The notes under the pieces were generated by a model. That model was not told where the DNA came from. It saw only the letters and a list, made by a program, of their open reading frames with translations, and did no database searches. The position numbers were made by a program, and so were the translations under genes. A DNA stretch of 64,000 nt, taken from Halomicrobium zhouii. Its GTDB lineage: Archaea; Halobacteriota; Halobacteria; Halobacteriales; Haloarculaceae. Numbering within the stretch: the first letter of the stretch is position 1; each line of letters opens with the position of its first letter. Shown here one piece after another: positions 1-64,000 of the stretch. The stretch covers positions 124,001 through 188,000 of the forward strand of contig NZ_FOZK01000003.1 in NCBI RefSeq assembly GCF_900114435.1. Direction: 5' to 3'.

Positions 1-21
1 AGCGCCTACGTCGTGTTCTGA
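1..21 (+). CDS. 3' end of an upstream gene (partial)
   Basis: Frame 1 reads six codons (SAYVVF) and then TGA. This could be the tail of a gene that starts outside the window. The next gene begins 29 bases later with a Shine-Dalgarno site, which is usual for an internal operon gene here, so an upstream partner is plausible. Nothing can be said about function. Confidence 0.3.
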   Translation, partial: SAYVVF

Positions 22-50
22 CTCCCGACAGCCTTTCAACGGAGGGCGTC

Positions 51-680
51 ATGGTCGGGGATATGAGTTCGAACGTCGGGCAACTGCTGAGCGGGGCGCG
101 TCGGAACGCCGCCCTCTCGTGGGCCCTCGTGGGGTTTCTCGCGCTCGCCGTCGCGACGAGCCTGTTTCGTGGCGACCTGATCTGGGCCGGCTTCGCGCTG
201 GTGGTCGCCGTTCTCACGGTCCTGCCGCCGCTGTTGCTCCGGAATCCGACCGCGACGTTGCCGTGGGAAGTGACAGCGCTCTGTGCGCTCCCGATCCTCG
301 GCCGGGCGCTGTCGACGGTGACGCTCACCGGGCAACTCGCCACCTACCTCTCCGTCGCTGGCATCGCGCTCGTCGTCGCCGTCGAACTCCACCTGTTCAC
401 GCCCGTCCGGATGACCGACACCTTCGCCGTCGGCTTCGTCGTCGTCGCAACGCTCGCGATGGCCGGACTGTGGGCCGTGGTTCGCTGGGCGGCAGACCTC
501 ACGCTCGGCACGACGCTCCTGCTGGACCCGGCGCTCTCCGAACCCGTGATCGAACGACAGCTGATGTGGGAGTTCGTCGCGTCGACGGCGGCGGGCGTCA
601 TCGCGGCACTGGTGTTCACCCTGTACGTCCGCCGACGTATCGAACCTGACCTGCGATTCCCCGAGGAGGTGCCGCGGTGA
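51..680 (+). CDS. Predicted multi-pass membrane protein, unknown function
   Basis: This encodes 209 residues, mostly hydrophobic, with about five to six membrane segments (roughly residues 20-60, 70-85, 95-120, 125-150 and 170-195) and a basic C-terminus (YVRRRIEPDLRF). GGAGG at 41-45 sits 5 bases before the ATG at 51. That favours this start over the in-frame ATG at 63 and suggests co-transcription with whatever lies upstream. The stop overlaps the GTG start of the next membrane protein, so the two are probably translationally coupled and may act together. I do not recognise a family or any catalytic motif. Confidence 0.75.
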   Translation: MVGDMSSNVGQLLSGARRNAALSWALVGFLALAVATSLFRGDLIWAGFALVVAVLTVLPPLLLRNPTATLPWEVTALCALPILGRALSTVTLTGQLATYLSVAGIALVVAVELHLFTPVRMTDTFAVGFVVVATLAMAGLWAVVRWAADLTLGTTLLLDPALSEPVIERQLMWEFVASTAAGVIAALVFTLYVRRRIEPDLRFPEEVPR

Positions 681-1336
681 GGGTCCGCGACCGGGTCGGC
701 GTCAGCCAGCTCTGGCAGCGGCGCATCGTGTGGGTGATGGAGGCGTCCCTCGTAGGCATGTTCTTCATCGGCATCGACCGCGGTAACACCGGGATCATCG
801 TCAACACGGCCATCGCCCTCGCCATCTCCCAGCTCCCCGCGGTCCTCGAGCGCGACTACGACATCGCGCTCGACGCGGGCCTGACGCTGTGGATAACCGC
901 TGCAGTGTGGTTACACGCGGTCGGGACGGTCGGGATGCCCGGCGCAGACCAGAACTTCTACGCGACGATCTGGTGGTGGGACCACCTGACCCACGCGCTG
1001 TCCTCGTCGGTCGTCGCCGCCGTGGGCTACACCACCGTCCGCGCCATCGACCTCCACTCCGAGGACATCTACCTCCCGCCGCGGTTCATGTTCGTGTTCA
1101 TCCTGCTGTTCGTCCTGGCCTTCGGCGTCCTCTGGGAAGTGATCGAGTTCACGCTCGGCGAATTCGCGGCGCTGGCCGGCGCCACGTCGGTCCTCACCCA
1201 GTACGGCCTGGAGGACACCATGCTCGACCTGGTGTTCAACACGATCGGCGCGGTCGTCGTCGCCGTCTGGGGGACGGCCCACCTCACTGACGTCGTCGGC
1301 ATCGTCACGAACGTCATCGAGAACCGCCAGCGCTGA
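677..1336 (+). CDS. YjdF/DUF2238-like membrane protein
   Basis: This is a 219-residue protein with about six membrane segments. [13 protein letters not shown] stretch (about residues 98-109) and a later membrane-embedded WEVIEF recall the conserved WDH...H and WE.IE motifs of the YjdF/DUF2238 inner-membrane family, whose function is not established. The GTG start at 677 overlaps the upstream stop (GTGA), and GGAGGT at 665-670 precedes it by 6 bases, a clear coupled start. It forms an operon with the preceding membrane gene. The His, Asp and Glu residues at membrane faces could bind metal or ions, but that is inference. Confidence 0.75.
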
Positions 1337-1376
1337 CCGGAGCTTTTTGCCGTCGCCGACCGAACGGACACGTGGA

Positions 1377-1580
1377 ATGGTCTTCAAGAAGATATCACTC
1401 ACCGGCACGAGTCCCGACAGCTTCGACGACGCGGTCGACGACGCCGTCTCGCGGGCCGAAGAGACCCTCGACAACCTGAAGTGGGCCGAAGTCGAGGAGA
1501 TGGGCGTCGAGATCGCCAACGCCGAACAGGGTCGTCAGTACCAGGCGGAAGTGATGGTCGCGTTCGAACTGGAAGAGTAG
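1377..1580 (+). CDS. Dodecin (flavin-storage protein)
   Basis: This is a 67-residue protein that starts [15 protein letters not shown] and contains the conserved flavin-stacking tryptophan in [14 protein letters not shown], then ends [12 protein letters not shown]. It matches haloarchaeal dodecin along its length. Dodecins assemble as hollow dodecamers that bind riboflavin or lumichrome dimers and are thought to buffer free flavin. I chose the ATG at 1377 because it gives the family length; an in-frame start at 1347 would add ten unlikely residues. It lies about 40 bases after the membrane-protein operon and is probably transcribed on its own. Confidence 0.93.
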
Positions 1581-1623
1581 AAGACGCAGGGACGCTGGGT
1601 TGCCACCCGGATCGCGCGGTGAC

Positions 1624-1989
1624 TCAGGTCCGGAACGACTCGCCGCAACCGCACTCGCTCTCGACGTTCGGGTTGCGCACGTGGAACCCCTCGCCCTGGA
1701 GCCCGCCCTCGAAGTCGAGGACCGAGCCCCCGATGTATTTGAGACTCGACTGGTCGACGAACACGCGCAGCCCCTTGTGTTCGAACACCTGGTCGTCGTC
1801 TTCCGGTTCGAGTTCGAATCGCATGCCGTAGGAGAGCCCGGCACAGCCCCCCTGCTGGACGAACAGGCGGAGCCCGGCCTCCTCGAGGTCCATCTCCTCG
1901 CCCTCCATCAGGTCGATGGCCTCGTCGGCGGCGGGTTCGGTCACGTCGATCCGCGTCGCGTCCGGATCCGGTTCGGCGGTACTGCTCAT
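1624..1989 (-). CDS. IscA/ErpA/HesB-type iron-sulfur assembly protein
   Basis: The 121-residue protein has the A-type carrier pattern: GGCAGLSYGMRFE near residues 46-58 and the C-terminal ECGCGESF, giving the three conserved cysteines that hold or hand over an Fe-S cluster. The first 20 residues are an acidic extension typical of haloarchaeal versions. These proteins act in the cytosol after scaffold assembly. No other Fe-S gene is adjacent: hisD follows on the same strand's upstream side and dodecin converges from the other side. Confidence 0.92.
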   Translation of the reverse strand: MSSTAEPDPDATRIDVTEPAADEAIDLMEGEEMDLEEAGLRLFVQQGGCAGLSYGMRFELEPEDDDQVFEHKGLRVFVDQSSLKYIGGSVLDFEGGLQGEGFHVRNPNVESECGCGESFRT

Positions 1990-2053
1990 GGAAGTTCAAA
2001 CGTGACGGGGCGTGTTAACGGTGACGCCCGCCTCGGGTCCGCGTCGGACGTCG

Positions 2054-3325
2054 CTACTCCTCGAAGCGCTTGCGGACGCTCTCGGCGTGGGCTTCGAGGC
2101 CCTCGGCCTCGGCGAGCGTGGTGATGGTGTCGCTGAGGTCGGCGAGACCGTCTTCGGAGATGCGCTGGACCGTCGTCGACCGGAGGAAGGTGTCGACGGA
2201 GAGCCCACCGACGACGCGGGCGCCGCCGCCGGTCGGGAGGACGTGATTCGGGCCGCTGGCGTAGTCGCCCGCGGCGACGGGGCTGTAGGGACCGAGGAAC
2301 GCGGAGCCGGCAGACGGGATGCGGTCGAGCAGTTCCTCGTCGTCCTCGGCGAGGATCGAGAGGTGCTCTGGGGCGTACTCCTCGGCGAAGAGGACGGCCT
2401 CACTCATCGATCGAGCCACCAGGACGCCGGAGACGTCGCCGTCGAGCGCGGCGCGGATCACGTCCTCGCGCTCGCGCCCGGTCGCCTGCTCCTCGACGGC
2501 GGCGGCGATGGCGTCGGCCTGTGACTCGTCGTCGGTCACCGCGACGACGGAGGCGGCCTCGTCGTGTTCGGCCTGGGCGACCAGGTCCGCCGCCGCGAGT
2601 TCCGGGTCGGCCGTCTCGTCGGCGACGACGAGAATCTCGGAGGGACCGGCGAGGAAGTCGATGGCGACGTCGCCTCGAACCTCGGCTTTCGCCGCGGTCA
2701 CCCACCGGTTGCCCGGGCCGACGACCTTGTCGACTGCTGTGACCGTCTCGGTGCCGTACGCCAGCGCCGCGATCGCCTGGGCGCCGCCGACCTGGTAGAC
2801 GGCGTCCGCGTCGGCGACGTGGATGGCGGCCAGCGTGACTGGATTGATCTTCTCGGCCGGCGGCGTCGCGACGGCGACGTGTTCGACGCCCGCGACCCTG
2901 GCCGGGACGACGCCCATCAGTACGCTCGAGGGGTAGGCGGCAGTCCCGCCGGGTGCGTAGATGCCGGCGCTCTCGATGGGGGCGAAGCGTCGCCCGAGCG
3001 TGCGCCCGTCGAACTCGTCTCGCCAGTCTTCGGGGAGTTGCGCCTCGTGGAAGTCCCGGATGTTCTCCGCGGCGGTCTCGATGGCCCGTCGCGTCTCCCC
3101 GTCTATCTGCTCGTACGAGCGTTCGGCGGCGTCGCTCACGTCGAGGTTCCCGACGGTGACGCCGTCGAACTCCTCGGAGAACTCGCGCAGGGCGACGTCG
3201 CCCTCCTGGCGGACGCGCTCGACGATGTCGCGGACGTCGTCGCGGACGGCCTCGACCCCGGCGTCGCGTTCGAACAGCGCGCTCCGCTCGTCGGGCCCCA
3301 GATCGGCGACGCTTCGGACGTTCAT
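2054..3325 (-). CDS. hisD: Histidinol dehydrogenase
   Basis: HisD catalyses the last two steps of histidine biosynthesis, oxidising L-histidinol to histidine with two NAD+. The 423-residue protein (family about 430) shows the NAD-binding AGPSEILVVAD, the zinc-ligand stretch VAQAEHDEAAS, the catalytic YAPEHLSI, and ASGPNHVLPTGG with a further ligand histidine. I placed the start at the ATG at 3325 (NVRSVADLG). A reading from 3448 would add 41 basic, non-family residues that run into the J-domain gene. It stands alone here, not in a his operon, which is normal for haloarchaea. Confidence 0.96.
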   Translation of the reverse strand: MNVRSVADLGPDERSALFERDAGVEAVRDDVRDIVERVRQEGDVALREFSEEFDGVTVGNLDVSDAAERSYEQIDGETRRAIETAAENIRDFHEAQLPEDWRDEFDGRTLGRRFAPIESAGIYAPGGTAAYPSSVLMGVVPARVAGVEHVAVATPPAEKINPVTLAAIHVADADAVYQVGGAQAIAALAYGTETVTAVDKVVGPGNRWVTAAKAEVRGDVAIDFLAGPSEILVVADETADPELAAADLVAQAEHDEAASVVAVTDDESQADAIAAAVEEQATGREREDVIRAALDGDVSGVLVARSMSEAVLFAEEYAPEHLSILAEDDEELLDRIPSAGSAFLGPYSPVAAGDYASGPNHVLPTGGGARVVGGLSVDTFLRSTTVQRISEDGLADLSDTITTLAEAEGLEAHAESVRKRFEE

Positions 3326-3392
3326 AGGCGTCGTTCGCGGTGGCGCGAAAAACCGTTTGCTATCTGGGCCGCGTCGGTCACGCGCGTGCGAA

Positions 3393-4058
3393 TCAGGCGT
3401 AGGCCCGGACGGACAGGTGGAGCGACGTCGCCGCGAGCGCGACGACACAGAGGACCACTGCGAGGACGACGCTCAGCGCCGACTGCGACCCCCAGGACAC
3501 GATGACCCAGGCCGTGGCCAGCGCGCTCGCCAGCAGGATGACGTCGAGCAAGAGCCACGGGCCGACCGACTGGAACCGGGACAGCAGGCCGCCGGCCCTC
3601 GCTGGGGCGCGGCCGGGGTTCATTCGCTGACCAGGGCGATAGTACGCGGTCGCAGTGCCACCGCTGGCCGCTCTCGTCGGGTTCTCGCGCGGCGTCGCGT
3701 CGGTCGTCCCGCCGCCGTCGGTGTACGCCTCCGCCGCCTTTGCTGCCGCAGATCTCGTCTCACTGGCGTCGCTCGTTCCCGTAGCGGCACTCTCTGGTCC
3801 CGATTCTGCTTCGACGGCCCACCCACAGCCCCCGTGGCGCCGGAGGTACGCTTCGTGGCCGAGCCGGTCGTACTCCGACCGTTTCGACTCGTCTGCGAGC
3901 ACTTCCTTCGCCGTCGTCAGGCGTTTGAACGTCTCTGTCGCGTCCGATCGGTCGGACACGTCCGGATGGTGCGACTTCGCCTCGTCGCGATACGCACGGA
4001 CTATCGTCTGTCTGTCTGCGTCCCGGCCCACACCGAGGACGCTGTAGAACGTCTCCAC
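3393..4058 (-). CDS. Membrane-anchored J-domain (DnaJ-like) protein
   Basis: This is a 221-residue protein with an N-terminal J domain (residues 1-65: ETFYSVLGV, then HPD at about 31-33, then FKRLTTAKEVLADE). A Ser/Ala/Thr-rich linker and two C-terminal membrane helices (about residues 165-215) follow. There is no G/F region or zinc domain, so it is not the chaperone DnaJ; it probably recruits Hsp70 to the membrane. I chose the GTG at 4058 because a TATA-like TTTATTAAG on this strand (4098-4106) would start transcription near 4075, downstream of the alternative start at 4094. Confidence 0.85.
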   Translation of the reverse strand: METFYSVLGVGRDADRQTIVRAYRDEAKSHHPDVSDRSDATETFKRLTTAKEVLADESKRSEYDRLGHEAYLRRHGGCGWAVEAESGPESAATGTSDASETRSAAAKAAEAYTDGGGTTDATPRENPTRAASGGTATAYYRPGQRMNPGRAPARAGGLLSRFQSVGPWLLLDVILLASALATAWVIVSWGSQSALSVVLAVVLCVVALAATSLHLSVRAYA

Positions 4059-4097
4059 AGTACACACCCTTACTATCTGACCAAATTCGGCCACAAG

Positions 4098-4106
4098 CTT
4101 AATAAA
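4098..4106 (-). promoter_or_regulatory. TATA-like box for the J-domain gene
   Basis: TTTATTAAG reads on the minus strand about 40 bases before the GTG at 4058. It places transcription initiation near 4072-4078, giving a short leader. The AT-rich island stands out against the surrounding high-GC sequence. Confidence 0.5.
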
Positions 4107-4182
4107 CTACCTACAATTTCGGGCGTCGACATCGCTCCAGGAGGGAATTGTTTTCACTCACACCATTCTTTGTGCGGACGAA

Positions 4183-5013
4183 ATGGATACGGATCTCCGC
4201 AGCACTGTGATTCACGTCCTGCGTTCGATACTCGCGCTCGTTTCGTCGGTCTTCCTCGGGGCGGGTGGACTTTTACTCGGTGCCCTCCTCTTCACCGCGA
4301 CAATCTTCCTCGCGGGGGTCGAGTCGCCGGCGGTTGTCATCGTCCTCAGTCTCGTATTCGTCCAGGGTGTTGGCTGTATCGGCGTCGCGCTGACCTATAT
4401 CAGGCTTCGTCCGGTGGTCACCAGCGTTATCGGAGACGTACTTGGCTATCCGGAGTACGTCCGCGACTTCTCCGTCGACGCTACCGTTCCGGACTTCGAG
4501 GGGTGGGCGATAATCGTCGCTGGCTACGTCGTCGCGCTCGGGTCAGCGTTCGCGGGAGCCACAATCGTCTCACAGTTCCAGGTCGAAACCGGACAGAACG
4601 CCGCCGCGGAGATCGGAATGGAGAACCCCGAGGTACTCCTGCTCCTCATCCCGGCCTCGATATTGTTGATCGGCCCCGGTGAAGAGCTCCTCTTCCGCGG
4701 TATCGTCCAGGGGCGACTTCGCGAAGTTTTCAGTCCCATCTCGGCGATTCTGGTCGCGAGCTTCGTGTTCGCGATGCTCCACTGGTTCGCCCTCAGCGGT
4801 GGGTCACCCACCGGCAACCTCGTCGCAGCTGGACTCTTGATCGGTCCCGCGATCGTCCTCGGCACTGCCTACGAGTACACTGACAACATCGTCGTCCCGT
4901 CGCTAATCCACGGAATATACAACGCAACGCTGTTCACACTGCTATACGTGGTCATCGCGTTCAGCGACGTCCTCGACGAAGCGGCGCCGCAGATGCTGGT
5001 CGTCCTCGCGTAG
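4183..5013 (+). CDS. CPBP-family intramembrane metalloprotease (CAAX protease/Abi type)
   Basis: This is a 276-residue polytopic protein with the complete CPBP active-site signature: EELLFRGIVQGRLRE (E167, E168, R172), FAMLHW (H200) and LIHGIYNATLF (H243, N247). The glutamates and histidines should ligate a catalytic metal inside the membrane. Eukaryotic relatives cleave prenylated CAAX proteins, but archaeal substrates are unknown. A TTGTTTTCAC box near 4148 fits a leaderless ATG at 4183. It faces, convergently, a gene for a protein of the same fold that lacks these residues. Confidence 0.9.
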   Translation: MDTDLRSTVIHVLRSILALVSSVFLGAGGLLLGALLFTATIFLAGVESPAVVIVLSLVFVQGVGCIGVALTYIRLRPVVTSVIGDVLGYPEYVRDFSVDATVPDFEGWAIIVAGYVVALGSAFAGATIVSQFQVETGQNAAAEIGMENPEVLLLLIPASILLIGPGEELLFRGIVQGRLREVFSPISAILVASFVFAMLHWFALSGGSPTGNLVAAGLLIGPAIVLGTAYEYTDNIVVPSLIHGIYNATLFTLLYVVIAFSDVLDEAAPQMLVVLA

Positions 5014-5093
5014 ACGCCCTCGTCGCGTAACCCCGGCCGACTTTTGCGTCCCGTCTCGTGGCGGGGAGTTCGATATGGAATTCTCAGCGATCC

Positions 5094-6245
5094 TCAGGGG
5101 AGGAACTGAACCAGCGACAGGAGCAGGTGGTTGTCGCCGACGACGTAGAAGGAGACGAACGCGAGCGCGGGTATCCACACCGTACGCGACCGTTCGTACG
5201 CGACGCAGGCGACGGCGGCGACGATAGTCAGCGCGAAGCCAGCGGCCGCGACCCCTGGCGCAGGTCCATGGATCGCGGCCAGTCCCGCGAGCGGGATGGC
5301 GACGACAGTAACGCCGATGGACGCTCCGACGACGGGCGTCGCTTCGACGTCGAGACGCCGAGCGACCGGCCGAACGCCCCAGGCACCGATGGCAGCCCAG
5401 AGTAGCGACAGGAGGACGACCGTGGCGAATCCGCCGACGATCGCTACAGCGCTGTTCGTCAGCCCGACGGCGACGAACGCCCACCCGAGTACCCCGACGA
5501 GCGCCGGGACTGCTGCGGTTGCGCAGACAGGATCCAGCCGCTGGCGGAGACGCTCCTGCACCGCGCCGTTGTACAGTAGCCCCATTCCGACACCGATGCA
5601 AACCCCTGGCACGACCACTCGCCAGGCCAGCATTCCGGCCGAGAGCTGCGGGGCGAACGCTCCGACGATACGGTCGGTGAGAAGCGGGTGTCCGGGCGCC
5701 GTCGATGCGGCGAACTGTGCGACCCCTGCGGTCGCGCCCAGGGTCACCGTCACTCCCGCGAGCGGAAGAGACTCACGTTCCGGAAAGCCGAGGCGCACCT
5801 CGAACTCGCCCGCCCTCGCGTAGGCGAACCCGAGCAGCCCCATCGCGACACCACCGGTCAGGAGCGAGGTGAGCACGTCGCCGGGGAACACGGGGAGGTC
5901 GAGGACGCCGTGGAGGAGGTAGGATGCCACCAGGAGCAGCATCGTTGCGACGCCACCAACCTGGACGACCACGTACCGTTCCGCTGTAACTCCAGCGGGC
6001 CGTCGAGCCCGGATCAGCCCGTACGCCGTCGCCAGGGCCACCATTCCGAGCAGGGCGTAGACCACTGCCCCCGCGACCTGCGGGTCGAACACGTCCGGGA
6101 CCAGCATGGATACCGTATCGACTCCCCAGACGAACAGAAACTCTAGTAGTAACGATGCGAACAGCAGAACGAACAGCGACCCGTACGTGCGGGCCGCGGG
6201 GCTATCCTGGACGACTGGGAGTTTTCGGAGGGATTTGGGGACCAT
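5094..6245 (-). CDS. CPBP-like membrane protein lacking the catalytic residues
   Basis: This is a 383-residue protein with about ten membrane segments. At residues 218-238 the segment GVGMGLLYNGAVQERLRQRL lines up with GPGEELLFRGIVQGRLREVF of the convergent neighbour, but E-E becomes M-G and the arginine becomes asparagine. No HxxxN motif follows. It looks like a proteolytically dead CPBP homologue, perhaps a regulatory or substrate-binding pseudoprotease. I chose the ATG at 6245 because CTTATTTG on this strand (about 6272-6279) suits a leaderless start there; a TTG lies at 6266. The family link rests on one motif. Confidence 0.75.
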   Translation of the reverse strand: MVPKSLRKLPVVQDSPAARTYGSLFVLLFASLLLEFLFVWGVDTVSMLVPDVFDPQVAGAVVYALLGMVALATAYGLIRARRPAGVTAERYVVVQVGGVATMLLLVASYLLHGVLDLPVFPGDVLTSLLTGGVAMGLLGFAYARAGEFEVRLGFPERESLPLAGVTVTLGATAGVAQFAASTAPGHPLLTDRIVGAFAPQLSAGMLAWRVVVPGVCIGVGMGLLYNGAVQERLRQRLDPVCATAAVPALVGVLGWAFVAVGLTNSAVAIVGGFATVVLLSLLWAAIGAWGVRPVARRLDVEATPVVGASIGVTVVAIPLAGLAAIHGPAPGVAAAGFALTIVAAVACVAYERSRTVWIPALAFVSFYVVGDNHLLLSLVQFLP

Positions 6246-6439
6246 CTGGTGAGAACCATCGACCAATCGTCAAATAAGATTGTTCGTCCCCGGTTCTGCC
6301 GGTCGCTGGACCGCCGCGAGTGATACCGAACGCCGCGGAGATGGCTCTCGACGGAACGTGAATGTCGCCCGCGACACTAACGACCGACCTCATCCTCGGC
6401 TGCGTGCCGCGTTAGTCGGATAACCCTCGTGGCGGGCGG

Positions 6440-6508
6440 CCGGTCCTACGGACCGGCGAATGGCGAAGCGGCGTCAGCCGCTGAGCCGGTCGTTCCGCAA
6501 GGAACGAC
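6440..6508. repeat. Cluster of three perfect short palindromes in a 400-bp gene-free stretch
   Basis: The gap 6246-6644 has no convincing ORF. It holds three hairpins in a row: CCGGTCC-TAC-GGACCGG (6440-6456), AGCGGC-GTCA-GCCGCT (6467-6482) and GTCGTTCC-GCAA-GGAACGAC (6489-6508). The stems differ in sequence but share an architecture of a 6-8 bp perfect stem with a 3-4 base loop. The rest of the gap holds the promoter side of the CPBP-like gene (about 6250-6280) and nothing else I can identify. Confidence 0.75.
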
Positions 6509-6644
6509 GAACTGCTGTAACCGCTTACTATAGCGCACCCGGGTTCGCCGCGCTGTCATCGTCCCGATGTCGGGTCTCGGGCGGGGACAAAAGGCACGCA
6601 GTGAAGATAGCGACTCGAGCGGATTAAGCCCTCCGCTCGGCCCG

Positions 6645-8006
6645 TCAGACGGAGTACTCGGACTCGGCAAGCTGTACGTATGCGCCGTCGCGATAGTGGC
6701 GTTTGGTCCACTTGTATCGGCCCAGCAGCCGCAGCCCGTCGACGCCGGCGGCCAGCGCCTGGCGCCACCGGACGCCCTCGACGTGTTCCATCCGGGTCAC
6801 GGTCTCGAACGTACGGTCCCAGTCGTCCGGGCCGAAGTCGTGGACGACCTCGGCCATGGCGACGTTGCGCAGGACCTCCTCGCCGATGGCGGCCTTCCAC
6901 TCGTCGTTGTATCGCCCTATCTGATCCTGGGCGGCGAGGGTGCCGGCTATCTTGCCGGTTCGCACGGCGACGTGGTCCCCGCCCTCGTGGAAGGCCGACG
7001 TCGCGCCCATCGCGCCGCCGACGACGGCGATGTCTGCGCCCGTCGGCGAGTCGATCGGTCGCGTCGAGGAGATCGGGTACGTCTCTGTGCCACCGGTCTT
7101 GCCCCGGTCCTCGACGAGCGGGAAGTCTTCGAGGTCGTAGTCGGGGAACTCCCGTTCGAGGAGGCGCTCGACGTACTCCGCGCCGCGGGGGATCTGGTCG
7201 TCGTCCTCGCGGAGCAGCGCCCACTCGCTCGCGTCGTAGTCGTCGATATCGAGCCCGATGGGCATCGTCAGGCCGATGCGAGCGACGTTGCCGTCGTTCG
7301 GGAAGATCCACGGGTAGGCGGTGTGGCCGGGCATCACGCCCCACCAGAAGTCGATGGTGTCCTCGGGGAACAGCTCCTCGGGCATCCGCCGGTGTTCCTG
7401 GTAGGCGATGTGGTTCGCCTTGGTCGAGGGAAGCCGGTCGCTGAGCGTCTCCTCGCCGGGGAGGAACTGGCCGACGGCGCCGGCGGTGATCGTCCGCTGT
7501 GGCCCGTCGGCGAGTATCAGGAACTTCGCTTCGAGGTCCTCGCCGTCGGCGAGCGAGACGCGGTGGGAGTAGTCGTTCGACAGGTCGGTCTCGACGCCGG
7601 TGACGCTGACGCCGACGCGGTACTCGGCCCCGGCGTCCTCTGCCCGGTCACGGAGCCAGTCGTCGAACTTCGCCCGGTGGAAGGTGAACCCGAAGTTCGG
7701 ATAGCTGGCGTCGATACCCGTCGAGCGGAGCGTCACGGACTCGTTGGGGCCGATGAACGACGCCCCGTTCAGCTCCGCGAGGATGACGTCCTCGGGGAAC
7801 TCCTCGTCCGACTCGAAGTCCATCAGGTCGACCCAGTAGTCCAGCATCCCCGCCGCGTCCGTCGAGTCGGGGCCCAGGCGGTCCCTGTCGGCCCTGGGCA
7901 CCCCCTTCTCGAGGACGACGGCGTCGGCGCCGTGGCGGGCCGCGGCGTGGGCGGCCGAGGTCCCACCCGGACCGCCACCGACGATAGCGACGTCTACGCG
8001 TTCCAT
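6645..8006 (-). CDS. FAD-dependent oxidoreductase, geranylgeranyl-reductase-like
   Basis: This is a 453-residue flavoprotein. The N-terminus DVAIVGGGPGGTSAA is a classic dinucleotide-binding GxGxxG, AKFLILADGPQ resembles the GD-like motif, and DIAVVGGAMGATSAFHEGG resembles the C-terminal FAD-ribityl motif of the digeranylgeranylglycerophospholipid reductase/FixC superfamily. Members reduce isoprenoid chains of lipids or quinones, or act as ETF:quinone oxidoreductases; the exact substrate cannot be told from sequence. The ATG at 8006 begins directly at the Rossmann fold. Neighbours (a palindrome cluster and asd) give no functional hint. Confidence 0.8.
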   Translation of the reverse strand: MERVDVAIVGGGPGGTSAAHAAARHGADAVVLEKGVPRADRDRLGPDSTDAAGMLDYWVDLMDFESDEEFPEDVILAELNGASFIGPNESVTLRSTGIDASYPNFGFTFHRAKFDDWLRDRAEDAGAEYRVGVSVTGVETDLSNDYSHRVSLADGEDLEAKFLILADGPQRTITAGAVGQFLPGEETLSDRLPSTKANHIAYQEHRRMPEELFPEDTIDFWWGVMPGHTAYPWIFPNDGNVARIGLTMPIGLDIDDYDASEWALLREDDDQIPRGAEYVERLLEREFPDYDLEDFPLVEDRGKTGGTETYPISSTRPIDSPTGADIAVVGGAMGATSAFHEGGDHVAVRTGKIAGTLAAQDQIGRYNDEWKAAIGEEVLRNVAMAEVVHDFGPDDWDRTFETVTRMEHVEGVRWRQALAAGVDGLRLLGRYKWTKRHYRDGAYVQLAESEYSV

Positions 8007-8116
8007 ACCCGTCCCGTGTGTCCCGGGGGCTTAAATTCCCTGTTCGGCGGAGAACGAGGCCCGACGCCGTTGACACGACGTCGAGCGAAAAAGCCGAATC
8101 GCGAAAAATCGACCGG

Positions 8117-9154
8117 TTAGATGTAGCCGTGTTCGGCCAGCAGTTCGCCGTTGAGGACGCTCGCGCCCGCGGCGCCGCGCATCGTGTTGTGGGAGAGGCA
8201 GTTGAACTGGACGCCGTCGTCAGTCTCGCGGAAGCCGCCGGCGGAGACGGTCATCCCGTTGCCCAGCGACCGGTCAAGACGCGGCTGCGGGCGTTCGGGT
8301 TCCTCGAACACCTCGATGAGCGTCTCGGGCGAGGATGGCAGGTCGATGCTCGGGAGTTCGGCCATCGTCTCGGCGGCGTCCTCGGCGGTCACGTCGTCGG
8401 CGGTGTCGGCCCAGACGTTCTCCAGGTGGCCGTCGATGGTCGCGATGCGGTTACAGGACGCGGCGACGCCCATGTCGTGGAGGTGGACCTCCGCGCCGTC
8501 GAAGGAGCCCAGCAGTTTGCGGGATTCGCTCTCCATCTTCTGTTCCTCGCCGCCGATGTGGGGGATGGCGTTGTCGATAATCTCCATCGACGTGACGCCG
8601 GAGTACCCCGCGCCGGAGACGGCCTGGAGCGTCGAGACGGTGACGTCCGTCAGCGTGTACGCCTCGTCGAGGGCCTTCAGCGGCGGCACCATCGTGATGG
8701 TCGAGCAGTTGGGGTTCTTGAGCAGCGCGCCGTCCCAGCCCCGCTCGTCGCGCTGGACTTCGAGCACGTCGAGGTGGTCGGCGTTGACCTCGGGGATGAC
8801 GAGCGGCACGTCTTCGTCCATCCGCCCGTTCGAGGAGTTCGAGGAGACGACGTAGCCGGCTTCGCAGAACTCCGGTTCGACCTCCGCGCCCACGCTGGAG
8901 GGGAGCGACGAGAAGATGAGGTCGACGTCGTCCGGCACCTCGTCGGCGTCAGTCGCGACGACCTCCATCTCCGCGATGTGGTCCGGGATGGGCGCGTCGA
9001 TGCGCCACTTGGCCGCCTCGCGGTAGCTCTTTCCCGCGCTCGATTCACTCGCCGTGACCGCTGCCAGTTCGAAGTCGGGATGCGGGTCGATCAGCTGGAT
9101 GAGACGCTGACCGACGGCCCCCGTCGCACCCAGAACGCCTACGCGTACAGTCAT
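8117..9154 (-). CDS. asd: Aspartate-semialdehyde dehydrogenase
   Basis: Asd reduces L-aspartyl-4-phosphate to aspartate semialdehyde with NADPH, feeding lysine, methionine, threonine and isoleucine synthesis. The 345-residue protein has the NADP-binding GVLGATGAVGQRL at the N-terminus, the nucleophilic cysteine in KNPNCSTI, and the catalytic-side SHNTMRGAAG near the C-terminus. I chose the ATG at 9154 (TVRVGVLG); starting at 9172 would add six residues ahead of the fold. It diverges from tyrS and is probably monocistronic. Confidence 0.96.
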   Translation of the reverse strand: MTVRVGVLGATGAVGQRLIQLIDPHPDFELAAVTASESSAGKSYREAAKWRIDAPIPDHIAEMEVVATDADEVPDDVDLIFSSLPSSVGAEVEPEFCEAGYVVSSNSSNGRMDEDVPLVIPEVNADHLDVLEVQRDERGWDGALLKNPNCSTITMVPPLKALDEAYTLTDVTVSTLQAVSGAGYSGVTSMEIIDNAIPHIGGEEQKMESESRKLLGSFDGAEVHLHDMGVAASCNRIATIDGHLENVWADTADDVTAEDAAETMAELPSIDLPSSPETLIEVFEEPERPQPRLDRSLGNGMTVSAGGFRETDDGVQFNCLSHNTMRGAAGASVLNGELLAEHGYI

Positions 9155-9339
9155 CGTCTGACATAGAGCCACCGCACCTCAAAACAGTTTGGATACTCCG
9201 GGAGCGAGGCGTCCTCCCGTAATTTTCGACGGTCGTTCGTGAGAGTTCAGCGGGCCCGCCAGAACGGTCCCTGACGGCCTGGCCCGAAGCTCCAGTTTCG
9301 AACGGAACGGTTTAACCGGCGCGGCGGGGAAGCGACGGT

Positions 9340-10383
9340 ATGGACACCGCCGAGCGTTTCGACCTGGCGACCCGGTACACGCAGGAGGTCGTCACCGAGG
9401 AGGAACTGGAGACGCTGTTCGCGGACGAGGACGAGCCGACGGCGTACATCGGCTACGCCCCCACCGGCGAGATGCACATCGGCCACTTCACGACGATGCG
9501 GAAGCTCGCCGACTTCCTGCAGGCCGGCGTCGACGTCACCGTGCTCATCGCCGACCTGCACGCCCACCTCGACGACGAGAAGAGCCCGTTCGACCTGCTC
9601 GACGCGCGCTCGGCGTACTACCAGGAGGCCATCGAGGGGATGATCGAGGCGGCCGGCGCCGACCCCGCCGATATCTCGTTCGTGCGCGGGACGGACTACC
9701 AGCTCGACGAGGAGTACACGCTGGAGATGTACCGCATGGCCGCGGAGACGACGCTCGCCCGCTCGCAACGCGCCGGCAGCGAGGTCGTCCGGGAGGCCGA
9801 GAGCCCGAACCTCGGTGGCCTGCTCTACCCGCTGATGCAGGCGCTCGACGTTGACGCGCTTGACGCCGACATCGCCTACGGCGGCGTCGACCAGCGCGGC
9901 ATCTACATGCTCGCCCGGGAGATCCTGCCGGACCACGGCGGCGAGGCCCCCATCTGTATCTTCGCGCCGCTCCTGTCGGGGCTCTCCGGCGGCAAGATGA
10001 GCGCCTCGGACGAGTCTTCGAAGGTGAACCTCAACGACTCGCCCGACGACGTCGTCGACAAGATCCAGGAGGCCTACTGCCCGATGGGAGAGGTCGAAGA
10101 CAACGGCGTCCTGGAGTACCTCGAGTACCTCGTCTTCCCCGTCCTCGACGAGCGCGGCGAGGAGTTCGTCGTCGAACGCCCCGACGAGTACGGTGGCGAC
10201 CTCGTCTACGGGACCTACCAGGACCTCGAGGACGACTTCGTCAGCGAGGAACTCCACCCGGCGGACCTCAAGCCCGCTGCGGGCGAGTACATCTCCGAAG
10301 TCATCGACCCCGTCCGCGAGCGACTCGACGCCCAGCCGGACCTCCTCGCCGAGGCCTACCCCGAGAAGTACGCCGACGAGTGA
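9340..10383 (+). CDS. tyrS: Tyrosyl-tRNA synthetase
   Basis: This is a class I aminoacyl-tRNA synthetase of the compact archaeal form (347 residues), charging tRNA-Tyr. The HIGH signature is GEMHIGHF (about residues 44-51) and the KMSKS loop is GGKMSASDES (about residues 218-227). The tyrosine pocket shows YQLDEEYTLEMYRMA. GGTTTAACC around 9311 sits about 27 bases before the likely leaderless start at 9340. A methyltransferase gene follows after 6 bases, so the two are probably one transcript. Confidence 0.96.
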   Translation: MDTAERFDLATRYTQEVVTEEELETLFADEDEPTAYIGYAPTGEMHIGHFTTMRKLADFLQAGVDVTVLIADLHAHLDDEKSPFDLLDARSAYYQEAIEGMIEAAGADPADISFVRGTDYQLDEEYTLEMYRMAAETTLARSQRAGSEVVREAESPNLGGLLYPLMQALDVDALDADIAYGGVDQRGIYMLAREILPDHGGEAPICIFAPLLSGLSGGKMSASDESSKVNLNDSPDDVVDKIQEAYCPMGEVEDNGVLEYLEYLVFPVLDERGEEFVVERPDEYGGDLVYGTYQDLEDDFVSEELHPADLKPAAGEYISEVIDPVRERLDAQPDLLAEAYPEKYADE

Positions 10384-10389
10384 GCGGGC

Positions 10390-11061
10390 ATGGCTGACGA
10401 CCAGGCGACCCGCCGTGACGTCCGGGACACCTACGAGGAGATAGCTGACCACTTCTCGAAGACGCGCGAGTACGCCTGGCCGGAAGTCGAGTCCTTCGTC
10501 GAGAGTGCGGGCAACGTCGATCTCGCACTCGACGTCGGCTGTGGTAACGGGCGGCACGCCGAACTGCTCGCGACCGGTGCGGCCGAAGTCCTCGCGCTGG
10601 ATGCCAGCCGCGGCCTGCTATTGGAATCGAGGGAGCGTCTCGCCTCGCTCGGTGATCGGGTCGCACTCGTCCAGGGTGACGCCGCGAGCCTTCCCCTCGA
10701 CGACGACTCCGTCGGTCTCGCCGTCTACGTCGCCACGCTCCACCACCTCCCGAGGCGCGAGGACAGGCGCCGGAGCCTCGACGAACTGGCTCGCGTCCTC
10801 GCGCCGGACGGACGCGCACTCGTCAGTGCGTGGTCAACCGCTCACGACCGCTTCGACGCGTCGGCCGACGACGCCGTCGGGTTCGACACGACCATCGACT
10901 GGACGCGCCCCGGCGACGAAGTCGTCCCCCGGTTCTACCACATCTACGCGCCCGACGAGTTCCGCGAGGACGTCGCCGCCAGCGGTCTCGCCCTCGTGGA
11001 CTTCGAGATCTCCAGCGGCAACTGCTACGCCGTCGTGCGACCGGAAGGGAAACGCCCTTAA
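10390..11061 (+). CDS. Trm9/ALKBH8-like SAM-dependent methyltransferase
   Basis: The 223-residue class I methyltransferase has SAM-binding motif I ALDVGCGNGRHAEL (about residues 44-57), motif II EVLALDASRG, and LALVQGDAASLP-type motif III. Its N-terminus VRDTYEEIADHFSKTREYAWPEV and the ATLHHLP segment closely follow the Trm9 pattern; those enzymes methylate wobble-uridine side chains in tRNA with Trm112 as activator. Location 6 bases after tyrS and just upstream of a tRNA gene fits a tRNA-related role, but the exact substrate is inferred. The TTAAA in its last codons (11058-11062) may be the promoter for the downstream tRNA. Confidence 0.82.
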   Translation: MADDQATRRDVRDTYEEIADHFSKTREYAWPEVESFVESAGNVDLALDVGCGNGRHAELLATGAAEVLALDASRGLLLESRERLASLGDRVALVQGDAASLPLDDDSVGLAVYVATLHHLPRREDRRRSLDELARVLAPDGRALVSAWSTAHDRFDASADDAVGFDTTIDWTRPGDEVVPRFYHIYAPDEFREDVAASGLALVDFEISSGNCYAVVRPEGKRP

Positions 11062-11088
11062 ACTACGACGGGATACGCTGGAGTACAG

Positions 11089-11228
11089 GCTTCGCTCCAA
11101 CGAAGCGAGCACCGGTGGTGAGCGATTCCGGAGGAATCGCGAACCTCGGTGCGAATGAGCGGAGCGAATTCGCACCGGTGTTGAGACGGACGAAGTCCGT
11201 CGATGCACGGTGCACGAACGAAGTGAGT
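11089..11228 (+). repeat. Palindromic leader with partial tRNA-Gly 5' copies
   Basis: Five hairpins stand in a row: GCTTCG/CGAAGC (11089-11106), GCGATTCC-GGA-GGAATCGC (11122-11140), GTGCGAAT/ATTCGCAC (11149-11175), GACGGAC-GAA-GTCCGTC (11185-11201) and CGGTGCAC/GTGCACCG (11208-11234). The last one pairs the first six bases of the tRNA itself. The tRNA 5' sequence GCACCGGTG also occurs at 11109 and 11172. The only AT-rich promoter-like site is TTAAA at 11058-11062, about 170 bases before the tRNA, so this stretch seems to be transcribed as leader. Confidence 0.75.
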
Positions 11229-11299
11229 GCACCGGTGGTCTAATGGCATGACTTTGGCCTTCCAAGCCAACGATCCGGGTTCAACTCCCGGCCGGTGCA
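11229..11299 (+). tRNA. tRNA-Gly (anticodon TCC)
   Basis: A cloverleaf folds cleanly. The acceptor strand GCACCGG pairs with CCGGTGC (11292-11298) and A11299 is the discriminator. The anticodon arm is TTGGC-CTTCCAA-GCCAA with anticodon TCC, reading GGA/GGN glycine codons. The T arm is CCGGG-TTCAACT-CCCGG. CCA is not encoded. The usual tRNA promoter position about 27 bases upstream carries no AT-rich box; the leader is instead filled with palindromes. Confidence 0.95.
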
Positions 11300-11342
11300 T
11301 CCTGCGGAGACGACAACCGAGCAGCGACAGTAGTGTTCGCGG

Positions 11343-11765
11343 TCAGGGGTCGACGGTCGTCCAGACGTCGGAGGTGAGGACCGCGTCGGGGTTCTCGGGA
11401 ACGGAGAGTCGGAGCCCTTGGTCCGTCTCGATACTCACGACGTCGGGGGCGTTGATGCCCGGCGAATTGCGAGCGGGATGCGTGAGTGGTTCATCCCGGC
11501 TGGGGAATCCTTGAACGGCCGGGCAATCGACCGGTGAAACTGGTTCTGGGTTCTGTTCGCTTCCGGTTTCACCCCGTCCACAGGCTCCCTCGGTATCGCT
11601 GGCATCGCCATCCCTGTCGGCGTGGACCGTCACACTGGAGACTCGACCGCTGAGCCACGAGAAGACTCGCCCGACGTACTCGCGCAGGGACCAGGAGCGG
11701 TCCGACAGTGCCTCGTCCGGCGTTTCGTCACCATCGGGGGGCTTGTCAACCGGTGTGATACTCAT
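11343..11765 (-). CDS. Hypothetical protein
   Basis: This is a 140-residue, hydrophilic, Ser/Asp/Pro-rich protein without a recognisable family. The middle (about residues 50-95) looks disordered, while the C-terminal 35 residues (NAPDVVSIETDQGLRLSVPE) alternate like a beta-rich module. I chose the ATG at 11765 over a start at 11789. It sits between tRNA-Gly and the HD-domain gene on the opposite strand to the tRNA. Coding is plausible from composition but not certain. Confidence 0.5.
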   Translation of the reverse strand: MSITPVDKPPDGDETPDEALSDRSWSLREYVGRVFSWLSGRVSSVTVHADRDGDASDTEGACGRGETGSEQNPEPVSPVDCPAVQGFPSRDEPLTHPARNSPGINAPDVVSIETDQGLRLSVPENPDAVLTSDVWTTVDP

Positions 11766-11908
11766 ACGCAATATTCGCCGGGACGACACAAAGCCATGGG
11801 GTCAATAACTGACTCAGTCGTTCGTAAACCCGTCCAAAACCGCGAGTAAGCACTTGTTGCAACCGTACACGTCAGCCTAAAACCGATCTGATCCGCGACT
11901 GGCGTCAC

Positions 11909-12727
11909 TCAGAGTTCGATTCGTTCGACGAGCGGCTCGGTCTCCTCCCGGATGTTGAGTGCGACGATTCGGACGTGTTCTTCCAGTCCGGAGCCGTGGA
12001 GTTTCGCCTTCAACAGGTTGTCGACCTGGTAGACACCGGCGGCGTTGGTCATCTCGATCTCGACGAGGACTGCCTTGTCGTCGCCCGGTTCGAGGAAGAC
12101 GCGCTTGATAGCCTGGCTCGACACCGTATTGATGCCCCGGCCGCCCTGTTCGTAGGGAATACGGGACCGGCCCTGTTCCATGTCCAGTGCGTCAGCGACG
12201 CGGACGACGCCCGCTTCGAGCGTCAGCGGGTCCTCCGGAGTGTGGTGACAGAGGATGGCGTGGAGTATCTCGCCCTTGACGCGCACCTCGTCCGCGACGT
12301 CGTAGAACTCCGGGAGGACGCGGTCCAGCAGGTCCGCGGCCAGCGGGATGGAGTAGTAGGGGTGCTCGTCCCGGTGAACGACGTGACCGATGTCGTGCAG
12401 CGTCGCCGCGAGAGCGACGATAACCGGTTCGTCCGCTTCGTCGAGCCCCTGTTCGAGCGCGCCGTTGAACGCGACGTCGCCCCGCTTGAGCAGGTCGTAG
12501 AGGCAGAGGGCCCGATGCCGGACGATGCTGACGTGTTTGCTCCCGTGGTCGTTGTACCCCTTTCGCGCGACTGGATTGACGTTCTGGGCCTCGAGATAGG
12601 CCTGTATCTCCTCGTCAGTTTCGACGTATTCGAGCACGTCGTTGACGCGTTCGTCGGGGAACGCGTGGTCTGCCGACGGGTCGTAACGGTGCCCGTCGCT
12701 ATCGGCGTCTGTCTCGGTGTCACTCAT
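11909..12727 (-). CDS. HD-domain metal-dependent phosphohydrolase
   Basis: The 272-residue protein carries the HD superfamily metal site: an early His (DHGSKHVSIVRH, about 61-71), the HD pair in LHDIGHVVH (111-112), a further LCHHTPEDP, and VRVADALD with the last Asp. HD enzymes hydrolyse nucleotides, cyclic nucleotides or phosphoesters; the substrate is unknown. The C-terminal third (VEIEMTNAAGVYQVDNLLKAKL) is a separate small domain. The region upstream of its start is unusually long and structured (12728-12945), so it may have a long leader. Confidence 0.85.
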   Translation of the reverse strand: MSDTETDADSDGHRYDPSADHAFPDERVNDVLEYVETDEEIQAYLEAQNVNPVARKGYNDHGSKHVSIVRHRALCLYDLLKRGDVAFNGALEQGLDEADEPVIVALAATLHDIGHVVHRDEHPYYSIPLAADLLDRVLPEFYDVADEVRVKGEILHAILCHHTPEDPLTLEAGVVRVADALDMEQGRSRIPYEQGGRGINTVSSQAIKRVFLEPGDDKAVLVEIEMTNAAGVYQVDNLLKAKLHGSGLEEHVRIVALNIREETEPLVERIEL

Positions 12728-12847
12728 CGAACGGATATTCGAAAGCCACGGAGAAAAGAACTCGGCTCTTCGGGTCGGTCATCTTCAGCGGTGTGAGCGA
12801 ATGACGAGTTGCCGAGCAGATCTCCACACCTCACCTGTAGAGCAAAG

Positions 12848-12927
12848 GCCACCGGCGAGAGACCAAGGGGGGTGGGGGTCTTGGCTATCGAGGGCCGGGT
12901 GGCACAGGCTGGTATAATCGAACCAGC
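12848..12927. ncRNA. Candidate structured RNA element
   Basis: GCCACCGGC (12848-12856) pairs with GCCGGGTGGC (12894-12903) with one bulge. An inner stem CCAAG/CTTGG encloses a loop of G tracts (GGGGG-T-GGGGG). ACA follows immediately at 12904-12906 on the plus strand, and a second hairpin GCTGGT/ACCAGC follows. On the minus strand, an ATATTTAAAC box (about 12936-12945) would transcribe the complement toward the HD gene. Either orientation is possible. The stem followed by ACA recalls H/ACA guide RNAs, but I do not see a clear kink-turn. Confidence 0.35.
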
Positions 12928-13032
12928 AACTAGTTTAAATATTTCTCGTAGACATAATACTATCATCGATATCGACGCTCGAAATCGAACCGTGTGAACG
13001 GGTTTCAATCGAATCGGGCGAACGGGTTTCGA

Positions 13033-13052
13033 GGACGCCAGTGATGGCGTCC
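13033..13052. repeat. Perfect 8-bp hairpin with GTGA loop
   Basis: GGACGCCA-GTGA-TGGCGTCC forms a strong stem with a GNRA-type tetraloop about 95 bases downstream of the TTTAAATA box readable on the plus strand at 12934. It could end or stabilise a small transcript that begins near 12963 and contains the repeated GAACGGGTTTC. No T-run follows. Confidence 0.4.
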
Positions 13053-13360
13053 ACCGTCGAGTCGGCTCTGCACCGGCTGGTATGCACACGCCTGCGATTT
13101 TCGCCGAATTTCCTTCTAGCAATCGTCTCCTATACGTGCCAGTAACGCGTTATTCGAGTACCACATATGTCGAATCGCCGCGATGAACACCCGACTGGAC
13201 ACTCGCTCGCACGAAGTGATGCCATCGTCGAACTGACGTTCGTACCGCCTCAACCGACGGTAACGTGGCGAATACGGACCCAGCGCGCTCACACGACCGC
13301 CGACGCCCCGCTATCCCAACGCATTCGTGTAGTCAGGCTCCGCTGAGACGAGCAAAAAGC

Positions 13361-13369
13361 CTATAATAA
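13361..13369 (+). promoter_or_regulatory. TATA-like box of tatA
   Basis: CTATAATAA, preceded by an A-rich GCAAAAAG (a BRE-like context), lies 24-32 bases before the ATG at 13393. This fits a leaderless tatA transcript. Confidence 0.6.
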
Positions 13370-13392
13370 CGACAGCGTAAATTCCGCTTACG

Positions 13393-13665
13393 ATGGTAGC
13401 ACCCGTCCTTCAAATCGGACTGCCCGGAACCCAGGAGATGATGATCATTCTCCTGATCGCAGTCCTGCTGTTCGGCGCGAACAAAATCCCCAAGCTCGCC
13501 CGCTCGACCGGCGAGGCGATGGGTGAATTCCAGAAAGGCCGCGAAGAAGTGGAGCAGGAACTCCAGGAGATCAGGGAAGGCGAGACCAAATCCAGCACGT
13601 CTGCCGACACCACGGTCGAATCGGACGCCACCGAATCCACCACGACCGAGACGTCCACCGAGTAA
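13393..13665 (+). CDS. tatA: Twin-arginine translocase subunit TatA
   Basis: This is a 90-residue TatA/E-family protein: a short N-terminus, one membrane helix (MMIILLIAVLLF), the hinge FGANKIPKLARSTGEAMGEF with the conserved FG and P, an amphipathic helix, and an acidic Ser/Thr tail. TatA oligomers form the passage for folded proteins; haloarchaea export most secreted proteins this way. The nearby halocyanin (14156-15052) and sugar dehydrogenase (17695-19038) both have Tat lipoprotein signals and are likely clients. No tatC is adjacent. Confidence 0.95.
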   Translation: MVAPVLQIGLPGTQEMMIILLIAVLLFGANKIPKLARSTGEAMGEFQKGREEVEQELQEIREGETKSSTSADTTVESDATESTTTETSTE

Positions 13666-13712
13666 TTCGCGCGATTTCTGCTATTTTCACTCCCCGGAGT
13701 GGAACGGAAAGC

Positions 13713-13718
13713 GTTTTT
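13713..13718 (+). promoter_or_regulatory. Promoter box of tRNA-Arg
   Basis: TTTTTC inside CGGAAAGCGTTTTTCACT lies 25-30 bases before the tRNA 5' end at 13743, the normal spacing for a haloarchaeal tRNA promoter. This contrasts with tRNA-Gly, which lacks such a box. Confidence 0.5.
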
Positions 13719-13742
13719 CACTAACCTGCGTTGTACCGAACA

Positions 13743-13816
13743 GGGCGTGTGGCCTAGTGGATCAGGGTGAGGGGTTCCTAACCCCTAGATCGCGGGTTCG
13801 AATCCCGCCACGCCCG
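13743..13816 (+). tRNA. tRNA-Arg (anticodon CCT)
   Basis: The acceptor GGGCGTG pairs with CACGCCC (13809-13815), with G13816 as discriminator. The anticodon arm AGGGG-TTCCTAA-CCCCT gives anticodon CCT, which reads AGG arginine codons. The T arm is GCGGG-TTCGAAT-CCCGC. CCA is not encoded. Its 3' half recurs several times immediately downstream. Confidence 0.95.
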
Positions 13817-14150
13817 TGCAGGGAGGAGCGAAGCGACGACCGAACCGGCATGGCGGGATTCCTGAACCCTGCGAGTCACAGCCCGCGCAGGGCGAAGCCC
13901 GAGCAGGAATGTCTCGCTCCGGTTCGAATCCCGCCACGCCCGCTTCGTGGTTTCTCGCGTCCGCTCGAAACACACTCGCGGGCGTGGCGTAGCTCGCAAA
14001 CGCTACGCGTTTGCTCACTCCCGCCACGCCCGTGCAAGGAGGAGCGTAGCGGCGACTGAACCGGCATGGCGGGATGCGCAACCCTGGAAGTCGCAGTGCG
14101 CGTAGCGAACGAAGTGAGCGAGCGCAACCGTCTTGCTCCAGTTCGAATCC
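13817..14150 (+). repeat. Array of direct and inverted copies of the tRNA-Arg 3' end
   Basis: The tRNA 3' sequence recurs as direct copies at 13921-13942 (22 bases identical to 13795-13816), at 14019-14036 (18 bases identical to 13803-13820) and, degenerate, at about 14140-14150. Inverted copies occur at 13847-13860, 13979-13989 and 14063-14074. A block of about 130 bp (from 13803) recurs from 14019 with scattered differences. Short palindromes sit between, e.g. GCAAACGC-TAC-GCGTTTGC (13996-14014) and GGGC-GAA-GCCC (13890-13900). No ORF is supported; the array ends at the halocyanin stop codon. Confidence 0.85.
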
Positions 14151-14155
14151 GGTCT

Positions 14156-15052
14156 CTACTCGACGACGACGGCGCCTTTCATCCCGATGCCCTCGTGGGG
14201 TCTGCAAGCGTACCGATAGACGCCGGACTGCTCGAACGTGTGCTCGAAGTGGACGCCGGGCTCGGCGCTGATGTCGTCAGTCCGGATATCGGCGTCCTCG
14301 AACACGACGTCGTGACCGCCCCCCTCACCAGTCCACTCCCACGAGACCGTCGTCCCGGCTGCAATCTTCACCGCGGGCGGCGAGAAGGCGAAGGCGCCGC
14401 GGAGGGCTTCGGCGCCGACCATCACCGTCGTCGTCTCCACGTCAGTTTCGTCGGCGATGGTGCCGTCCCAGCTACTGCCGTTCGCGAGCCACTCGTTGAC
14501 GACGGGATAGTCGGTCGACGGCGGCGTGGCGACGACGACAGCGCCTTTCATTCCCTCGTCCTCGTGTGCTTCGCAAACGTAGCGGTACGTTCCGGTCTCG
14601 TCGAAGGTATGTTCGAAGATAGTACCGGTGTTACCCTCGAACGGTTCGCCGCTCTCGAAGGCGCCGTCGACGGAGACGACGTTGTGCTCGCCGCCGTGGC
14701 CAGTCCACTCCCAGTAGACTGTCGTGCCGGGCGTGACCTTGACAGCCGGCGGGCCGAACGCCAGATGGTTGCCATCGCCCGTGACGTCGTCGCCGACCCA
14801 GATGGAGACGGAATCGTCCAGACCGGCGCCCGGTATCGTTCCGTCGTAGCCGTTGGCGTCGGCGAGCCACGCGTCGAGGTCGGTTTCGGATTGCTCGCTC
14901 GCGTCCGGCGATGGCTCTGTAGTGGAGGTCTGAGTTGCGTCGTTCTCGGCCGTGTCCGGTGAGCGGGTCGTTCCGCTGCTTACGCATCCGGCAGTGGCCG
15001 TCAGTGCTGCTGCGGTACTGAGGAGGTGGCGTCTGGTAAGCGGGGAGCGCAT
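14156..15052 (-). CDS. Two-domain halocyanin (blue copper Tat lipoprotein)
   Basis: The 298-residue precursor begins with a twin-arginine signal (TRRHLLSTAAALTATAGC), giving a lipidated Cys23 on the outer membrane face. A Ser/Thr/Asp-rich linker follows, then two halocyanin domains. Each has a type I copper site: EHNVV...CEAHEDEGM in the first, HDVVF...CRPHEGIGM in the second (His, Cys, His, Met ligands). It is an electron carrier in the respiratory or photosensory membrane chain. It is a likely client of the nearby TatA. The promoter side contains two inverted repeats (15099-15149). Confidence 0.93.
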   Translation of the reverse strand: MRSPLTRRHLLSTAAALTATAGCVSSGTTRSPDTAENDATQTSTTEPSPDASEQSETDLDAWLADANGYDGTIPGAGLDDSVSIWVGDDVTGDGNHLAFGPPAVKVTPGTTVYWEWTGHGGEHNVVSVDGAFESGEPFEGNTGTIFEHTFDETGTYRYVCEAHEDEGMKGAVVVATPPSTDYPVVNEWLANGSSWDGTIADETDVETTTVMVGAEALRGAFAFSPPAVKIAAGTTVSWEWTGEGGGHDVVFEDADIRTDDISAEPGVHFEHTFEQSGVYRYACRPHEGIGMKGAVVVE

Positions 15053-15098
15053 ACCTGACTCTACGTTCGACCCGCTTCGACGTAATGCGACGCTCTGG

Positions 15099-15149
15099 TT
15101 TCCAGATTCTGGAAATCGGTATTCGATACTTTACTCCGTCATCGAATAC
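15099..15149. promoter_or_regulatory. Two perfect inverted repeats upstream of the halocyanin gene
   Basis: TTTCCAGATTCTGGAAA (15099-15115) is a 17-bp palindrome with a single central base. Four bases later, GTATTCGAT (15119-15127) and ATCGAATAC (15141-15149) form a second 9-bp inverted repeat with a 13-bp gap. A weak GCATTACG box at about 15083-15090 would start halocyanin transcription near 15058, so the palindrome lies just upstream of the core promoter, where a dimeric regulator could bind. The HTH gene at 15320 is a candidate. Confidence 0.6.
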
Positions 15150-15319
15150 GTTCGGACGCGGCCGTCACCCTGAATTCCACACGCCGACCGACGAACCGGT
15201 ACGTTGAGGGGCCTCCCCCTCAATCGGCCCGCTGAAGCGACGACCCTCCGCGGCGGCAGACGAGACCCACAACGACGACCCCTGTGATTCGACCGACGGA
15301 TCGCGACGGATCGATAGCC

Positions 15320-15682
15320 ATGACGACAGACGAACACCACGCGAACCAGTCACTGTTCGACGCCCTCGCGGACCCCGATTGTCGTCAGATAGTCGTCTCC
15401 CTCGAGTCGCCCGCCTCCGCCAAGGAGGTCGCAGAGCAGTGTGATCTTCCCCAGACGAGCACGTACCGCAAGCTCGAACTCCTGAGCGAGGCAGGCCTCG
15501 TCGAGGAACGGACGCGGATCCGCTCCGATGGGCACCACGCCACCTGTTACGTCAGGGACTTCGACGGCGTGTTCGTCGCGGTCGACGGAGACCAGTCCTT
15601 TGATGTCGACGTGGTGAGTGGGTCCGAATCACCCGACGAACGGCTCGCACGCTTCTGGTCACGCATCAGTGAGGAACTATGA
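15320..15682 (+). CDS. Winged HTH transcriptional regulator (ArsR-like fold)
   Basis: The 120-residue protein contains one wHTH domain (about residues 10-80): LFDALADPDCRQIVVSLESPASAKEVAEQC, then the recognition helix LPQTSTYRKLELLSEAGLVEE. The C-terminal half (about 80-120) is short, acidic and lacks a known ligand domain. I chose the ATG at 15320 because it starts just before the domain; GACGGATCG is tandemly repeated (15295-15303, 15305-15313) just ahead of it. Its stop overlaps the next membrane gene by ATGA, so the pair is co-expressed, a common haloarchaeal regulator plus membrane-protein arrangement. Confidence 0.82.
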   Translation: MTTDEHHANQSLFDALADPDCRQIVVSLESPASAKEVAEQCDLPQTSTYRKLELLSEAGLVEERTRIRSDGHHATCYVRDFDGVFVAVDGDQSFDVDVVSGSESPDERLARFWSRISEEL

Positions 15683-15981
15683 ACGGGACTATTCCAATCG
15701 TCGTCATCGCATTCAAGACCGTCACGCTCTGCCTGGGCGGCCTGATCACGTATCTCGCCGCCAAGGCCGCTCGCAAGACCGGTTCTCCCGGGCTTACGTA
15801 TCTCGCCGTGGGGTTCGGTATCGTCACCTTCGGTTCGCTGCTCGCGGGGATCGTCGACCAGTTACTCGTGTTCGACGGGGCTCAGGCGCTCGTCCTGGAG
15901 AACGGGCTGACCATGGTCGGCTTCGGAATCATCGCTTACTCACTGTACGTCACCCGTCGGGACTCTGCGCCCGCCAGGTAG
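15679..15981 (+). CDS. Small three-helix membrane protein coupled to the HTH regulator
   Basis: This is a 100-residue protein with three membrane helices (about residues 5-27, 38-60 and 72-92) and a short basic tail. Its ATG overlaps the regulator stop. It resembles the DUF7521-type proteins found in haloarchaea next to such HTH genes, though I can only assert the general pattern. It may act as a membrane sensor or partner for the regulator; no catalytic residues are visible. Confidence 0.75.
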   Translation: MNGTIPIVVIAFKTVTLCLGGLITYLAAKAARKTGSPGLTYLAVGFGIVTFGSLLAGIVDQLLVFDGAQALVLENGLTMVGFGIIAYSLYVTRRDSAPAR

Positions 15982-16023
15982 ACGCGAGTCGCTCGGACCA
16001 GTTCTGCGGGCGGGGCCGCGACC

Positions 16024-16695
16024 TCAGAGTTCCGCTTCTTCGACGGTGATAACCTGGATCATCTCCGTCACGCGGTCGGGCAGCGACACCTCGTCGCCGT
16101 CCACGCGGACGGTCATCATGCCGATGGGCGCCACGTCGAGGACTTCCACCCGCTGGTCCGGCGTAATTCCCTGCTTCGAAAGGTACGACAGTTCCTCGGG
16201 GTCCCGGTCGCTGACCCGTTCGACCACGACCACGTCTCCGGGTTCCTGTTCCGCGAGCGTGATGCCAGGGGTCCCGTCCAGGGGCTCCAGCGTCTCGCTG
16301 GGGATGGGGTCTCCGTGGGGGTCGACCACAGGGTCGTCGAGCGCTGCGGCGACGCGGCGTTCGAACTCCTCGCTGATGTGGTGCTCGAGTCGGTCGGCCT
16401 CGTCGTGGACCTCCGTCCAGTCGAACCCCAGTTGCTCCGTGAGGTACGTCTCGAGCAACCGGTGGTGGCGGATGACCTCGAGCGCCACCGTCTCGCCGTC
16501 CCGCGTGAGCCTCGTCCCCTGGTACTTCTCCCGTTCGACGAATCCCCGTTCCTCGAGGGTATCGAGCATACTCGAGGCCGTCGGCGGTGTCACGTCGAGC
16601 GCGTCGGCAAGCGCCGAGGTCGTCACCGGGCCGTCGCCGTCGCGCTGGAGGCGGTAGATGGCTTTCAGATAGTCCTCCATCTTTGCGCTCAGCAT
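16024..16695 (-). CDS. DtxR/SirR-family metal-dependent transcriptional regulator
   Basis: The 223-residue protein has the DtxR layout: an N-terminal wHTH (LSAKMEDYLKAIYRLQ, TTSALADALDVTPPTASSMLDTLEERGFV), a metal-binding and dimerisation region (VIRHHRLLETYLTEQLGF, VHDEADRLEHHISEEFERRV), and a C-terminal SH3/FeoA-like domain (GDVVVVERVSDRDPEELSYLSKQGI). Such proteins sense Fe2+ or Mn2+ and repress uptake genes. I chose the ATG at 16695. An inverted repeat TTAG/CTAA overlaps the start codon, suggesting autoregulation. Confidence 0.9.
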   Translation of the reverse strand: MLSAKMEDYLKAIYRLQRDGDGPVTTSALADALDVTPPTASSMLDTLEERGFVEREKYQGTRLTRDGETVALEVIRHHRLLETYLTEQLGFDWTEVHDEADRLEHHISEEFERRVAAALDDPVVDPHGDPIPSETLEPLDGTPGITLAEQEPGDVVVVERVSDRDPEELSYLSKQGITPDQRVEVLDVAPIGMMTVRVDGDEVSLPDRVTEMIQVITVEEAEL

Positions 16696-16708
16696 TAGGG
16701 CCAACTAA
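16695..16708. promoter_or_regulatory. Candidate metal-regulator operator
   Basis: TTAGGGCCAACTAA has TTAG/CTAA arms and lies at the start codon of the DtxR-family gene. Known DtxR/SirR/IdeR operators are built on TTAGG...CCTAA palindromes, so self-repression is plausible. The inner bases are not symmetric, so this is a weak match. Confidence 0.4.
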
Positions 16709-16824
16709 CGCCAAGAACAGGAAATAACTGTCGTTGGTCGGAGCGCCACAGACCGGCACCGGTGACGCAGCGCGAACCGGCGCTCACTCCGCAGGATTTT
16801 AGGGCAGAACGCAGTAGGGCGCCT

Positions 16825-17313
16825 ATGAAGCAGCTGGGTCACTACGGGACAGCCCTCCTCCTGTACTCGCCGGTCGCACTCTTTCTCCTCGCCAGCGGTG
16901 AGGACGCCCTCGCACTCGGCGGTGGCGCGCTCGCCATCACACTGGCGATGGCGCCGGACTGCGACCGCCCCATTCCGTTCGTGGACCACCGCGGACCGAC
17001 TCACACGTTCGGGTTCGCGATTCTCGTCGGACTCCTCGTGGGCGCGGCTGGGTGGGTCGTCGGGTCGCAGGTCGATGCTGCGGCGGCGCAAACGTTCGGC
17101 CGGTTCGCGTTCGCCGTCGGCGCGCTGACGGTCGTTTCGCACCTGCTGGCCGACGTCATCACGCCGATGGGGATTCGGCCGTTCTGGCCGCTCTCCGACC
17201 GCCACTTCACGCTCGACCTGGTGTACGCGAAGAACTGGGCCGCGAACGTCCTGCTGTTCGTCCTCGGTGCCGTCGCGACGCTACTGGTCGTGTTCGCGAG
17301 TCGCGGAGCCTGA
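16825..17313 (+). CDS. YdjM/DUF457-family membrane-bound metal-dependent hydrolase
   Basis: This is a 162-residue membrane protein with about four helices. The signature histidines and aspartates are APDCDRPIPFVDHRGPTHTFGFA (about residues 48-70, HRGPTHT) and VVSHLLADVITPMG (about 105-118), followed by RPFWPLSDRHF. These form the metal site of the family (relatives are annotated as LexA-regulated or metal-dependent hydrolases); the substrate is unknown. I chose the ATG at 16825 because it begins at GHYGTALLLYSPVAL, the usual first helix. Confidence 0.85.
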   Translation: MKQLGHYGTALLLYSPVALFLLASGEDALALGGGALAITLAMAPDCDRPIPFVDHRGPTHTFGFAILVGLLVGAAGWVVGSQVDAAAAQTFGRFAFAVGALTVVSHLLADVITPMGIRPFWPLSDRHFTLDLVYAKNWAANVLLFVLGAVATLLVVFASRGA

Positions 17314-17318
17314 GGTAC

Positions 17319-17567
17319 CTATATGAGGTCCTGGTCTTCGAGATCGGTCATCACGTCGTCGACGAACGACTCGACGTCGTCGTATGGGAAATCGCCGGAG
17401 AGTTTCGTGTTCAGTTCCATCGCCGTCATGGAGAAATCGCCCGATTCGAACTTCGTCGACGGGCCGTTCGGAAGCGCCGGCACGAGGTCCATCGGACTTG
17501 AGATGGGGTAGTCTGCGCCCTCGAACGCCTCGGTGAACTGCTCTCTGAGATCCGCTTTGTCGACCAT
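17319..17567 (-). CDS. MTH865-like family protein
   Basis: This is an 82-residue acidic protein aligning to the small MTH865 family: LREQFTEAFEGADYPISSPMDLVPALPNGP, then the FESGDFSMTAMELNTKLSGDFPYDDVESF segment. The family fold is a small helical EF-hand-like module of unknown role. I chose the ATG at 17567 (VDKADL) over 17597. It converges on the DUF457 gene five bases away and is otherwise alone. Confidence 0.85.
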   Translation of the reverse strand: MVDKADLREQFTEAFEGADYPISSPMDLVPALPNGPSTKFESGDFSMTAMELNTKLSGDFPYDDVESFVDDVMTDLEDQDLI

Positions 17568-17694
17568 TGTGGTGAGAAGTTCGCTCACTGGTCCCAAAAG
17601 TGGTTCGACTACGAGACACTCTCCCGTTGTTCCGAGTTTATCTTCGGCAGTCCGCCGGCAAAACAGTTAATCGGCCTCCCCGAGGCCATCCGTT

Positions 17695-19038
17695 GTGCTA
17701 ACGAATCCCGTCACTCGTCGTCGCGCCCTCCAGTCGGGAACGCTCCTCCTCGGGACACTGGCCGGCTGTTCCACCGACCAGGACCCGCAGTCGCCGACGG
17801 AGAGCGAGCCAGCGGACGGCGGCGACGACCCGTTCGCTGACCTCCAGTTGCGCGGTGAGTTACTCGCAGAGGGCTTCACCTCTCCCGTCGCGGCGGTCGT
17901 CCCGGAGCCGGACCGCGTGTTCGTCGCCGACCAGACCGGGCAGGTCCACCTGGTCGACGACGGCGATCAGCAGCCCGAGCCGTTCATCGACGTCTCCGAC
18001 CGACTCGTCGAACTCTCCGGCGTCACCGAGCAGGGGTTGCTGGGTATCGTCTTCCATCCGGACTATCCCGACGACGATCGCGTCTTCGTCCGCTACAGTG
18101 CACCGCCCCGGTCGAACACGCCCGATGACTTCTCTCACACCTTCGTCCTCTCGTCGTTCAGGACGGATGCCGACGGCGGCGCTGCCGACCCCGACTCCGA
18201 AACCACACTGCTGGAGATTCCCGAACCCCAGGCGAACCACAACGCCGGCGCCATCACCTTCGGTCCCGACGGCTACCTCTACGTCTCCGTCGGCGACGGT
18301 GGTGGCGGCAGTGACCAGGGGACCGGCCACGTCGAGGACTGGTACGACGCTACCGCGGGCGGCAACGGCCAGGACGTCACCGAAAATCTCCTCGGGAGCA
18401 TCTTGCGAATCGACGTTGACGTCGACGCCGATGACAACGGCGGCGGTGAGGACCGGAACTACGCAATTCCCGACGACAATCCGCTCGTCGGCGCCGACGG
18501 ACTCGACGAGCACTACGCATGGGGATTCCGCAATCCCTGGCGCATGTCGTTCGGCCCCGACGGACGACTGTTCGCGGCGGACGTGGGCCAGAACGCCTAC
18601 GAGGAAGTCGACGTCGTCGAGCGTGGCGGCAACTACGGCTGGAACGTTCGGGAGGGAACGCACTGCTTCGAAGCGGATAGCTGTCCTGACGAGACGCCCG
18701 ACGGCGACCCGCTGGTCGATCCGATCGTCGAGTACCCCCACGACGGTGGGGGAGTCTCTGGCGTCTCGGTCACCGGCGGCTACCTGTACGACGGCGACGC
18801 CATCCCCTCGCTCCAGGGGACCTACGTCTTCGCCGACTGGCAGGCGGACGGAGAACTGTTCGTCGCCCGGGAGCGTTCGGAGGGGCTCTGGCCGGTGACT
18901 GCCGTGCCAGTCGAGGACGTGGGACCGTTCGTGCCCACGTTCGGGCGGGACGCGGCCGGCGAACTCCTCGTCTGTACCAGTGAGGAAGCCGGAGTTAGCG
19001 GCTCGTCGGGTGCGGTGTATCGACTCCAGTCGGCCTGA
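17695..19038 (+). CDS. PQQ-type soluble aldose/sorbosone dehydrogenase (Tat lipoprotein)
   Basis: The 447-residue precursor starts with GTG and a twin-arginine lipoprotein signal (TRRRALQSGTLLLGTLAGC, Cys25). The mature part is a six-bladed propeller of the glucose/sorbosone dehydrogenase family: LLGIVFHPDYPDDDRVFVRYS, HNAGAITFGPDGYLYVSVGDGG, YAWGFRNPWRMSFGPDG, NYGWNVREG and GGYLYDG are typical. It should oxidise sugars outside the cell using PQQ, although no PQQ synthesis gene is nearby and the cofactor is inferred. Export probably depends on TatA encoded at 13393. Confidence 0.9.
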   Translation: MLTNPVTRRRALQSGTLLLGTLAGCSTDQDPQSPTESEPADGGDDPFADLQLRGELLAEGFTSPVAAVVPEPDRVFVADQTGQVHLVDDGDQQPEPFIDVSDRLVELSGVTEQGLLGIVFHPDYPDDDRVFVRYSAPPRSNTPDDFSHTFVLSSFRTDADGGAADPDSETTLLEIPEPQANHNAGAITFGPDGYLYVSVGDGGGGSDQGTGHVEDWYDATAGGNGQDVTENLLGSILRIDVDVDADDNGGGEDRNYAIPDDNPLVGADGLDEHYAWGFRNPWRMSFGPDGRLFAADVGQNAYEEVDVVERGGNYGWNVREGTHCFEADSCPDETPDGDPLVDPIVEYPHDGGGVSGVSVTGGYLYDGDAIPSLQGTYVFADWQADGELFVARERSEGLWPVTAVPVEDVGPFVPTFGRDAAGELLVCTSEEAGVSGSSGAVYRLQSA

Positions 19039-19047
19039 GGCTGGGAA

Positions 19048-19269
19048 TCACCCCCAGTGGTTCCCTTCGACCGAACCGTTACCGTCTCGGGTCTGCTCCG
19101 CCCCTTCGTCCTCGTCACGCATGTCACGCCGAGCCAGCTGCTCGGCGGTCTCACGGTCTGTGGTCGTTCGCTGGTTCCGTTCGCCGCGTACCAGCGCGTA
19201 GAGTGCCAGTCCACCGCCGACGGTGAGGACGAGCGCGAGCAGCGCGAACAGCAGGCTGACGCCGGGCAC
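19048..19269 (-). CDS. Small single-span membrane protein
   Basis: This is a 73-residue protein with one N-terminal membrane helix (VSLLFALLALVLTVGGGLALYALV) followed by a charged tail rich in Arg, Asp and Glu. It starts 3 bases after the zinc-ribbon gene on the same strand, so the two form a small operon. There are no family motifs. Length, placement and the clear helix support coding. Confidence 0.6.
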   Translation of the reverse strand: MPGVSLLFALLALVLTVGGGLALYALVRGERNQRTTTDRETAEQLARRDMRDEDEGAEQTRDGNGSVEGNHWG

Positions 19270-19272
19270 GGC

Positions 19273-19491
19273 TCAGCCCAGGAATACGTCGACGATGTCG
19301 CTGCCGGCCGAGCCGGTGTCGCGGTACAGTTCCGAGTACCCGCAGTTGAGGCAGGAGACGACGCTGAACTGATTGGTTTGAATGTCGAACATCTTGCTCA
19401 GTCCGCCGCCGGTCGTGGAGATGGTGCCGACATCGGTTTCGGTGTGACCGCACTTCGGACAGCCGGAGTCGGTCGCGTCTTCGGAGACCAT
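19273..19491 (-). CDS. Zinc-ribbon protein (DUF2082-like)
   Basis: The 72-residue protein has two knuckles, CPKCGH near the N-terminus and CLNCGY about 35 residues later, separated by FDIQTNQFSVVS. This is the pattern of the nucleic-acid-binding zinc-ribbon family DUF2082. I chose the ATG at 19491 (VSEDATD), leaving out nine upstream residues. It is followed by a small membrane-protein gene, a pairing that hints at a membrane-associated complex; its function is unknown. Confidence 0.82.
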   Translation of the reverse strand: MVSEDATDSGCPKCGHTETDVGTISTTGGGLSKMFDIQTNQFSVVSCLNCGYSELYRDTGSAGSDIVDVFLG

Positions 19492-19566
19492 AGCGGGGGT
19501 ATCCGAACCCGGAACCAAAAGCGTTGGTGAGGTTGAAAAATCGTCCGAGCGACCGGAATTGTGGTC

Positions 19567-20157
19567 TCAGTCGTCTGCCGCGACAGGCTCCCCGTGGCTC
19601 ACTTCGGTTCCGAGCAGGTCGAGGAACTGCGCGATCCACTCCGGGTGGTCGGGCCAGGCCTGCCCCGTCACCAGGTTCCCGTCCGTGACGACGCCGTCGA
19701 CCCAGGAACAGCCCGCGGCCTCGCACTCGGCGCGGACGGCCGGGTAGGACGTCATCTCGTAGCCATCCAGCACGCCAGCCGCGGCGAGTATCTGCGGGCC
19801 GTGACACAGCGACGCGACGGGTTTGTCCGCCTCGAAGAAGTGCTGGACCGTCTCGATGACCTCGTCGTAGGTCCGGAGGTACTCCGGGGCCCGTCCACCC
19901 GGGACGACGAGCGCGTCGTAGTCGGCGGGGTCGACGTCCGCCATCGTCGCGTTCAGTTCGAAGTCGTGGCCCCGCTCTTCGAGGTACGTCTGGTCGCCGC
20001 GGAAGTCGTGGACCGCTGTCTTGACAGACTCGCCCGCCTCCCTGTCCGGACACACCGCGTCGACGTCGTGGCCGACGGCCTGGAGCGCCTGGAAGGGGAC
20101 CATTATCTCTAAGTCTTCACCGAAGTCGCCGACGATCATGAGGATCTCCGTTCCCAT
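19567..20157 (-). CDS. DJ-1/PfpI-family protein (class I glutamine amidotransferase-like)
   Basis: This is a 196-residue single-domain DJ-1/PfpI protein. The nucleophile elbow is [21 protein letters not shown] (Cys followed by His), the conserved [11 protein letters not shown] loop holds the oxyanion, and DFGEDLE supplies the active-site glutamate. Relatives are intracellular proteases, deglycases or stress chaperones; the reaction cannot be assigned. I chose the ATG at 20157. A perfect inverted repeat GTGCTCG/CGAGCAC lies just upstream. Confidence 0.88.
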
Positions 20158-20229
20158 TGGTGACACCGTGCTCGCACGAGCACACTAGGTGGTAACGATT
20201 GACACGACGATAAAAGCGCCGGCGGGACG

Positions 20230-21021
20230 TCAGTCGGGCAGGTCGTCGAGGACGGTTCTGATGGCCGCCAGCGAGTCGAGAACGTAGTCGGGTTCCACGG
20301 CCGCCGTCTCGACGTCCGACCGGTCGCAGACGCCCGTTAGCACGAGAGCTGTCGTCATTCCCGCACGGTCACCCATCGCCAGTTCGGTGTTCAGGCGGTC
20401 GCCCACGACGAGGCACGCTTCCGCCGGCGCACCGATCCGCTCCAGTGCGTAGTCCAGCGCCGTCGGCGACGGTTTGCCGAGCACGCGGTCGGGTTCCCTG
20501 CCGGCTGCGGCAGCCATCGCGCCGGAGATGGCCCCCGTCCCGGGGACGAACTGGCCGCTATCGACTGGGTAGGTCCGATCCGGGTCGGTCGCCAGGAACG
20601 CCGTCTCCTCGTCGAGGCCATCTAGCGCGTCCTGGAGGTGCTCGTACGCGAACGCCTCCGTCCACGACGCGAGGACGACGTCGGCACCAGCCGGGTCGCC
20701 GGTGAGCGTGACGCCCTCGTCGCGGAGGACGTCCGCCAGCGAGTCGCTACCGACGAGATAGACGGACGCTCCTGCGTGCTCCTCGCGCAGGTACGCCGCC
20801 GTCACGTCCGCGGCGGAGCAGGCGTCGCCGGGCCGGGCGTCGACGCCCATCTCCACGAGTCGCTCGACGAACGCGTCGCCGGTCCGAGTCGGGTTGTTGG
20901 AGAAGAACAGCGGCGTCACGCCGGCGGCACGGAGGTCGTCGACGCCGTCGTCTGCACCGTCGACCAACGTCTCACCCGTGTACACCGTCCCGTCGAGGTC
21001 GACTATCGCGCCGCGTAGCAT
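20230..21021 (-). CDS. HAD-superfamily subfamily IIA phosphatase (NagD-like)
   Basis: The 263-residue protein has HAD motif I GAIVDLDGTVYTG (nucleophile Asp), motif II FFSNNPTRT, a C2-type cap, and motifs III/IV in LGKPSPTALDYAL and CLVVGDRLNTELAMGDRAGM. Subfamily IIA members dephosphorylate p-nitrophenyl phosphate, phosphoglycolate or nucleotides. I chose the ATG at 21021, which begins immediately before motif I; a reading from 21102 adds 27 basic residues. It diverges from the potassium-channel gene. Confidence 0.9.
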   Translation of the reverse strand: MLRGAIVDLDGTVYTGETLVDGADDGVDDLRAAGVTPLFFSNNPTRTGDAFVERLVEMGVDARPGDACSAADVTAAYLREEHAGASVYLVGSDSLADVLRDEGVTLTGDPAGADVVLASWTEAFAYEHLQDALDGLDEETAFLATDPDRTYPVDSGQFVPGTGAISGAMAAAAGREPDRVLGKPSPTALDYALERIGAPAEACLVVGDRLNTELAMGDRAGMTTALVLTGVCDRSDVETAAVEPDYVLDSLAAIRTVLDDLPD

Positions 21022-21154
21022 CAGCCGATGGCACGGTCCTCGGGCGGAAAACCGTTCGCCTTCCGTCGCGGAACCGGGTACAGCGGTCTGACCCAGCCTC
21101 ACGGTTGCGAGCGTCTGACGGAACCCTTAATGGGCGGCTGCAGAGTCATGACGT

Positions 21155-22792
21155 ATGAAGCGTCGTCAGCGCCGGGCGCTGTACTACCTCGGGACGTTCT
21201 TCGCAGTCATCGTCGTCTACGCGCTGGCCTACGAGTGGGGGATGGCGACCTTCGAGGGCAAAGAACGGGGCTTCTTCCAGTCGCTCCTGGTCGTCGTCGA
21301 GACGTTCACGACGACGGGGTTCGGCGAGGACGCAGTATGGGAGAGTCCGCAGATGATCCTGCTGGTCATCTCGATGATGTTCACGGGCGTGTTCTTCATC
21401 TTCATGGCCCTCCCGCTGTTCGTCGTCCCGTGGATCGAGGACCGCCTCTCGACGAGTCCCCCAACGAGTGTCGCCGACCTCGAGGACCACGTCGTCATCT
21501 GCACGTACACCGACCGGAGCCAGACGCTCGTCGACGAGCTCGACGTCCTCGACGTTGACTACGTCGTCGTGGAGCCCGACCGAGAACTGGCGACGGAACT
21601 GTTCGAGAGCGGAATCTCCGTCGTCCACGGCGACCCGGAATCGGTCGAGGACCTGGCGGCTGCGAACCTCCAGGCGGCGCGGGCGCTGGTGGTCGACGTC
21701 GACGACGAAACCAACGCGAGCGTCGTGCTCGCGGCAGGCCAGATCGTCGAAGGCGACGGCGTCCAGGTCATCACGTTCGCGGAGAACCCGGAGATGGCAG
21801 ATTACCACCGCTACGCGGGCGCTGACACCGTTTTCTCACCGCGACAGCTCATCGGCGAGAGCATCGCGACGAAGGTGACGACCGGTCTCACGAGCGAGGT
21901 GGCAGACGCCGTCGAGGTCGCCGACGACTTCGAGATCGCCGAACTACCGGTGCAGGCGGGAAGTCGAATCGCCGGCGTCACCGTCGAGGACAGCGGGATC
22001 CGGGAACGGACGGGTGCCAACATCATCGGCGCGTGGTTCCGCGGCGAGTTCGTGACGCCGCCCTCGCCGAGTGCCCGCATCGACGAGCGGACGATTCTGC
22101 TCGTCGCGGGCCGGGAACACCAGCTCGAGACGCTCAAAGAGTGGACACGCTCGGAGACCAGACGGAACGGTCGCGGCGCCGTGATCGTCGGCGGCTACGG
22201 GGAGGTCGGCTCGACCGTCAAACAGTCGGTCACTGCCGCCGGCTTCTCCTGTCACGCCATCGACGTCGAGGAGAAGACCGGCGTCGACGTTGTCGGCGAC
22301 GTGACCGATGCGGACACGCTCAGGGCGGCCGGCGTCGACTCGGCGTCGACGGTCATCCTCACGCTCGCCGACGACACGCTCGCCGTCTTCGCGACCCTGG
22401 TCGTCCGCGAACTCAGCGAGGACGTCGAGGTCATCGCTCGCGCGAACGAGCGGGAGAACGTCACGAAGCTCTACCGCGCCGGCGCCGACTACGTCCTCGC
22501 CCTGTCGACCGTGAGCGGTCGGATGCTCGCCTCGACGATTCTCAACGAGGACGTCATCTCCTTCGACCAGCAGGTCGAGGTCGTCCGCGTCGAGGCCGGT
22601 CGACTCGCCGGCCACAGCCTCGAGGAGTCCGACGTCCGCGCGCGGACCTCCTGTACAGTCATCGCCGTCGAGCGCGACGACGAGGTGCTCACCGACCTGT
22701 CGCCCTCGTTCACGTTCCGGGCGGGCGATTCCGTCATCGCGGCCGGGCCGGACGGCGGGATCAACGAACTGACCGCACTCGCCAGCGAGTGA
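21155..22792 (+). CDS. Potassium channel with duplicated TrkA (RCK) domains
   Basis: The 545-residue protein has two membrane helices flanking a pore loop with selectivity filter ETFTTTGFGED (about residues 49-59). The cytoplasmic part has four modules: TrkA-N (DHVVICTYTDRSQTLVDEL), TrkA-C (about 230-330), a second TrkA-N with a clean GGYGEVGSTVKQSV Rossmann motif, and a second TrkA-C. The first Rossmann lacks a perfect GxGxxG, the second keeps it, so nucleotide or ligand gating may be asymmetric. The channel would allow K+ movement, central to salt-in haloarchaea. TGFGE replaces the classical TVGYG filter. Confidence 0.9.
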   Translation: MKRRQRRALYYLGTFFAVIVVYALAYEWGMATFEGKERGFFQSLLVVVETFTTTGFGEDAVWESPQMILLVISMMFTGVFFIFMALPLFVVPWIEDRLSTSPPTSVADLEDHVVICTYTDRSQTLVDELDVLDVDYVVVEPDRELATELFESGISVVHGDPESVEDLAAANLQAARALVVDVDDETNASVVLAAGQIVEGDGVQVITFAENPEMADYHRYAGADTVFSPRQLIGESIATKVTTGLTSEVADAVEVADDFEIAELPVQAGSRIAGVTVEDSGIRERTGANIIGAWFRGEFVTPPSPSARIDERTILLVAGREHQLETLKEWTRSETRRNGRGAVIVGGYGEVGSTVKQSVTAAGFSCHAIDVEEKTGVDVVGDVTDADTLRAAGVDSASTVILTLADDTLAVFATLVVRELSEDVEVIARANERENVTKLYRAGADYVLALSTVSGRMLASTILNEDVISFDQQVEVVRVEAGRLAGHSLEESDVRARTSCTVIAVERDDEVLTDLSPSFTFRAGDSVIAAGPDGGINELTALASE

Positions 22793-22843
22793 CGGCCAGT
22801 CGACGCCTTCAGGAAGACGACGTCGGTGAGCTGGCGAGACGGT

Positions 22844-23932
22844 CTACAGCGACTCCGGTTCGATCCGGTCGACGTAGCGCCGCGTGAGCGCGTACAGCAC
22901 TACGGCGACGAGCACGTAGCCGAGAACGTGGCCGTACGTCGTCGGCGTCGGGCTGTCGATGGCGAGTTTCGCCGCCGTCGTCGCCGGGTGTTCGGGGAGC
23001 AGCACGGCGCCGCCGAAGACGACGAGCGTCACGACGGAGTACAGCAACTGGGCGGGCCGACGGCGACCGAGGTGGAGTCCCAGCACGACGCCGAGGATGA
23101 CGACGACGGTCGCGATGGCCGTGACGAGCGTCAGCGTCCACAGCGGGTTCGCCACCGCCGTCCCGTTGACGGCCAGCAGCAGTATCCACAGCGCGGCCTG
23201 GGCCGGCGCGAGCAGTATCATTCCCAGCGCCTTCCCGTCGACGACGTCGACGAGCGATATCGGCGCGACGCGGAGCAGTTCGAGCGTTCCGCGCTCTATC
23301 TCCTCGGTGACGCTGTCGACGGCGACCGACCCACTGATGAACGGTGGGAGGAAGAGCAGGAGAGGAATGAGGACCGTGTAGGTGAACCCGAAGTAGGGGC
23401 TGGCGTTCGCCTCGGGCGGCAGGGGAATGGGCTTCTGTTCGAGGTTGCCCCGCCGCTCGACGCGCTCCTGGCGCTCCAGCGTCTTCAGGACCTGTCGAAC
23501 CTGGACGACGACCACCGTGGTCCGGATGCTCCCGTCCGGCACCGTGGCCGACACCTGTATCACCGACCCGCCACCCTCGGCCGCGGGCGCGCTAGTCGCC
23601 GTCAGTACGGCGTCGACCTCACCCCTGTGGAAGGCCTGCATGGCGCCCGCTGGCTCCTCGTAGCCGACCGGCGTCGCGCCGGACTGGCGCTGGACGGCCT
23701 CGAAGAGCGCCGATTGCTGGTCGCCCGAGACGCCGATTTCGATCTGGCCGGCCTCGACCGACCCAGGGTCGTACAGCGACGTGAGACCGACGACGAGGAA
23801 CGACGAGAACGCCGCGACGAACAGCTGGATCAACAGCGCGAGCACGATGGTCTTCTCCCGCGACAGCGACGACAGGTCGCGCCTGGCGACGACGAGCCGC
23901 GGATCCCACGACCGACCGGGTCCATCAGACAA
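22844..23932 (-). CDS. ABC-2-type transporter permease (NatB-like)
   Basis: The 362-residue permease has an N-terminal membrane helix (TIVLALLIQLFVAAFSSFLVVG), a large extracytoplasmic loop (about 60-180) and five C-terminal helices with the ABC-2 signature VTEEIERGTLELLRVAPIS. It overlaps the upstream permease-protease gene by 8 bases and is the third gene of the ATPase/permease set. The set resembles NatAB-type exporters for Na+ or lipophilic compounds; the substrate is unknown. Confidence 0.87.
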   Translation of the reverse strand: MSDGPGRSWDPRLVVARRDLSSLSREKTIVLALLIQLFVAAFSSFLVVGLTSLYDPGSVEAGQIEIGVSGDQQSALFEAVQRQSGATPVGYEEPAGAMQAFHRGEVDAVLTATSAPAAEGGGSVIQVSATVPDGSIRTTVVVVQVRQVLKTLERQERVERRGNLEQKPIPLPPEANASPYFGFTYTVLIPLLLFLPPFISGSVAVDSVTEEIERGTLELLRVAPISLVDVVDGKALGMILLAPAQAALWILLLAVNGTAVANPLWTLTLVTAIATVVVILGVVLGLHLGRRRPAQLLYSVVTLVVFGGAVLLPEHPATTAAKLAIDSPTPTTYGHVLGYVLVAVVLYALTRRYVDRIEPESL

Positions 23933-25751
23933 GGGTGGTCACCACCGCGTAGTTGTAGGCGAAGTGTATCGCCATCGCCGCGAGGACGGCGACGGCGTAC
24001 TGCTGTTTGCCCTTGCGCGCGCCGAGCGACGAGACGCTCGCCGTCACGACGTGGAGAGCGAGCGGGGCGAGTAACAGCGCCGCGACGAGCAACGGACCGA
24101 GACCCTCTGGGACGTTGCTCCCGACGAACGCCGCCTCGCCGGTCGATACTTTCTGCAGGTCGGCCAGTTGCGCGATGAGCGCGAATTTCTCCGCCAGGAA
24201 GAATCCGACGCCGCTCAGCGCCCCCACCACCAGCGCCGGGCGAAGGCTCCGCGAGTACCGACCGCTCGAAAAGCCCGCGTAGAGGTGGAGGCTCTTGGCC
24301 ACCTCCTCGATGACGACGACGGCGAGGAGCACCAGCGGGATCGAGATCTCCTGTAGCGCGAACAGCATCGCGACCGCCGCGAGTTCGGCGACGAAGACGA
24401 ACGGGAGGAGCAGCGCCGACAGCTTCAGCGCGCTCCACTTCGAGAATATGCGGCCAGAGAGCGAGTCGAGCACCTTCAGCGGGATGGGTCGCTGGGTGAA
24501 CATGTCCTCCTCGCGATAGAGCCCGGCGCCGAGGCCGAAGAGGACGGCAGCGGTCAGCGTCGGCGGCGTCACCGAGAACGCGAAGTTCAGCAGCGATATC
24601 GACTGTCCCTGCAGGTCCCGGACCACGATGGTCAGCGGCGAGATGAGCGCGATGGGGTTCACCTGGGTGAAGATGGCGGGGACGAAGGCGTAGCTCGTCA
24701 GCGAGACGGTGATGGTCACGGTGACGAAGGTGAGTTCCTTGAACGAGCGGGCGAACATCGCCCCGCAGAACGTCGCCGCCAGGAACAGCGCCGCGAGGGG
24801 CAATACGGCGAGTACCGCGACGTGACTCCCGCTCGGTGCGATGCCGCTGAACCTTAGCGCGAGCGTGATGGCCGTGACGACACCGACGGCGCCGAGGAAG
24901 TACGGCAGCGTCTTGCCCGCGATTATCTCGGCGCGACTCGCCGGCGAGACGAGCAGCAGTTCACCGCGGCGCTTGAGCCGCTCGGAGAGCATCGTCGACC
25001 CGTAGGCCTGGATGACGAAGTTCAGCGGGACGACGAAGAGGAAGGCGAGCACCAGCGACTCGAAGGGGAACGGCGGCTGGATGTCTGCCGGCGTCCCGCT
25101 CGTCGCGCCGCCGGTCAGCCCGGCGCCGAGACCGCCGAGCGTTCCGGCGGCGTCCTGGTCTGTAGCGGACGTTCCGGTCCCGCTGGAACCGGAACCGGAT
25201 CCGCCGCCCGAGTCCCCTCCGTCGCCACCCGAGCCGTCACTGCCACCGCCGCTGCCATCGGCGGTCCCATCGTCCCCAGTCGCGAGGCTCTCCTCGACGC
25301 CGCTCTGCTCGACGTACAGCAGATCGACCGAGACCGGGTACGCCGCACTCGCGTTGTCTTCCTCGGCCATCCGGCCCTCGTTGTAGCCGTCGACGGTGTC
25401 CCGGAACTCCGACTGAGCGGCGGACCCCTTCGGCGTCCGCGAGCGGTCGACGAGTGCGGTATCGACGAACAGCAGTTCTTGCTCGCCCCGATAGATGGCC
25501 GGTTGGCTCGGCGGTACCGTGGCGAACGTCGGGTCGTCGGCCGCCGGGCCGTAGTACGGGCTCGAGTGGTCGACGCCGACGCGGTAGATTCCCGAGTCGA
25601 GTCCGGCACCCGCACCGCTGACCGCCAGCGCCGCGACCAGTCCCATCCCGACGACGGCCAGCACCATCACGGCGACGGTTCGCCTGTCGACGCCGCCAGC
25701 GTTCTTCGTGACCTCCCAGCGCGCGATCCGCAGGAGTCGTCGCCCGTCCAT
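23925..25751 (-). CDS. Fusion of an ABC-2 permease with a PrsW-like membrane protease domain
   Basis: This is a 608-residue protein. The N-terminal part (1-about 450) is an ABC-2/NatB-like permease: helix 1 near residue 25, an outer loop with a Gly/Ser-rich linker (about 165-215), then helices including MLSERLKRRGELLLVSPASRAEIIAGKTL. The C-terminal part (about 460-608) has the PrsW pattern: EEVAK (E482, E483), GFFLAE (E521), LALHVV (H567) and AIHFAYN (H596). PrsW proteins are glutamic or metallo intramembrane proteases. It starts directly after the ATPase stop. The link between transport and proteolysis is inferred from the fusion. Confidence 0.8.
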   Translation of the reverse strand: MDGRRLLRIARWEVTKNAGGVDRRTVAVMVLAVVGMGLVAALAVSGAGAGLDSGIYRVGVDHSSPYYGPAADDPTFATVPPSQPAIYRGEQELLFVDTALVDRSRTPKGSAAQSEFRDTVDGYNEGRMAEEDNASAAYPVSVDLLYVEQSGVEESLATGDDGTADGSGGGSDGSGGDGGDSGGGSGSGSSGTGTSATDQDAAGTLGGLGAGLTGGATSGTPADIQPPFPFESLVLAFLFVVPLNFVIQAYGSTMLSERLKRRGELLLVSPASRAEIIAGKTLPYFLGAVGVVTAITLALRFSGIAPSGSHVAVLAVLPLAALFLAATFCGAMFARSFKELTFVTVTITVSLTSYAFVPAIFTQVNPIALISPLTIVVRDLQGQSISLLNFAFSVTPPTLTAAVLFGLGAGLYREEDMFTQRPIPLKVLDSLSGRIFSKWSALKLSALLLPFVFVAELAAVAMLFALQEISIPLVLLAVVVIEEVAKSLHLYAGFSSGRYSRSLRPALVVGALSGVGFFLAEKFALIAQLADLQKVSTGEAAFVGSNVPEGLGPLLVAALLLAPLALHVVTASVSSLGARKGKQQYAVAVLAAMAIHFAYNYAVVTTLV

Positions 25752-26648
25752 CTAGACCTCCTCGACGGTGCGTGCGTTCGGCGTCGCCGACTCGGCGACG
25801 TTGAGGAACACCTCTTCGAGGCTCGACTCTTCGGTCCGGATGTCGATGACTTCGCCGCCGCGGTCGTTCGCGACCGCTCGCGTCGCGTCGACGCCGTCCA
25901 TGCTGTCCACGACGCGACACCAGGTGCCGCTCTCCTCGACGGCGTCGGGAACTTCGACCGTCGTGTAGACGCGGTACCGTCGCTCGCCGTACTGGTCCTG
26001 GAGTTCCTCAAGGTCGCCGCGCGCGACGATCTGGCCGTCGTTCATGATAGCGACGCGGTCGCAGATAGACTCGACGTGGAAGAGATTGTGGGCAGAGAAG
26101 ACGATGGTCTTGCCCTCCTCGGCCAGCTGTTCGGTGAACTCGATGACGTAGTTCGTCGTCAGCGGGTCCAGCCCGCTGGCCGGTTCGTCGTAGATCAGGA
26201 CGTCCGGGTCGTTGATCAGCGACCGCGCTATGGCGACCTTCCGCTTCATCCCCTTCGACATGTCGCCGAGCTTCCGGTCGTGGTGTTCGAGATCCAGCTT
26301 TTCGAGCGTGTCGAGCATCCGCTCCTCGGCGACGTCGCCCGGTACCTCGTAGAGGTCGGCGAAGAACTGCAGGTAGGATATCGGCGTCATCTCCTCGTAC
26401 AGCGGGGATTCCTCCGGCAGAAAACCCAGTTGTTTGCGCATCTCCGGATCAGACGCGTCGAAGCCGGCCACGGTAGCTTCCCCGTCGGTCGGTTCGAGCA
26501 GGCCGGCGAGCATCTTCAGCGTCGTCGTCTTCCCCGCGCCGTTGGGACCGATGACGCCGAACACCTCTCCCCTGTCCACCGAAAACGTGCTCCCCTCCAC
26601 CGCCACGAAGTTCCCGTACTCCTTGCGTAGTTCCCGCGCGTCGATCAT
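25752..26648 (-). CDS. ABC transporter ATP-binding protein (NatA-like)
   Basis: The 298-residue ATPase has Walker A GPNGAGKTTTLKML, Q-loop GFLPEESPLYEEM, a variant signature MSKGMKRKVAIARSL (usual for NatA-type ATPases, in place of LSGGQ), Walker B DVLIYDEPASGLDP, and switch His in VFSAHN. About 70 C-terminal residues form a regulatory extension. It is the first gene of a three-gene operon with a permease-PrsW fusion and a second permease; the three lie end to end with no gap or slight overlap. Confidence 0.92.
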   Translation of the reverse strand: MIDARELRKEYGNFVAVEGSTFSVDRGEVFGVIGPNGAGKTTTLKMLAGLLEPTDGEATVAGFDASDPEMRKQLGFLPEESPLYEEMTPISYLQFFADLYEVPGDVAEERMLDTLEKLDLEHHDRKLGDMSKGMKRKVAIARSLINDPDVLIYDEPASGLDPLTTNYVIEFTEQLAEEGKTIVFSAHNLFHVESICDRVAIMNDGQIVARGDLEELQDQYGERRYRVYTTVEVPDAVEESGTWCRVVDSMDGVDATRAVANDRGGEVIDIRTEESSLEEVFLNVAESATPNARTVEEV

Positions 26649-26784
26649 CTTGTGGCGGCTTTCGAACGGACGACCGTATAGCTTCGGACCCGATTATCGC
26701 CGGCCGAAACCATCTGATGGTTCCCAATTCGTCAACGTTCCACCGCGGCCGGTCCGTCTCGAACGTCTGGGTTCGGACACCCAG

Positions 26785-26790
26785 ATTTTT
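26785..26790 (+). promoter_or_regulatory. TATA-like box for small membrane genes
   Basis: A T-run within CAGATTTTTGTTCG lies about 27 bases before the ATG at 26816, matching a leaderless start and supporting the small ORF there. Confidence 0.5.
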
Positions 26791-26815
26791 GTTCGACCCA
26801 ATACTCACCGATATT

Positions 26816-26959
26816 ATGACGATGCGACTCGGTCTGCTCTTTTCCGAACCGAGCGGGTGGCAGAACGCTCGCGTCTCCATTCTCGGTTCGCTCGCGTTTT
26901 TCGGGATCTACGCGTTCTTCGAGTTCCTGGCAACGGCGGATCCGTCGAGGTACTCGTGA
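26816..26959 (+). CDS. Small membrane protein (possibly one half of a frameshifted gene)
   Basis: This is a 47-residue ORF (TMRLGLLFSEPSGWQNARVS, then a helix FFGIYAFFEFLATADP). A TATA-like box at 26785 and the ATG at 26816 have leaderless spacing. The ORF ends TGA at 26959, overlapping a GTG at 26956 that opens a second small hydrophobic ORF in another frame. The two might be a coupled pair, or a single protein of about 90 residues broken by a one-base shift near 26945. No family is recognised. Confidence 0.55.
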   Translation: MTMRLGLLFSEPSGWQNARVSILGSLAFFGIYAFFEFLATADPSRYS

Positions 26960-27099
26960 TCGGGGTCGCCGCCGGAATCAGTGGCGTCGCCGAAACACTG
27001 CCTGAGGGTCGGTGGCGCGCAGCGAGCGTCCCGCGATTGCTGGCGCTCGGACTGCTCGTGGCCGTGTTAGTAACTAGTCTGTTCTCGTTGGTCTCGTAA
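26956..27099 (+). CDS. Small membrane protein, overlapping the previous ORF
   Basis: This is a 47-residue ORF beginning at the GTG within GTGA. It reads IGVAAGISGVAETLPEGRWR and then a helix LLALGLLVAVLVTSLFSLVS. It has no promoter of its own. It makes best sense as translationally coupled to, or as the frameshifted second half of, the ORF at 26816. Its frame stays open upstream but reads as basic, non-membrane sequence there. Confidence 0.5.
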   Translation: MIGVAAGISGVAETLPEGRWRAASVPRLLALGLLVAVLVTSLFSLVS

Positions 27100-27179
27100 C
27101 GAGCGAACTGAGTACGGACTGTGCGAGAGAAACCTATCGACCGAAACCCGACGCTCCGCGAACGCAGTTTTCCGCAGAA

Positions 27180-27422
27180 TTACTTCGTCGCTGTTTCGAG
27201 TCGAACGTTCGATACCTGGTGGATGTCGTCGCCGATTCCCTCGCCGTCGCAGTCGTCGCTGGGGCAGCGATAGTGCCAGCCGTCCTCGGTGGCCCGGCGC
27301 TCCGCGAACCGCTCGCCGCACTCGTCGCAGAACAGCTCGCCGGCGTCGCACGTGTCGCGGTGGAGCTCGAGTTCGAGCTCCGTGTTGAACGTGCGCTTGC
27401 AGTCCCGGCAAATGTGGGGCAT
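27180..27422 (-). CDS. Small C2H2-type zinc-finger protein
   Basis: This is an 80-residue protein with a first finger CRDCKRTFNTELELELHRDTC (Cys2-His-Cys spacing like C2H2 fingers) and a second cluster LFCDECGERF...YRCPSDDC suited to a four-Cys zinc site. Such one- to two-finger proteins are common in haloarchaea and are likely nucleic-acid or protein binders. I chose the ATG at 27422 because the finger begins at residue 4; a start at 27569 would add 49 doubtful residues. Confidence 0.82.
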   Translation of the reverse strand: MPHICRDCKRTFNTELELELHRDTCDAGELFCDECGERFAERRATEDGWHYRCPSDDCDGEGIGDDIHQVSNVRLETATK

Positions 27423-27706
27423 AATCGAAAGTTCCCGGGCGTGGTATTTAGAGACACCGGAACGTTTACGTACTGACCCTGGTTGGCACAGGACTCTCAC
27501 TTTCTCCGGAATCGAGTGGACGTTCGTCGATAGATATCCATCGTTACTACCCCGTCGGCAGGCTCTCACTGCGACACCTCGTCGCTCTCCCTGGGGTTTC
27601 GAACGTGTAGGGTTGTAGGCCAGTGTCCGGAGTTCGCCTGTCCCAGTCGCTGTTCCGACGTTCCTACCGCGAAGAAAAACGAACAGGTGCCGCTAGCGCG
27701 ACCGAC

Positions 27707-28576
27707 CTACAGCAGGTCTTCGACGTTGTCGGCGACTTCTTCGGGAGTGTCGCCGACCGGCACACCGTTGTTTTCGAGCGCGTTGATCTTCGACTCGGCG
27801 GTGCCGGTACCGGAGCCGGAGACGATGGCGCCGGCGTGGCCCATTCGCTTGCCCGGCGGCGCGGTGCGGCCGGCGATGAAGCCAGCGACTGGCGTGTCCA
27901 TGTACTCGCCGATGTAGCGGGCGGCCTGCTCCTCGTCCTCGCCGCCGATTTCGCCGCACATGACGACGGCCTTGGTGTCCTGGTCGGCCTCGAACAGTTC
28001 GAGGGCGTCGACGAAGGACGTCCCGATGATGGGGTCGCCGCCGATGCCGATGGCGGTGGTCTGGCCGATACCGCGCTGGGTGAGGCTGTCGACGACCTGG
28101 TAGGTCAGCGTCCCCGAGCGGGAGACGAGGCCGACGTCGCCCGACGAGAAGATGTTGCCCGGCAGGATGCCGAGTTTGGCGACGTCCGGCGTGATGACGC
28201 CGGGGCAGTTGGGGCCGACGAGGTGGACGTCGGTCTCGTCCTGTTTGCGCTTGACGCGGGCCATGTCCTGGGTCGGGATTCCTTCCGTGATGGCGACGAC
28301 GAGGTCCAGCGGCGCGTCGAGGGCCTCGAACAGCGCGTCGCCGGCGAACGCCGGCGGGACGAACACGACGGAGGCGTTGGCGTCCTCCTGGCGCGCGGCC
28401 TGCTCGACCGTGTCGTACACCGGGACGCCGGCGACCTCCTGGCCGCCTTTGCCGGGGACCGCACCGGCGACGACGTTCGTCCCGTACTCGATCATCTGTT
28501 CTGCGTGGAACTTGCCCTCGCCGCCAGTGATACCCTGGACGACGACGCGGGTGTCTTCGTCTACTAGAACGCTCAT
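27707..28576 (-). CDS. sucD: Succinyl-CoA synthetase alpha subunit
   Basis: The alpha subunit (289 residues) binds CoA and carries the phosphohistidine for substrate-level phosphorylation in the TCA cycle. It shows [46 protein letters not shown] and the active-site [12 protein letters not shown], whose His is phosphorylated. Its start overlaps the sucC stop by 4 bases, so the two subunits are translated in coupling. An intact pair indicates a complete oxidative TCA step. Confidence 0.96.
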
Positions 28577-29724
28577 TGTGATCCCTCCTCTGCGTACGCG
28601 ACGGAGCGCTGGACGGCGTCCTCCAGCGTCTCCTCGACCGTGACCAGGTCCTCGTTCAGAATCTCCATCCCCTCGGCGGCGTTCGTCCCCGCGAGGCGGA
28701 CGACGACCGGCTTCGGAATCTCGTCGAACTGTTCGAGCGCCTGGTTGATGCCTTTCGCGACTTCGTCGCCGCGCGTGATGCCGCCGAAGATGTTGAACAC
28801 GACGCTGTCGACGTTCTCGTCGGAGAACACCATGTCCAGCGCGTTCGCGATGCGCTGGGCCTTGGCGCCGCCCCCGACGTCGAGGAAGTTGGCGGGCTCG
28901 CCGCCGAAGTGGTCGACCAGATCCAGCGTCGTCATGACGAGGCCCGCGCCGTTGCCGATGATGCCGACGTTGCCGTCGAGGCGGACGTAGTCGAAGCCGT
29001 ACTCGTCGGCCTTCTCCTCGAGTTCACTGCCCTCGAACTCGCCTTCCTCCTCCATCTCGACGAGGTCGGGGTGGCGGAACAGGGCGTCGTCGTCCGTGTT
29101 GAGGACGGCGTCCGCGGCGATGACCTCGTCGTCGGACGTGATCATCAGCGGGTTGATCTCGGCGTCGGAACCGTCCTTGTCGTCCCAGATCTGGTAGAGC
29201 GTCTGCAGGATGCTGGAGACGTCGCGGGCGAGTTCGCGGTCGACGCCCGCGTCGTAGACAGCCTTCCGGGCCTGGTAGGGGTGCATGCCGAAAGCGGGGT
29301 CTATGTGCTCCCGGGCGATTGCCTGGGGGTCCTCCTCGGCGACCTCCTCGATGTTGACGCCGCCCTTCGTCGACACCATGGCGACGGGTTCGCCTTCGCC
29401 CCGATCCATCGTGACGCCGACGTACAGCTCGTTGACGAAGTCGACGGCCTCCTCGACGAGCACGCGTTTGACCTCGTAGCCCTTGAGGTCCATCCCGAGG
29501 ATGTCCTCGGCGTACTCCTCGGCCTCGTCTCGGTTCTCGGCCAGTTTGATACCGCCGGCCTTGCCGCGGCCGCCCACGTGGACCTGTGCCTTGATAGCCA
29601 CCGGATACCCGATCTCTTCGGCCGCCGCGACCGCGTCGTCGACGGTATCGGCGAGCTGAGCCGCGGGCGTCGGGATTCCCGCGTCGGCGAAGACCTGCTT
29701 CGCCTGGTATTCGTGCAATCTCAT
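28573..29724 (-). CDS. sucC: Succinyl-CoA synthetase beta subunit
   Basis: This 383-residue ATP-grasp subunit binds the nucleotide and succinate. Typical segments are [42 protein letters not shown] and [18 protein letters not shown], with [17 protein letters not shown] near the C-terminus. GGATTTAAGCG on this strand near 29753-29759 sits about 29 bases before the ATG, a good leaderless promoter for sucCD. Confidence 0.96.
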
Positions 29725-29876
29725 GTCGTGCGAAAGCGGGGCTCGGGCCCGCTTAAATCCCGCTCATCTGGGTTTCGCCAGCGACGATTCATAACGATCG
29801 ATTTCTGCCACTATCGGGCAATATCCTCCGCAACCGCGACGTGATTGATCGAAAAGCGAGTAAACAACTAGCCGTC

Positions 29877-30374
29877 CTACAACTCGACGCCGCCGGGGAT
29901 GAGACTCCGCTGGCGCAACAGGCTCCCGTCGGCGTCGTAGACGAGCAGCGTTCCCTTGTCGTACACCGTCGAGTTGCCCTCGGCGTCGACGAGGCGCAAC
30001 CGGTACCGACTCCCGTCCTCGCCGTCGGTCTCCTTGCTCGCGCGAACGAGGTCGGAGACAGCGCCCGGGTCGACTCGCACCTCCAGGACGAACTCCCCCG
30101 TCAGTCGGTTCGCCACCGAGAGGACGCCGCCGCGCGTCGTCTCGTCGTCGCCTGTCCCGTTCTCGTCCGTCCCGTTCTCGCCGTTCGTCAGTCGATACGT
30201 GACGTCGATTTCGCTCGATTCGAGCGGGCCGTCCTCGGTCTCCAGCCGTTCCGAGAGGAGGCCGTCGGGGCCGTCGAAAGCGATTGCTATCACTGGCCGG
30301 TCCTGCTCGTCGTCGTCGACGTTCGCGTCGAAGTAGTCGCGCCGCATCTGAGTACTCTCTCCTTGGGTACCCAT
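29877..30374 (-). CDS. Haloarchaeal conserved hypothetical protein (DUF5793-like)
   Basis: This is a 165-residue acidic protein. The start MRRDYFDANVDDDEQDRPVI, followed by AFDGPDGLLSERL, resembles the haloarchaeal DUF5793 group. The rest looks like a beta-sandwich (EIDVTYRLTNG, GEFVLEVRVDPGAV, RYRLRLVDAEG). There is no signal peptide, so it is probably cytoplasmic. I chose the ATG at 30374 over 30425. It diverges from a membrane-protein gene. The family label is from memory of the N-terminal pattern. Confidence 0.7.
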   Translation of the reverse strand: MGTQGESTQMRRDYFDANVDDDEQDRPVIAIAFDGPDGLLSERLETEDGPLESSEIDVTYRLTNGENGTDENGTGDDETTRGGVLSVANRLTGEFVLEVRVDPGAVSDLVRASKETDGEDGSRYRLRLVDAEGNSTVYDKGTLLVYDADGSLLRQRSLIPGGVEL

Positions 30375-30454
30375 GACAAAGAACGTAACGCCGCCGGGTA
30401 CTCGTCGGCGCGTCGATGCCCACAATTTAAGCCCCGCGACACTCGCCTCAGTGC

Positions 30455-30964
30455 ATGGCCTGGGTAAAGTCAGAGTACGCGGGGGAGTTCGCCGTGCTGT
30501 CGACGTGGCTCGTCGCGTTGCTCCCGTGGTCCGCGACGGTGATGAACGTGCAGTTCCGCGGTGCCGGCGCCACCGTCGTCGTCATCCGCTTTCTCTACTT
30601 CCGCCTGCAGTACATCTTCGGCATCTCCTTCGGGAACCAGGAGCGCCCCTTCCTGCTGTTCACCGACGCCGTCGCGTTCAACCCCGAATCGCTCGCGCTC
30701 GCCAGCTGGCTCTGGGTGGCCGGTGCGCTCGTCTCGCTTGTTCCCCTCGGCGTCAGTATCGCCTACTACGCGGCCGAGGACCGCGTCGACTCGCAGTTCC
30801 CCGCCGACCCGGTCAGGGTCCAGGGCGTCCTCCTCGGTCTCGTGGGCGCGGTCCTTCTCGCCTCGAGTATCCTGTTTGCGACCCAGCAGAGCGTGACCGC
30901 ACCGGTAGGCGCGGTGTTCGCACTCGCGTTCGCCTATCTCCTTCTGACCGTCGAGCGGGCCTAG
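30455..30964 (+). CDS. Predicted membrane protein, unknown function
   Basis: This is a 169-residue protein with about four to five membrane helices: FAVLSTWLVALLPWSATVM, a second around 45-60, LALASWLWVAGALVSLVPLG, VQGVLLGLVGAVLLASSILF and VGAVFALAFAYLLLTV. ACAATTTAAGCC (about 30422-30433) is a good box about 27 bases before the leaderless ATG. No conserved catalytic motif is visible and neighbours do not suggest a role. Confidence 0.78.
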   Translation: MAWVKSEYAGEFAVLSTWLVALLPWSATVMNVQFRGAGATVVVIRFLYFRLQYIFGISFGNQERPFLLFTDAVAFNPESLALASWLWVAGALVSLVPLGVSIAYYAAEDRVDSQFPADPVRVQGVLLGLVGAVLLASSILFATQQSVTAPVGAVFALAFAYLLLTVERA

Positions 30965-31075
30965 TTACCTACGATATGGCGTAGCGGCCGTTCCGTCTGC
31001 TGATAATCGGGACCCCTCATTTATGTGCGATGGTACGAAACCTCGGAGCAACTGGCCACGAGCGCCGGGAGACCG

Positions 31076-32707
31076 ATGGCAGAACACGAGTACTCAGACG
31101 GAGACGACGCCTCGCGCGGAGCGCTGGCCGACGTCCGCGAGTGGCTGTCGCGAACGGCGAAGGTCCTCAGCGGGTCGGCAGTGCCCGTCTCCAACTACGA
31201 CCCAAGTCGCCACGGCGACGTCGTCTCGTTCGACGGCCTCGACGGGTACGACGAGGTCGACCGTTACTGGCTCAACGCGCCCTTCGCTTTCGCCTCGATC
31301 AATCACGACCCGGAGGCCAACGAACACCGCTACCACGTCGTCGAGCCGAGTCTCGACGAGTTCGAGCGCGACCTGCTCGACAGGCTGTTCGACGACGTCC
31401 GCGACCCGCTCATCTACCGGGCAGACGTCGACGAGGATCCCGAGGACGCGCTCACAGAGGAGCTTCGCGCCCGCATCGAGGAGTACGGCGTCCTCGTCGA
31501 ACCGGAGACGTTCTACCGCCTCTACTACTACCTCTATCGCTCGTTCCAGGGGTACGGCCGCATCGACCCGCTGATGCACGACCCCCACATCGAGGATCTG
31601 TCGTGTGACGGCGCGAACCTCCCCATCTTCGCCTACCACGACGACTACACCGACATCGAGACCAACGTCTCCTTCGCAGACGGCGAGCTGAGCGACTTTG
31701 TCGTCCAGCTCGCCCAGCGTTCGGGCCGCCACATCTCCGTCTCCGACCCCGTCGTTTCGACGACGCTGCCGGACGGCTCGCGTATCGAACTCGCCCTCGG
31801 TGAGGAGGTGACGCCTCGTGGGTCGGCGTTCACCATCCGGAAGTACGCCGACGAGCCGTTCACGCCCATCGACCTGCTGAACTACGGCACGTTCAGCCTA
31901 GAGATGCTGGCCTTCCTCTGGCTGGCCATCGAGTCCAACAAGTCGCTCATCTTCGCCGGCGGCACCGCGGCGGGCAAGACCACCTCGATGAACGCCGTCT
32001 CGATGTTCGTCCCGCCCCGCTCGAAGGTACTGACCATCGAGGACACCCGCGAACTCTCGCTGTATCACGACAACTGGCTCTCCTCGGTCACGCGCGAGCG
32101 CCTCGACGACTCCGATATCACGATGTACGACCTCCTCCGCTCGGCCCTGCGCCACCGCCCGGAGTACATCATCGTCGGCGAGGTCCGCGGCGAGGAGGCC
32201 ATCACGCTGTTCCAGGCGATGAACACCGGCCACACGACGTTCTCGACGATGCACGCCGACTCGGTCCAGACCGTCATCAACCGGCTGGAGAACGAACCCA
32301 TCAACGTGCCCCGTCCGATGGTCCAGTCGCTCGACGTCCTCTGCGTCCAGGTGCTGGGCCGCTCGGGCGACGAGCGCGTCCGCCGGGCGAAGACCATCGC
32401 CGAGATCGAGGGGATCGACCAGCGGACGGGCGAGCTCGACTACTCCAACTCCTACGCCTGGGACTCGGTCGACGACTCCTTCCGCAGTTCGAGCAGCGAC
32501 CTGCTCGACGAGATCAGGCAGGAACGGGGCTGGACGCAGTCGGAACTCCGCCGGGAACTCGCCGACCGCCAGCGGTTCCTGCGATTCCTCCAGCAGAAGG
32601 GAATCTCCGACTACCGCCGATTCACCGCGATGGTGAACAAGTACTACGCGGACTCGGACGTGGTCATCGAGCAGATAGACGCCGCCGACGTCGACGTCCC
32701 GTCCTGA
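31076..32707 (+). CDS. Type II/IV secretion-system (pilus/archaellum-type) ATPase
   Basis: The 543-residue ATPase of the VirB11/GspE/PilB superfamily energises pilin assembly. It has an N-terminal domain (1-230), Walker A FAGGTAAGKTTSMNA, an Asp box VLTIEDTRELSL, Walker B YIIVGEVRGEEA, and the His box TGHTTFSTMHADS. I chose the ATG at 31076; TTTATG at about 31019-31024 would initiate near 31047, downstream of an alternative start at 31025. The T2SF membrane-platform gene follows one base after the stop, making a PilB-PilC pair. No pilin or prepilin peptidase gene is visible nearby. Confidence 0.92.
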   Translation: MAEHEYSDGDDASRGALADVREWLSRTAKVLSGSAVPVSNYDPSRHGDVVSFDGLDGYDEVDRYWLNAPFAFASINHDPEANEHRYHVVEPSLDEFERDLLDRLFDDVRDPLIYRADVDEDPEDALTEELRARIEEYGVLVEPETFYRLYYYLYRSFQGYGRIDPLMHDPHIEDLSCDGANLPIFAYHDDYTDIETNVSFADGELSDFVVQLAQRSGRHISVSDPVVSTTLPDGSRIELALGEEVTPRGSAFTIRKYADEPFTPIDLLNYGTFSLEMLAFLWLAIESNKSLIFAGGTAAGKTTSMNAVSMFVPPRSKVLTIEDTRELSLYHDNWLSSVTRERLDDSDITMYDLLRSALRHRPEYIIVGEVRGEEAITLFQAMNTGHTTFSTMHADSVQTVINRLENEPINVPRPMVQSLDVLCVQVLGRSGDERVRRAKTIAEIEGIDQRTGELDYSNSYAWDSVDDSFRSSSSDLLDEIRQERGWTQSELRRELADRQRFLRFLQQKGISDYRRFTAMVNKYYADSDVVIEQIDAADVDVPS

Positions 32708-32708
32708 C

Positions 32709-35144
32709 ATGGCGCTGAATCCGCTCGGACTGGTCCCGCTGACCGTCGTCGTCGCGCTCGCCGCCGCCGTCTTCCTCGTCACCGTCGACGAGTCCTGGGA
32801 CCGGGCGGCGACGCGGTACGCGCGGCGACTGTTCGGGCGCTACGTCCGCGAGTCGTCGGACCGCTCCCGACTCCTGCGAGCGGCGTTCGTCCCGCAGACC
32901 TACCGGGCCTACGCCTCCCGTACCTACCTCTACGTCGGCGTCGCCAGCCTCGGCGGGGCCATCGTCGGCGCGTACCTCTTCGGCGCGATACTGCTGTTCA
33001 TCCCCGCTATCGTCGACCTCCTCATGGGTTTACCGAACGACATGGTGGCCGCCCTGCGGATCCGCGGGTTCGAACTCGTCCTCGCCCCGAACCAGACCCT
33101 GCTGGTCGTGGCATTCGGGGGCGTCTTCGGCGGGATTTCGGCTGCGCTCGGGACGTACGTCTTTCGATGGGAGCGGCTCAAGAGCCGGGCGGCCGTCCGC
33201 CAGCGAAACGTCGAGGAAGGGCTCCCGCGCGCCGTCGCGTTCATGTACGCGCTGTCTCGCGGCGGCGTCGCGTTCCCCGACGCGCTCCGGACCTTCTCCG
33301 AGAACGAGGAGATATACGGCGAGAGCGCACGGGAGACCACCGTCGCCGTCCGGGAGATGGATCTCTTCGGCCGCGACATGATCACCGCTATCCGCCGGAT
33401 GGCCGGCCGGACGCCCAGCGAGGAGTTCAAGACGTTCTCGGAGAACCTCGCGAGCGTCCTCCAGAGCGGCCAGCGACTCTCGGCGTTCCTCCGGAACCAG
33501 TACGAGCGCTACCAGGAGGAAGCAGCGGACCGCCAGGAGGAGATTCTCGAACACCTGGCGACCATCGCCGAGGCGTACGTGACGGTCCTTGTCGCGGGCG
33601 TCCTCTTCCTCATCACGATTCTGCTCGTCTTCGGTCTGACGACGACGGACACACTCGGTTTCATCCAGCTGCTCGGCTACGTGCTGGTTCCGCTGGCGAA
33701 CGTCGGGTTCATGGTCTACCTCTCACAGAAACTGGAGGCGCTGGGCATCGCCGCGAACCACACTACCTCCGTACTGGACTCGACGGAGACTCGCTCTCCC
33801 GACCGGTCGGTCACCCACGACGGCGTTCCGCAGACCGACGGCGGCGTCGCCGCGTCCAGCCGCGAGGGACTGTCACAGCTCGCGGTCTACGACGGCGTCG
33901 CGCGGATCACCAGGATTCTGCGCTCGCCGCTGCAGACGGTGCTCTGGAACCCCTCGCGGATCCTCTACGTGACGGTTCCCATCGCTGTCCTCTCCATCCT
34001 CCTCCGGGCACCGCCGGCGTTCGAGACCAGTGTCGTCAACGTCCGGTTGCTCGACGACGTCCTCGTCCAGGCTGCCCTGCTGGTGCTCGGGAGCTTCGCC
34101 ATCACCCGTACCATCTACGCCTACCGCGTCCGCCGCATCGAGGCCGCGACGCCGGAGTTCCTCGAACGACTCGCGAGCCTCAACGAGGCGGGCATGACAC
34201 TCGTCGAGAGCCTCGAACGGCTCCGGGGGAGTGACGTCGGCGCGCTCTCGCCGGAAGTCGAGCGCATCTGGGCCGACGTCAGGATGGGGTCGAACCTCGA
34301 CGACGCGCTGGTCCGCTTCGGCCGGCGCGTCAGGACCACGTCCATCACTCGCGTCGTCACGCTGGTCACCAACGCGATGCGGGCCAGCGGCTCGCTCGGT
34401 CCGGTGTTGCGCATCGCCGCGACTCAGGCGCGGGCCGACCAGCGGCTCCGACGGCGCCGCCGCCAGCAGATGCTCTCCTATCTCGTCGTCATCTACGTCT
34501 CTTTCCTGGTCTTCCTGATCATCATCGTCGCCGTCCAGGAGGTGCTCGTCCCGGCGCTGCCGTCGCACGTCCCCACCCCCTCGGCCGAGGAGACCAGTCG
34601 ACTGGGCGTCAACGCCGACCAGTTCGCCCGGTTCGGCAGCGTCGACAAGGCCGCCTACACCCTCGCCTTCTTCCACACCGCCCTCGTCCACGCCGTCTTC
34701 TCGGGCTTCATCGGCGGATTGCTCGGCGAGGGGACGCTCCGCGACGGCGCGAAACACGCCGCCGTCCTGCTCGGCGTCGCCTACGTCGCGTTCCTGGTGC
34801 TCTCCTCGCCCGTCGCGTCGATAACGATGGATGGTCCGGCCGCGGGCGCCGAGTCCGTGACCGTCGAGTCGGCGTCGCTGTCCGAGGGTGGCTACGTCGT
34901 CCTCTACCTGGACGACCGCGACGGACCGGTCGTCGGCCAGTCTGCGTACCTCGGGCCTGGTACCCACAGGGATGTCGAAATTCGGGTGGACCGGGAGTTG
35001 CCGGACGGTCACACGCTCGTCGCCGTCGCCTACCAGGACGGCGACGGGGACCGCGCGTTGACGCTCGACGCCGGAACCGACCAGCCGTACCCAGCTCCGG
35101 GACAGAGCGACGTCGTCCGCGTCCCGACCGAAATCGGCGGTTGA
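32709..35144 (+). CDS. PilC-type double T2SF membrane platform with C-terminal DUF7282-like domain
   Basis: The 811-residue polytopic protein holds two T2SF (GspF/PilC) domains, about residues 160-300 (RNVEEGLPRAVAFMYALSRGG...TFSENLASVLQSGQ) and 475-615 (ATPEFLERLASLNEAGMTLVESL...TNAMRASGSLGPVL). Each is flanked by membrane helices. After the last helix, about 100 C-terminal residues (from about 707) form a non-membrane beta-rich domain (SEGGYVVLYLDDRDGPVVGQ, GPGTHRDVEIRVD) like the surface-exposed DUF7282. That places an external module on the assembly platform. It forms a pair with the ATPase gene one base upstream. Confidence 0.9.
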   Translation: MALNPLGLVPLTVVVALAAAVFLVTVDESWDRAATRYARRLFGRYVRESSDRSRLLRAAFVPQTYRAYASRTYLYVGVASLGGAIVGAYLFGAILLFIPAIVDLLMGLPNDMVAALRIRGFELVLAPNQTLLVVAFGGVFGGISAALGTYVFRWERLKSRAAVRQRNVEEGLPRAVAFMYALSRGGVAFPDALRTFSENEEIYGESARETTVAVREMDLFGRDMITAIRRMAGRTPSEEFKTFSENLASVLQSGQRLSAFLRNQYERYQEEAADRQEEILEHLATIAEAYVTVLVAGVLFLITILLVFGLTTTDTLGFIQLLGYVLVPLANVGFMVYLSQKLEALGIAANHTTSVLDSTETRSPDRSVTHDGVPQTDGGVAASSREGLSQLAVYDGVARITRILRSPLQTVLWNPSRILYVTVPIAVLSILLRAPPAFETSVVNVRLLDDVLVQAALLVLGSFAITRTIYAYRVRRIEAATPEFLERLASLNEAGMTLVESLERLRGSDVGALSPEVERIWADVRMGSNLDDALVRFGRRVRTTSITRVVTLVTNAMRASGSLGPVLRIAATQARADQRLRRRRRQQMLSYLVVIYVSFLVFLIIIVAVQEVLVPALPSHVPTPSAEETSRLGVNADQFARFGSVDKAAYTLAFFHTALVHAVFSGFIGGLLGEGTLRDGAKHAAVLLGVAYVAFLVLSSPVASITMDGPAAGAESVTVESASLSEGGYVVLYLDDRDGPVVGQSAYLGPGTHRDVEIRVDRELPDGHTLVAVAYQDGDGDRALTLDAGTDQPYPAPGQSDVVRVPTEIGG

Positions 35145-35206
35145 GCGCCGTCACTGATCGGCCCGGAACGGCCTCCTTATACCGGTGGATCACGAACCAC
35201 TCTCCC

Positions 35207-35953
35207 ATGACAGTCCGTCACGACGACCTCTCGGTCGACTGGCTCGGCTACGCGACCCTGCGGATCGAAGGCGACGACTCGGTCGTCTACGTGGACCCCG
35301 GACGATACGGCGTCCTCACAGGCGAGTGGGAACCCCACGCTGAGGGTATCCGGCATCCACCGGCCCGGGACTACGAGGCGAAGGACGGTGACGTCGTCTG
35401 CGTCACGCACGTCCACCACTACGATCCGGATGGGATACGCCGGGTCGCCAGCGACGACGCGACGGTGGTCCTCTTCGAGGGGATCAACGTCCACGACAGC
35501 GACCGGGACCTGGACCGACCGGCCGACCTCGACTACGACGTCGTCACCGTGAGCATGGAGGACGAACTGCTCGCCGGCGACGTTCCAATCTGGACCGTCC
35601 CGGCCTACAACGACCCCGAGGGCCCGAACGTGAACGCCGACGGCACGCCGGTCCACCCGAAGGGTATCGGCTGTGGCTTCCTCGTCGACGTCGACGGCAC
35701 GCGCGTCTTCTGGCCCGGCGACTCCGACGTCATCCCCGGCCACGAGGAACTCGACGTCTCGCTGTTCGTCCCGACCATTTCGAAGAGCTTCACGATGGAT
35801 CGCCACGACGCCGCCGACCTCGCCGAGGCGATGGACCCCGACCTGGTGCTCCCGATTCACTACAACACGTTCGAGGCGCTGGAGAGCGATTCGGCCGCGT
35901 TCGTCGACGACGTCGCGTCCAGGGGCGTTCCGGTCGTCCTGGACGAACGGTGA
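35207..35953 (+). CDS. MBL-fold (UlaG-like) metallohydrolase
   Basis: This is a 248-residue single-domain beta-lactamase-fold protein. The metal motif is VTHVHHYDPDG (HxHxxD), followed by WTVPAYN and the second-shell GDSDVIPGHEE, with a C-terminal LPIHYNTFE. This is the pattern of UlaG-like lactonases and other small hydrolases; the substrate is unknown. I chose the ATG at 35207: TTATA at 35177-35181 is a good leaderless promoter. In-frame sequence from 35141 overlaps the end of the T2SF gene and is probably not translated. Confidence 0.85.
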   Translation: MTVRHDDLSVDWLGYATLRIEGDDSVVYVDPGRYGVLTGEWEPHAEGIRHPPARDYEAKDGDVVCVTHVHHYDPDGIRRVASDDATVVLFEGINVHDSDRDLDRPADLDYDVVTVSMEDELLAGDVPIWTVPAYNDPEGPNVNADGTPVHPKGIGCGFLVDVDGTRVFWPGDSDVIPGHEELDVSLFVPTISKSFTMDRHDAADLAEAMDPDLVLPIHYNTFEALESDSAAFVDDVASRGVPVVLDER

Positions 35954-36002
35954 AAGTGAGTGGCCGGTGAAAACGGCCGAGCGCTAGAAACGGAACCGCC
36001 GA

Positions 36003-37109
36003 TCAGAGCACGCCCATCTCGTCCAGTCGCTCCGGGAGGTAGGTGTCCGTCACGAAGTCCAGTCCGCGAGCGGCCAGTGACTGCTGCTCTGCCTTCTTTC
36101 CGATGTCGAGTTGCAGTTCGATCTGTTCCTCCCAGAACTCCGTCTGGAAGCGCGGGTCCTCGAGTTCGGACTCCAGGGCGTTGACGTCGGAGTCCGACAG
36201 CGGGTCCGTCGGCAGGTCGTACTCGACGATGTCCTCCGGGCGGATGCCGATGTACTGGGCGTCCGGCGTCGCGAGGTACTCCGAGAGGTGGGCGGACTTG
36301 ATGGAACCGTAGGCGACGGAGCCGTAGATGCGGTAGGACCACGGGTCACCGTCGGCGAAGACCACGACGGGGAGGTCGAGTTCGTCGCGCATTCGCTTGA
36401 TGAGCCGCCGGGTCGCTCGCGCTGGCTGGCCGCCGAGGTGGACGACGATGGAGTTGTAGTCGTCGTCGAAACCGTTCTCGACGAGCCGGTCGCGCATACC
36501 ACCGGTCTCCACGGCGAGGACGAAGTCCGCGTCGTTGTCGAGGAATTCGATGGTGTCCGGGTTGTTCGGGATCTGGTAGCCGCCCTGGCCGACGTCGTCC
36601 TGGCAGTGGATCTCGCGGTCGCCGCGACGGGTCTGTTCTCGCAGCAGCAGCGGGCCCATCACCTTCGCGCCGGACTCCTCGGGGCGCATGTGGAAGTCCT
36701 CGCGCTTGACCTCGGAGACGATCTCCAGGTCCTCGATGAGGTTGTTCGACTCGTCCTGGCTGTTGAACTGGGCCTCGTCGAGGTCCCATGACTCGGAGAG
36801 GTAGTACAGCTCACGCAGGGTAGACGAGCGGTCCTGCTCGAGCTGGTCGGCCAGGAAGTCGATGGTGTAGGTCGCCTTCAGGAGTTTCTGGGCGCCGGAG
36901 ACGGTCTTGGCGCTCCGCGTACTGGAGCGGTCACCGTACACCCAGACCTTCTCTTCTTCGTCGTACTCGATGTTCGTCTTCGTCCGGGTCGGAATCCGCA
37001 TCCGGGGGACGTCGCCCTCGGCGAACTGGTCGTAGAAGTCCGCCGCGAGGTCCAGTAGCTGTTCGCGCGCTTCCGCTTCGTTGAGGTTGGAATCTGATTC
37101 TGTGCTCAT
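36003..37109 (-). CDS. top6A: DNA topoisomerase VI subunit A
   Basis: Subunit A (368 residues) makes the double-strand break. The catalytic tyrosine is in [13 protein letters not shown] (second Tyr, about residue 108), in a CAP-like winged helix. The Toprim metal site includes VETGGM and [17 protein letters not shown]. Spo11 is the eukaryotic relative. The start lies 2 bases after the subunit B stop, so top6B-top6A is one operon. It should relax or decatenate DNA and completes a locus with gyrase. Confidence 0.96.
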
Positions 37110-37111
37110 CG

Positions 37112-39535
37112 TTATGCGTTGACCGTCAGCAGCTCGTCCTCGACGCCCTCGACCGAGATGTCGAACTCGGCGTCACCGTCGACGCTGTACTCCAGCGTGG
37201 CTTCCTCGCCGGAACTCACCGTCTCCGACCACTTGACGAACCACTCGCCGTCCATCTCGACCACCTGGGCGCCGTTCGTATCCTGGGGCTCGACGCTGAC
37301 GATGTCGGTCACGTCGACGTCGGCGTTCGTGTCGGAGTTGTTCTCGACGACGACCTTCACCGTGCCGTCCTCGACTTCCCGCTCGACGAGGACGTTGTTC
37401 ATGATGCGGGCGATGGAGTCGTCGATGACCAGTTCGTCCCGGCCCGTCACCTCGGTGAGCTTCTCGGCCATCTCGGGGAGGATGGTGGCGAGCTTGTTCT
37501 GCTTCTCGCGGCGTTGCTGCATCGAGCGGCGCTTGTTCAGGTACGATTTCAGGTCGCGGGCCGCTTCCCGGATGGCGAGTTCGATCTCCGATTCCATCTC
37601 GGGGACGTTCGCGACGGCGTCCTTGGACTCGCTCGTGAACGGCACGTTCGTCGAGGCGACGTGGACCATGATGACGACCGGGCCGTTCGGGATGCCGGAG
37701 CCGCCGGGCTGGTCGAGGCCGTAGTTGCGCCAGTTGATCGACTTGACGACGTCCGTCGTCGCACAGGCGCCGCGCTGGTAGACGAGGGGGACGCGGTTGG
37801 CGAAGCGCATCACCGTCGCCTTGTTCTCGGCCTCGACGTCGCCGCCGTAGGCGAGGCCGGCCTCGACGATGAACGGGTCGCCGCCGTGGACCGAGGCGTC
37901 CCGGGTCGAGGCGGCGTAGAAGTCCGCGTCGAACTCCTTTTTGAGCCCTGCCTCGACCAGTTCGTCGGTGATGGGCGCGAGGCAGTCCGTCGGCGGTGCG
38001 ATGATGTCGGTCTCCCGCATCGCCTCCAGCAGTTCGCTCGCGGTGTCGCGGTCGCCGGCTATCTCCGAGACGTCGGGCGCGTCGTCGGGCACCGTCCGAC
38101 CGATGGCCCAGAGCCGTTCGAGGACGTTCTCCCTGGCCGTCTCACCGAAGGTGACGTCGTCGTACTCCTCGGTGTCCTCGGCGGACTTCCGGACGAACTC
38201 GGCCAGTTCGTCGTAGGTGAACCGGTCGCGGTGGCCGTCCTCGCGGACGAGTTTGGCGGCGATGCGGTCGGCGAGGCCCTTGATGCCGGCGTCGTCCTTG
38301 CGGCTCGTGGTGGCCTCGTCGATCATCTGGTAGAGGTCCCTCGCGCGGTACTCCTGGGGCGCGTCTTCGTCCTCGCCCTCTGCGGTACCAGTGACGAGCC
38401 CCCAGACGGCGTCCACGGCGTTCTCGCGCACCGTCGAGCCGAAGGTGACGTCGTGGTCGTCCTCGACGCCGTCGGCGACGTTGTCGACGATTTCGACGAC
38501 GTCCTGGTGGGAGACGCGCTCCCTGCCACTCACGACGTCGGCGACGTTCGTGGCGAACTGCGAGGTGGCGTCGGCTCCCTTGTTCGAGACGGCCTGTTCG
38601 AGGAACGCCTTGTAATCTCGCTTCTTCTTCTCCTCGGGGGGCTGCCAGGCGAGTTCGCGGCCGTAGTGACGGTCTTTGAGGCTGTCGATGACGTCATCGG
38701 CGGTCTTCTGCCCGACGCGTGTGAACTCTCCCTGCATGAAGCCGGAGACGGAGTACGAATCCGTGGCGTCGAGCATCTTGATCAGCGTCCCGAGTTCGAC
38801 GCCGTGTGGATGGGGTCGGATCTCCTCGGTCTCGGCGGGGAGCTGGTCGGTCGCCCGCTCGTACTTGAAGTGGTCGTTGGGCTCGCGGAGTTCGATGCGG
38901 GCGTGGGGGTTGACGACGGCGGTGTGCTTGATGTAATCGTGGAGCTGCTGGCGGGCCCGCATGTTGGCCTCCATCTCCATCTCGATGCGGGTCCCGTGTG
39001 GTCGCTCCCACGTCGTCGTCTCCTCGACGTCGATCTCCGGTTCGTTCTGGTCCGTGTCGATGATGAGCTCGAAGTACTCCGCCTCGTCACCACCCTGCGT
39101 CCGGCTGGTGATCTCGGCGGGTTTCCCGCTGGTGAGCTGGGAGTACAGCACCGCGGCGGAGATACCGATACCCTGCTGGCCGCGGTTCTGCTCGCGCTTG
39201 TGGAACCGGGAGCCGTAGAGCAGTTTCCCGAAGATTTTGGGAATCTGCTCTTTGGTGATCCCCGGTCCGTTGTCCTCGACTATCAGGCGGTAGTAGTCGC
39301 CCTGCTCCTGGATTTCGACGTAGATGTCCGGCGGAATGCCGGCCTCCTCGCAGGCGTCGAGCGCGTTGTCCACGGCCTCCTTGACGGCAGTGACGAGTCC
39401 CCGGGCTCCCGAGTCGAACCCGAGCATGTGCTTGTTCTTCTCGAAGAACTCGGCGATGGAGATGGCGCGCTGGCTCTCTGCCAGTTCCTCCGCGATCCCC
39501 TCCTCTTCCCCGAGTTCCGACTGTAGCGAGGTCAT
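37112..39535 (-). CDS. top6B: DNA topoisomerase VI subunit B with a duplicated insertion
   Basis: This 807-residue GHKL ATPase subunit has [15 protein letters not shown] (about 53-67), EDNGPGI (87-93) and [16 protein letters not shown] (119-134). The transducer region follows, then a C-terminal immunoglobulin-like domain (about 705-807). Crystallised archaeal B subunits are about 530 residues; the excess is this C-terminal domain plus a long insertion around 330-490 near the H2TH region. The insertion contains two related segments, residues 338-381 and 436-479. TTTTAAT on this strand (39562-39568) gives a leaderless start at 39535. Confidence 0.95.
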
Positions 39536-39561
39536 TCGTGGCCGCCTCTACCAGTTGCGGG

Positions 39562-39568
39562 ATTAAAA
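39562..39568 (-). promoter_or_regulatory. TATA-like box of top6BA
   Basis: TTTTAAT on the minus strand lies 27-33 bases before the ATG at 39535, the expected leaderless spacing. It faces the gyrBA promoter 180 bases away. Confidence 0.55.
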
Positions 39569-39609
39569 GGTGTTCGGCACCGCGGTGAAAGTGATCCTCG
39601 CGCGTTTAG

Positions 39610-44234
<4,625 letters not shown>

Positions 44235-44245
44235 TCCGGAGATAC

Positions 44246-44251
44246 TTTTTT
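44246..44251 (+). terminator. T-run terminator after gyrA
   Basis: Six consecutive T residues lie 12 bases after the gyrA stop, the simple form of archaeal transcription terminator. There is no obvious hairpin. Confidence 0.45.
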
Positions 44252-44282
44252 GCGGGCAGGGGCTGAAACCTGGGATTAGACT

Positions 44283-44624
44283 ATGGGAAGCGTCCACTAC
44301 GCGCCCGCTCGGAGTCCGTTCGCCGCGTACGGCGTTCTGGTTGCTCGGGTCGGCTTCGCGATCGTGTTGATGGCATTTCTGTCGTGGACGCTCCCGCCGA
44401 CTGCGCGACACAGTTGCCCGGCGTACGTCACGTGCGACTTCTCCGGCACGTACTGGGGCGTCGACATGATAGACAGTGCTCTCGTCGGCGCCGTTCCGGC
44501 GTTCTTCGTCTCCCGGATCACGTCCCCCATCGTGTTCGTCCCGGTGATCGTGGCCGGCGTCGTCGCGCTCGCGCTCGAATATCGCAGGGGTCGGTTCGAT
44601 TCCGTACTGGAGCGAGGGGGCTGA
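44283..44624 (+). CDS. Membrane protein, first of a tandem paralogous pair
   Basis: This is a 113-residue protein with an N-terminal helix (VLVARVGFAIVLMAFLSWTLP), a short loop with two cysteines (HSCPAYVTCDFSG) and a C-terminal helix preceded by FFVSRITSPIVFVPVIVAGVVALALEYRRGRF. The C-terminal 30 residues are nearly identical to those of the gene that follows, so the pair arose by duplication. The second start is 2 bases after this stop. No family is known to me; the cysteines, absent in the paralogue, could form a disulfide outside the membrane. Confidence 0.75.
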   Translation: MGSVHYAPARSPFAAYGVLVARVGFAIVLMAFLSWTLPPTARHSCPAYVTCDFSGTYWGVDMIDSALVGAVPAFFVSRITSPIVFVPVIVAGVVALALEYRRGRFDSVLERGG

Positions 44625-44626
44625 CG

Positions 44627-44968
44627 ATGTCCCGTAAACGATACGAACATCGCGTGGACCGCCGCCCGGTAGCGCAGCCACCGCTCGCCGCGTATCGGAG
44701 CCTGCTCGTCCGTATCGCCGGCGCGGTGCTGGTCGGTGGCCTCTTGACCTGGCTCGTCCCGAAATCCCCGTGGTTTTACCGACTACCGATGGACCCTCCT
44801 GTGTCGAGTGAGGAGGTCTGGGGCGTCGAGGTGGTTCAGCCCATCTTCGTTTTCCTCTTCGACTTCTTCGTCTCCCGGGTGACGTCGCCCTTCGTCCTCG
44901 GTCCGGTCGTCGTCGCCGGCGTACTCGCGCTGGCGTTCGAGTATCGCCGGCGCCGGTCGGCGAGATAG
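44627..44968 (+). CDS. Membrane protein, second of a tandem paralogous pair
   Basis: This 113-residue paralogue of the previous gene has a basic N-terminus (SRKRYEHRVDRRP), helix 1 SLLVRIAGAVLVGGLLTWLVP, and the shared tail FFVSRVTSPFVLGPVVVAGVLALAFEYRRRR. It lacks the two loop cysteines and instead has SPWFYRLPMDPPVSSEEVWGVEV. Both proteins are the same length, which argues for a recent duplication followed by divergence of the outer loop. Function is unknown. Confidence 0.75.
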   Translation: MSRKRYEHRVDRRPVAQPPLAAYRSLLVRIAGAVLVGGLLTWLVPKSPWFYRLPMDPPVSSEEVWGVEVVQPIFVFLFDFFVSRVTSPFVLGPVVVAGVLALAFEYRRRRSAR

Positions 44969-44994
44969 TCTAGACACCGTGTTCCGGGCGACAC

Positions 44995-45906
44995 TCAGAG
45001 AATTCGCTTGCCGAACGCGCTCGCGACGAGTTCACACCCCAGTTCGGCGGTCTGGTTGTGCTGGTCGAGGATGGGGTTCACCTCGACGAGTTCGAACGAC
45101 CGCAACTGGTCGCCGACGTCCGCCACGTACTCCATCGCGACGTGGGCCTCCCGGTAGGAGACGCCGCCGCGGACCGGCGTGCCGACGCCGGGGGCCTCCG
45201 TCGGATCGAGCCAGTCCATATCGAGGCTGACGTGGACGCCGTCGGTGCCCTCCGTCGCGACGGAGAGCGCGTCGTCGACGACGTCGGTGACGCCCCGGTC
45301 GTCGACGTCGCTCATCGTGTAGGCGGTGACGTCGGACTCCCGGATCAGTCGCTTCTCCTCGTCGTCGAGGTCACGGAGTCCAACGAGGGCGACGTTCGCC
45401 GGGTCGATCTCGGGCGTCACGGCCCAGGGCTCGTCTTCGAAGGGGCCGATGCCGAGGATCGCGGCCAGGGACATCCCGTGGACGTTGCCACTCGGCGTCG
45501 TCTGGGGCGTGTTGAAGTCGCCGTGGGCGTCGAACCAGAGGATACCGAGGTCGTCGGCGTCGGCCGCGCCCGCAACCGACCCGATGGCGATGGAGTGGTC
45601 GCCGCCGAGGACGAGCGGCAGCTGACCGTCGGAGACGGCATCGCTCACCGCGTCAGCGACCCGGTCGGTGACGGTCTCGGTTTCAGCGAGATACTTGGCC
45701 TGGCCGTCCGTCGGCTGGGCGGCGTCGGGGTCCCGTTCCTCCGGTCGCGGTACCGCGACGTCGCCGTCGTCGATGCAGGTCAGCCCGGTCGCCTCCAGCT
45801 GGTCGGCCAGCCCGGCGTACCGGATGGCCGACGGCCCCATGTCGACGCCGCGCCGGTCGGCTCCGAGGTCCATCGGCACCCCGACGATACGGACGGTTCT
45901 CGTCAT
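44995..45906 (-). CDS. rocF: Arginase (ureohydrolase family)
   Basis: The 303-residue enzyme hydrolyses arginine to ornithine and urea using two Mn2+. Ligand motifs are [13 protein letters not shown] (His), [12 protein letters not shown] (Asp-His-Asp) and [22 protein letters not shown] (Asp-Asp). Arginase rather than agmatinase is favoured by the N-terminal [14 protein letters not shown] and by the C-terminal [18 protein letters not shown], but agmatinase activity cannot be excluded from sequence alone. It stands alone between a membrane pair and an epimerase. Confidence 0.88.
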
Positions 45907-45990
45907 CGACAGGAGGTCAGTCGCGCACGGGCTAAAAAGCGCCGCTGGCGTAGCGGGAGCTGCTCCGGTAACTGCCGCGGTTCGGAGTCG

Positions 45991-46908
45991 CTACTTGTAC
46001 TGTGCGCAGACCCGCCGGATGCCCTCTTCGAAGGACATCTGGGGCTCCCAGCCGGTTGCCTCGCGCATCTTCTCGGCGTCTGCGCAGGTGTCGTGGACGT
46101 AGACGTCGTCGGGGATCGGATTCTCGACGTACTCCGGTTCGACGTCGGTGCCGAGTTCGGCGTTGATCATCTCCACGACTTCGTTGAAGTCGTAGGCGTC
46201 GCCGGTGCCGAGGTTGTAGATGCCGTCGAGTTCGTGCTCGGCGGCCTGTTCCAGCCCGCGGACGATGTCGTCGACGTGGGTGAAGTCGCGGGTCTGGTTC
46301 CCGTCGCCGTAGAGGACGGGGGCCTCGCCGCTGGCGACGTCGTCAGCGAACTGGGCGATGACGTTCGCGTACTCGCCCTTGTGTTCCTCCGCACCGCCGT
46401 AGCCCTGGTAGACCGAGAAGAAGCGCATGCCTGCCAGCGAGAGGTCGTAGTGGTTGTGGAAGTACTCGGCGTACGTCTCGCGGGCCATCTTGGACGCCTC
46501 GTACCCGGTGTTGACCGTCACGTCCATCGACTCGGGGGAAGGGTCCGTTCGACTGCCGTAGATGGAGGAGGTCGAGGCGTAGACGACGGTGTCACAGCCG
46601 TCCTGGCGGGCCTGGTGGACGGTGTTGACGAACCCCTCGACGTTCACCCGGGCGCCCTTCGTCGGGTTCTCCTCGTGCATGGCGTACGAGGACAGCGCCG
46701 CGAGGTGGAACACCACGTCGACGTCCGTCGGCAGGTCGTCGTCCGTAACGCTCGCGTCGACGAACTCGACGGCGTCGTCGAGGTTCTCCGGGGTGCCCAG
46801 ATACTGGTCGTCGAGTGCGATCACGTCGTTGTCAGCAGCCAGGTGGTTCGCGAGATTCGATCCGATGAAACCGGCGCCGCCGGTGACGAGCACGCGTTGG
46901 CCGTTCAT
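45991..46908 (-). CDS. NAD-dependent sugar epimerase/dehydratase (GalE-like)
   Basis: The 305-residue extended short-chain dehydrogenase has NAD-binding VLVTGGAGFIGSNLANHL, catalytic Ser/Thr in YASTSSIYGS, and the YxxxK in NTGYEASKMARETY. The layout is that of UDP-glucose 4-epimerase and dTDP-glucose dehydratase-like enzymes acting on nucleotide sugars, likely for surface glycans, which fits the AglB gene elsewhere in the window. I chose the ATG at 46908 because a full Shine-Dalgarno site precedes it; a start at 47004 adds 32 unlikely residues. Confidence 0.86.
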   Translation of the reverse strand: MNGQRVLVTGGAGFIGSNLANHLAADNDVIALDDQYLGTPENLDDAVEFVDASVTDDDLPTDVDVVFHLAALSSYAMHEENPTKGARVNVEGFVNTVHQARQDGCDTVVYASTSSIYGSRTDPSPESMDVTVNTGYEASKMARETYAEYFHNHYDLSLAGMRFFSVYQGYGGAEEHKGEYANVIAQFADDVASGEAPVLYGDGNQTRDFTHVDDIVRGLEQAAEHELDGIYNLGTGDAYDFNEVVEMINAELGTDVEPEYVENPIPDDVYVHDTCADAEKMREATGWEPQMSFEEGIRRVCAQYK

Positions 46909-46915
46909 GTACCAA

Positions 46916-46923
46916 TCACCTCC
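46916..46923 (-). promoter_or_regulatory. Strong Shine-Dalgarno site of the epimerase gene
   Basis: GGAGGTGA reads on the minus strand 7 bases before the ATG at 46908, and GGAGGTGAT is fully complementary to the conserved 3' tail of 16S rRNA. Most genes here are leaderless, so this one must have a leader. Confidence 0.7.
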
Positions 46924-47041
46924 ACCGACTGACAAAGGAGTATCGCTTTGGCCGATTCGAGGGCCAGCGCGCCATCCTGTCGAGGAGGCCCCCGCCCGGT
47001 CCACCGTCGGGTTTAAGGAACGGTGTACCGAACCTTCCGTT

Positions 47042-47575
47042 ATGTCATCGATCGAATTGACGCCCAGTCAAAAGAACATTCTCCAGGAGCTCGTAAACCT
47101 CTACAAGGAGAGCGAGAGCGCGGTCAAGGGGGAGGACATCGCCGACAAGGTCGACCGGAATCCCGGGACGATCCGCAACCAGATGCAGAGCCTGAAGGCC
47201 CTCCAGCTCGTCGAGGGCGTCCCCGGCCCGAAGGGTGGCTACAAGCCGACCGCCAACGCCTACGACGCGCTACAGATTCAGGACATGGACGACGCGGCCC
47301 ACGTCCCCCTCCAGCACAACGGCGAGACCCAGCCCGACGCCACCGTCGAGGAGATTGACCTGACGAGCGTCCACCACCCCGAGCAGTGCCGCGCAGAGAT
47401 CCAGCTCCAGGGGTCCATCGCGGACTACCACGAGGGCGACACCATCACCGTCGGTCCCACGCCGCTCTCGAAACTCCAGATCATCGGGACGCTCGCCGGC
47501 AAGGACGACACGAGCAACAAACTCGTGCTCACCATCGACGACATGCGTGCCCCGGCCGGCGAGCCAGAGCACTAG
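47042..47575 (+). CDS. wHTH regulator with HrcA-like DNA-binding domain (PF03444-like)
   Basis: The 177-residue protein has an N-terminal winged helix (TPSQKNILQELVNLYKE, KGEDIADKVDRNPGTIRNQMQSLKALQLVEGVPGPKGGYKPT), very similar to the DNA-binding module of archaeal HrcA-like/CBS regulators. The C-terminal domain (about 95-170) reads ITVGPTPLSKLQIIGTLAGKDDTSNKLVLTI and may bind a ligand. GGTTTAAGG at about 47011 is a leaderless promoter for the ATG at 47042. Targets are unknown. It diverges from the epimerase gene. Confidence 0.82.
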   Translation: MSSIELTPSQKNILQELVNLYKESESAVKGEDIADKVDRNPGTIRNQMQSLKALQLVEGVPGPKGGYKPTANAYDALQIQDMDDAAHVPLQHNGETQPDATVEEIDLTSVHHPEQCRAEIQLQGSIADYHEGDTITVGPTPLSKLQIIGTLAGKDDTSNKLVLTIDDMRAPAGEPEH

Positions 47576-47797
47576 CTGGACCGTTCTTCTCTTCGTCTCT
47601 CCGTTCGATTCGTTCTTCTCCGACCTCTCAGTCATCGCCGCCCCCTCGACTGTCTCCGGCCGCTCTCGTCTCGATGGGTTTCGCGAGTTCCGACGACGAA
47701 CGCCGGGCGGGCATTCGTTATGAATAATCGAGATAAACGGCGGCACGCACGGCTCTTTCAAAGCATTTGTATCCTTTCAATTCCCAGCTAGCGGTGT

Positions 47798-48973
47798 ATG
47801 ACTGAGAAGGTCGTCGTCCTCGGCGCAGGGTATGCCGGCGCGGGCGCTATCAAGAGCCTCGAGGCACAACTGGACGGGGAAGCCGACGTCACCTGGATCT
47901 CTGACACCGACTACCATCTAGTTCTCCACGAATCGCACCGCTGTATCCGTGATCCGTCCGTCGAGGAACACGTGACCGTCCCCGTGGAGGCGATCAAGTC
48001 CCCCGGGACGACGTTCCGGCAGGGTGAGGTCGTCGACGTCGACGCCGACGATCGCGTGGTCGAACTGGCCGACGACTCCACCGTCGAGTTCGACTACCTC
48101 CTCGTCGCCATCGGCTCCCGGACGGCCTTCTTCGGTATCGAGGGGCTCGAAGAGTACGCCCACACGCTCAAGAGCCTCGACGACGCCCTCGGCATCCACG
48201 ACGCCGTCGCCGACGCGGCCCGCGACGCGACCCAGGGCGACCCTGCCCAGGTCGTCGTCGGTGGCGCCGGCCTCTCCGGAATCCAGACGGCCGGCGAGAT
48301 CGCCAGGTACCGCGACGAACACCGCGCCCCGATAGAAATTCACCTCGTCGAGGGTCTGGACGAGGTCATGCCCAACGGCGACCCGGAGCTCCAGGGCGCC
48401 ATCCGCAAGCGCCTCCTCGAGCGCGACGTCGAGATCATGTGCGGCGAGTTCATCGGCGAAGTCGACGAGGACACCGTCTACGTCGGCGACGAGGAGGAAC
48501 TCGCCTACGACGAACTGATCTGGACCGGCGGCATCACCGGCCGCGAGGCCGCTCGCGAACTCGAGGTCGACAAGGACGAGCGCTCCCACCGCATCAACGC
48601 CGAGCAGGACTTCCAGACGACGAACGAGCGCATCTTCGCCATCGGCGACTGCGCGCTCGTCGACCAGCCGGGCGACGACCCCGCGCCGCCGACGGCACAG
48701 GCCGCCTGGCAGGCCGCCGAGGTCGCCGGCGAGAACCTCGCCCGCGCCATTCGCGGCCGCCCGCTCCGGACCTGGACCCACGAGGACATGGGGACGGTCG
48801 TCTCCGTCGGCGACACCGCCGTCGCTCACGACGTCTCCTTCATGGGCGTCGGCGCGCCCATCGGCACCTTCGGCGGCTTCATGGCCGAATCGCTGAAGAA
48901 GGCTATCGCTGCCAAGTGGATCAACTCCATCACCGGCCCGCGCCGCGCCGTGAAGGCGTGGCCGGAGATGTAG
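47798..48973 (+). CDS. Type II NADH dehydrogenase (NDH-2-like) flavoprotein
   Basis: This 391-residue single-subunit flavoprotein should pass electrons from NADH to the quinone pool without pumping. It has FAD motif VVVLGAGYAGAGAIKSL, NAD motif QVVVGGAGLSGIQTAGEIARY, and the C-terminal FAD contact RIFAIGDCALVDQPGDDPAPPTAQAAWQAAE. The last 30 residues (ESLKKAIAAKWINSITGPRRAVKAW) form an amphipathic helix for membrane attachment. CTTTCAA is directly repeated (47755-47761, 47774-47780) upstream and may be a regulator site. Confidence 0.86.
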   Translation: MTEKVVVLGAGYAGAGAIKSLEAQLDGEADVTWISDTDYHLVLHESHRCIRDPSVEEHVTVPVEAIKSPGTTFRQGEVVDVDADDRVVELADDSTVEFDYLLVAIGSRTAFFGIEGLEEYAHTLKSLDDALGIHDAVADAARDATQGDPAQVVVGGAGLSGIQTAGEIARYRDEHRAPIEIHLVEGLDEVMPNGDPELQGAIRKRLLERDVEIMCGEFIGEVDEDTVYVGDEEELAYDELIWTGGITGREAARELEVDKDERSHRINAEQDFQTTNERIFAIGDCALVDQPGDDPAPPTAQAAWQAAEVAGENLARAIRGRPLRTWTHEDMGTVVSVGDTAVAHDVSFMGVGAPIGTFGGFMAESLKKAIAAKWINSITGPRRAVKAWPEM

Positions 48974-49003
48974 AACCACCTTTTTCTTCGTCGCCTTTCC
49001 TCG

Positions 49004-49112
49004 CGTGCTCTTCGAGCACGTTGCGGGAAGGCTCCTCGAAAAACGTGGGCGAAAAAGGCGGGACGCGGCTCCGCCGCGTCCCGTGAAACCGCGCTCCCTC
49101 TGGTCGCGCGGT
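49004..49112. repeat. Palindrome cluster after the NADH dehydrogenase
   Basis: A T5 run (48981-48985) follows the stop and may terminate transcription. Then come CGTGCTC-TTC-GAGCACG (49004-49020), arms GGGACGCGGC and GCCGCGTCCC around TCC (49060-49082), and ACCGCGC/GCGCGGT (49088-49112). The first two have the perfect-stem, three-base-loop design also seen at 6440, 11122 and 13996. No ORF lies here. Confidence 0.7.
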
Positions 49113-49120
49113 ATGCTCTC

Positions 49121-49978
49121 CTACCGCTCGATGGACAGTCCCGCGTGCCACCGACTGGCGTCTGCGTCTTCGACGGCACCGTCCATCTCGGCCAGGTACT
49201 TCACCGCCAGGCTCGCGGTCTTCGCGGCCTTCCTCTCGCCCTCGGTCCGGAACTCTCCGGTCACTCGATTGGCGTAGACGGTGCAAACCGCGCCGGCGCG
49301 GAGGCCGTAGATGGAGGCCAGCGTCAATATCGCGGCGGCCTCCATCTCGAAGTTGAGCACGCCGGCCTGGCGGAGTTCGTCGATCTTCTCGTCGCTGTCG
49401 CGGGCTTCGAAGCCGTCGAAGCCGGGCCGGGACTGGCCGGCGTAGAAGCTGTCCGTACTGCAGGTGACGCCGAGGTGGTAGTCGTAGCCGAGCTCTTCCG
49501 CCGCGGCGACGAGGGCCGACACCACCCGGTAATCCGCCGTCGCGGGGTAGTCCTCGCGGACGTACTCCTTGCTGGTCCCCTCCTGGCGAACCGCCCCGGT
49601 GGAGATGACCAGGTCGCCGACGCTGGCTTCCTCACGGATGGCACCGCAGGAGCCGACGCGGATGAGGGACTCGGCGTCGACGCGAGCCAGTTCCTCGACG
49701 GCGATACCGGCCGACGGGGAGCCGATTCCGGTCGAGGTGACCGAGATGGGCGTCCCGTCGTAGGTGCCGGTCGCGGTGCGGTACTCCCGGTGCTCGGCGA
49801 CGACGTCGTGGTCGTCCCAGGACTCGACTACCTTCTCGACTCGCTCGGGATTCCCAGGGAGGAGCACGCTGTCGGCGACGTCGCCGGGCCCCACTTCCAG
49901 GTGGTACTGCTCGCCATCGTCGTTCGGGTCTTCGCTGTCCATCGGTTCGGCGCTCTCGTCCGCGTCGTCGTCGGACAT
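49121..49978 (-). CDS. udp: Uridine/nucleoside phosphorylase
   Basis: The 285-residue phosphorylase cleaves uridine (or another nucleoside) to base and ribose-1-phosphate. Segments VLLPGNPERVEKV, TSTGIGSPSAGIAVEEL, LIRVGSCGAI and LNFEMEAAAILTLA are typical of the PNP/UDP family. I chose the ATG at 49978, which sits 2 bases after the cytidine deaminase stop, so the two genes form a pyrimidine salvage operon in which deaminated cytidine feeds straight into phosphorolysis. The first 28 residues are an acidic tail. Confidence 0.9.
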   Translation of the reverse strand: MSDDDADESAEPMDSEDPNDDGEQYHLEVGPGDVADSVLLPGNPERVEKVVESWDDHDVVAEHREYRTATGTYDGTPISVTSTGIGSPSAGIAVEELARVDAESLIRVGSCGAIREEASVGDLVISTGAVRQEGTSKEYVREDYPATADYRVVSALVAAAEELGYDYHLGVTCSTDSFYAGQSRPGFDGFEARDSDEKIDELRQAGVLNFEMEAAAILTLASIYGLRAGAVCTVYANRVTGEFRTEGERKAAKTASLAVKYLAEMDGAVEDADASRWHAGLSIER

Positions 49979-49980
49979 CG

Positions 49981-50370
49981 TTACTCCAGGTCCTCCCGGC
50001 TGATGGTGGCGGGCAACAGGTCGCCGAGGCGGTACTCGGTGACCTCGCCGTCGCCCTCGTCGCAGACGACCTGGAACTCCTCGTCGCAGAACTCCGTGAG
50101 CGTCTGGCGACACATCCCGCAGGGCGTCTGGCCGTCGCGAGCAGCCGTGCTGACGGCGATGCGAGTGAACTCCTGGTGACCGGCACGGACTGCGCTGCCG
50201 ATGGCGACCTCTTCGGCGTGGAGGCTGTTGCTGTAGTTGGCGTTCTCGACGTTACAGCCCGTGAAGACGGTGCCGTCGGCCGTCTGGACTGCGGCGCCGA
50301 CGTAGTACTCGGAGTAAGGGGCGTAGGACGACTCGGTCGCCTCCCGGGCGGCCTCGACCAGTGAATCCAT
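49981..50370 (-). CDS. cdd: Cytidine deaminase
   Basis: The 129-residue enzyme converts cytidine to uridine. It has the zinc site GCNVENANYSNSLHAEEVA (Cys-x-Ala/His-x-Glu pattern with catalytic Glu) and PCGMCRQTLTEF (Cys-x-x-Cys). I chose the ATG at 50370 because a CTATTTGGG box at about 50394-50402 gives leaderless spacing; a TTG nine codons earlier would exceed the family length. It is followed directly by the phosphorylase gene. Confidence 0.93.
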   Translation of the reverse strand: MDSLVEAAREATESSYAPYSEYYVGAAVQTADGTVFTGCNVENANYSNSLHAEEVAIGSAVRAGHQEFTRIAVSTAARDGQTPCGMCRQTLTEFCDEEFQVVCDEGDGEVTEYRLGDLLPATISREDLE

Positions 50371-50460
50371 GGACTGTGGGTCGACGGGGACGCCCAAATA
50401 GCCACCGACGCGCGAGGATTCGGCGGCGACGACTGGTTACGATTCGGCCTCGACGACGGT

Positions 50461-51798
50461 CTAGAACTCGGCTTCGACGGCGTCCTCGACGTCGGCGACG
50501 ACGGCCGACACCAGCTCGTCGACGTCGTCGCTCTCGGCGTAGACGCGGACGTACGCCTCCGTGCCGGAGGGTCGAACGAGCGTCCACGAACCGTCGGGTA
50601 GCTCCAGGCGAACGCCGTAGTCGGTGTCGACCGTCGCGTCGGGGTATTGGTCCGGGAGCGACGACTGGAGGGTACTCATCACCGGTTCTTTCGCGTCGTC
50701 CGGACAGTCGACGCTCACCTTGCGATAGGGACGCTCGGTGATGGGGTCGCGGAGGTCGGCCAGCCCACGGTCGGCGACGAGCTGTGTGAGTACCGCCGCG
50801 CTCGCGACGCCGTCTATCCAGGGTCCGAAGTCCGTGTGGATGTGTTTCCACGGCTCGGCGGCGAACACGACCGTCCCCGACGAACGAGCGATTCCCTCGT
50901 GTAGCGCACCGAGGCGGACCCGCTCGACGTTGCCACCGGCTTCGCGGACGCGCTCGTCGATCCGCGCCGAGGCGTTGGGCGTGGTGACGACGACCGGGTC
51001 CTCCTCGCTCGACTCACGGACGTAGTGTTCGGCCAGGATAGCGACGACGGTGTCTTCGTGAACGACCGACCCGTCCGCGGCGACGACGACGATGCGGTCC
51101 GCATCGCCGTCGTGTCCGATGCCGAGGTCGGCGTCGGTGCCGGCCACGAACTCGCGGAGGGCCTCGAGACTCGCCGGCGTCGGCTTGCTCTCCCGTGCCG
51201 GGAAGGTCCCGTCGACGTTGGCTTCCAGCGCCCGGACGTCCGCGCCGAGTCGCCGGAGCACCTGTGGCGTGGCGAGGCCGGCCATCCCGTTCCCGCAGTC
51301 GACGGCTACGGTGAGGCCGGTCGACGTCGCACCGTGGGTTTCGGCGTACGTGGCGACGGCCTCGCGGTAGTTCGAGAGCGGCGAAATCGACCGGGGTGAG
51401 GTCCACTCGTCCCACGAAGCGGTGTCTGCCCCACTGGCGACCCGGTCCTCGATCCGTCGTTCGGCGTCGCTGTCGTACTCCGTGCCGTCGACGAACAGTT
51501 TGATCCCGTTGTCGTGGGCCGGGTTGTGACTCGCAGTGATCATCACGCCACGTCGACCGCGTGAGGCGAACGCGAGCGTCGGCGTCGGAACCTGTCCCAC
51601 CCGGAGGACGGTACCACCCGCGCTCTCGACGCCGGCCTCGACAGCCGCCGCGAGTGCGGGACTGGTCTCCCGGCCGTCGTACCCCACGACGCACACGTCG
51701 CCGTCGGCCCCGACGGCCTGGCCGACGGTGAGGGCCAGTTCGGGCGTCACCTTCTCGTCGACGGCGCCGCGGATCCCCGCCGTCCCGAACAGTGTCAT
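50461..51798 (-). CDS. glmM: Phosphohexomutase (phosphoglucosamine/phosphomannomutase family)
   Basis: The 445-residue alpha-D-phosphohexomutase interconverts sugar 1- and 6-phosphates. The phosphoserine loop is MITASHNPAHDNG (Ser90), the metal loop GIGHDGDADR, the sugar-binding loop is near AAEPWKHIHTDFG, and the phosphate-binding RPSGTEAYVRVYAES lies at the C-terminus. The sequence is closest in outline to archaeal GlmM, but the preferred sugar (glucosamine, mannose or glucose) is not certain. The N-terminus LFGTAGIRG supports the ATG at 51798. Confidence 0.87.
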   Translation of the reverse strand: MTLFGTAGIRGAVDEKVTPELALTVGQAVGADGDVCVVGYDGRETSPALAAAVEAGVESAGGTVLRVGQVPTPTLAFASRGRRGVMITASHNPAHDNGIKLFVDGTEYDSDAERRIEDRVASGADTASWDEWTSPRSISPLSNYREAVATYAETHGATSTGLTVAVDCGNGMAGLATPQVLRRLGADVRALEANVDGTFPARESKPTPASLEALREFVAGTDADLGIGHDGDADRIVVVAADGSVVHEDTVVAILAEHYVRESSEEDPVVVTTPNASARIDERVREAGGNVERVRLGALHEGIARSSGTVVFAAEPWKHIHTDFGPWIDGVASAAVLTQLVADRGLADLRDPITERPYRKVSVDCPDDAKEPVMSTLQSSLPDQYPDATVDTDYGVRLELPDGSWTLVRPSGTEAYVRVYAESDDVDELVSAVVADVEDAVEAEF

Positions 51799-51934
51799 AC
51801 GCGATTCGTCGGCAGGGGACTACTTGTGGATGGCGGTCACGGCCGTGCGAGCCCACCGCTCAGGGGGGTTCGAGATATCGACGAGAACGGACGACGGGAG
51901 GTCGATCCAGACGAACGGCGGGAGGCTGATCCGG

Positions 51935-52660
51935 TTACAGGAGTTCGTCGAACTCGTAGCTCTGGATGTCGACGCCATCCTCGGTGACGTCGGCGAGGTA
52001 GACGCCGTTGCCGGAGCCGGTGTCGCGCTCGGCGGCGGCGCTGATGGCCGCGGCCGCGACTTCCTTCGCTTCCTCGTTGCTCATGTCATCTTCGTAGAGG
52101 CTCTCGAGCGTCCCGTACGCGACGGTGAGGCCGGATCCGGTGACGGTGTAGTCGTCTTCCATGACGCCACCGGCGGGGTCGATGCTGTAGACGTGGTGGC
52201 CCTCGTCGTCGACGCCGCCGAGAATCGGATTGATGGCGAAGAACGGACCGCCGCGGGCGAAGTTCCCGGCCAGCGTCGCGAGGGCGCCGATGCTCATGTT
52301 CTCACCGCGCCGGGCCTCGTAGAGGTCGACTTCGGCACGGAGCGTCCGGATGAACGACTGGGCGCCGCCGACGCTCCCCACGAGCGTCAGGGCCGCAGTC
52401 GGGTGGATCTGTTCGACCTTCTGGACGTTCTTGTTCGAGACGAAGCGACCGCCGAGCGAGGCCCGCTGGTCCGTCGCGACGACGACGCCGTCGGTGGTGG
52501 TGATCCCGATGGTCGTCGTCCCCGTCTTGTTGACGGACTCCTCGTCGCGGTCGCTCGCGTCGGGGAGTGAGCCCAGTTCGGGCTCGTATGGGTCCTGCTG
52601 GAACCGGTCTCGGTTCAGGGGGTCGTCGGCGAAGTTGGCCCCAGGCTCTGGGTCACGCAT
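51935..52660 (-). CDS. psmB: Proteasome beta subunit
   Basis: The 241-residue precursor has an acidic propeptide of about 47 residues, ending ...VNKTG, and a mature enzyme starting at Thr48 (TTTIGITTTDGVVVATDQRAS). The catalytic Thr is exposed by autoprocessing; the conserved Asp/Lys pair is in VVVATDQRASLGG...KVEQIHP. It assembles with alpha subunits into the 20S proteasome, which handles protein turnover in archaea. The gene is monocistronic here. Confidence 0.95.
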   Translation of the reverse strand: MRDPEPGANFADDPLNRDRFQQDPYEPELGSLPDASDRDEESVNKTGTTTIGITTTDGVVVATDQRASLGGRFVSNKNVQKVEQIHPTAALTLVGSVGGAQSFIRTLRAEVDLYEARRGENMSIGALATLAGNFARGGPFFAINPILGGVDDEGHHVYSIDPAGGVMEDDYTVTGSGLTVAYGTLESLYEDDMSNEEAKEVAAAAISAAAERDTGSGNGVYLADVTEDGVDIQSYEFDELL

Positions 52661-52750
52661 TGGACTCTCCTATCACTCCAGTGCTGATAAAAGCATTCGT
52701 TCGGGTAGCTGTGGCCGCCATGGGTGACTGCGGGTCGGCTGTGTCGGCAC

Positions 52751-52924
52751 CTAGTTCGGCGTCGCGTGGTCGTATGCCTCTTCGAGTCGGTTGAGGACTC
52801 TGTGCAGTGGTAGCGGGACGCCCACCTTCCGGGCGACCAGTGCGACCGGCAACAGGAAGATGCCGAGTAGCACGCTGAGTTGGTACAGTGCGAACACGCC
52901 GAGTTGGTACAGTCGGGATTCCAT
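52751..52924 (-). CDS. Small single-span membrane protein
   Basis: This is a 57-residue protein, ESRLYQLGVFALYQLSVLLG, then a helix running to VALVARKVGVPLPLHRVL, and an acidic tail. A reading from a GTG at 52954 would give 67 residues with the start ELPQKVAKA; CTTATGTAG near 52955-52963 favours the inner ATG. It lies next to psmB on the same strand but 90 bases away. No family known to me. Confidence 0.6.
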   Translation of the reverse strand: MESRLYQLGVFALYQLSVLLGIFLLPVALVARKVGVPLPLHRVLNRLEEAYDHATPN

Positions 52925-53197
52925 CGCCTTCGCTACCTTCTGGGGGAGTTCCACTACATAAGTGTTTGCAATGGGTCCCCAGAGCTGAATCGGCTGTGAA
53001 ACGCGGTTAGCGGTCGTTAAACGCGACGTCTACGGTTTGAATGAACTCGTACTGGATCAGATTCCCGGCGCTGGCTCCGAGGCGGTAATACCGGAGTGGG
53101 AGTCGCCCGCCATTTCCATAACTTATGGCGAAGGAGACGATGACGTGCGCGGACCTGGATCAAAACAATAGAGTAGACGGACCGTGCACGTAGTGAT

Positions 53198-53569
53198 ATG
53201 AACTACCTGGTCGCGATGGAAGCAGCCTGGTTGGTCCGTGACGTCGAAGACATCGACGACGCGATCGGTGTCGCCGTGAGCGAAGCGGGCAAGCGGCTCA
53301 ACCAGTCAGACATGGAGTACGTCGAAGTCGAGGTCGGCGCGACCGGCTGCCCCGCCTGCGGGGAGCCGTTCGATTCCGCCTTCATCGCCGCCGACACGGC
53401 GCTCGTCGGACTGGTCCTGGAGATCAAGATCTTCAACGCCGAGTCGACGGAACACGCCCAGCGCATCGCCAAGAGCGAGATCGGCGGGTCGCTGCGGGAC
53501 GTCCCGCTCAAGGTCGTCGAGACCATCGAGTTCGAGGGCGACGAGGCCGAGGTCGAATCCGACTCCTGA
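53198..53569 (+). CDS. UPF0212/DUF555 family protein
   Basis: The 123-residue archaea-specific protein matches UPF0212 along its length: NYLVAMEAAWLVRDVEDIDDAIGVAVSEAGKRLN, then a CxxC in GCPACGEPFDSAFI, then LVGLVLEIKIFNAES. The CxxC with a neighbouring acidic face suggests metal binding. Function is not established. A TCAAAACAATAG box near 53159 is a possible promoter. It is monocistronic. Confidence 0.92.
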   Translation: MNYLVAMEAAWLVRDVEDIDDAIGVAVSEAGKRLNQSDMEYVEVEVGATGCPACGEPFDSAFIAADTALVGLVLEIKIFNAESTEHAQRIAKSEIGGSLRDVPLKVVETIEFEGDEAEVESDS

Positions 53570-53660
53570 GGCCGACGTGCAGACAGACGCTCGCCTCGGG
53601 CGAGCCGTCTGGGCTGCCAGTGCCGATGGCTTTTTGTATTACCTGTAGTTATTACTCTGT

Positions 53661-54203
53661 ATGGATTTGCCGACGCCCGAGGACCTGCGGGAGCGACGGA
53701 CCGAACTGGAGCTTACGCAGAGCGAACTCGCCGAGCGCGCCGACGTCTCCCAGCCGCTGATAGCACGCATCGAGGGCGGAGACGTCGATCCGCGACTCTC
53801 GACGCTCCGTCGCATCGTCAACGCGCTCGAAGAGGCAGAGGGCGGCATTCTGCGCGCTTCTGACCTCATGCACGCCCCGGTCGTCAGCGTCGCTCCCGAC
53901 GATTCCGTCCACGAGACGAAAGAGCTCATGGACGAGCGCGGGTACTCACAGGTCCCGGTGGTCAGGGACGGGATGCCCCAGGGGCTCATCGGCAACAACG
54001 ACATCCGCCAGCGGACGGGTGACAACGTCGGCGACCTCCCTGTCGCGGACGTCATGCACGAGTCCATCGCGCTCGTCGAGCCCACCGCGACCATCGACGA
54101 AATCGACGCCTACCTCAATCACAACGCCGCAGTGCTGGTCGTCGAGAGCGGTGAGACCGTCGGCATCATCACCGAAGCCGACATCGCTGCCCGTGTTAGT
54201 TAG
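53661..54203 (+). CDS. XRE-type HTH regulator fused to a CBS-domain pair
   Basis: The 180-residue protein has an N-terminal XRE helix-turn-helix (TELELTQSELAERADVSQPLIARIEGGDVDPRLSTLRRIVNAL, about residues 14-56). Two CBS domains follow (about 68-120 and 125-178: MHAPVVSVAPDDSVHETKELMDERGYSQVPV and VMHESIALVEPTATIDEIDAYLNHNAAVLVV). CBS pairs bind adenine nucleotides, so DNA binding may respond to energy charge. TATTAC is directly repeated, 7 bases apart, just before the start, possibly its own operator. Confidence 0.92.
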   Translation: MDLPTPEDLRERRTELELTQSELAERADVSQPLIARIEGGDVDPRLSTLRRIVNALEEAEGGILRASDLMHAPVVSVAPDDSVHETKELMDERGYSQVPVVRDGMPQGLIGNNDIRQRTGDNVGDLPVADVMHESIALVEPTATIDEIDAYLNHNAAVLVVESGETVGIITEADIAARVS

Positions 54204-54262
54204 CGATTAACGCGGTAAACGGTGGCCCCTGTATTTATTCGACCGGGTCGTCGACCGATTCG

Positions 54263-54415
54263 ATGACCCCTGAATTGCAGGAACGTGAAGATCCGATCGA
54301 ACGTCAGCTGCAGGCGGCGCTTCGGGCTTCCGACGACGACGAGGCGCGATACCACCTCCGGGAAGCACTGCAGCTTCGCATTGCGGAAAAGAGTGACGCG
54401 ACCACTGGCGAGTGA
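54263..54415 (+). CDS. Small acidic protein (50 residues), not recognised
   Basis: The ORF reads TPELQEREDPIERQLQAALR, then a helical continuation DDEARYHLREALQLRIAEKSD. It is almost wholly helical and amphipathic, like a small haloarchaeal regulator or assembly factor. TATTTATTC at 54232-54240 is 23-31 bases before the ATG, the usual leaderless spacing. It is too short for routine gene calling but shows a good start, composition and promoter. Confidence 0.65.
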   Translation: MTPELQEREDPIERQLQAALRASDDDEARYHLREALQLRIAEKSDATTGE

Positions 54416-54429
54416 CGAGCCCCCGGGCG

Positions 54430-55425
54430 TCAGTGCAGCTCTAGTCCCCGAACACTGACGGTCCCGTTCCCGTCGGTGACCCGACCGATTCTCCTGCCGT
54501 CGTCTGTCGCCTCGACGACCGCATCGGCTGCCGCCTCCGGGAGCGCCGCGACGAATCCGGTCCCCATGTTGAACGTCCGGTGCATCTCTTCGTCACTGAC
54601 GTCGCCTTCCGACTGAACGAACTCGAAGACGGGCTGGACGTCGAACGGGTCGTCGATTTCGTACCGGAACTCGCCCATCCGCATCAGGTTCGTCCAGCCG
54701 CCGCCCGTGACGTGGGCCGCGGCGTTCGCGTCGTGTTCACGGAGCGGGTCCAGGACTTCTGCGTAGATGCGCGTCGGCGTCAGGAGTGCCTCGGCGATTG
54801 TCTGGCTCTCGTCGTGGGGGAAGGGGTCGCCGTACTCGTGATTCCGTGTCGCCGCCTCCCTGGCGAGGGTGAGCCCGTTCGAGTGAACGCCCGAGGACGG
54901 CCAGCCGACGAGGACGTCGCCCACCTCAGCCTCGCCGGGGAAGACGGCGTCCTTGGGTGCGAGTCCCGCACACGTACCCGCGATGTCGAGCCCCTTGATC
55001 ACGTCCGGCATGACGGCCGTCTCGCCGCCGACCAGCGCGACGCCCGCACGTTTCGCGCCCTCCCGGAGTCCGGCTCCTATCTGCTCGGCCTCGTCGTCGT
55101 CTGGCTCCTCCACGGCGAGGTAGTCGACGAAGGCGACCGGTTCGACGCCGGCTGCGATCAGGTCGTTGACGTTCATCGCCATGCAGTCGATGCCGATGGT
55201 CGAGTAGTCGTCGACGGCTTCGGCGACGAGGAGTTTCGTGCCCACGCCGTCCGTCGCGAGCGCGAGGTACTGTTCGCCGATGTCGACGAGGCCGGCGTAG
55301 TCGCCCTCGAACTCGCCCGCGGCGCCGATCAGTGCGGCCGTCGCCGCCTCGCTGGCGTCGATGTCGACGCCAGTCTCGGCGTACGTGAGCCCCTCTGCAG
55401 CGTCGTCCGCGTCCTCTTCGGTCAT
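54430..55425 (-). CDS. purM: Phosphoribosylformylglycinamidine cyclo-ligase (AIR synthetase)
   Basis: The 331-residue PurM closes the imidazole ring of purines (FGAM + ATP to AIR). It shows DGVGTKLLVAEAVDDYSTIGIDCMAMNVNDLIAAGVEPVAF split across the ATP loop, LVGGETAVMPDVIKG, GWPSSGVHSNGLTLAR and the C-terminal HVTGGGWTNLMR. I chose the ATG at 55425 (TEEDADD). It is a single gene, not in a pur operon. Confidence 0.95.
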   Translation of the reverse strand: MTEEDADDAAEGLTYAETGVDIDASEAATAALIGAAGEFEGDYAGLVDIGEQYLALATDGVGTKLLVAEAVDDYSTIGIDCMAMNVNDLIAAGVEPVAFVDYLAVEEPDDDEAEQIGAGLREGAKRAGVALVGGETAVMPDVIKGLDIAGTCAGLAPKDAVFPGEAEVGDVLVGWPSSGVHSNGLTLAREAATRNHEYGDPFPHDESQTIAEALLTPTRIYAEVLDPLREHDANAAAHVTGGGWTNLMRMGEFRYEIDDPFDVQPVFEFVQSEGDVSDEEMHRTFNMGTGFVAALPEAAADAVVEATDDGRRIGRVTDGNGTVSVRGLELH

Positions 55426-55467
55426 GTCCGTGAGGGTGCGCGGCGCGGGCAAAAGGGCTCCGTTTCG

Positions 55468-56673
55468 TCAGAAGTACTCCGAGAGTTCGACGGGCCGTTG
55501 CGGGAAGGCCCGGTCGAGTGTGCCCTCGAGGTCGTCGTCGTGAATTACCAGATCACCGGCCCGCCGTGCGCGCTCGACAGTTCCGTAGCCGACGACTAAC
55601 TGGGAGAGGGTGCCGACGGACACCGACACGTCCACCGATTCGTACCCGTCTTCGGACCGCTCGCAAGACGCCTCGCCGTCCTCGATGGCGACGTGGAAGG
55701 TGGCGTCGTTCCAGTCGACCAGCCCGTCTTCGACGTCGAGGACGAACTCGGTGGCGACGTCGTCGGGATACGGGATGGCTTCGAGCGCAGTCGGCACGTC
55801 GGCGGCGCGGACCATCGCCCCGTGGTCCAGTTCGCAGGTGACGGCCTCTGGCGCGGCGACCCGGTCCAGTAGCTCGCCGGGCGCGTGGCTGGGGTCGCCG
55901 GGCAGTTCGACGGTCTCGACCTGCGAATCGTGCGTGAAGAGGAGCCAGCAGACGTGGCGGAACGCCCGGTCGTCGACCGCGGCGACGTCGTGAACGGTGA
56001 GCGTCCGGTCGTCTTCGCCACCAGCGACGGTGTACACGACGTAACTCTCGACGGTACCGTCGCGTTCCCACGCGTAGACGTGGCGTCTGGCCCCGGACTG
56101 TTCGAACACGCGGTGGCGCCACCAGTGCTCGGTCCGGCGGAGCGTCAACGACGTCTCCTCGCCGTCGGCCTGGTTCACCCGACGGAGGCGTTCCCAGTCG
56201 TCCGGGGACGGGCGGAAGAACCGCCCCGCCTCGTTCGCGGCGATCGGTTCCAGGGCGGCAGGGGGAAACCGGTACGTCGCGTGTTTGCCGGCACTGGCCC
56301 AGCCAGTACTGGCGTAGAAGTCGTGGTCGAACGGCCACAGGACGACGAGCGGGATATCCCGGTCGGCGAACTCGCGGAGGGACTGCCGAAGCAACGTCGC
56401 CGCCCGTCCGTCCCGTCTGTACTCGGGCGGCGTCGCGACAGCCCTGAGTCCGCCGAGCGATAGCCACTCGCCTCGGCACCGCGCCTCGAACTCGAGCAGC
56501 CGACAGATGGCGGTCAGTTCGTCGTCTTCGAACAGCGCCCGGGGCTCACCGAACTGCTTGGACGGGTCTGTTACCCGGTCGGTCTCCTCGGGCTGGTCCT
56601 CGGGGGAGAACGCGTAGTGTGCGACGTTTTCGAACGCCTGGAGACGGGATTCCGGGACGGGACGGTACTCCAT
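55468..56673 (-). CDS. Eis-like GNAT N-acetyltransferase
   Basis: The 401-residue protein has an N-terminal GNAT domain (LGGLRAVATPPEYRRDGRAATLLRQSL is the acetyl-CoA loop, then a second GNAT-like part), and a C-terminal SCP2-like domain (about 300-400), the layout of Eis-type acetyltransferases. The C-terminal carboxylate EYF matches the family's use of the chain terminus in catalysis. Substrates (amines, aminoglycoside-like compounds or lysines) are unknown. Confidence 0.85.
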   Translation of the reverse strand: MEYRPVPESRLQAFENVAHYAFSPEDQPEETDRVTDPSKQFGEPRALFEDDELTAICRLLEFEARCRGEWLSLGGLRAVATPPEYRRDGRAATLLRQSLREFADRDIPLVVLWPFDHDFYASTGWASAGKHATYRFPPAALEPIAANEAGRFFRPSPDDWERLRRVNQADGEETSLTLRRTEHWWRHRVFEQSGARRHVYAWERDGTVESYVVYTVAGGEDDRTLTVHDVAAVDDRAFRHVCWLLFTHDSQVETVELPGDPSHAPGELLDRVAAPEAVTCELDHGAMVRAADVPTALEAIPYPDDVATEFVLDVEDGLVDWNDATFHVAIEDGEASCERSEDGYESVDVSVSVGTLSQLVVGYGTVERARRAGDLVIHDDDLEGTLDRAFPQRPVELSEYF

Positions 56674-56724
56674 ACCACGTGTGGGGAGAGCGCGATCAAA
56701 AAGCTTCTCGCTCGTCGACGGCGC

Positions 56725-57342
56725 TCAGAAGACAGATAGCACGACGAGCGCGGCGAGGGCGAAACTCGGGAGCGCCACCAGGGCGTAGGCTCCCTTGCTC
56801 CAGTCCAGCACCGTCTTGCCGTCGAGCGGGCCGAACGGGATCATGTTGAACCCCGCCAGGAGGAAGTTGATCAACAGTCCGAACCAGGCGATCTCGGTGA
56901 GTATCCCCGGCGGCGCGACGAGCCACGCGCCGACGAACACGGCGCCGAAGCCGAGGTTCGTCACCGGGCCGGCGACGGCGATGAGGCCGTGTTCTCTGGG
57001 CGTAATCTGCCCACGGTGGTGGACCGCGCCGGGCGCGGCGAAGAGAAAGCCCATGAACGCGCCGACGACGGCGACGAACAGCATGCTGTAATCGGCCCGG
57101 AACTCGGCGACCTGGCCGAACTGGACGGCGACGACCTTGTGGGCGAGTTCGTGGAAGAGGAAGCCGACGCCGACGGTGACCATCGAGACGGCGAACGTCG
57201 AGCCGAGTTCCCCGGCGACGCTGGCCACGTTGCCCCGGAGCGCGCTCTGGATCCCGGCCCGTTCGAGTAACACGGTGAAGGCGACGCCGAGCGTGACCCA
57301 CGCGATCCCGAGATCCCGGAGTTCGCGCGCGCTGAAGTTCAT
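56725..57342 (-). CDS. M50 (site-2-type) membrane metalloprotease
   Basis: This is a 205-residue protein with about five membrane helices. Zinc motif GFLFHELAHKVVAV (HExxH, about residue 63) and the second motif NMIPFGPLDGKTVLDW (about 165-180) mark an S2P-like intramembrane protease. I chose the ATG at 57342, which overlaps the TraB-family stop, so both are one operon. A longer reading to 57804 lies inside the TraB gene. Substrates are unknown; S2P enzymes release membrane-tethered regulators. Confidence 0.88.
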   Translation of the reverse strand: MNFSARELRDLGIAWVTLGVAFTVLLERAGIQSALRGNVASVAGELGSTFAVSMVTVGVGFLFHELAHKVVAVQFGQVAEFRADYSMLFVAVVGAFMGFLFAAPGAVHHRGQITPREHGLIAVAGPVTNLGFGAVFVGAWLVAPPGILTEIAWFGLLINFLLAGFNMIPFGPLDGKTVLDWSKGAYALVALPSFALAALVVLSVF

Positions 57343-58886
57343 CCACTCACCGCGGACCAGATGACGTCGGCGCCGGTCCGGGCGCCCTCGACGAGCAGTC
57401 CGCCCATCGCCTCGACGCCCCCGATGGGCGCCGACAGCCACGGGAGGATGGCCGGGAAGACGATCAGACTCGCGATCATGCTCCCGACGTTCGTCAGCGC
57501 GACGACCATGATGAGCCGAAAGAGAGGCACCTCGCGCATCTGGGCGACCAGTTCCAGGATGGGCAACTCCTGGTCGTCGAGAATCTCGTTGAGCGTCGCG
57601 ATGTCGGCGACGCTGACGTCCTGGTACCTGAGTTCGACGTAGCCGGCGAACCAGCCAGGTGCCAGTAGTGGATTGACGCTCGTCATCCAGGCGATGCCGC
57701 CGCCGACGGCGGCGCTCGTCCAGCGGGCGCCCGCGACGAGCGCCAGCCCGCCCGCGCACACGGCGTTCACCACGAACCACGCGGCGAACAATTCGAGCAG
57801 CCACTGCTGGCTCGCGCCGCCGAGCGCGAGCAGGACGAAGAAGGCCAGGAACGCGAGCGTGATGGCGTAGCCGACGACCTTGTAGATCGAGAATCGACCG
57901 CTCTCCTCCTGTCCGACGAGCGAGTCCATCGGCGGCAGCGAGGCCGGGTCGGCGAGGTATCGTTCGATGCCCTCCTGGTGGCCCGCGCCGACGACGGCGA
58001 CGACGTCGTAGCCCGCTTCACGAAGCGCGACGAGTCGGTGAGCGATGTAGGCGTCGCGCTCGTCGATGAGCGCCTCGGCGCCGCCCGGCGAGAACCGGCG
58101 GAACTCCTCCATCATCGCGGTGACGACGTCGCCGTCGGTCAGGTCCGACATGTCGAACTCCTCCAGATCCTCGTCGCCGCCCAGCGACGTCAGCAGGACG
58201 GCGATGGGGATCCCCACGACCAGGCCGATCCCGAGCGCGACGATCAGGAAGTCCGCGGCGGCGATCGCGAACCCCCCCAGTAAGGGGATCGCCGGAAGCG
58301 TTCCACCCGCCCACGCGCCGGCGGGGAGGAGAACGGGACCGACGATGGATTCGGCGGCGACACCGACCACCAGCCCGATCGCCATCCCGAGCCCGGACCC
58401 GACGACTCGCGGGTCGTCGAATTCGGCGAGTAGACTCCCCACGAGGACGAGTTTCTCCTTGAGCGTCAGTCGTGCCCAGAACCGTTGCACGGTGGTCTGG
58501 ATCTCCCTGTCGACGAGGGCGACGCCGAGGCCGAGTCGTTCGGCGGTCTCGACGCCGGCAAGCATGTCCGCCCCGGGGGAGATGTCGAAGCGGTCGCCGA
58601 GTCGCGTCTGGACGTACGAGAGCATCCAGTAGGCGAGAAACTGGAAGACGGTGTTTCCCCGCAGCATGTCGCTGGCGTCCAGGTCCTCCGGCGCCTCGCC
58701 TTTCATCTGCTTGTACCGACCCTCGTCGAGTTCGACGGCGACGACGTCGGGCCGGCGGGATTCGATCGTCTCTTCGACTTCGTCGACGCTGTCCTGGGAG
58801 ACGTGGGCCGTGCCCACGACCGTGACGCTACCCTCTTCCCCACCCTGGGGCGGCAGGTCCCGGCCGGACTCGGCGGGTTCGGTCAT
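57339..58886 (-). CDS. TraB/GumN-family membrane protein
   Basis: The 515-residue protein has an N-terminal TraB domain (SVTVVGTAHVSQDSVDEVEETI, DVVAVELDEGRY, later VVAVVGAGHQEGIERYL) with the two GxxH-type motifs that mark the family. A long membrane part follows (from about residue 180, interrupted by the domain, then about seven helices from 340). TraB was named for pheromone shutdown; relatives may be metalloproteases. It overlaps the M50 protease gene by four bases, suggesting a joint role in membrane proteolysis. I chose the ATG at 58886; a GTG codon precedes it. Confidence 0.86.
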   Translation of the reverse strand: MTEPAESGRDLPPQGGEEGSVTVVGTAHVSQDSVDEVEETIESRRPDVVAVELDEGRYKQMKGEAPEDLDASDMLRGNTVFQFLAYWMLSYVQTRLGDRFDISPGADMLAGVETAERLGLGVALVDREIQTTVQRFWARLTLKEKLVLVGSLLAEFDDPRVVGSGLGMAIGLVVGVAAESIVGPVLLPAGAWAGGTLPAIPLLGGFAIAAADFLIVALGIGLVVGIPIAVLLTSLGGDEDLEEFDMSDLTDGDVVTAMMEEFRRFSPGGAEALIDERDAYIAHRLVALREAGYDVVAVVGAGHQEGIERYLADPASLPPMDSLVGQEESGRFSIYKVVGYAITLAFLAFFVLLALGGASQQWLLELFAAWFVVNAVCAGGLALVAGARWTSAAVGGGIAWMTSVNPLLAPGWFAGYVELRYQDVSVADIATLNEILDDQELPILELVAQMREVPLFRLIMVVALTNVGSMIASLIVFPAILPWLSAPIGGVEAMGGLLVEGARTGADVIWSAVSG

Positions 58887-59045
58887 CACCCTCGCTACTC
58901 ATTCACCCCTGTTATCGTTGTCGGGACGGGGAGCGCCGGGACGACGAGGGGGCGGTGTGCGTGCTCGCGGACTGTATGTCAGTAATAACAATCCGAAAAC
59001 ACGTATTTCACCGGCCGGAGCGAACGCGTTCGGTGCCACACTGGA

Positions 59046-59089
59046 CGATAACGTTGGGGTTATCTGGTTTCTATCGTCTCAGATAACGT
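59046..59089. promoter_or_regulatory. Inverted and direct repeats upstream of the PadR gene
   Basis: GTTATCTG (59059-59066) and CAGATAAC (59080-59087) form an 8-bp inverted repeat 13 bases apart. GATAACGT also occurs twice directly (59046-59053, 59082-59089). GATATATACGG at about 59089-59099 is the likely TATA box for a leaderless start at 59125. PadR proteins often repress themselves, so this is a plausible operator. Confidence 0.55.
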
Positions 59090-59124
59090 GATATATACGG
59101 AGATCTTATACCTAGCTGGTTACC

Positions 59125-59400
59125 ATGTACGATCTAACTGGATTCCAGCGTGATCTGTTGTACGTCATCGCGGGCCTCGAAGAACCCCACGGACTCGCTA
59201 TCAAGGAAGAACTCGAAGACTACTACGAGAGCGAGGTCAATCACGGTCGTCTCTACCCCAACCTGGACACACTCGTCGAGAAGGGGATGGTCGAGAAGGG
59301 CCAGCGCGATCGCCGGACGAACTTCTACACGCTCACCAGCCGTGGTCGGCGTGAGCTGTCGGCACGACAGGACTGGGAAGCCCAGTACGTCACCGCCTGA
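59125..59400 (+). CDS. PadR-family transcriptional regulator
   Basis: The 91-residue protein consists of one PadR winged helix: LTGFQRDLLYVIAGLEEPHGLAIKEELEDYYESEVNHGRLYPNLDTLVEKGMVEKGQRDRRTNFYTLTSRGRREL (residues about 4-78). It lacks the C-terminal dimerisation domain of longer PadR proteins. An AT-rich region with repeats precedes it. Its ligand and targets are unknown; short PadR proteins of this form are frequent in haloarchaea. Confidence 0.92.
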   Translation: MYDLTGFQRDLLYVIAGLEEPHGLAIKEELEDYYESEVNHGRLYPNLDTLVEKGMVEKGQRDRRTNFYTLTSRGRRELSARQDWEAQYVTA

Positions 59401-59488
59401 TCGCTGTTTCGCCCGGCGCCGGCAGGCGATTCTGTCTTCCTCTTTCGCGGTCGATACACTCTTTCGTTCCCGTCGGAAACTCGTGGCC

Positions 59489-59932
59489 ATGCCCGACCTG
59501 ATGGACACGTACATCGAGAACCGCTGGCTGGTCCAGCCGAACCACGCGAACAACCTCCAGACGACTCACGGTGGCAACGTCCTCAAGTGGATGGACGAAC
59601 TCGGTGCGCTCTCGGCGATGCGTTTCTCCGGCGAGAACTGCGTCACCGCCCGGATGGACCAGGTGAACTTCAAGCGGCCGATCCCGGTCGGTGACGTGGC
59701 ACTGATCCGGGCGTACGTCTTCGAGGCCGGGCGGACGAGTGTCCAGGTTCGCCTGGAGGCGTTTCGAGAGGATCCGCGAACGGGCGACCGCGTCCCGACG
59801 ACCGAATCCTACTCCGTCTACGTCGCCGTCGACGACGACGGCGAACCGACGTCCGTCCCCGAGTTGACCGTCGACTCCGAGCGGGGTTGCGAACTCCACG
59901 AGCAGGCGGTCGCCGAGAACGCCGAGCGCTGA
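59489..59932 (+). CDS. Acyl-CoA thioesterase (hotdog fold)
   Basis: This is a 147-residue protein of the YciA/BFIT type. It shows the helix start VQPNHANNLQTTHGGNVLKWMDELGALSAMRFSGENCVTARMDQVNFKRPIPVGDVALIRAYV, i.e. a hotdog domain with the conserved Asn, His and Asp/Glu near the substrate. It should cleave acyl-CoA thioesters; chain length is unknown. I chose the ATG at 59489; an in-frame ATG four codons later is also possible. Confidence 0.88.
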   Translation: MPDLMDTYIENRWLVQPNHANNLQTTHGGNVLKWMDELGALSAMRFSGENCVTARMDQVNFKRPIPVGDVALIRAYVFEAGRTSVQVRLEAFREDPRTGDRVPTTESYSVYVAVDDDGEPTSVPELTVDSERGCELHEQAVAENAER

Positions 59933-60013
59933 GTAGTCACTGCCGACCCGATTCGTCGTTCTCGAACCGTGCTAACGGGTACCCTTTTCCCGACACCGAC
60001 CATCTCTCCGGAC

Positions 60014-60472
60014 ATGACTCTCGACGTTGACGCGCCGGAGCCCCCAGCGCTCGACCCCGCCCAGGACGCGGCGGACTACGACGACGCCGACCCTGGCGGG
60101 AGCGAGTACCGACGCGAGGAACTCGAATCGTTTCTCGAAGACGGCGCGTGGGAACAGGCGTTCGAGAAGTGGGCCGACGACACGGACCTGTCGGAGACGG
60201 CGTTCGACGTCGTGGTCGACCTGGAACTGATCGGCGAGTTCGACTTCTTCTGGGACGCCTTCGCCACCCGCGTCGGCTATCACGCCCCCGGCCTCCCGGA
60301 GAACTGGCGCGAGCGAGAGATCCACCCGGACCTCGACTCCTGGGACACGGTTTCGGGCATCAACGCCGCCATGGCGGAACTCGGCGGCGTCGTGAGCGAG
60401 GTGCTCGAAGAGGAGTACGTCGACTGGGAGAGCGAGTACGACGGTCCCGACGACCTCCCGCAGTTCGAGTGA
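60014..60472 (+). CDS. Hypothetical acidic protein
   Basis: This is a 152-residue, very acidic protein, with Asp/Glu-rich N-terminal 40 residues and a helical middle (AWEQAFEKWADDTDLSETAFDVVVDLELIGEFDFFWDAF). No family comes to mind. ACCCTTTTCCC at about 59980-59990 is a good box before the leaderless ATG at 60014. It is probably a cytoplasmic, haloarchaea-specific protein. An alternative start at 59969 is less likely. Confidence 0.7.
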   Translation: MTLDVDAPEPPALDPAQDAADYDDADPGGSEYRREELESFLEDGAWEQAFEKWADDTDLSETAFDVVVDLELIGEFDFFWDAFATRVGYHAPGLPENWREREIHPDLDSWDTVSGINAAMAELGGVVSEVLEEEYVDWESEYDGPDDLPQFE

Positions 60473-60523
60473 GCAGACTCCGGACCGGCACGCTGATTAG
60501 CCCCTGGAAAGATCCGTGTAGGT

Positions 60524-60703
60524 ATGAACGAAGTGGTCCCACCGACCGAGCGGACCTGCGAACGATGCGGGCGACGGGACGTCTGGGACGAGGACGTCTC
60601 CACCTGGCGTATCGATTCCGAGGACGGCGAGAAGCTCATCGGTGACCCGTACTGTCTCCACGAGTGGGACATCAACGGGAACTACAACCCGCTCGCCGAG
60701 TGA
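60524..60703 (+). CDS. HEWD family small zinc-binding protein
   Basis: This is a 59-residue protein, NEVVPPTERTCERCGRRDVW, then a conserved C-terminal CLHEWDINGNYNPLAE whose HEWD motif names this haloarchaeal family. CERCGR and the later YCLHEW could hold a zinc ion (Cys2-Cys-His). Function is unknown. It is too short for many gene callers. It lies between two small genes and has only a weak promoter. Confidence 0.85.
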   Translation: MNEVVPPTERTCERCGRRDVWDEDVSTWRIDSEDGEKLIGDPYCLHEWDINGNYNPLAE

Positions 60704-60799
60704 CTCCATCGCGGCACTCTCGAGACGATCGTCGCTGAAACTGCGGTACTATCTGGATTACCTCGACCTCTTTTCTGCGGGGCCATCTATACTCCGCCT

Positions 60800-61108
60800 A
60801 TGCCGACAGCCCTGGTCGCGGTTCCGCTCTCGGAGAGCGAACCGCTCGCACGAGCGCTCGTCGAGAAGCGTCTGGCCGCGAGCGTCAACAGCGTCAACTG
60901 CACGTCGACGTACCGCTGGGACGGTGCGGTACAGTTCGCAGACGAGGCGATACTCGTGGTCAAGACGACTGCCGACCGCTACGACGACGTCGTCGAACTG
61001 GTGGAACGGCGCCACCCCTACGAGGTGGTCCCGATCGAACGGTTCGACGAATCGGACGCCACTCCCGACTTCGTCGAGTGGCGTCGAGAGAGCGTCGCCG
61101 AGAAGTAG
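60800..61108 (+). CDS. cutA: CutA divalent-cation tolerance protein
   Basis: The 102-residue trimeric ferredoxin-like protein has AVPLSESEPLARALVEKRLAASVNSV, then TSTYRWDGAVQFADEAILVVKTT and HPYEVVPI, all typical. CutA binds Cu2+ and other ions and is linked to cation tolerance, but its exact role is unclear. The Leu-Ala-Ala-Ser motif is present, whereas the usual Cys sits at NC rather than at its more common place. It is a single gene. Confidence 0.92.
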   Translation: MPTALVAVPLSESEPLARALVEKRLAASVNSVNCTSTYRWDGAVQFADEAILVVKTTADRYDDVVELVERRHPYEVVPIERFDESDATPDFVEWRRESVAEK

Positions 61109-61158
61109 TTAGCGGCGTCGGCCGGTGGCGAGGGTAGCCACCGCCTCGTGTAACAGAA

Positions 61159-64000
61159 CTAGTCCCTGGGGACGGCGACCAGCGATCCGGTCGTGTTGCC
61201 GTCCGTGCCGCTCTCGGTCGTCTCGTCACCGGTCGTGTCGGTGGTCGAATCGCCGTCGGAGCCGTCCGTCTCGTTCCCGGCCGTCACGTTCTCCGAGCCG
61301 TCGGACTCGTTGCCCTGCTCGTTGGGGTTGAACAGTTCTGACCGTTCCATGTCGACAGTCGACACCGAGTCGTCCTTCCCGATGACCTGGCCCTCGGTGA
61401 CGTCGGTCGTTCCGCTCCAGGAGTAGACGGTTCCGTTGTCGGCCTGCGTCGCCGTCTGGAACTGGTAGCTGGAGTTCGCCCGGACGCTCACGTTGGTGTG
61501 TCCCTCGTCGGGACCCCACTCGTCGTAGCCGGTCGTGGAGTAGGGAACGGTCATCGTGAATTCGCCGTTCTCGTCGGTCTCGGCGACCTGGTGGTAGGTG
61601 AACGTCTCGTCGGACCCGGGCATCTGCATCTCGACCTGTCCGCGGACGGTCGTGTCCGCGGGGCCGGTCCCCTCGATGGTCGCGCCGGGGACGCGCTCGA
61701 AGACCTTCGTCCAGCGCGGCTCGGTCGGCTGGAGGAAGTCAGCAGCGCCCTGGCTGAGGCAGGCGTACGAGCCGTCTCCCTGGGGAAGTGCCACGTCGCT
61801 ATTGCAGTCCGCCCGGTTCTGGACCTCTGTCACGGCGCCCTGGTTGCCGAACAGTGCCAGTGCGGTCGACAGCAACCCGCGGTTGTAGTTGTTGCTCGTG
61901 GTCGCGGACCGTTCGCTGGCACCGACGAGGCGGTAGTGTTCCATCGCTTCGACCCGCTGGCTCGGCTTGCCGCCGATGCCACCGATCTGGGCCGTGCTGT
62001 CGTTCGCGACGTAGGCCCGCGCGTCTGCCATCGAATCGAACTGGCGGATGGTGGACGAGTTCGGTTCCTGCGGCGGAACGGCGTTGACGGTCGCGCCGTT
62101 CTGTACCTGTGTGGGACTCCAGTCGATGACGTACGGTTCGGGCTCCACGGCGCTCCCGTGGTGCTGGTAGAGCCGAACGGCCGTCGTGTTGTAGAACTCC
62201 TGAGACTGCAGGCGGAAGTACGCGCCGTTCTGGAGGTTGTAGTAGATCCGTTGCGTGTAATCGCTCAGGGTGACGTCGCCCTCGTCGTAGAACTGTGTGG
62301 GTGCGAAGAACTTCCCGCGGTAGTTGGAGTACGTGTCGACCATCTTGTAGTCGATAACGACGTAGCGGGTCTTCGCGTCGTCCTCGTCCATCTCGTCGAG
62401 AACGTCGTTGGCCTGCGTCTCGTTCGGCGCGACCAGGAAGTTAGCCGCGGTGGTCGCTCCCTGCTGGAACGGGTTGGCGTTCGGAATCCGCTCACCGATG
62501 GTCGTGATCCAGTGCCCGTAGTCCCACCAGGAGAGGACGCCGTACTCGCCCCGCGCGTAATCGTAGTCGTCCGTTTTCGAGTAGGTGCCGTAGTAGTCCA
62601 GATTACTGTCGCTCCCGTTGAATGCGCCCTCCTCGGGCGTGTTCTCTTCCATCCAGCCGAGACCTTCACTCCACGCCCGGATGTCGCCGTCGGGGTGGTT
62701 GAAACCCTGGTCGGGCGACCCTGCGGCGACCGCCGTCGGCGCGATGGGGACGAGGATAACGAGGAGAATGGCGACGATAGTCAGGGCCTGGTACGCCTCG
62801 ATGTTCGTCACGTCGCCGTCCAGTTCGAGGTCGATCCAGCCGACGACGATGCTCACCGCGTACCCCGTCAACACCGCGACCGGGAACACGAGGTAGTACT
62901 GGAAACGGGCCTGGGTGAACGTCGTCGCGGTCATGAGGGCGAGCCAGACGACCACGAGCAATTGTTCGGCCGGAATGTGGTCGTCCCAGACGTGGCGGGC
63001 AAGAACGACGAGACCGCCAAGGAAACCCAGGAACAGGGCGAACCCGTAGGCGTCGAACAGTTGCTGGATACCGTAGCCGAGGCCCTGTCGTTCCCAGTTG
63101 ACCAGTGGCTGCACCTCACCGACGGTGCCACCGGCCTCGCTCGTCGTGAAGCCGAGCCCGAAGATCCGCAGGAGTTGATTGACGAAGTAATCGAAGACGC
63201 CTGGGAGGACGAGCCACGTAAGGAGGACGAGGCCGCCGACGATGCCGCCGACGCTCACCGGGTAGAGCGTCCTGTCGAGGTCGCGGTCTTCCCACTCGCG
63301 AGCCAGCCACGCCATGAATACGCAACCGCCAGCCACGGCGAACGCGAGGAGTGGATGCAGGATCGAGTGATCGGTCGCTGTCAGCGTGGCGGTCTGCGTC
63401 GACGGGAGTATCGTGACGCCCGTGACGGCCAGCATCACCGCACCGGCGAATGCGGTGTGTTCCGGACTCTCGCCGCGGAGCACTTCGAGGCACATCTGGA
63501 CGAGCAGGAAGACGCCCACGATCCCGATGAGGAGGACACCGAAGGGCCAGACCCAGAGGTAGAGCGTGATCGCGAACCCGGCGAGTGCGCTCCAGAGGAG
63601 CGTGGGCCGGAGCGTGTCGAAGTCACGTTCGACGACTTGCTCGTAGATCGGTTTCTCGCGGTGGGCGGCCGTGATGGCGACCATCACAGCCAGGATGCCG
63701 AGCGTCTGGAACAGCGCCTCGGCGACGTGGTGGTCGGCGAATCCGACTCGACTCCGGTTGAAGAAGGAACCGACGGAGAAGGCGAGGACGGTGACGGCGG
63801 TGATGCCACCGAGCCGACCGCCGAGACGCCGACCGATGACGTACGTCGGGATGCCGGCCGCCGCCGCGAAGAACGCCGGGGCGACGAGGACGGTCATGGC
63901 GACCGTCTGGTCGCTCGGAGAACCGAGCCCCACGACGAGTGCGGCGGTGGCGATTATCTGGTCGAACAGCGTCCCGAACTGACCCGACGCGTTGCCGTAC
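61159..64000 (-). CDS. aglB: Archaeal oligosaccharyltransferase AglB (5' end outside the window)
   Basis: AglB transfers lipid-linked glycans to Asn of secreted proteins. The catalytic motif WWDYG lies in GEYGVLSWWDYGHWITTIGERIPN. The reading frame is open to the window edge: codons 63934-63999 read YGNASGQFGTLFDQIIATAA onward, a typical STT3 luminal-loop sequence, so the start lies beyond 64000. About thirteen membrane helices precede a large extracellular domain and a Thr/Ser/Gly/Asp-rich tail with a short hydrophilic end. The C-terminal Ser/Thr tail (from about 61330) is a likely O- or N-glycan region. Confidence 0.95.
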   Translation of the reverse strand, partial: YGNASGQFGTLFDQIIATAALVVGLGSPSDQTVAMTVLVAPAFFAAAAGIPTYVIGRRLGGRLGGITAVTVLAFSVGSFFNRSRVGFADHHVAEALFQTLGILAVMVAITAAHREKPIYEQVVERDFDTLRPTLLWSALAGFAITLYLWVWPFGVLLIGIVGVFLLVQMCLEVLRGESPEHTAFAGAVMLAVTGVTILPSTQTATLTATDHSILHPLLAFAVAGGCVFMAWLAREWEDRDLDRTLYPVSVGGIVGGLVLLTWLVLPGVFDYFVNQLLRIFGLGFTTSEAGGTVGEVQPLVNWERQGLGYGIQQLFDAYGFALFLGFLGGLVVLARHVWDDHIPAEQLLVVVWLALMTATTFTQARFQYYLVFPVAVLTGYAVSIVVGWIDLELDGDVTNIEAYQALTIVAILLVILVPIAPTAVAAGSPDQGFNHPDGDIRAWSEGLGWMEENTPEEGAFNGSDSNLDYYGTYSKTDDYDYARGEYGVLSWWDYGHWITTIGERIPNANPFQQGATTAANFLVAPNETQANDVLDEMDEDDAKTRYVVIDYKMVDTYSNYRGKFFAPTQFYDEGDVTLSDYTQRIYYNLQNGAYFRLQSQEFYNTTAVRLYQHHGSAVEPEPYVIDWSPTQVQNGATVNAVPPQEPNSSTIRQFDSMADARAYVANDSTAQIGGIGGKPSQRVEAMEHYRLVGASERSATTSNNYNRGLLSTALALFGNQGAVTEVQNRADCNSDVALPQGDGSYACLSQGAADFLQPTEPRWTKVFERVPGATIEGTGPADTTVRGQVEMQMPGSDETFTYHQVAETDENGEFTMTVPYSTTGYDEWGPDEGHTNVSVRANSSYQFQTATQADNGTVYSWSGTTDVTEGQVIGKDDSVSTVDMERSELFNPNEQGNESDGSENVTAGNETDGSDGDSTTDTTGDETTESGTDGNTTGSLVAVPRD

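Follow-up and report, generated by a model that had tools for sequence, protein, structure and literature searches.

Short palindromic repeats are common, but the entry of such a unit into an essential RNA gene without killing that gene is seldom visible. REP sequences and other GTAG- or CGTC-tagged palindromes are short, dispersed hairpins whose foot carries a constant short tag, often accompanied by structured spacers, and REP-type palindromes also lie inside genes and inside other palindromic repeats (PMC3733652). Rickettsia palindromic elements (RPE), mentioned in PMC3733652, sit in frame within functional protein genes. The double-hairpin elements and repetitive hairpin-forming elements of mitochondria are thought to be mobile, enlarge spacers and in many cases stand beside tRNA genes (PMC2800124). 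The IS605-linked PATEs of Haloquadratum, themselves haloarchaeal, carry palindromes near their ends and make no target duplication (PMC3119063). Each of these traits recurs in the units described here.

The window, a 64,000-nt stretch of the Halomicrobium zhouii genome whose sequence is haloarchaeal, contains a tRNA-Gly(TCC) gene preceded by a long structured leader. The reading we favour, and consider fairly likely, is that this leader is built from two members of a REP-like family of double-hairpin insertions, found in haloarchaea and aimed at CGGTG, a sequence present in these tRNA 5′ ends.

Architecture of the tRNA-Gly(TCC) leader

The tRNA-Gly(TCC) gene occupies positions 11229-11299 of the plus strand (ARAGORN; Rfam RF00005, 67 bits). 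Upstream of it lie a tyrosyl-tRNA synthetase-like ORF and, preceding the leader, a methyltransferase-like ORF (10390-11061, stop codon 11059-11061), both named from their translations. The motif GAAACGCCCTTAA, at 11049-11061 on the plus strand, contains TTAA and is overlapped by the stop codon of the methyltransferase-like ORF. It recurs with at most three mismatches in 21 of 40 tRNA-Gly(TCC) loci (reversed motif, 0/40; reverse complement, 1/40), and since it persists in locus L086, outside any coding sequence, it probably acts as the promoter of tRNA-Gly(TCC). The TTAAA at 11058-11062, noted in the initial annotation as lying about 170 bases from the tRNA, likewise overlaps this stop codon.

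Two units, 63 and 57 nt long, make up the leader, each composed of an outer hairpin and a spacer hairpin. The outer hairpin has a 5′ arm identical to nt 1-9 of the tRNA and a 3′ arm complementary to nt 1-6. In unit 1 it spans 44 nt (11109-11152), with the 5′ arm GCACCGGTGGT, a copy of tRNA nt 1-11, and the 3′ arm ACCTCGGTGC enclosing the core; the full order is GCACCGGTGGT-GA-GCGATTCC-GGA-GGAATCGC-GA-ACCTCGGTGC. This hairpin scores 31.9 bits against R1, a covariance model of the rod common to the units. The spacer hairpin of unit 1, CGGTGCGAATGAGCGGAGCGAATTCGCACCG (11147-11177), ends in the next copy of the tRNA 5′ end. Unit 2 has a 42-nt outer hairpin at 11172-11213, which reads GCACCGGTG-TTGAGACGGACGAAGTCCGTCGATGC-ACGGTGC (5′ arm, core, 3′ arm) and matches R1 with 64.5 bits (E 4e-12), being itself among the 38 sequences from which the model was built. 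Its spacer hairpin, CGGTGCACGAACGAAGTGAGTGCACCG (11208-11234), has the first six bases of the tRNA as its right arm. Ahead of both units, the leader starts with a short hairpin legible in the sequence, GCTTCG-CTCCAA-CGAAGC (11089-11106), which is possibly the remnant of an older unit. All of these features lie on the plus strand.

The direct repeat GCACCGGTG, corresponding to tRNA nt 1-9, stands on the same strand at 11109-11117, 11172-11180 and 11229-11237, the last being the tRNA's own 5′ end with the presumed target CGGTG at 11233-11237. The initial annotation had noted these three copies, five palindromes, and the pairing of the first six tRNA bases by the last palindrome (CGGTGC/GCACCG); all are borne out. 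Three of the palindromes lie at 11089-11106, 11147-11177 and 11208-11234, and the other two are the inner stems of the outer hairpins at 11109-11152 and 11172-11213.

Leader and tRNA together fold more strongly than dinucleotide shuffles (z = -6.5; 0/200 as strong). The strict spacer-hairpin type occurs twice in the 64 kb, both times in the leader, and not once in five Markov shuffles. Among the 53 tRNA hits of the genome, only tRNA-Gly(TCC) at 11229 has its own 5′ end copied upstream, and it does so twice; as a wrong-pair control, the first 9 nt of another tRNA (≤1 mismatch, 250 nt upstream) were found in 93 of 2578 pairings in the same genome. Spurious ORFs run through tRNA and hairpin units of the window (13523-14059, and 11058-11300 on the minus strand), and automatic annotation may call them as proteins.

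A unit family in Halobacteriales

Matches in other genomes place the leader units in a family distributed across the order Halobacteriales. In a search of 392 genomes of this order, the 26-nt core of unit 2 was matched (≤1 mismatch) 27 times, in 25 genomes, and its reversed pattern not once in any row listed. Twenty-six of these matches lie 17-97 nt upstream, on the same strand, of tRNA-Gly(TCC), tRNA-Gly(CCC) or tRNA-Glu(TTC), and the remaining one (L032) lies before tRNA-Gly(CCC). Named records contain the core 15 times (Haloferax, Halorientalis, Halorhabdus, Halapricum, Halorussus and others), always before tRNA-Gly (15/15). The unit arms track the local tRNA (GCACCG/CGGTGC, GCTCCG/CGGAGC, GTGCCG/CGGCAC, GCGCCG/CGGCGC), such that GCACCG...CGGTGC is found in the window, GCTCCG...CGGAGC before tRNA-Glu, and GTGCCG...CGGCAC where tRNA-Gly starts with GTGCCG.

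Upstream copies are present in 30 of 60 tRNA-Gly loci picked solely by their tRNA match, usually about 60, 120 or 180 nt away, at a tolerance (≤1 mismatch in 9 nt) that misses diverged units, as the outlying loci L133 and L161 suggest. Controls in the same 60 loci are sparser and scattered (reversed 9-mer upstream in 9, 9-mer downstream in 7). Loci of relatives were selected through tRNA-Gly matches, with other tRNAs thinly sampled except in two genomes. Under strict filters that lose weak units, R1 matches 49 of 145 genomes in a class sample and 7 of 148 in a phylum sample; all seven belong to Halobacteriales, the share of the 148 that falls outside the order not being stated. R1 units (E ≤ 0.001) occur among the tRNA loci of Halomicrobium zhouii only before the tRNA-Gly(TCC) of the window, and R1 units among those of Haloferax massiliensis (G393) only before tRNA-Gly(TCC) and tRNA-Gly(CCC). 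Whole tandem tRNA copies were also considered as a cause: three further 5′-copy scores in G393 (Asp, Val-GAC, Arg-TCT) were taken as adjacent whole tRNA genes, second copies in the same loci, and were not counted as units. Members of one genus (G028, G051; L039, L040, L241, L278, L279, L280) have units matched by R1 or by the core before tRNA-Glu(TTC), tRNA-Glu(CTC), tRNA-Gly(TCC) and tRNA-Gly(CCC).

Extraction yielded 124 distinct units, with a 5′ arm identical to tRNA nt 1-9 in 104 and an assigned 3′ arm in 117; the span is fixed at 42 nt (59 units) or 44 nt (41 units) in 100 of the 117. They align without gaps into a single rod of six pairs, G7.T, a bulged T8, and 12 or 13 inner pairs with tandem G.A, closed mostly by a GNA loop. 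The scheme of the whole unit is GGTG - hairpin 1 - CTC - hairpin 2 (CGG N loop N′ CCG) - GTG, with a length of about 52-63 nt and a GGTG foot that is often CGGTGG. Covariation over 38 distinct 42-mers scores 0.306, compared with 0.140 in shuffles (0/500 as high) and 0.063-0.142 with slid partners. Departures in the outer hairpin, counted over all positions, are G.T rather than A.C in ratios of 93:4 (57 42-mers) and 59:6 (36 44-mers), and those in the arms in a ratio of 17:3 (29 distinct arm pairs). This excess fits pairing in the sense strand, and strand-biased C-to-T mutation of transcribed DNA could account for it as an alternative.

Units are also found away from tRNA genes. Of the 54 R1-match loci checked, 41 are followed within 130 nt by a tRNA (Gly 29, Thr-CGT 6, Glu 6) and the other 13 are not, a ratio that is no estimate, as 20 of the loci were hand-picked, partly for looking different. 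The 13 include an A-ATPase subunit I gene (L262; named from its translation) and an intergenic repeat of Halomicrobium zhouii. The intergenic repeat bears a unit in 10 of 30 loci: empty copies read GTGCCTGGTG-GATGAAAGGG (L324, L336), and in filled copies (L313, L316) these flanks enclose 57 nt. The repeat is itself palindromic and complex, and the empty copies could in part be deletions. In the linker of A-ATPase subunit I (AtpI), the aligned genes of one genus hold no unit in six genomes, one in two and two in two, all in frame (L292-L301). Filled and empty sites with matching flanks, as expected of a mobile element, thus occur in both the intergenic repeat and AtpI, the filled/empty and copy-number comparisons, in which neither a transposition event nor strain-level polymorphism was seen, being between species or repeat copies rather than strains. 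The intergenic palindromic repeat is abundant (103 matching pieces; for example L313-L342) and ends in TGAAAGGGCGAGG, some copies having a GGTG-tagged unit at the end.

A second, related family duplicates tRNA 3′ ends, by the counts below at roughly half of all tRNA genes. In the window, its units follow tRNA-Arg(CCT) (13743-13816) at 13817-14032 on the plus strand, where the tRNA 3′ end is repeated at 13925-13942 and 14015-14032. Such 3′ units combine an antisense T-arm, a conserved hairpin core and a repeat of the 3′ end of the tRNA that they follow. The last 18 nt of a tRNA (≤3 mismatches) recur within 400 nt downstream of it for 24 of the 53 tRNA hits in Halomicrobium zhouii (wrong-pair control, 16/2494). 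The same search scores 26 of 51 tRNAs in G393, some of the 26 representing neighbouring whole tRNA genes (wrong-pair control, 4/2258). The antisense T-arm lies between tRNA and 3′ copy in 26/34, 19/35 and 24/37 cases in three sets, and the reversed control in 1, 0 and 0.

Stepwise growth of the leader and competing origins

Before tRNA-Gly(CCC), the motif CGCTACGTTCAAGTG is present with at most three mismatches in 65 of 77 loci (reversed, 0/77; reverse complement, 1/77). Its median distance to the tRNA increases from 31 nt without copies (25 loci) to 92 nt with one (17 loci), 154 nt with two (15 loci) and 211 nt with three (8 loci; r = 0.94). Copies number 71 in the 6765 nt between motif and tRNA-Gly(CCC), compared with 8 in the 24435 nt upstream of the motif. 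For tRNA-Gly(TCC), the distance from GAAACGCCCTTAA grows by 59 nt per copy (r = 0.85) in the 21 of 40 loci with the motif, 19 loci without it being omitted. The gain per copy is therefore about 57-59 nt. Since the promoter-to-tRNA distance is quantised, the proposal of the initial annotation that the tRNA has been pushed from its promoter in steps holds; its account of each step as a simple duplication of the tRNA 5′ part does not, as the step is a structured insertion unit that also occurs outside tRNA genes, with empty sites. Nor is the arrangement unchanged across distant genera, an observation that would have spoken against displacement: copy number varies from 0 to 3 within one genus, Haloferax, where 3, 4, 3 and 4 of the 14 listed tRNA-Gly(CCC) loci have 0, 1, 2 and 3 copies.

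We propose that the units, which would be mobile, settle at CGGTG-like sites in a fixed orientation, presumably inserting behind the CGGTG. The 5′ ends of tRNA-Gly(TCC/CCC), tRNA-Thr(CGT) and, in variant form, tRNA-Glu have such a site at nt 2-10, close variants being CGATG and CGTTG. The right end of the unit would replace the tRNA 5′ end with an identical sequence, leaving the original upstream; the tRNA would therefore be intact and the leader one unit longer. Recombination between the 9-10-nt copies may delete units again.

Two observations bear on the origin of the arms: the second-hairpin arms in the intergenic repeat do not copy the flank, and the arms of tRNA-Thr units that lie outside the tRNA differ between copies. 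On these grounds, copying of the target flank at insertion was rejected; probably the unit brings its own arms and the tRNA constrains them. Purifying selection on the tRNA may keep them identical to it, a match that we attribute to such selection because the intergenic second-hairpin arms need not match their flank. The antisense arm would be explained by the symmetry of the palindrome.

Of the competing explanations, the one that survives best, although we regard it as unlikely, is a selected RNA device in which the outer hairpins mimic the acceptor stem of the next tRNA and tune 5′ maturation of tRNA-Gly, tRNA-Glu and tRNA-Thr. Two pairing registers would be available, one with the arms paired within each unit and another in which each 3′ arm pairs with the 5′ arm that follows it, and the tRNA 3′ end with the first 5′ arm. 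In the minimum-energy fold predicted for leader plus tRNA, the 5′ end of the tRNA is bound by the 3′ arm just before it, and its 3′ end by the first 5′ arm. Both arms match the tRNA almost perfectly, which resembles selected RNA structure, as do the spans fixed at 42/44 nt and the predominance of G.T over A.C in the sense strand. A published start-site map of Haloferax volcanii reports an exceptional 300-nt leader for tRNA-Gly(CCC), consistent with such a device, and lists tRNA-Gly(TCC) without a proximal start site (PMC4983044). By analogy with that report, compared by description rather than by sequence, the tRNA-Gly leader is probably transcribed, and it is very probably cut off by RNase P; the passages of PMC7714728 on splicing endonuclease (BHB) processing name no such substrate.

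Against a selected device, 30 of the 60 sampled loci lack copies, copy number varies from 0 to 3 inside one genus, and these hairpins are also present within a protein gene and intergenic repeats. In fold predictions for 54 loci, with energies that ignore molar salt and co-transcriptional folding, the mean probability of the native acceptor stem is 0.38 with real leaders and 0.40 with shuffled ones, compared with 0.98 for the tRNA alone; under the same energies, it is 0.26 with the 3′ arms broken (p = 0.05) and 0.55 with the 5′ arms broken. At the predicted equilibrium the arms compete with the native acceptor stem, and shuffled leaders do so to the same extent; the 3′ arms may shield the tRNA fold, an idea considered with these same values. 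An Rfam scan of 10900-14300 to E = 5 returned the two tRNAs and two sub-threshold matches overlapping them, and no regulatory leader or riboswitch family. A regulatory role of the leader in tRNA maturation is possible and is allowed by the strand-biased G.T pairing.

Quite improbable, in our judgement, is an origin purely by slippage or template switching, in which the tRNA 5′ end is duplicated and inverted copies arise at stable GNA hairpins without any mobile unit. A GNA loop with tandem G.A is a build known for very stable DNA mini-hairpins; most of the hairpins here have both, and their arms are near-perfect complements. Units that are near-identical to their neighbours in locus L136 show that tandem duplication also contributes. 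However, adjacent units mostly differ in core, the same 26-nt core recurs across tRNAs, families and genera, and the unlike flank and second-hairpin arms of the intergenic repeat run counter to local copying. Remnants of attachment sites of integrative elements, which commonly use tRNA genes in haloarchaea and leave, for example, partial tRNA copies beside Haloquadratum proviruses (PMC3119063), are a highly improbable source: the copied part is the 5′ end in tandem steps of 57-63 nt with inverted copies between them, the inserts leave no room for an integrase gene, no gene separates the copies as it would in a multi-kb element with an integrase and a partial tRNA copy at its far end, and the in-frame AtpI and intergenic units contradict it.

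An insertion family aimed at CGGTG remains our preferred reading, and it offers a simple account of the unexplained long tRNA-Gly(CCC) leader of Haloferax volcanii (PMC4983044). On this reading, sequence alone shows, in dozens of genera, where the units insert, how the tRNA end is restored and how the leader lengthens step by step. A broader extension, speculative and rather unlikely as a whole, would be a class of selfish archaeal units that use tRNA 5′ ends as a safe harbour, target the acceptor stem, rebuild it with their own second hairpin and ratchet the tRNA ever farther from the promoter; the stem mimics lined up in this way would have been drawn into the control of Gly, Glu and Thr tRNA maturation, and a sister family would do the same at 3′ ends genome-wide. 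The system is genetically tractable, and its arrays can be approached as either harmless passengers or RNA switches.

Relation to known palindromic elements

The units are undescribed in Rfam and in the literature searched, most subscription journals lying outside its scope. Like REP/REPIN sequences, they are short, imperfect, tagged hairpins in dispersed positions, with a GGTG-foot rod at several loci in the genome and in 49 of the 145 class-sample genomes. Their tag is GGTG in place of GTAG. In the Halomicrobium zhouii genome, copies were not found to flank a dedicated Y1 transposase gene, as they do in the IS200-like, RAYT-mobilised REP/REPIN system, and R1 detected no unit in the loci around its four Y1_Tnp matches.

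The in-frame insertions in a conserved protein gene, seen as 0, 1 or 2 frame-keeping units in the AtpI linker, resemble those of RPE. To our knowledge, RPE do not target tRNA 5′ ends. They also differ from the units in sequence, lineage and tag, which is CGTC in RPE (PMC3733652). Compared with the REP-type palindromes described in the same source, the units are tagged with GGTG, form head-to-tail arrays at tRNA 5′ ends and have arms matching the host tRNA. The mitochondrial double-hairpin elements are organellar and reside in other hosts, and the passages of PMC2800124 that describe them mention no match between an arm and a tRNA end. PATEs have their palindromes at both ends of a longer body (PMC3119063), whereas here the whole unit is only about 57 nt long.

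Follow-up and report, generated by a model that had tools for sequence, protein, structure and literature searches.

A PrsW-type protease domain fused to an ABC-2 permease in haloarchaea, methanogens and their relatives, with a possible role in cutting and exporting membrane peptides

A three-gene transporter unit with a fused protease domain

We analysed a window of 64,000 nucleotides from Halomicrobium zhouii (contig NZ_FOZK01000003.1, positions 124,001 to 188,000) and found a tight unit of three genes on its minus strand. The middle gene (23925–25751, minus strand, 608 amino acids, ATG start) encodes an ABC-2 permease fused to a PrsW-type intramembrane protease domain, as judged from the ORF, its homologues and an AlphaFold model with a mean pLDDT of 82. 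Directly upstream, with zero gap, lies the gene of a DrrA/GldA/NatA-like ABC transporter ATPase (25752–26648, minus strand, 298 amino acids; PF00005, 1.4e-29; DrrA-like, 1e-71). A second ABC-2 permease gene (22844–23932, minus strand, 362 amino acids; PF12698, 3.5e-16) overlaps the end of the fused gene by 8 bases. These two neighbours are ordinary by Pfam. An earlier note, made from the letters of this DNA alone, had described the fused ORF, both neighbours and the EEVAK, GFFLAE and histidine motifs; all of these hold, and its residue positions are exact.

The same note assigned the first 450 residues to an ABC-2 permease. The ABC-2 fold stands, but its extent is nearer to residues 1–420 (24492–25751, minus strand). 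VIA-align structure matches over residues 2–420 of the model include NosY (Z 17.5, 209 residues, 3.1 Å) as well as ABCA and ABCG transporters (Z 15–18). The fusion thus combines the membrane fold of an ABC-2 permease with a co-encoded ATPase. As a single sequence, the fused permease scores 22 bits against PF12698 (ABC2_membrane_3), below the gathering score of 31.6; this shortfall reflects how sensitive a single model is, not a trait by which the group is defined, and the fold evidence outweighs it. With an E threshold of ≤ 0.001, a Foldseek search with the full-length fusion model found nothing. A linker (residues ~150–220; 25092–25304, minus strand), proposed earlier as Gly/Ser-rich and extracytoplasmic, sits in the large loop that joins TM1 to TM2. 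It is rich in Gly, Ser and Asp, acidic, variable and disordered in the model (pLDDT <50 for most of it), and its predicted location is indeed extracytoplasmic. Most likely, the ATPase and two different permeases make up a heterodimeric ABC-2 exporter, and the fused protein is half of it.

Family and conservation of the protease domain

We then investigated the C-terminal domain (residues 421–608; 23928–24491, minus strand), whose assignment draws on PF13367, hhalign and a domain model. The PrsW profile PF13367, with a curated cut-off of 23.5 bits, scores the fusion at 28.8 bits when the genome is searched and at 30.1 bits when the domain is scanned in isolation; of 41 orthologue domains, 27 match it with an E-value of 1 or lower. 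Scanning the whole protein against Pfam as a single sequence missed PrsW, which the isolated domain found. When 71 fused domains were compared by hhalign with 25 stand-alone archaeal PrsW proteins, all from one phylum, the profiles aligned over 121 columns (Prob 96.7, E 3.7e-10), with the EExxK, GFxxxE, H and HxxYN motifs in register. The PrsW similarity claimed in the earlier note is thus borne out by profile searches.

EEVAK (residues 482–486; 24294–24308, minus strand) places E482, E483 and K486 in the first motif helix, in agreement with the EExxK motif as defined in PMC4602095. It is followed by E521 of GFFLAEK (24189–24191, minus strand), by H567 (24051–24053, minus strand), the counterpart of the conserved histidine in helix 5 of PrsW, and by the H596-xx-Y599-N600 motif (23952–23966, minus strand), which corresponds to HxxxD in helix 6 of PrsW. 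At E482, E483, K486, E521, H567 and H596, none of the 82 homologues compared (41 haloarchaeal and 41 others) differs, so that orthologues retain the Glu/His pattern; Y599 is kept in 80/82. The final HxxxD position is N, sometimes D, in the fusions, and N is also found in archaeal stand-alone PrsW. Ten positions of the domain are at least 97% conserved (E482, E483, K486, F517, E521, K522, P563, H567, H596 and Y599), and all ten are motif residues or their near neighbours. Since the median identity of the protease domain between haloarchaea and the others is about 29%, such motif-only conservation is an enzyme-like pattern, indicating a selected active site rather than a structural remnant. In one non-methanogen family (L164, L169, L171 and L173–L176), the fusions are shorter, about 520–550 amino acids; the loop between E521 and H567 is largely missing and every motif residue is kept. 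The mcrA gene is absent from the five tested genomes of this family.

Modelled alone, the protease domain has a pLDDT of 89. In the PDB it is closest to APH-1 (three matches, Z 10.3–10.7, the top one with Z 10.7 over 149 residues) and next to a chain of the BOS complex (Z 9.9), although a Z near 10 in a helical protein is by itself not decisive. Rce1 also matches, at a lower score (4cad; Z 6.0 over 133 residues). Published work assigns APH-1 and Rce1 to the PrsW superfamily (PMC6588880, PMC4602095). Both resemble the domain in fold and have other partners, APH-1 in gamma-secretase, where it is not itself the protease, and Rce1 as the CAAX protease. No match was obtained when solved structures were searched by sequence with the domain profile, or when the domain was compared with viral structures. 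Charged residues place loops 412–442, 495–503 and 574–583 on one side of the membrane (positive) and loops 467–473 and 529–552 on the opposite side. This fits a protease domain that starts in the cytoplasm and crosses the membrane five times, the crossing count being uncertain because the domain model joins the first two helices.

The domain shares with the PrsW family (PF13367, MEROPS M82; for example, Bacillus subtilis PrsW) EExxK, the GFxxxE glutamate in the next helix, a histidine in the following helix, HxxxN/D in the last one, the helix order and an above-cut-off score. On the other hand, the domain in the window is fused to an ABC-2 permease and belongs to its own clade. The DxxxxEP, DG and EN motifs, invariant in the 25 archaeal stand-alone PrsW proteins, are lacking in the fusion, which has R-P or similar at DG and EK for EN; the EP region is not alignable. 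Because these motifs are absent, the fused domains are a sister clade rather than canonical PrsW. Judged by sequence, the domain is a member of the PrsW superfamily lying outside the canonical stand-alone clade.

Two other assignments were rejected. Membership of the CPBP/Rce1 family is contradicted by the lack of a PF02517 match and by an hhalign probability of 2.9 with six CPBP sequences; 11 other ORFs of the genome pass the PF02517 cut-off, and the fusion is not among them. One CPBP/Rce1-type protease gene lies in the window itself (4636–4926, plus strand; PF02517, 68.2 bits), and the genome contains 11 CPBP/Rce1-type genes above the cut-off and two stand-alone PrsW genes. NF041647 (ABC_perm_CPBP) likewise describes an ABC permease that ends in a glutamic-type intramembrane protease, but that protease is of the CPBP type, and the fusion in the window, of the PrsW type, scores only 10.8 bits against an equivalog cut-off of 435. 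The two are apparently separate fusions. The unfused second permease (22844–23932, minus strand) fits NF041647 better than the fused permease does (34.1 vs 10.8 bits).

Distribution, descent and gene linkage

The fusion was found in 203 of the 293 sampled genomes of the order and in 208 of 393 sampled genomes of the phylum, a few weak partial matches included. About 30% of the sampled haloarchaeal genomes gave no match, so the fusion is not essential everywhere. Outside the haloarchaea, 23 of the 30 fusion-carrying genomes contain the methanogenesis gene mcrA. Thus, the fusion occurs both in methanogens and in non-methanogens of the phylum. Genomes with several divergent mcrA copies suggest that alkane oxidisers possibly carry it as well.

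In the protein tree, the sequences from haloarchaea group together with full support, as vertical descent predicts, and conservation across the phylum is apparently vertical. The fused protease domains and the stand-alone PrsW proteins fall into separate clades (100/99 support), a topology compatible with a single fusion event. Plasmid copies are nearly absent, with one record. One orthologue was examined for its annotation (WP_227356692.1, from a Haladaptatus plasmid), and it is named only ‘ABC transporter permease subunit’. Among the open-licence papers searched, none on a PrsW–ABC permease fusion was found.

We then compared the genetic loci. The ATPase gene adjoins the fusion in 75 of 77 haloarchaeal loci (contig-end loci excluded) and in 17 of 20 others, and the second permease gene does so in 78/79 and 20/20 loci, respectively. 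In 16 of the 20 non-haloarchaeal loci, the ATPase gene is inverted; because its linkage is kept despite this inversion, the association has outlived rearrangement. In addition to a full operon (L061), Halorussus salinisoli has another copy of the fusion that stands alone, with neither the ATPase nor the second permease (L054, 6001–7932).

Beyond the three transporter genes, no substrate or regulator gene is generally conserved at the loci compared, and the commonest further neighbour family occurs at 9 of them. Aldo/keto reductase, polyketide-cyclase-like, flavin reductase and other genes are each found beside a minority of the haloarchaeal operons, and in some methanogens the genes near the fusion encode a DUF11/BatD-like surface protein or PEGA proteins. 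The operon of one methanogen family precedes genes for a large DUF11/BatD-like surface protein, anchored in the membrane at its C-terminus, and for a small membrane protein (L186, 6794–8992; L188, 4646–6912; L190, 6620–8879). This surface protein is a possible partner or substrate. Since no substrate gene recurs, the gene for the substrate probably lies away from the operon, or the substrates are many.

A possible cut-and-export mechanism and its alternatives

Gram-positive bacteria pair an intramembrane protease with an ABC exporter: Eep or RasP acts first and PptAB or EcsAB follows, and lipoprotein signal-peptide fragments and short hydrophobic peptides are thereby processed and released (PMC7157817, PMC7564271). 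Those proteins are encoded by separate genes, and Eep and RasP are zinc site-2 proteases unrelated to PrsW; we claim no homology. Because of this pairing, we propose cut-and-export by an exporter with a fused glutamic-type protease of the PrsW/CPBP/APH-1 superfamily, with a probability of roughly 0.45. A membrane-embedded peptide, such as a signal-peptide remnant, a released transmembrane segment or a short hydrophobic peptide, would enter the protease domain and be cut near mid-membrane by E482 and E483 with E521, H567 and H596. The attached ATP-driven exporter would then extrude the fragment, and one complex would merge the two steps that are split in Gram-positives. We infer by analogy the catalytic activity, the peptide substrate, the direction of transport and the coupling of cutting to export. 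The lack of a recurring substrate gene, the broad conservation within a single clade and the active-site pattern favour a general role on membrane peptides, and general clearing would suit the first two of these observations better than one dedicated peptide. The interpretation in the earlier note is thus partly supported: the architecture stands, and the proposal that the transporter may sense or cleave a membrane protein or peptide during transport fits the evidence by analogy.

Alternatively, the domain might cut a membrane-anchored regulator whenever the transporter is engaged, the ABC part serving as the sensor. The known role of PrsW is of this kind, namely site-1 cleavage of the anti-sigma factor RsiW in Bacillus (PMC4602095, PMC3482391), and the passages of PMC3482391 on which we draw describe bacterial PrsW domains fused to PilZ, FHA and cyclic-nucleotide binding domains. 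The operon conserves no regulator gene, the commonest extra neighbour family being restricted to 9 of the loci compared, and we consider such transport-coupled signalling rather unlikely. The classical sigma/anti-sigma pairs of the PrsW/RsiW pathway are not known to occur in archaea. The same passages of PMC3482391 also describe PrsW–toxin fusions, in which PrsW is likewise a fused module, proposed for export and processing; they list toxins, PilZ, FHA and cNMP domains as partners and mention no ABC permease fusion.

An APH-1-like scaffold without catalytic activity, which would stabilise the permease or recruit the substrate, would account for the closest solved fold being that of a non-protease subunit (Z 10.7) and for the absence of two motifs, DG and EP, that stand-alone PrsW carries. 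APH-1 has the same fold and yet is a scaffold, and fold alone is thus no proof of proteolysis. However, the EE pair is kept in 82/82 fusion homologues, while the APH-1/PrsW relatives show QExxR as well as EExxR (PMC6588880), and the catalytic set comprises the most conserved positions of the domain; a mere scaffold is therefore unlikely, in our estimate less probable than signalling. The DrrA-like ATPase, together with the link of CPBP-type relatives to bacteriocin processing (PMC9263693, PMC4602095), might instead point to self-protection: antimicrobial peptides (halocins, for example) or drugs would be pumped out, and any that lodge in the membrane would be destroyed by the protease. Typical resistance genes are distributed differently from this broadly and apparently vertically conserved operon with its single plasmid record, which makes this role improbable. 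Only the missing PrsW match in the whole-protein Pfam scan speaks for a plain ABC-2 exporter whose membrane helices resemble PrsW by chance. This explanation is effectively refuted by the above-cut-off PF13367 scores of the isolated domain and the genome search, the hhalign profile comparison, the fold match and the invariance of all motif residues, and it is hardly credible.

Returning to cut-and-export, its wider form would be an archaeal machine of ancient origin in which a single complex links intramembrane proteolysis with ATP-driven export, and which cuts and expels membrane peptides in haloarchaea, methanogens and their relatives, either clearing signal-peptide remnants or releasing peptide signals. 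We advance this wider form tentatively, as a possibility less probable than the mechanism itself. The existence of a separate ABC–CPBP fusion family and the pairing of separate proteins in Gram-positives suggest that joint action of intramembrane proteases and ABC exporters is a more widespread arrangement. According to PMC9263693, archaeal PrsW-type proteases have no known natural targets. The presence of the protease–exporter fusion in genetically tractable genera such as Haloferax offers a direct way in, and point mutations could separate cutting from pumping. The finding bears on the disposal of signal peptides and other fragments embedded in archaeal membranes, and on whether archaea release peptide signals from them.
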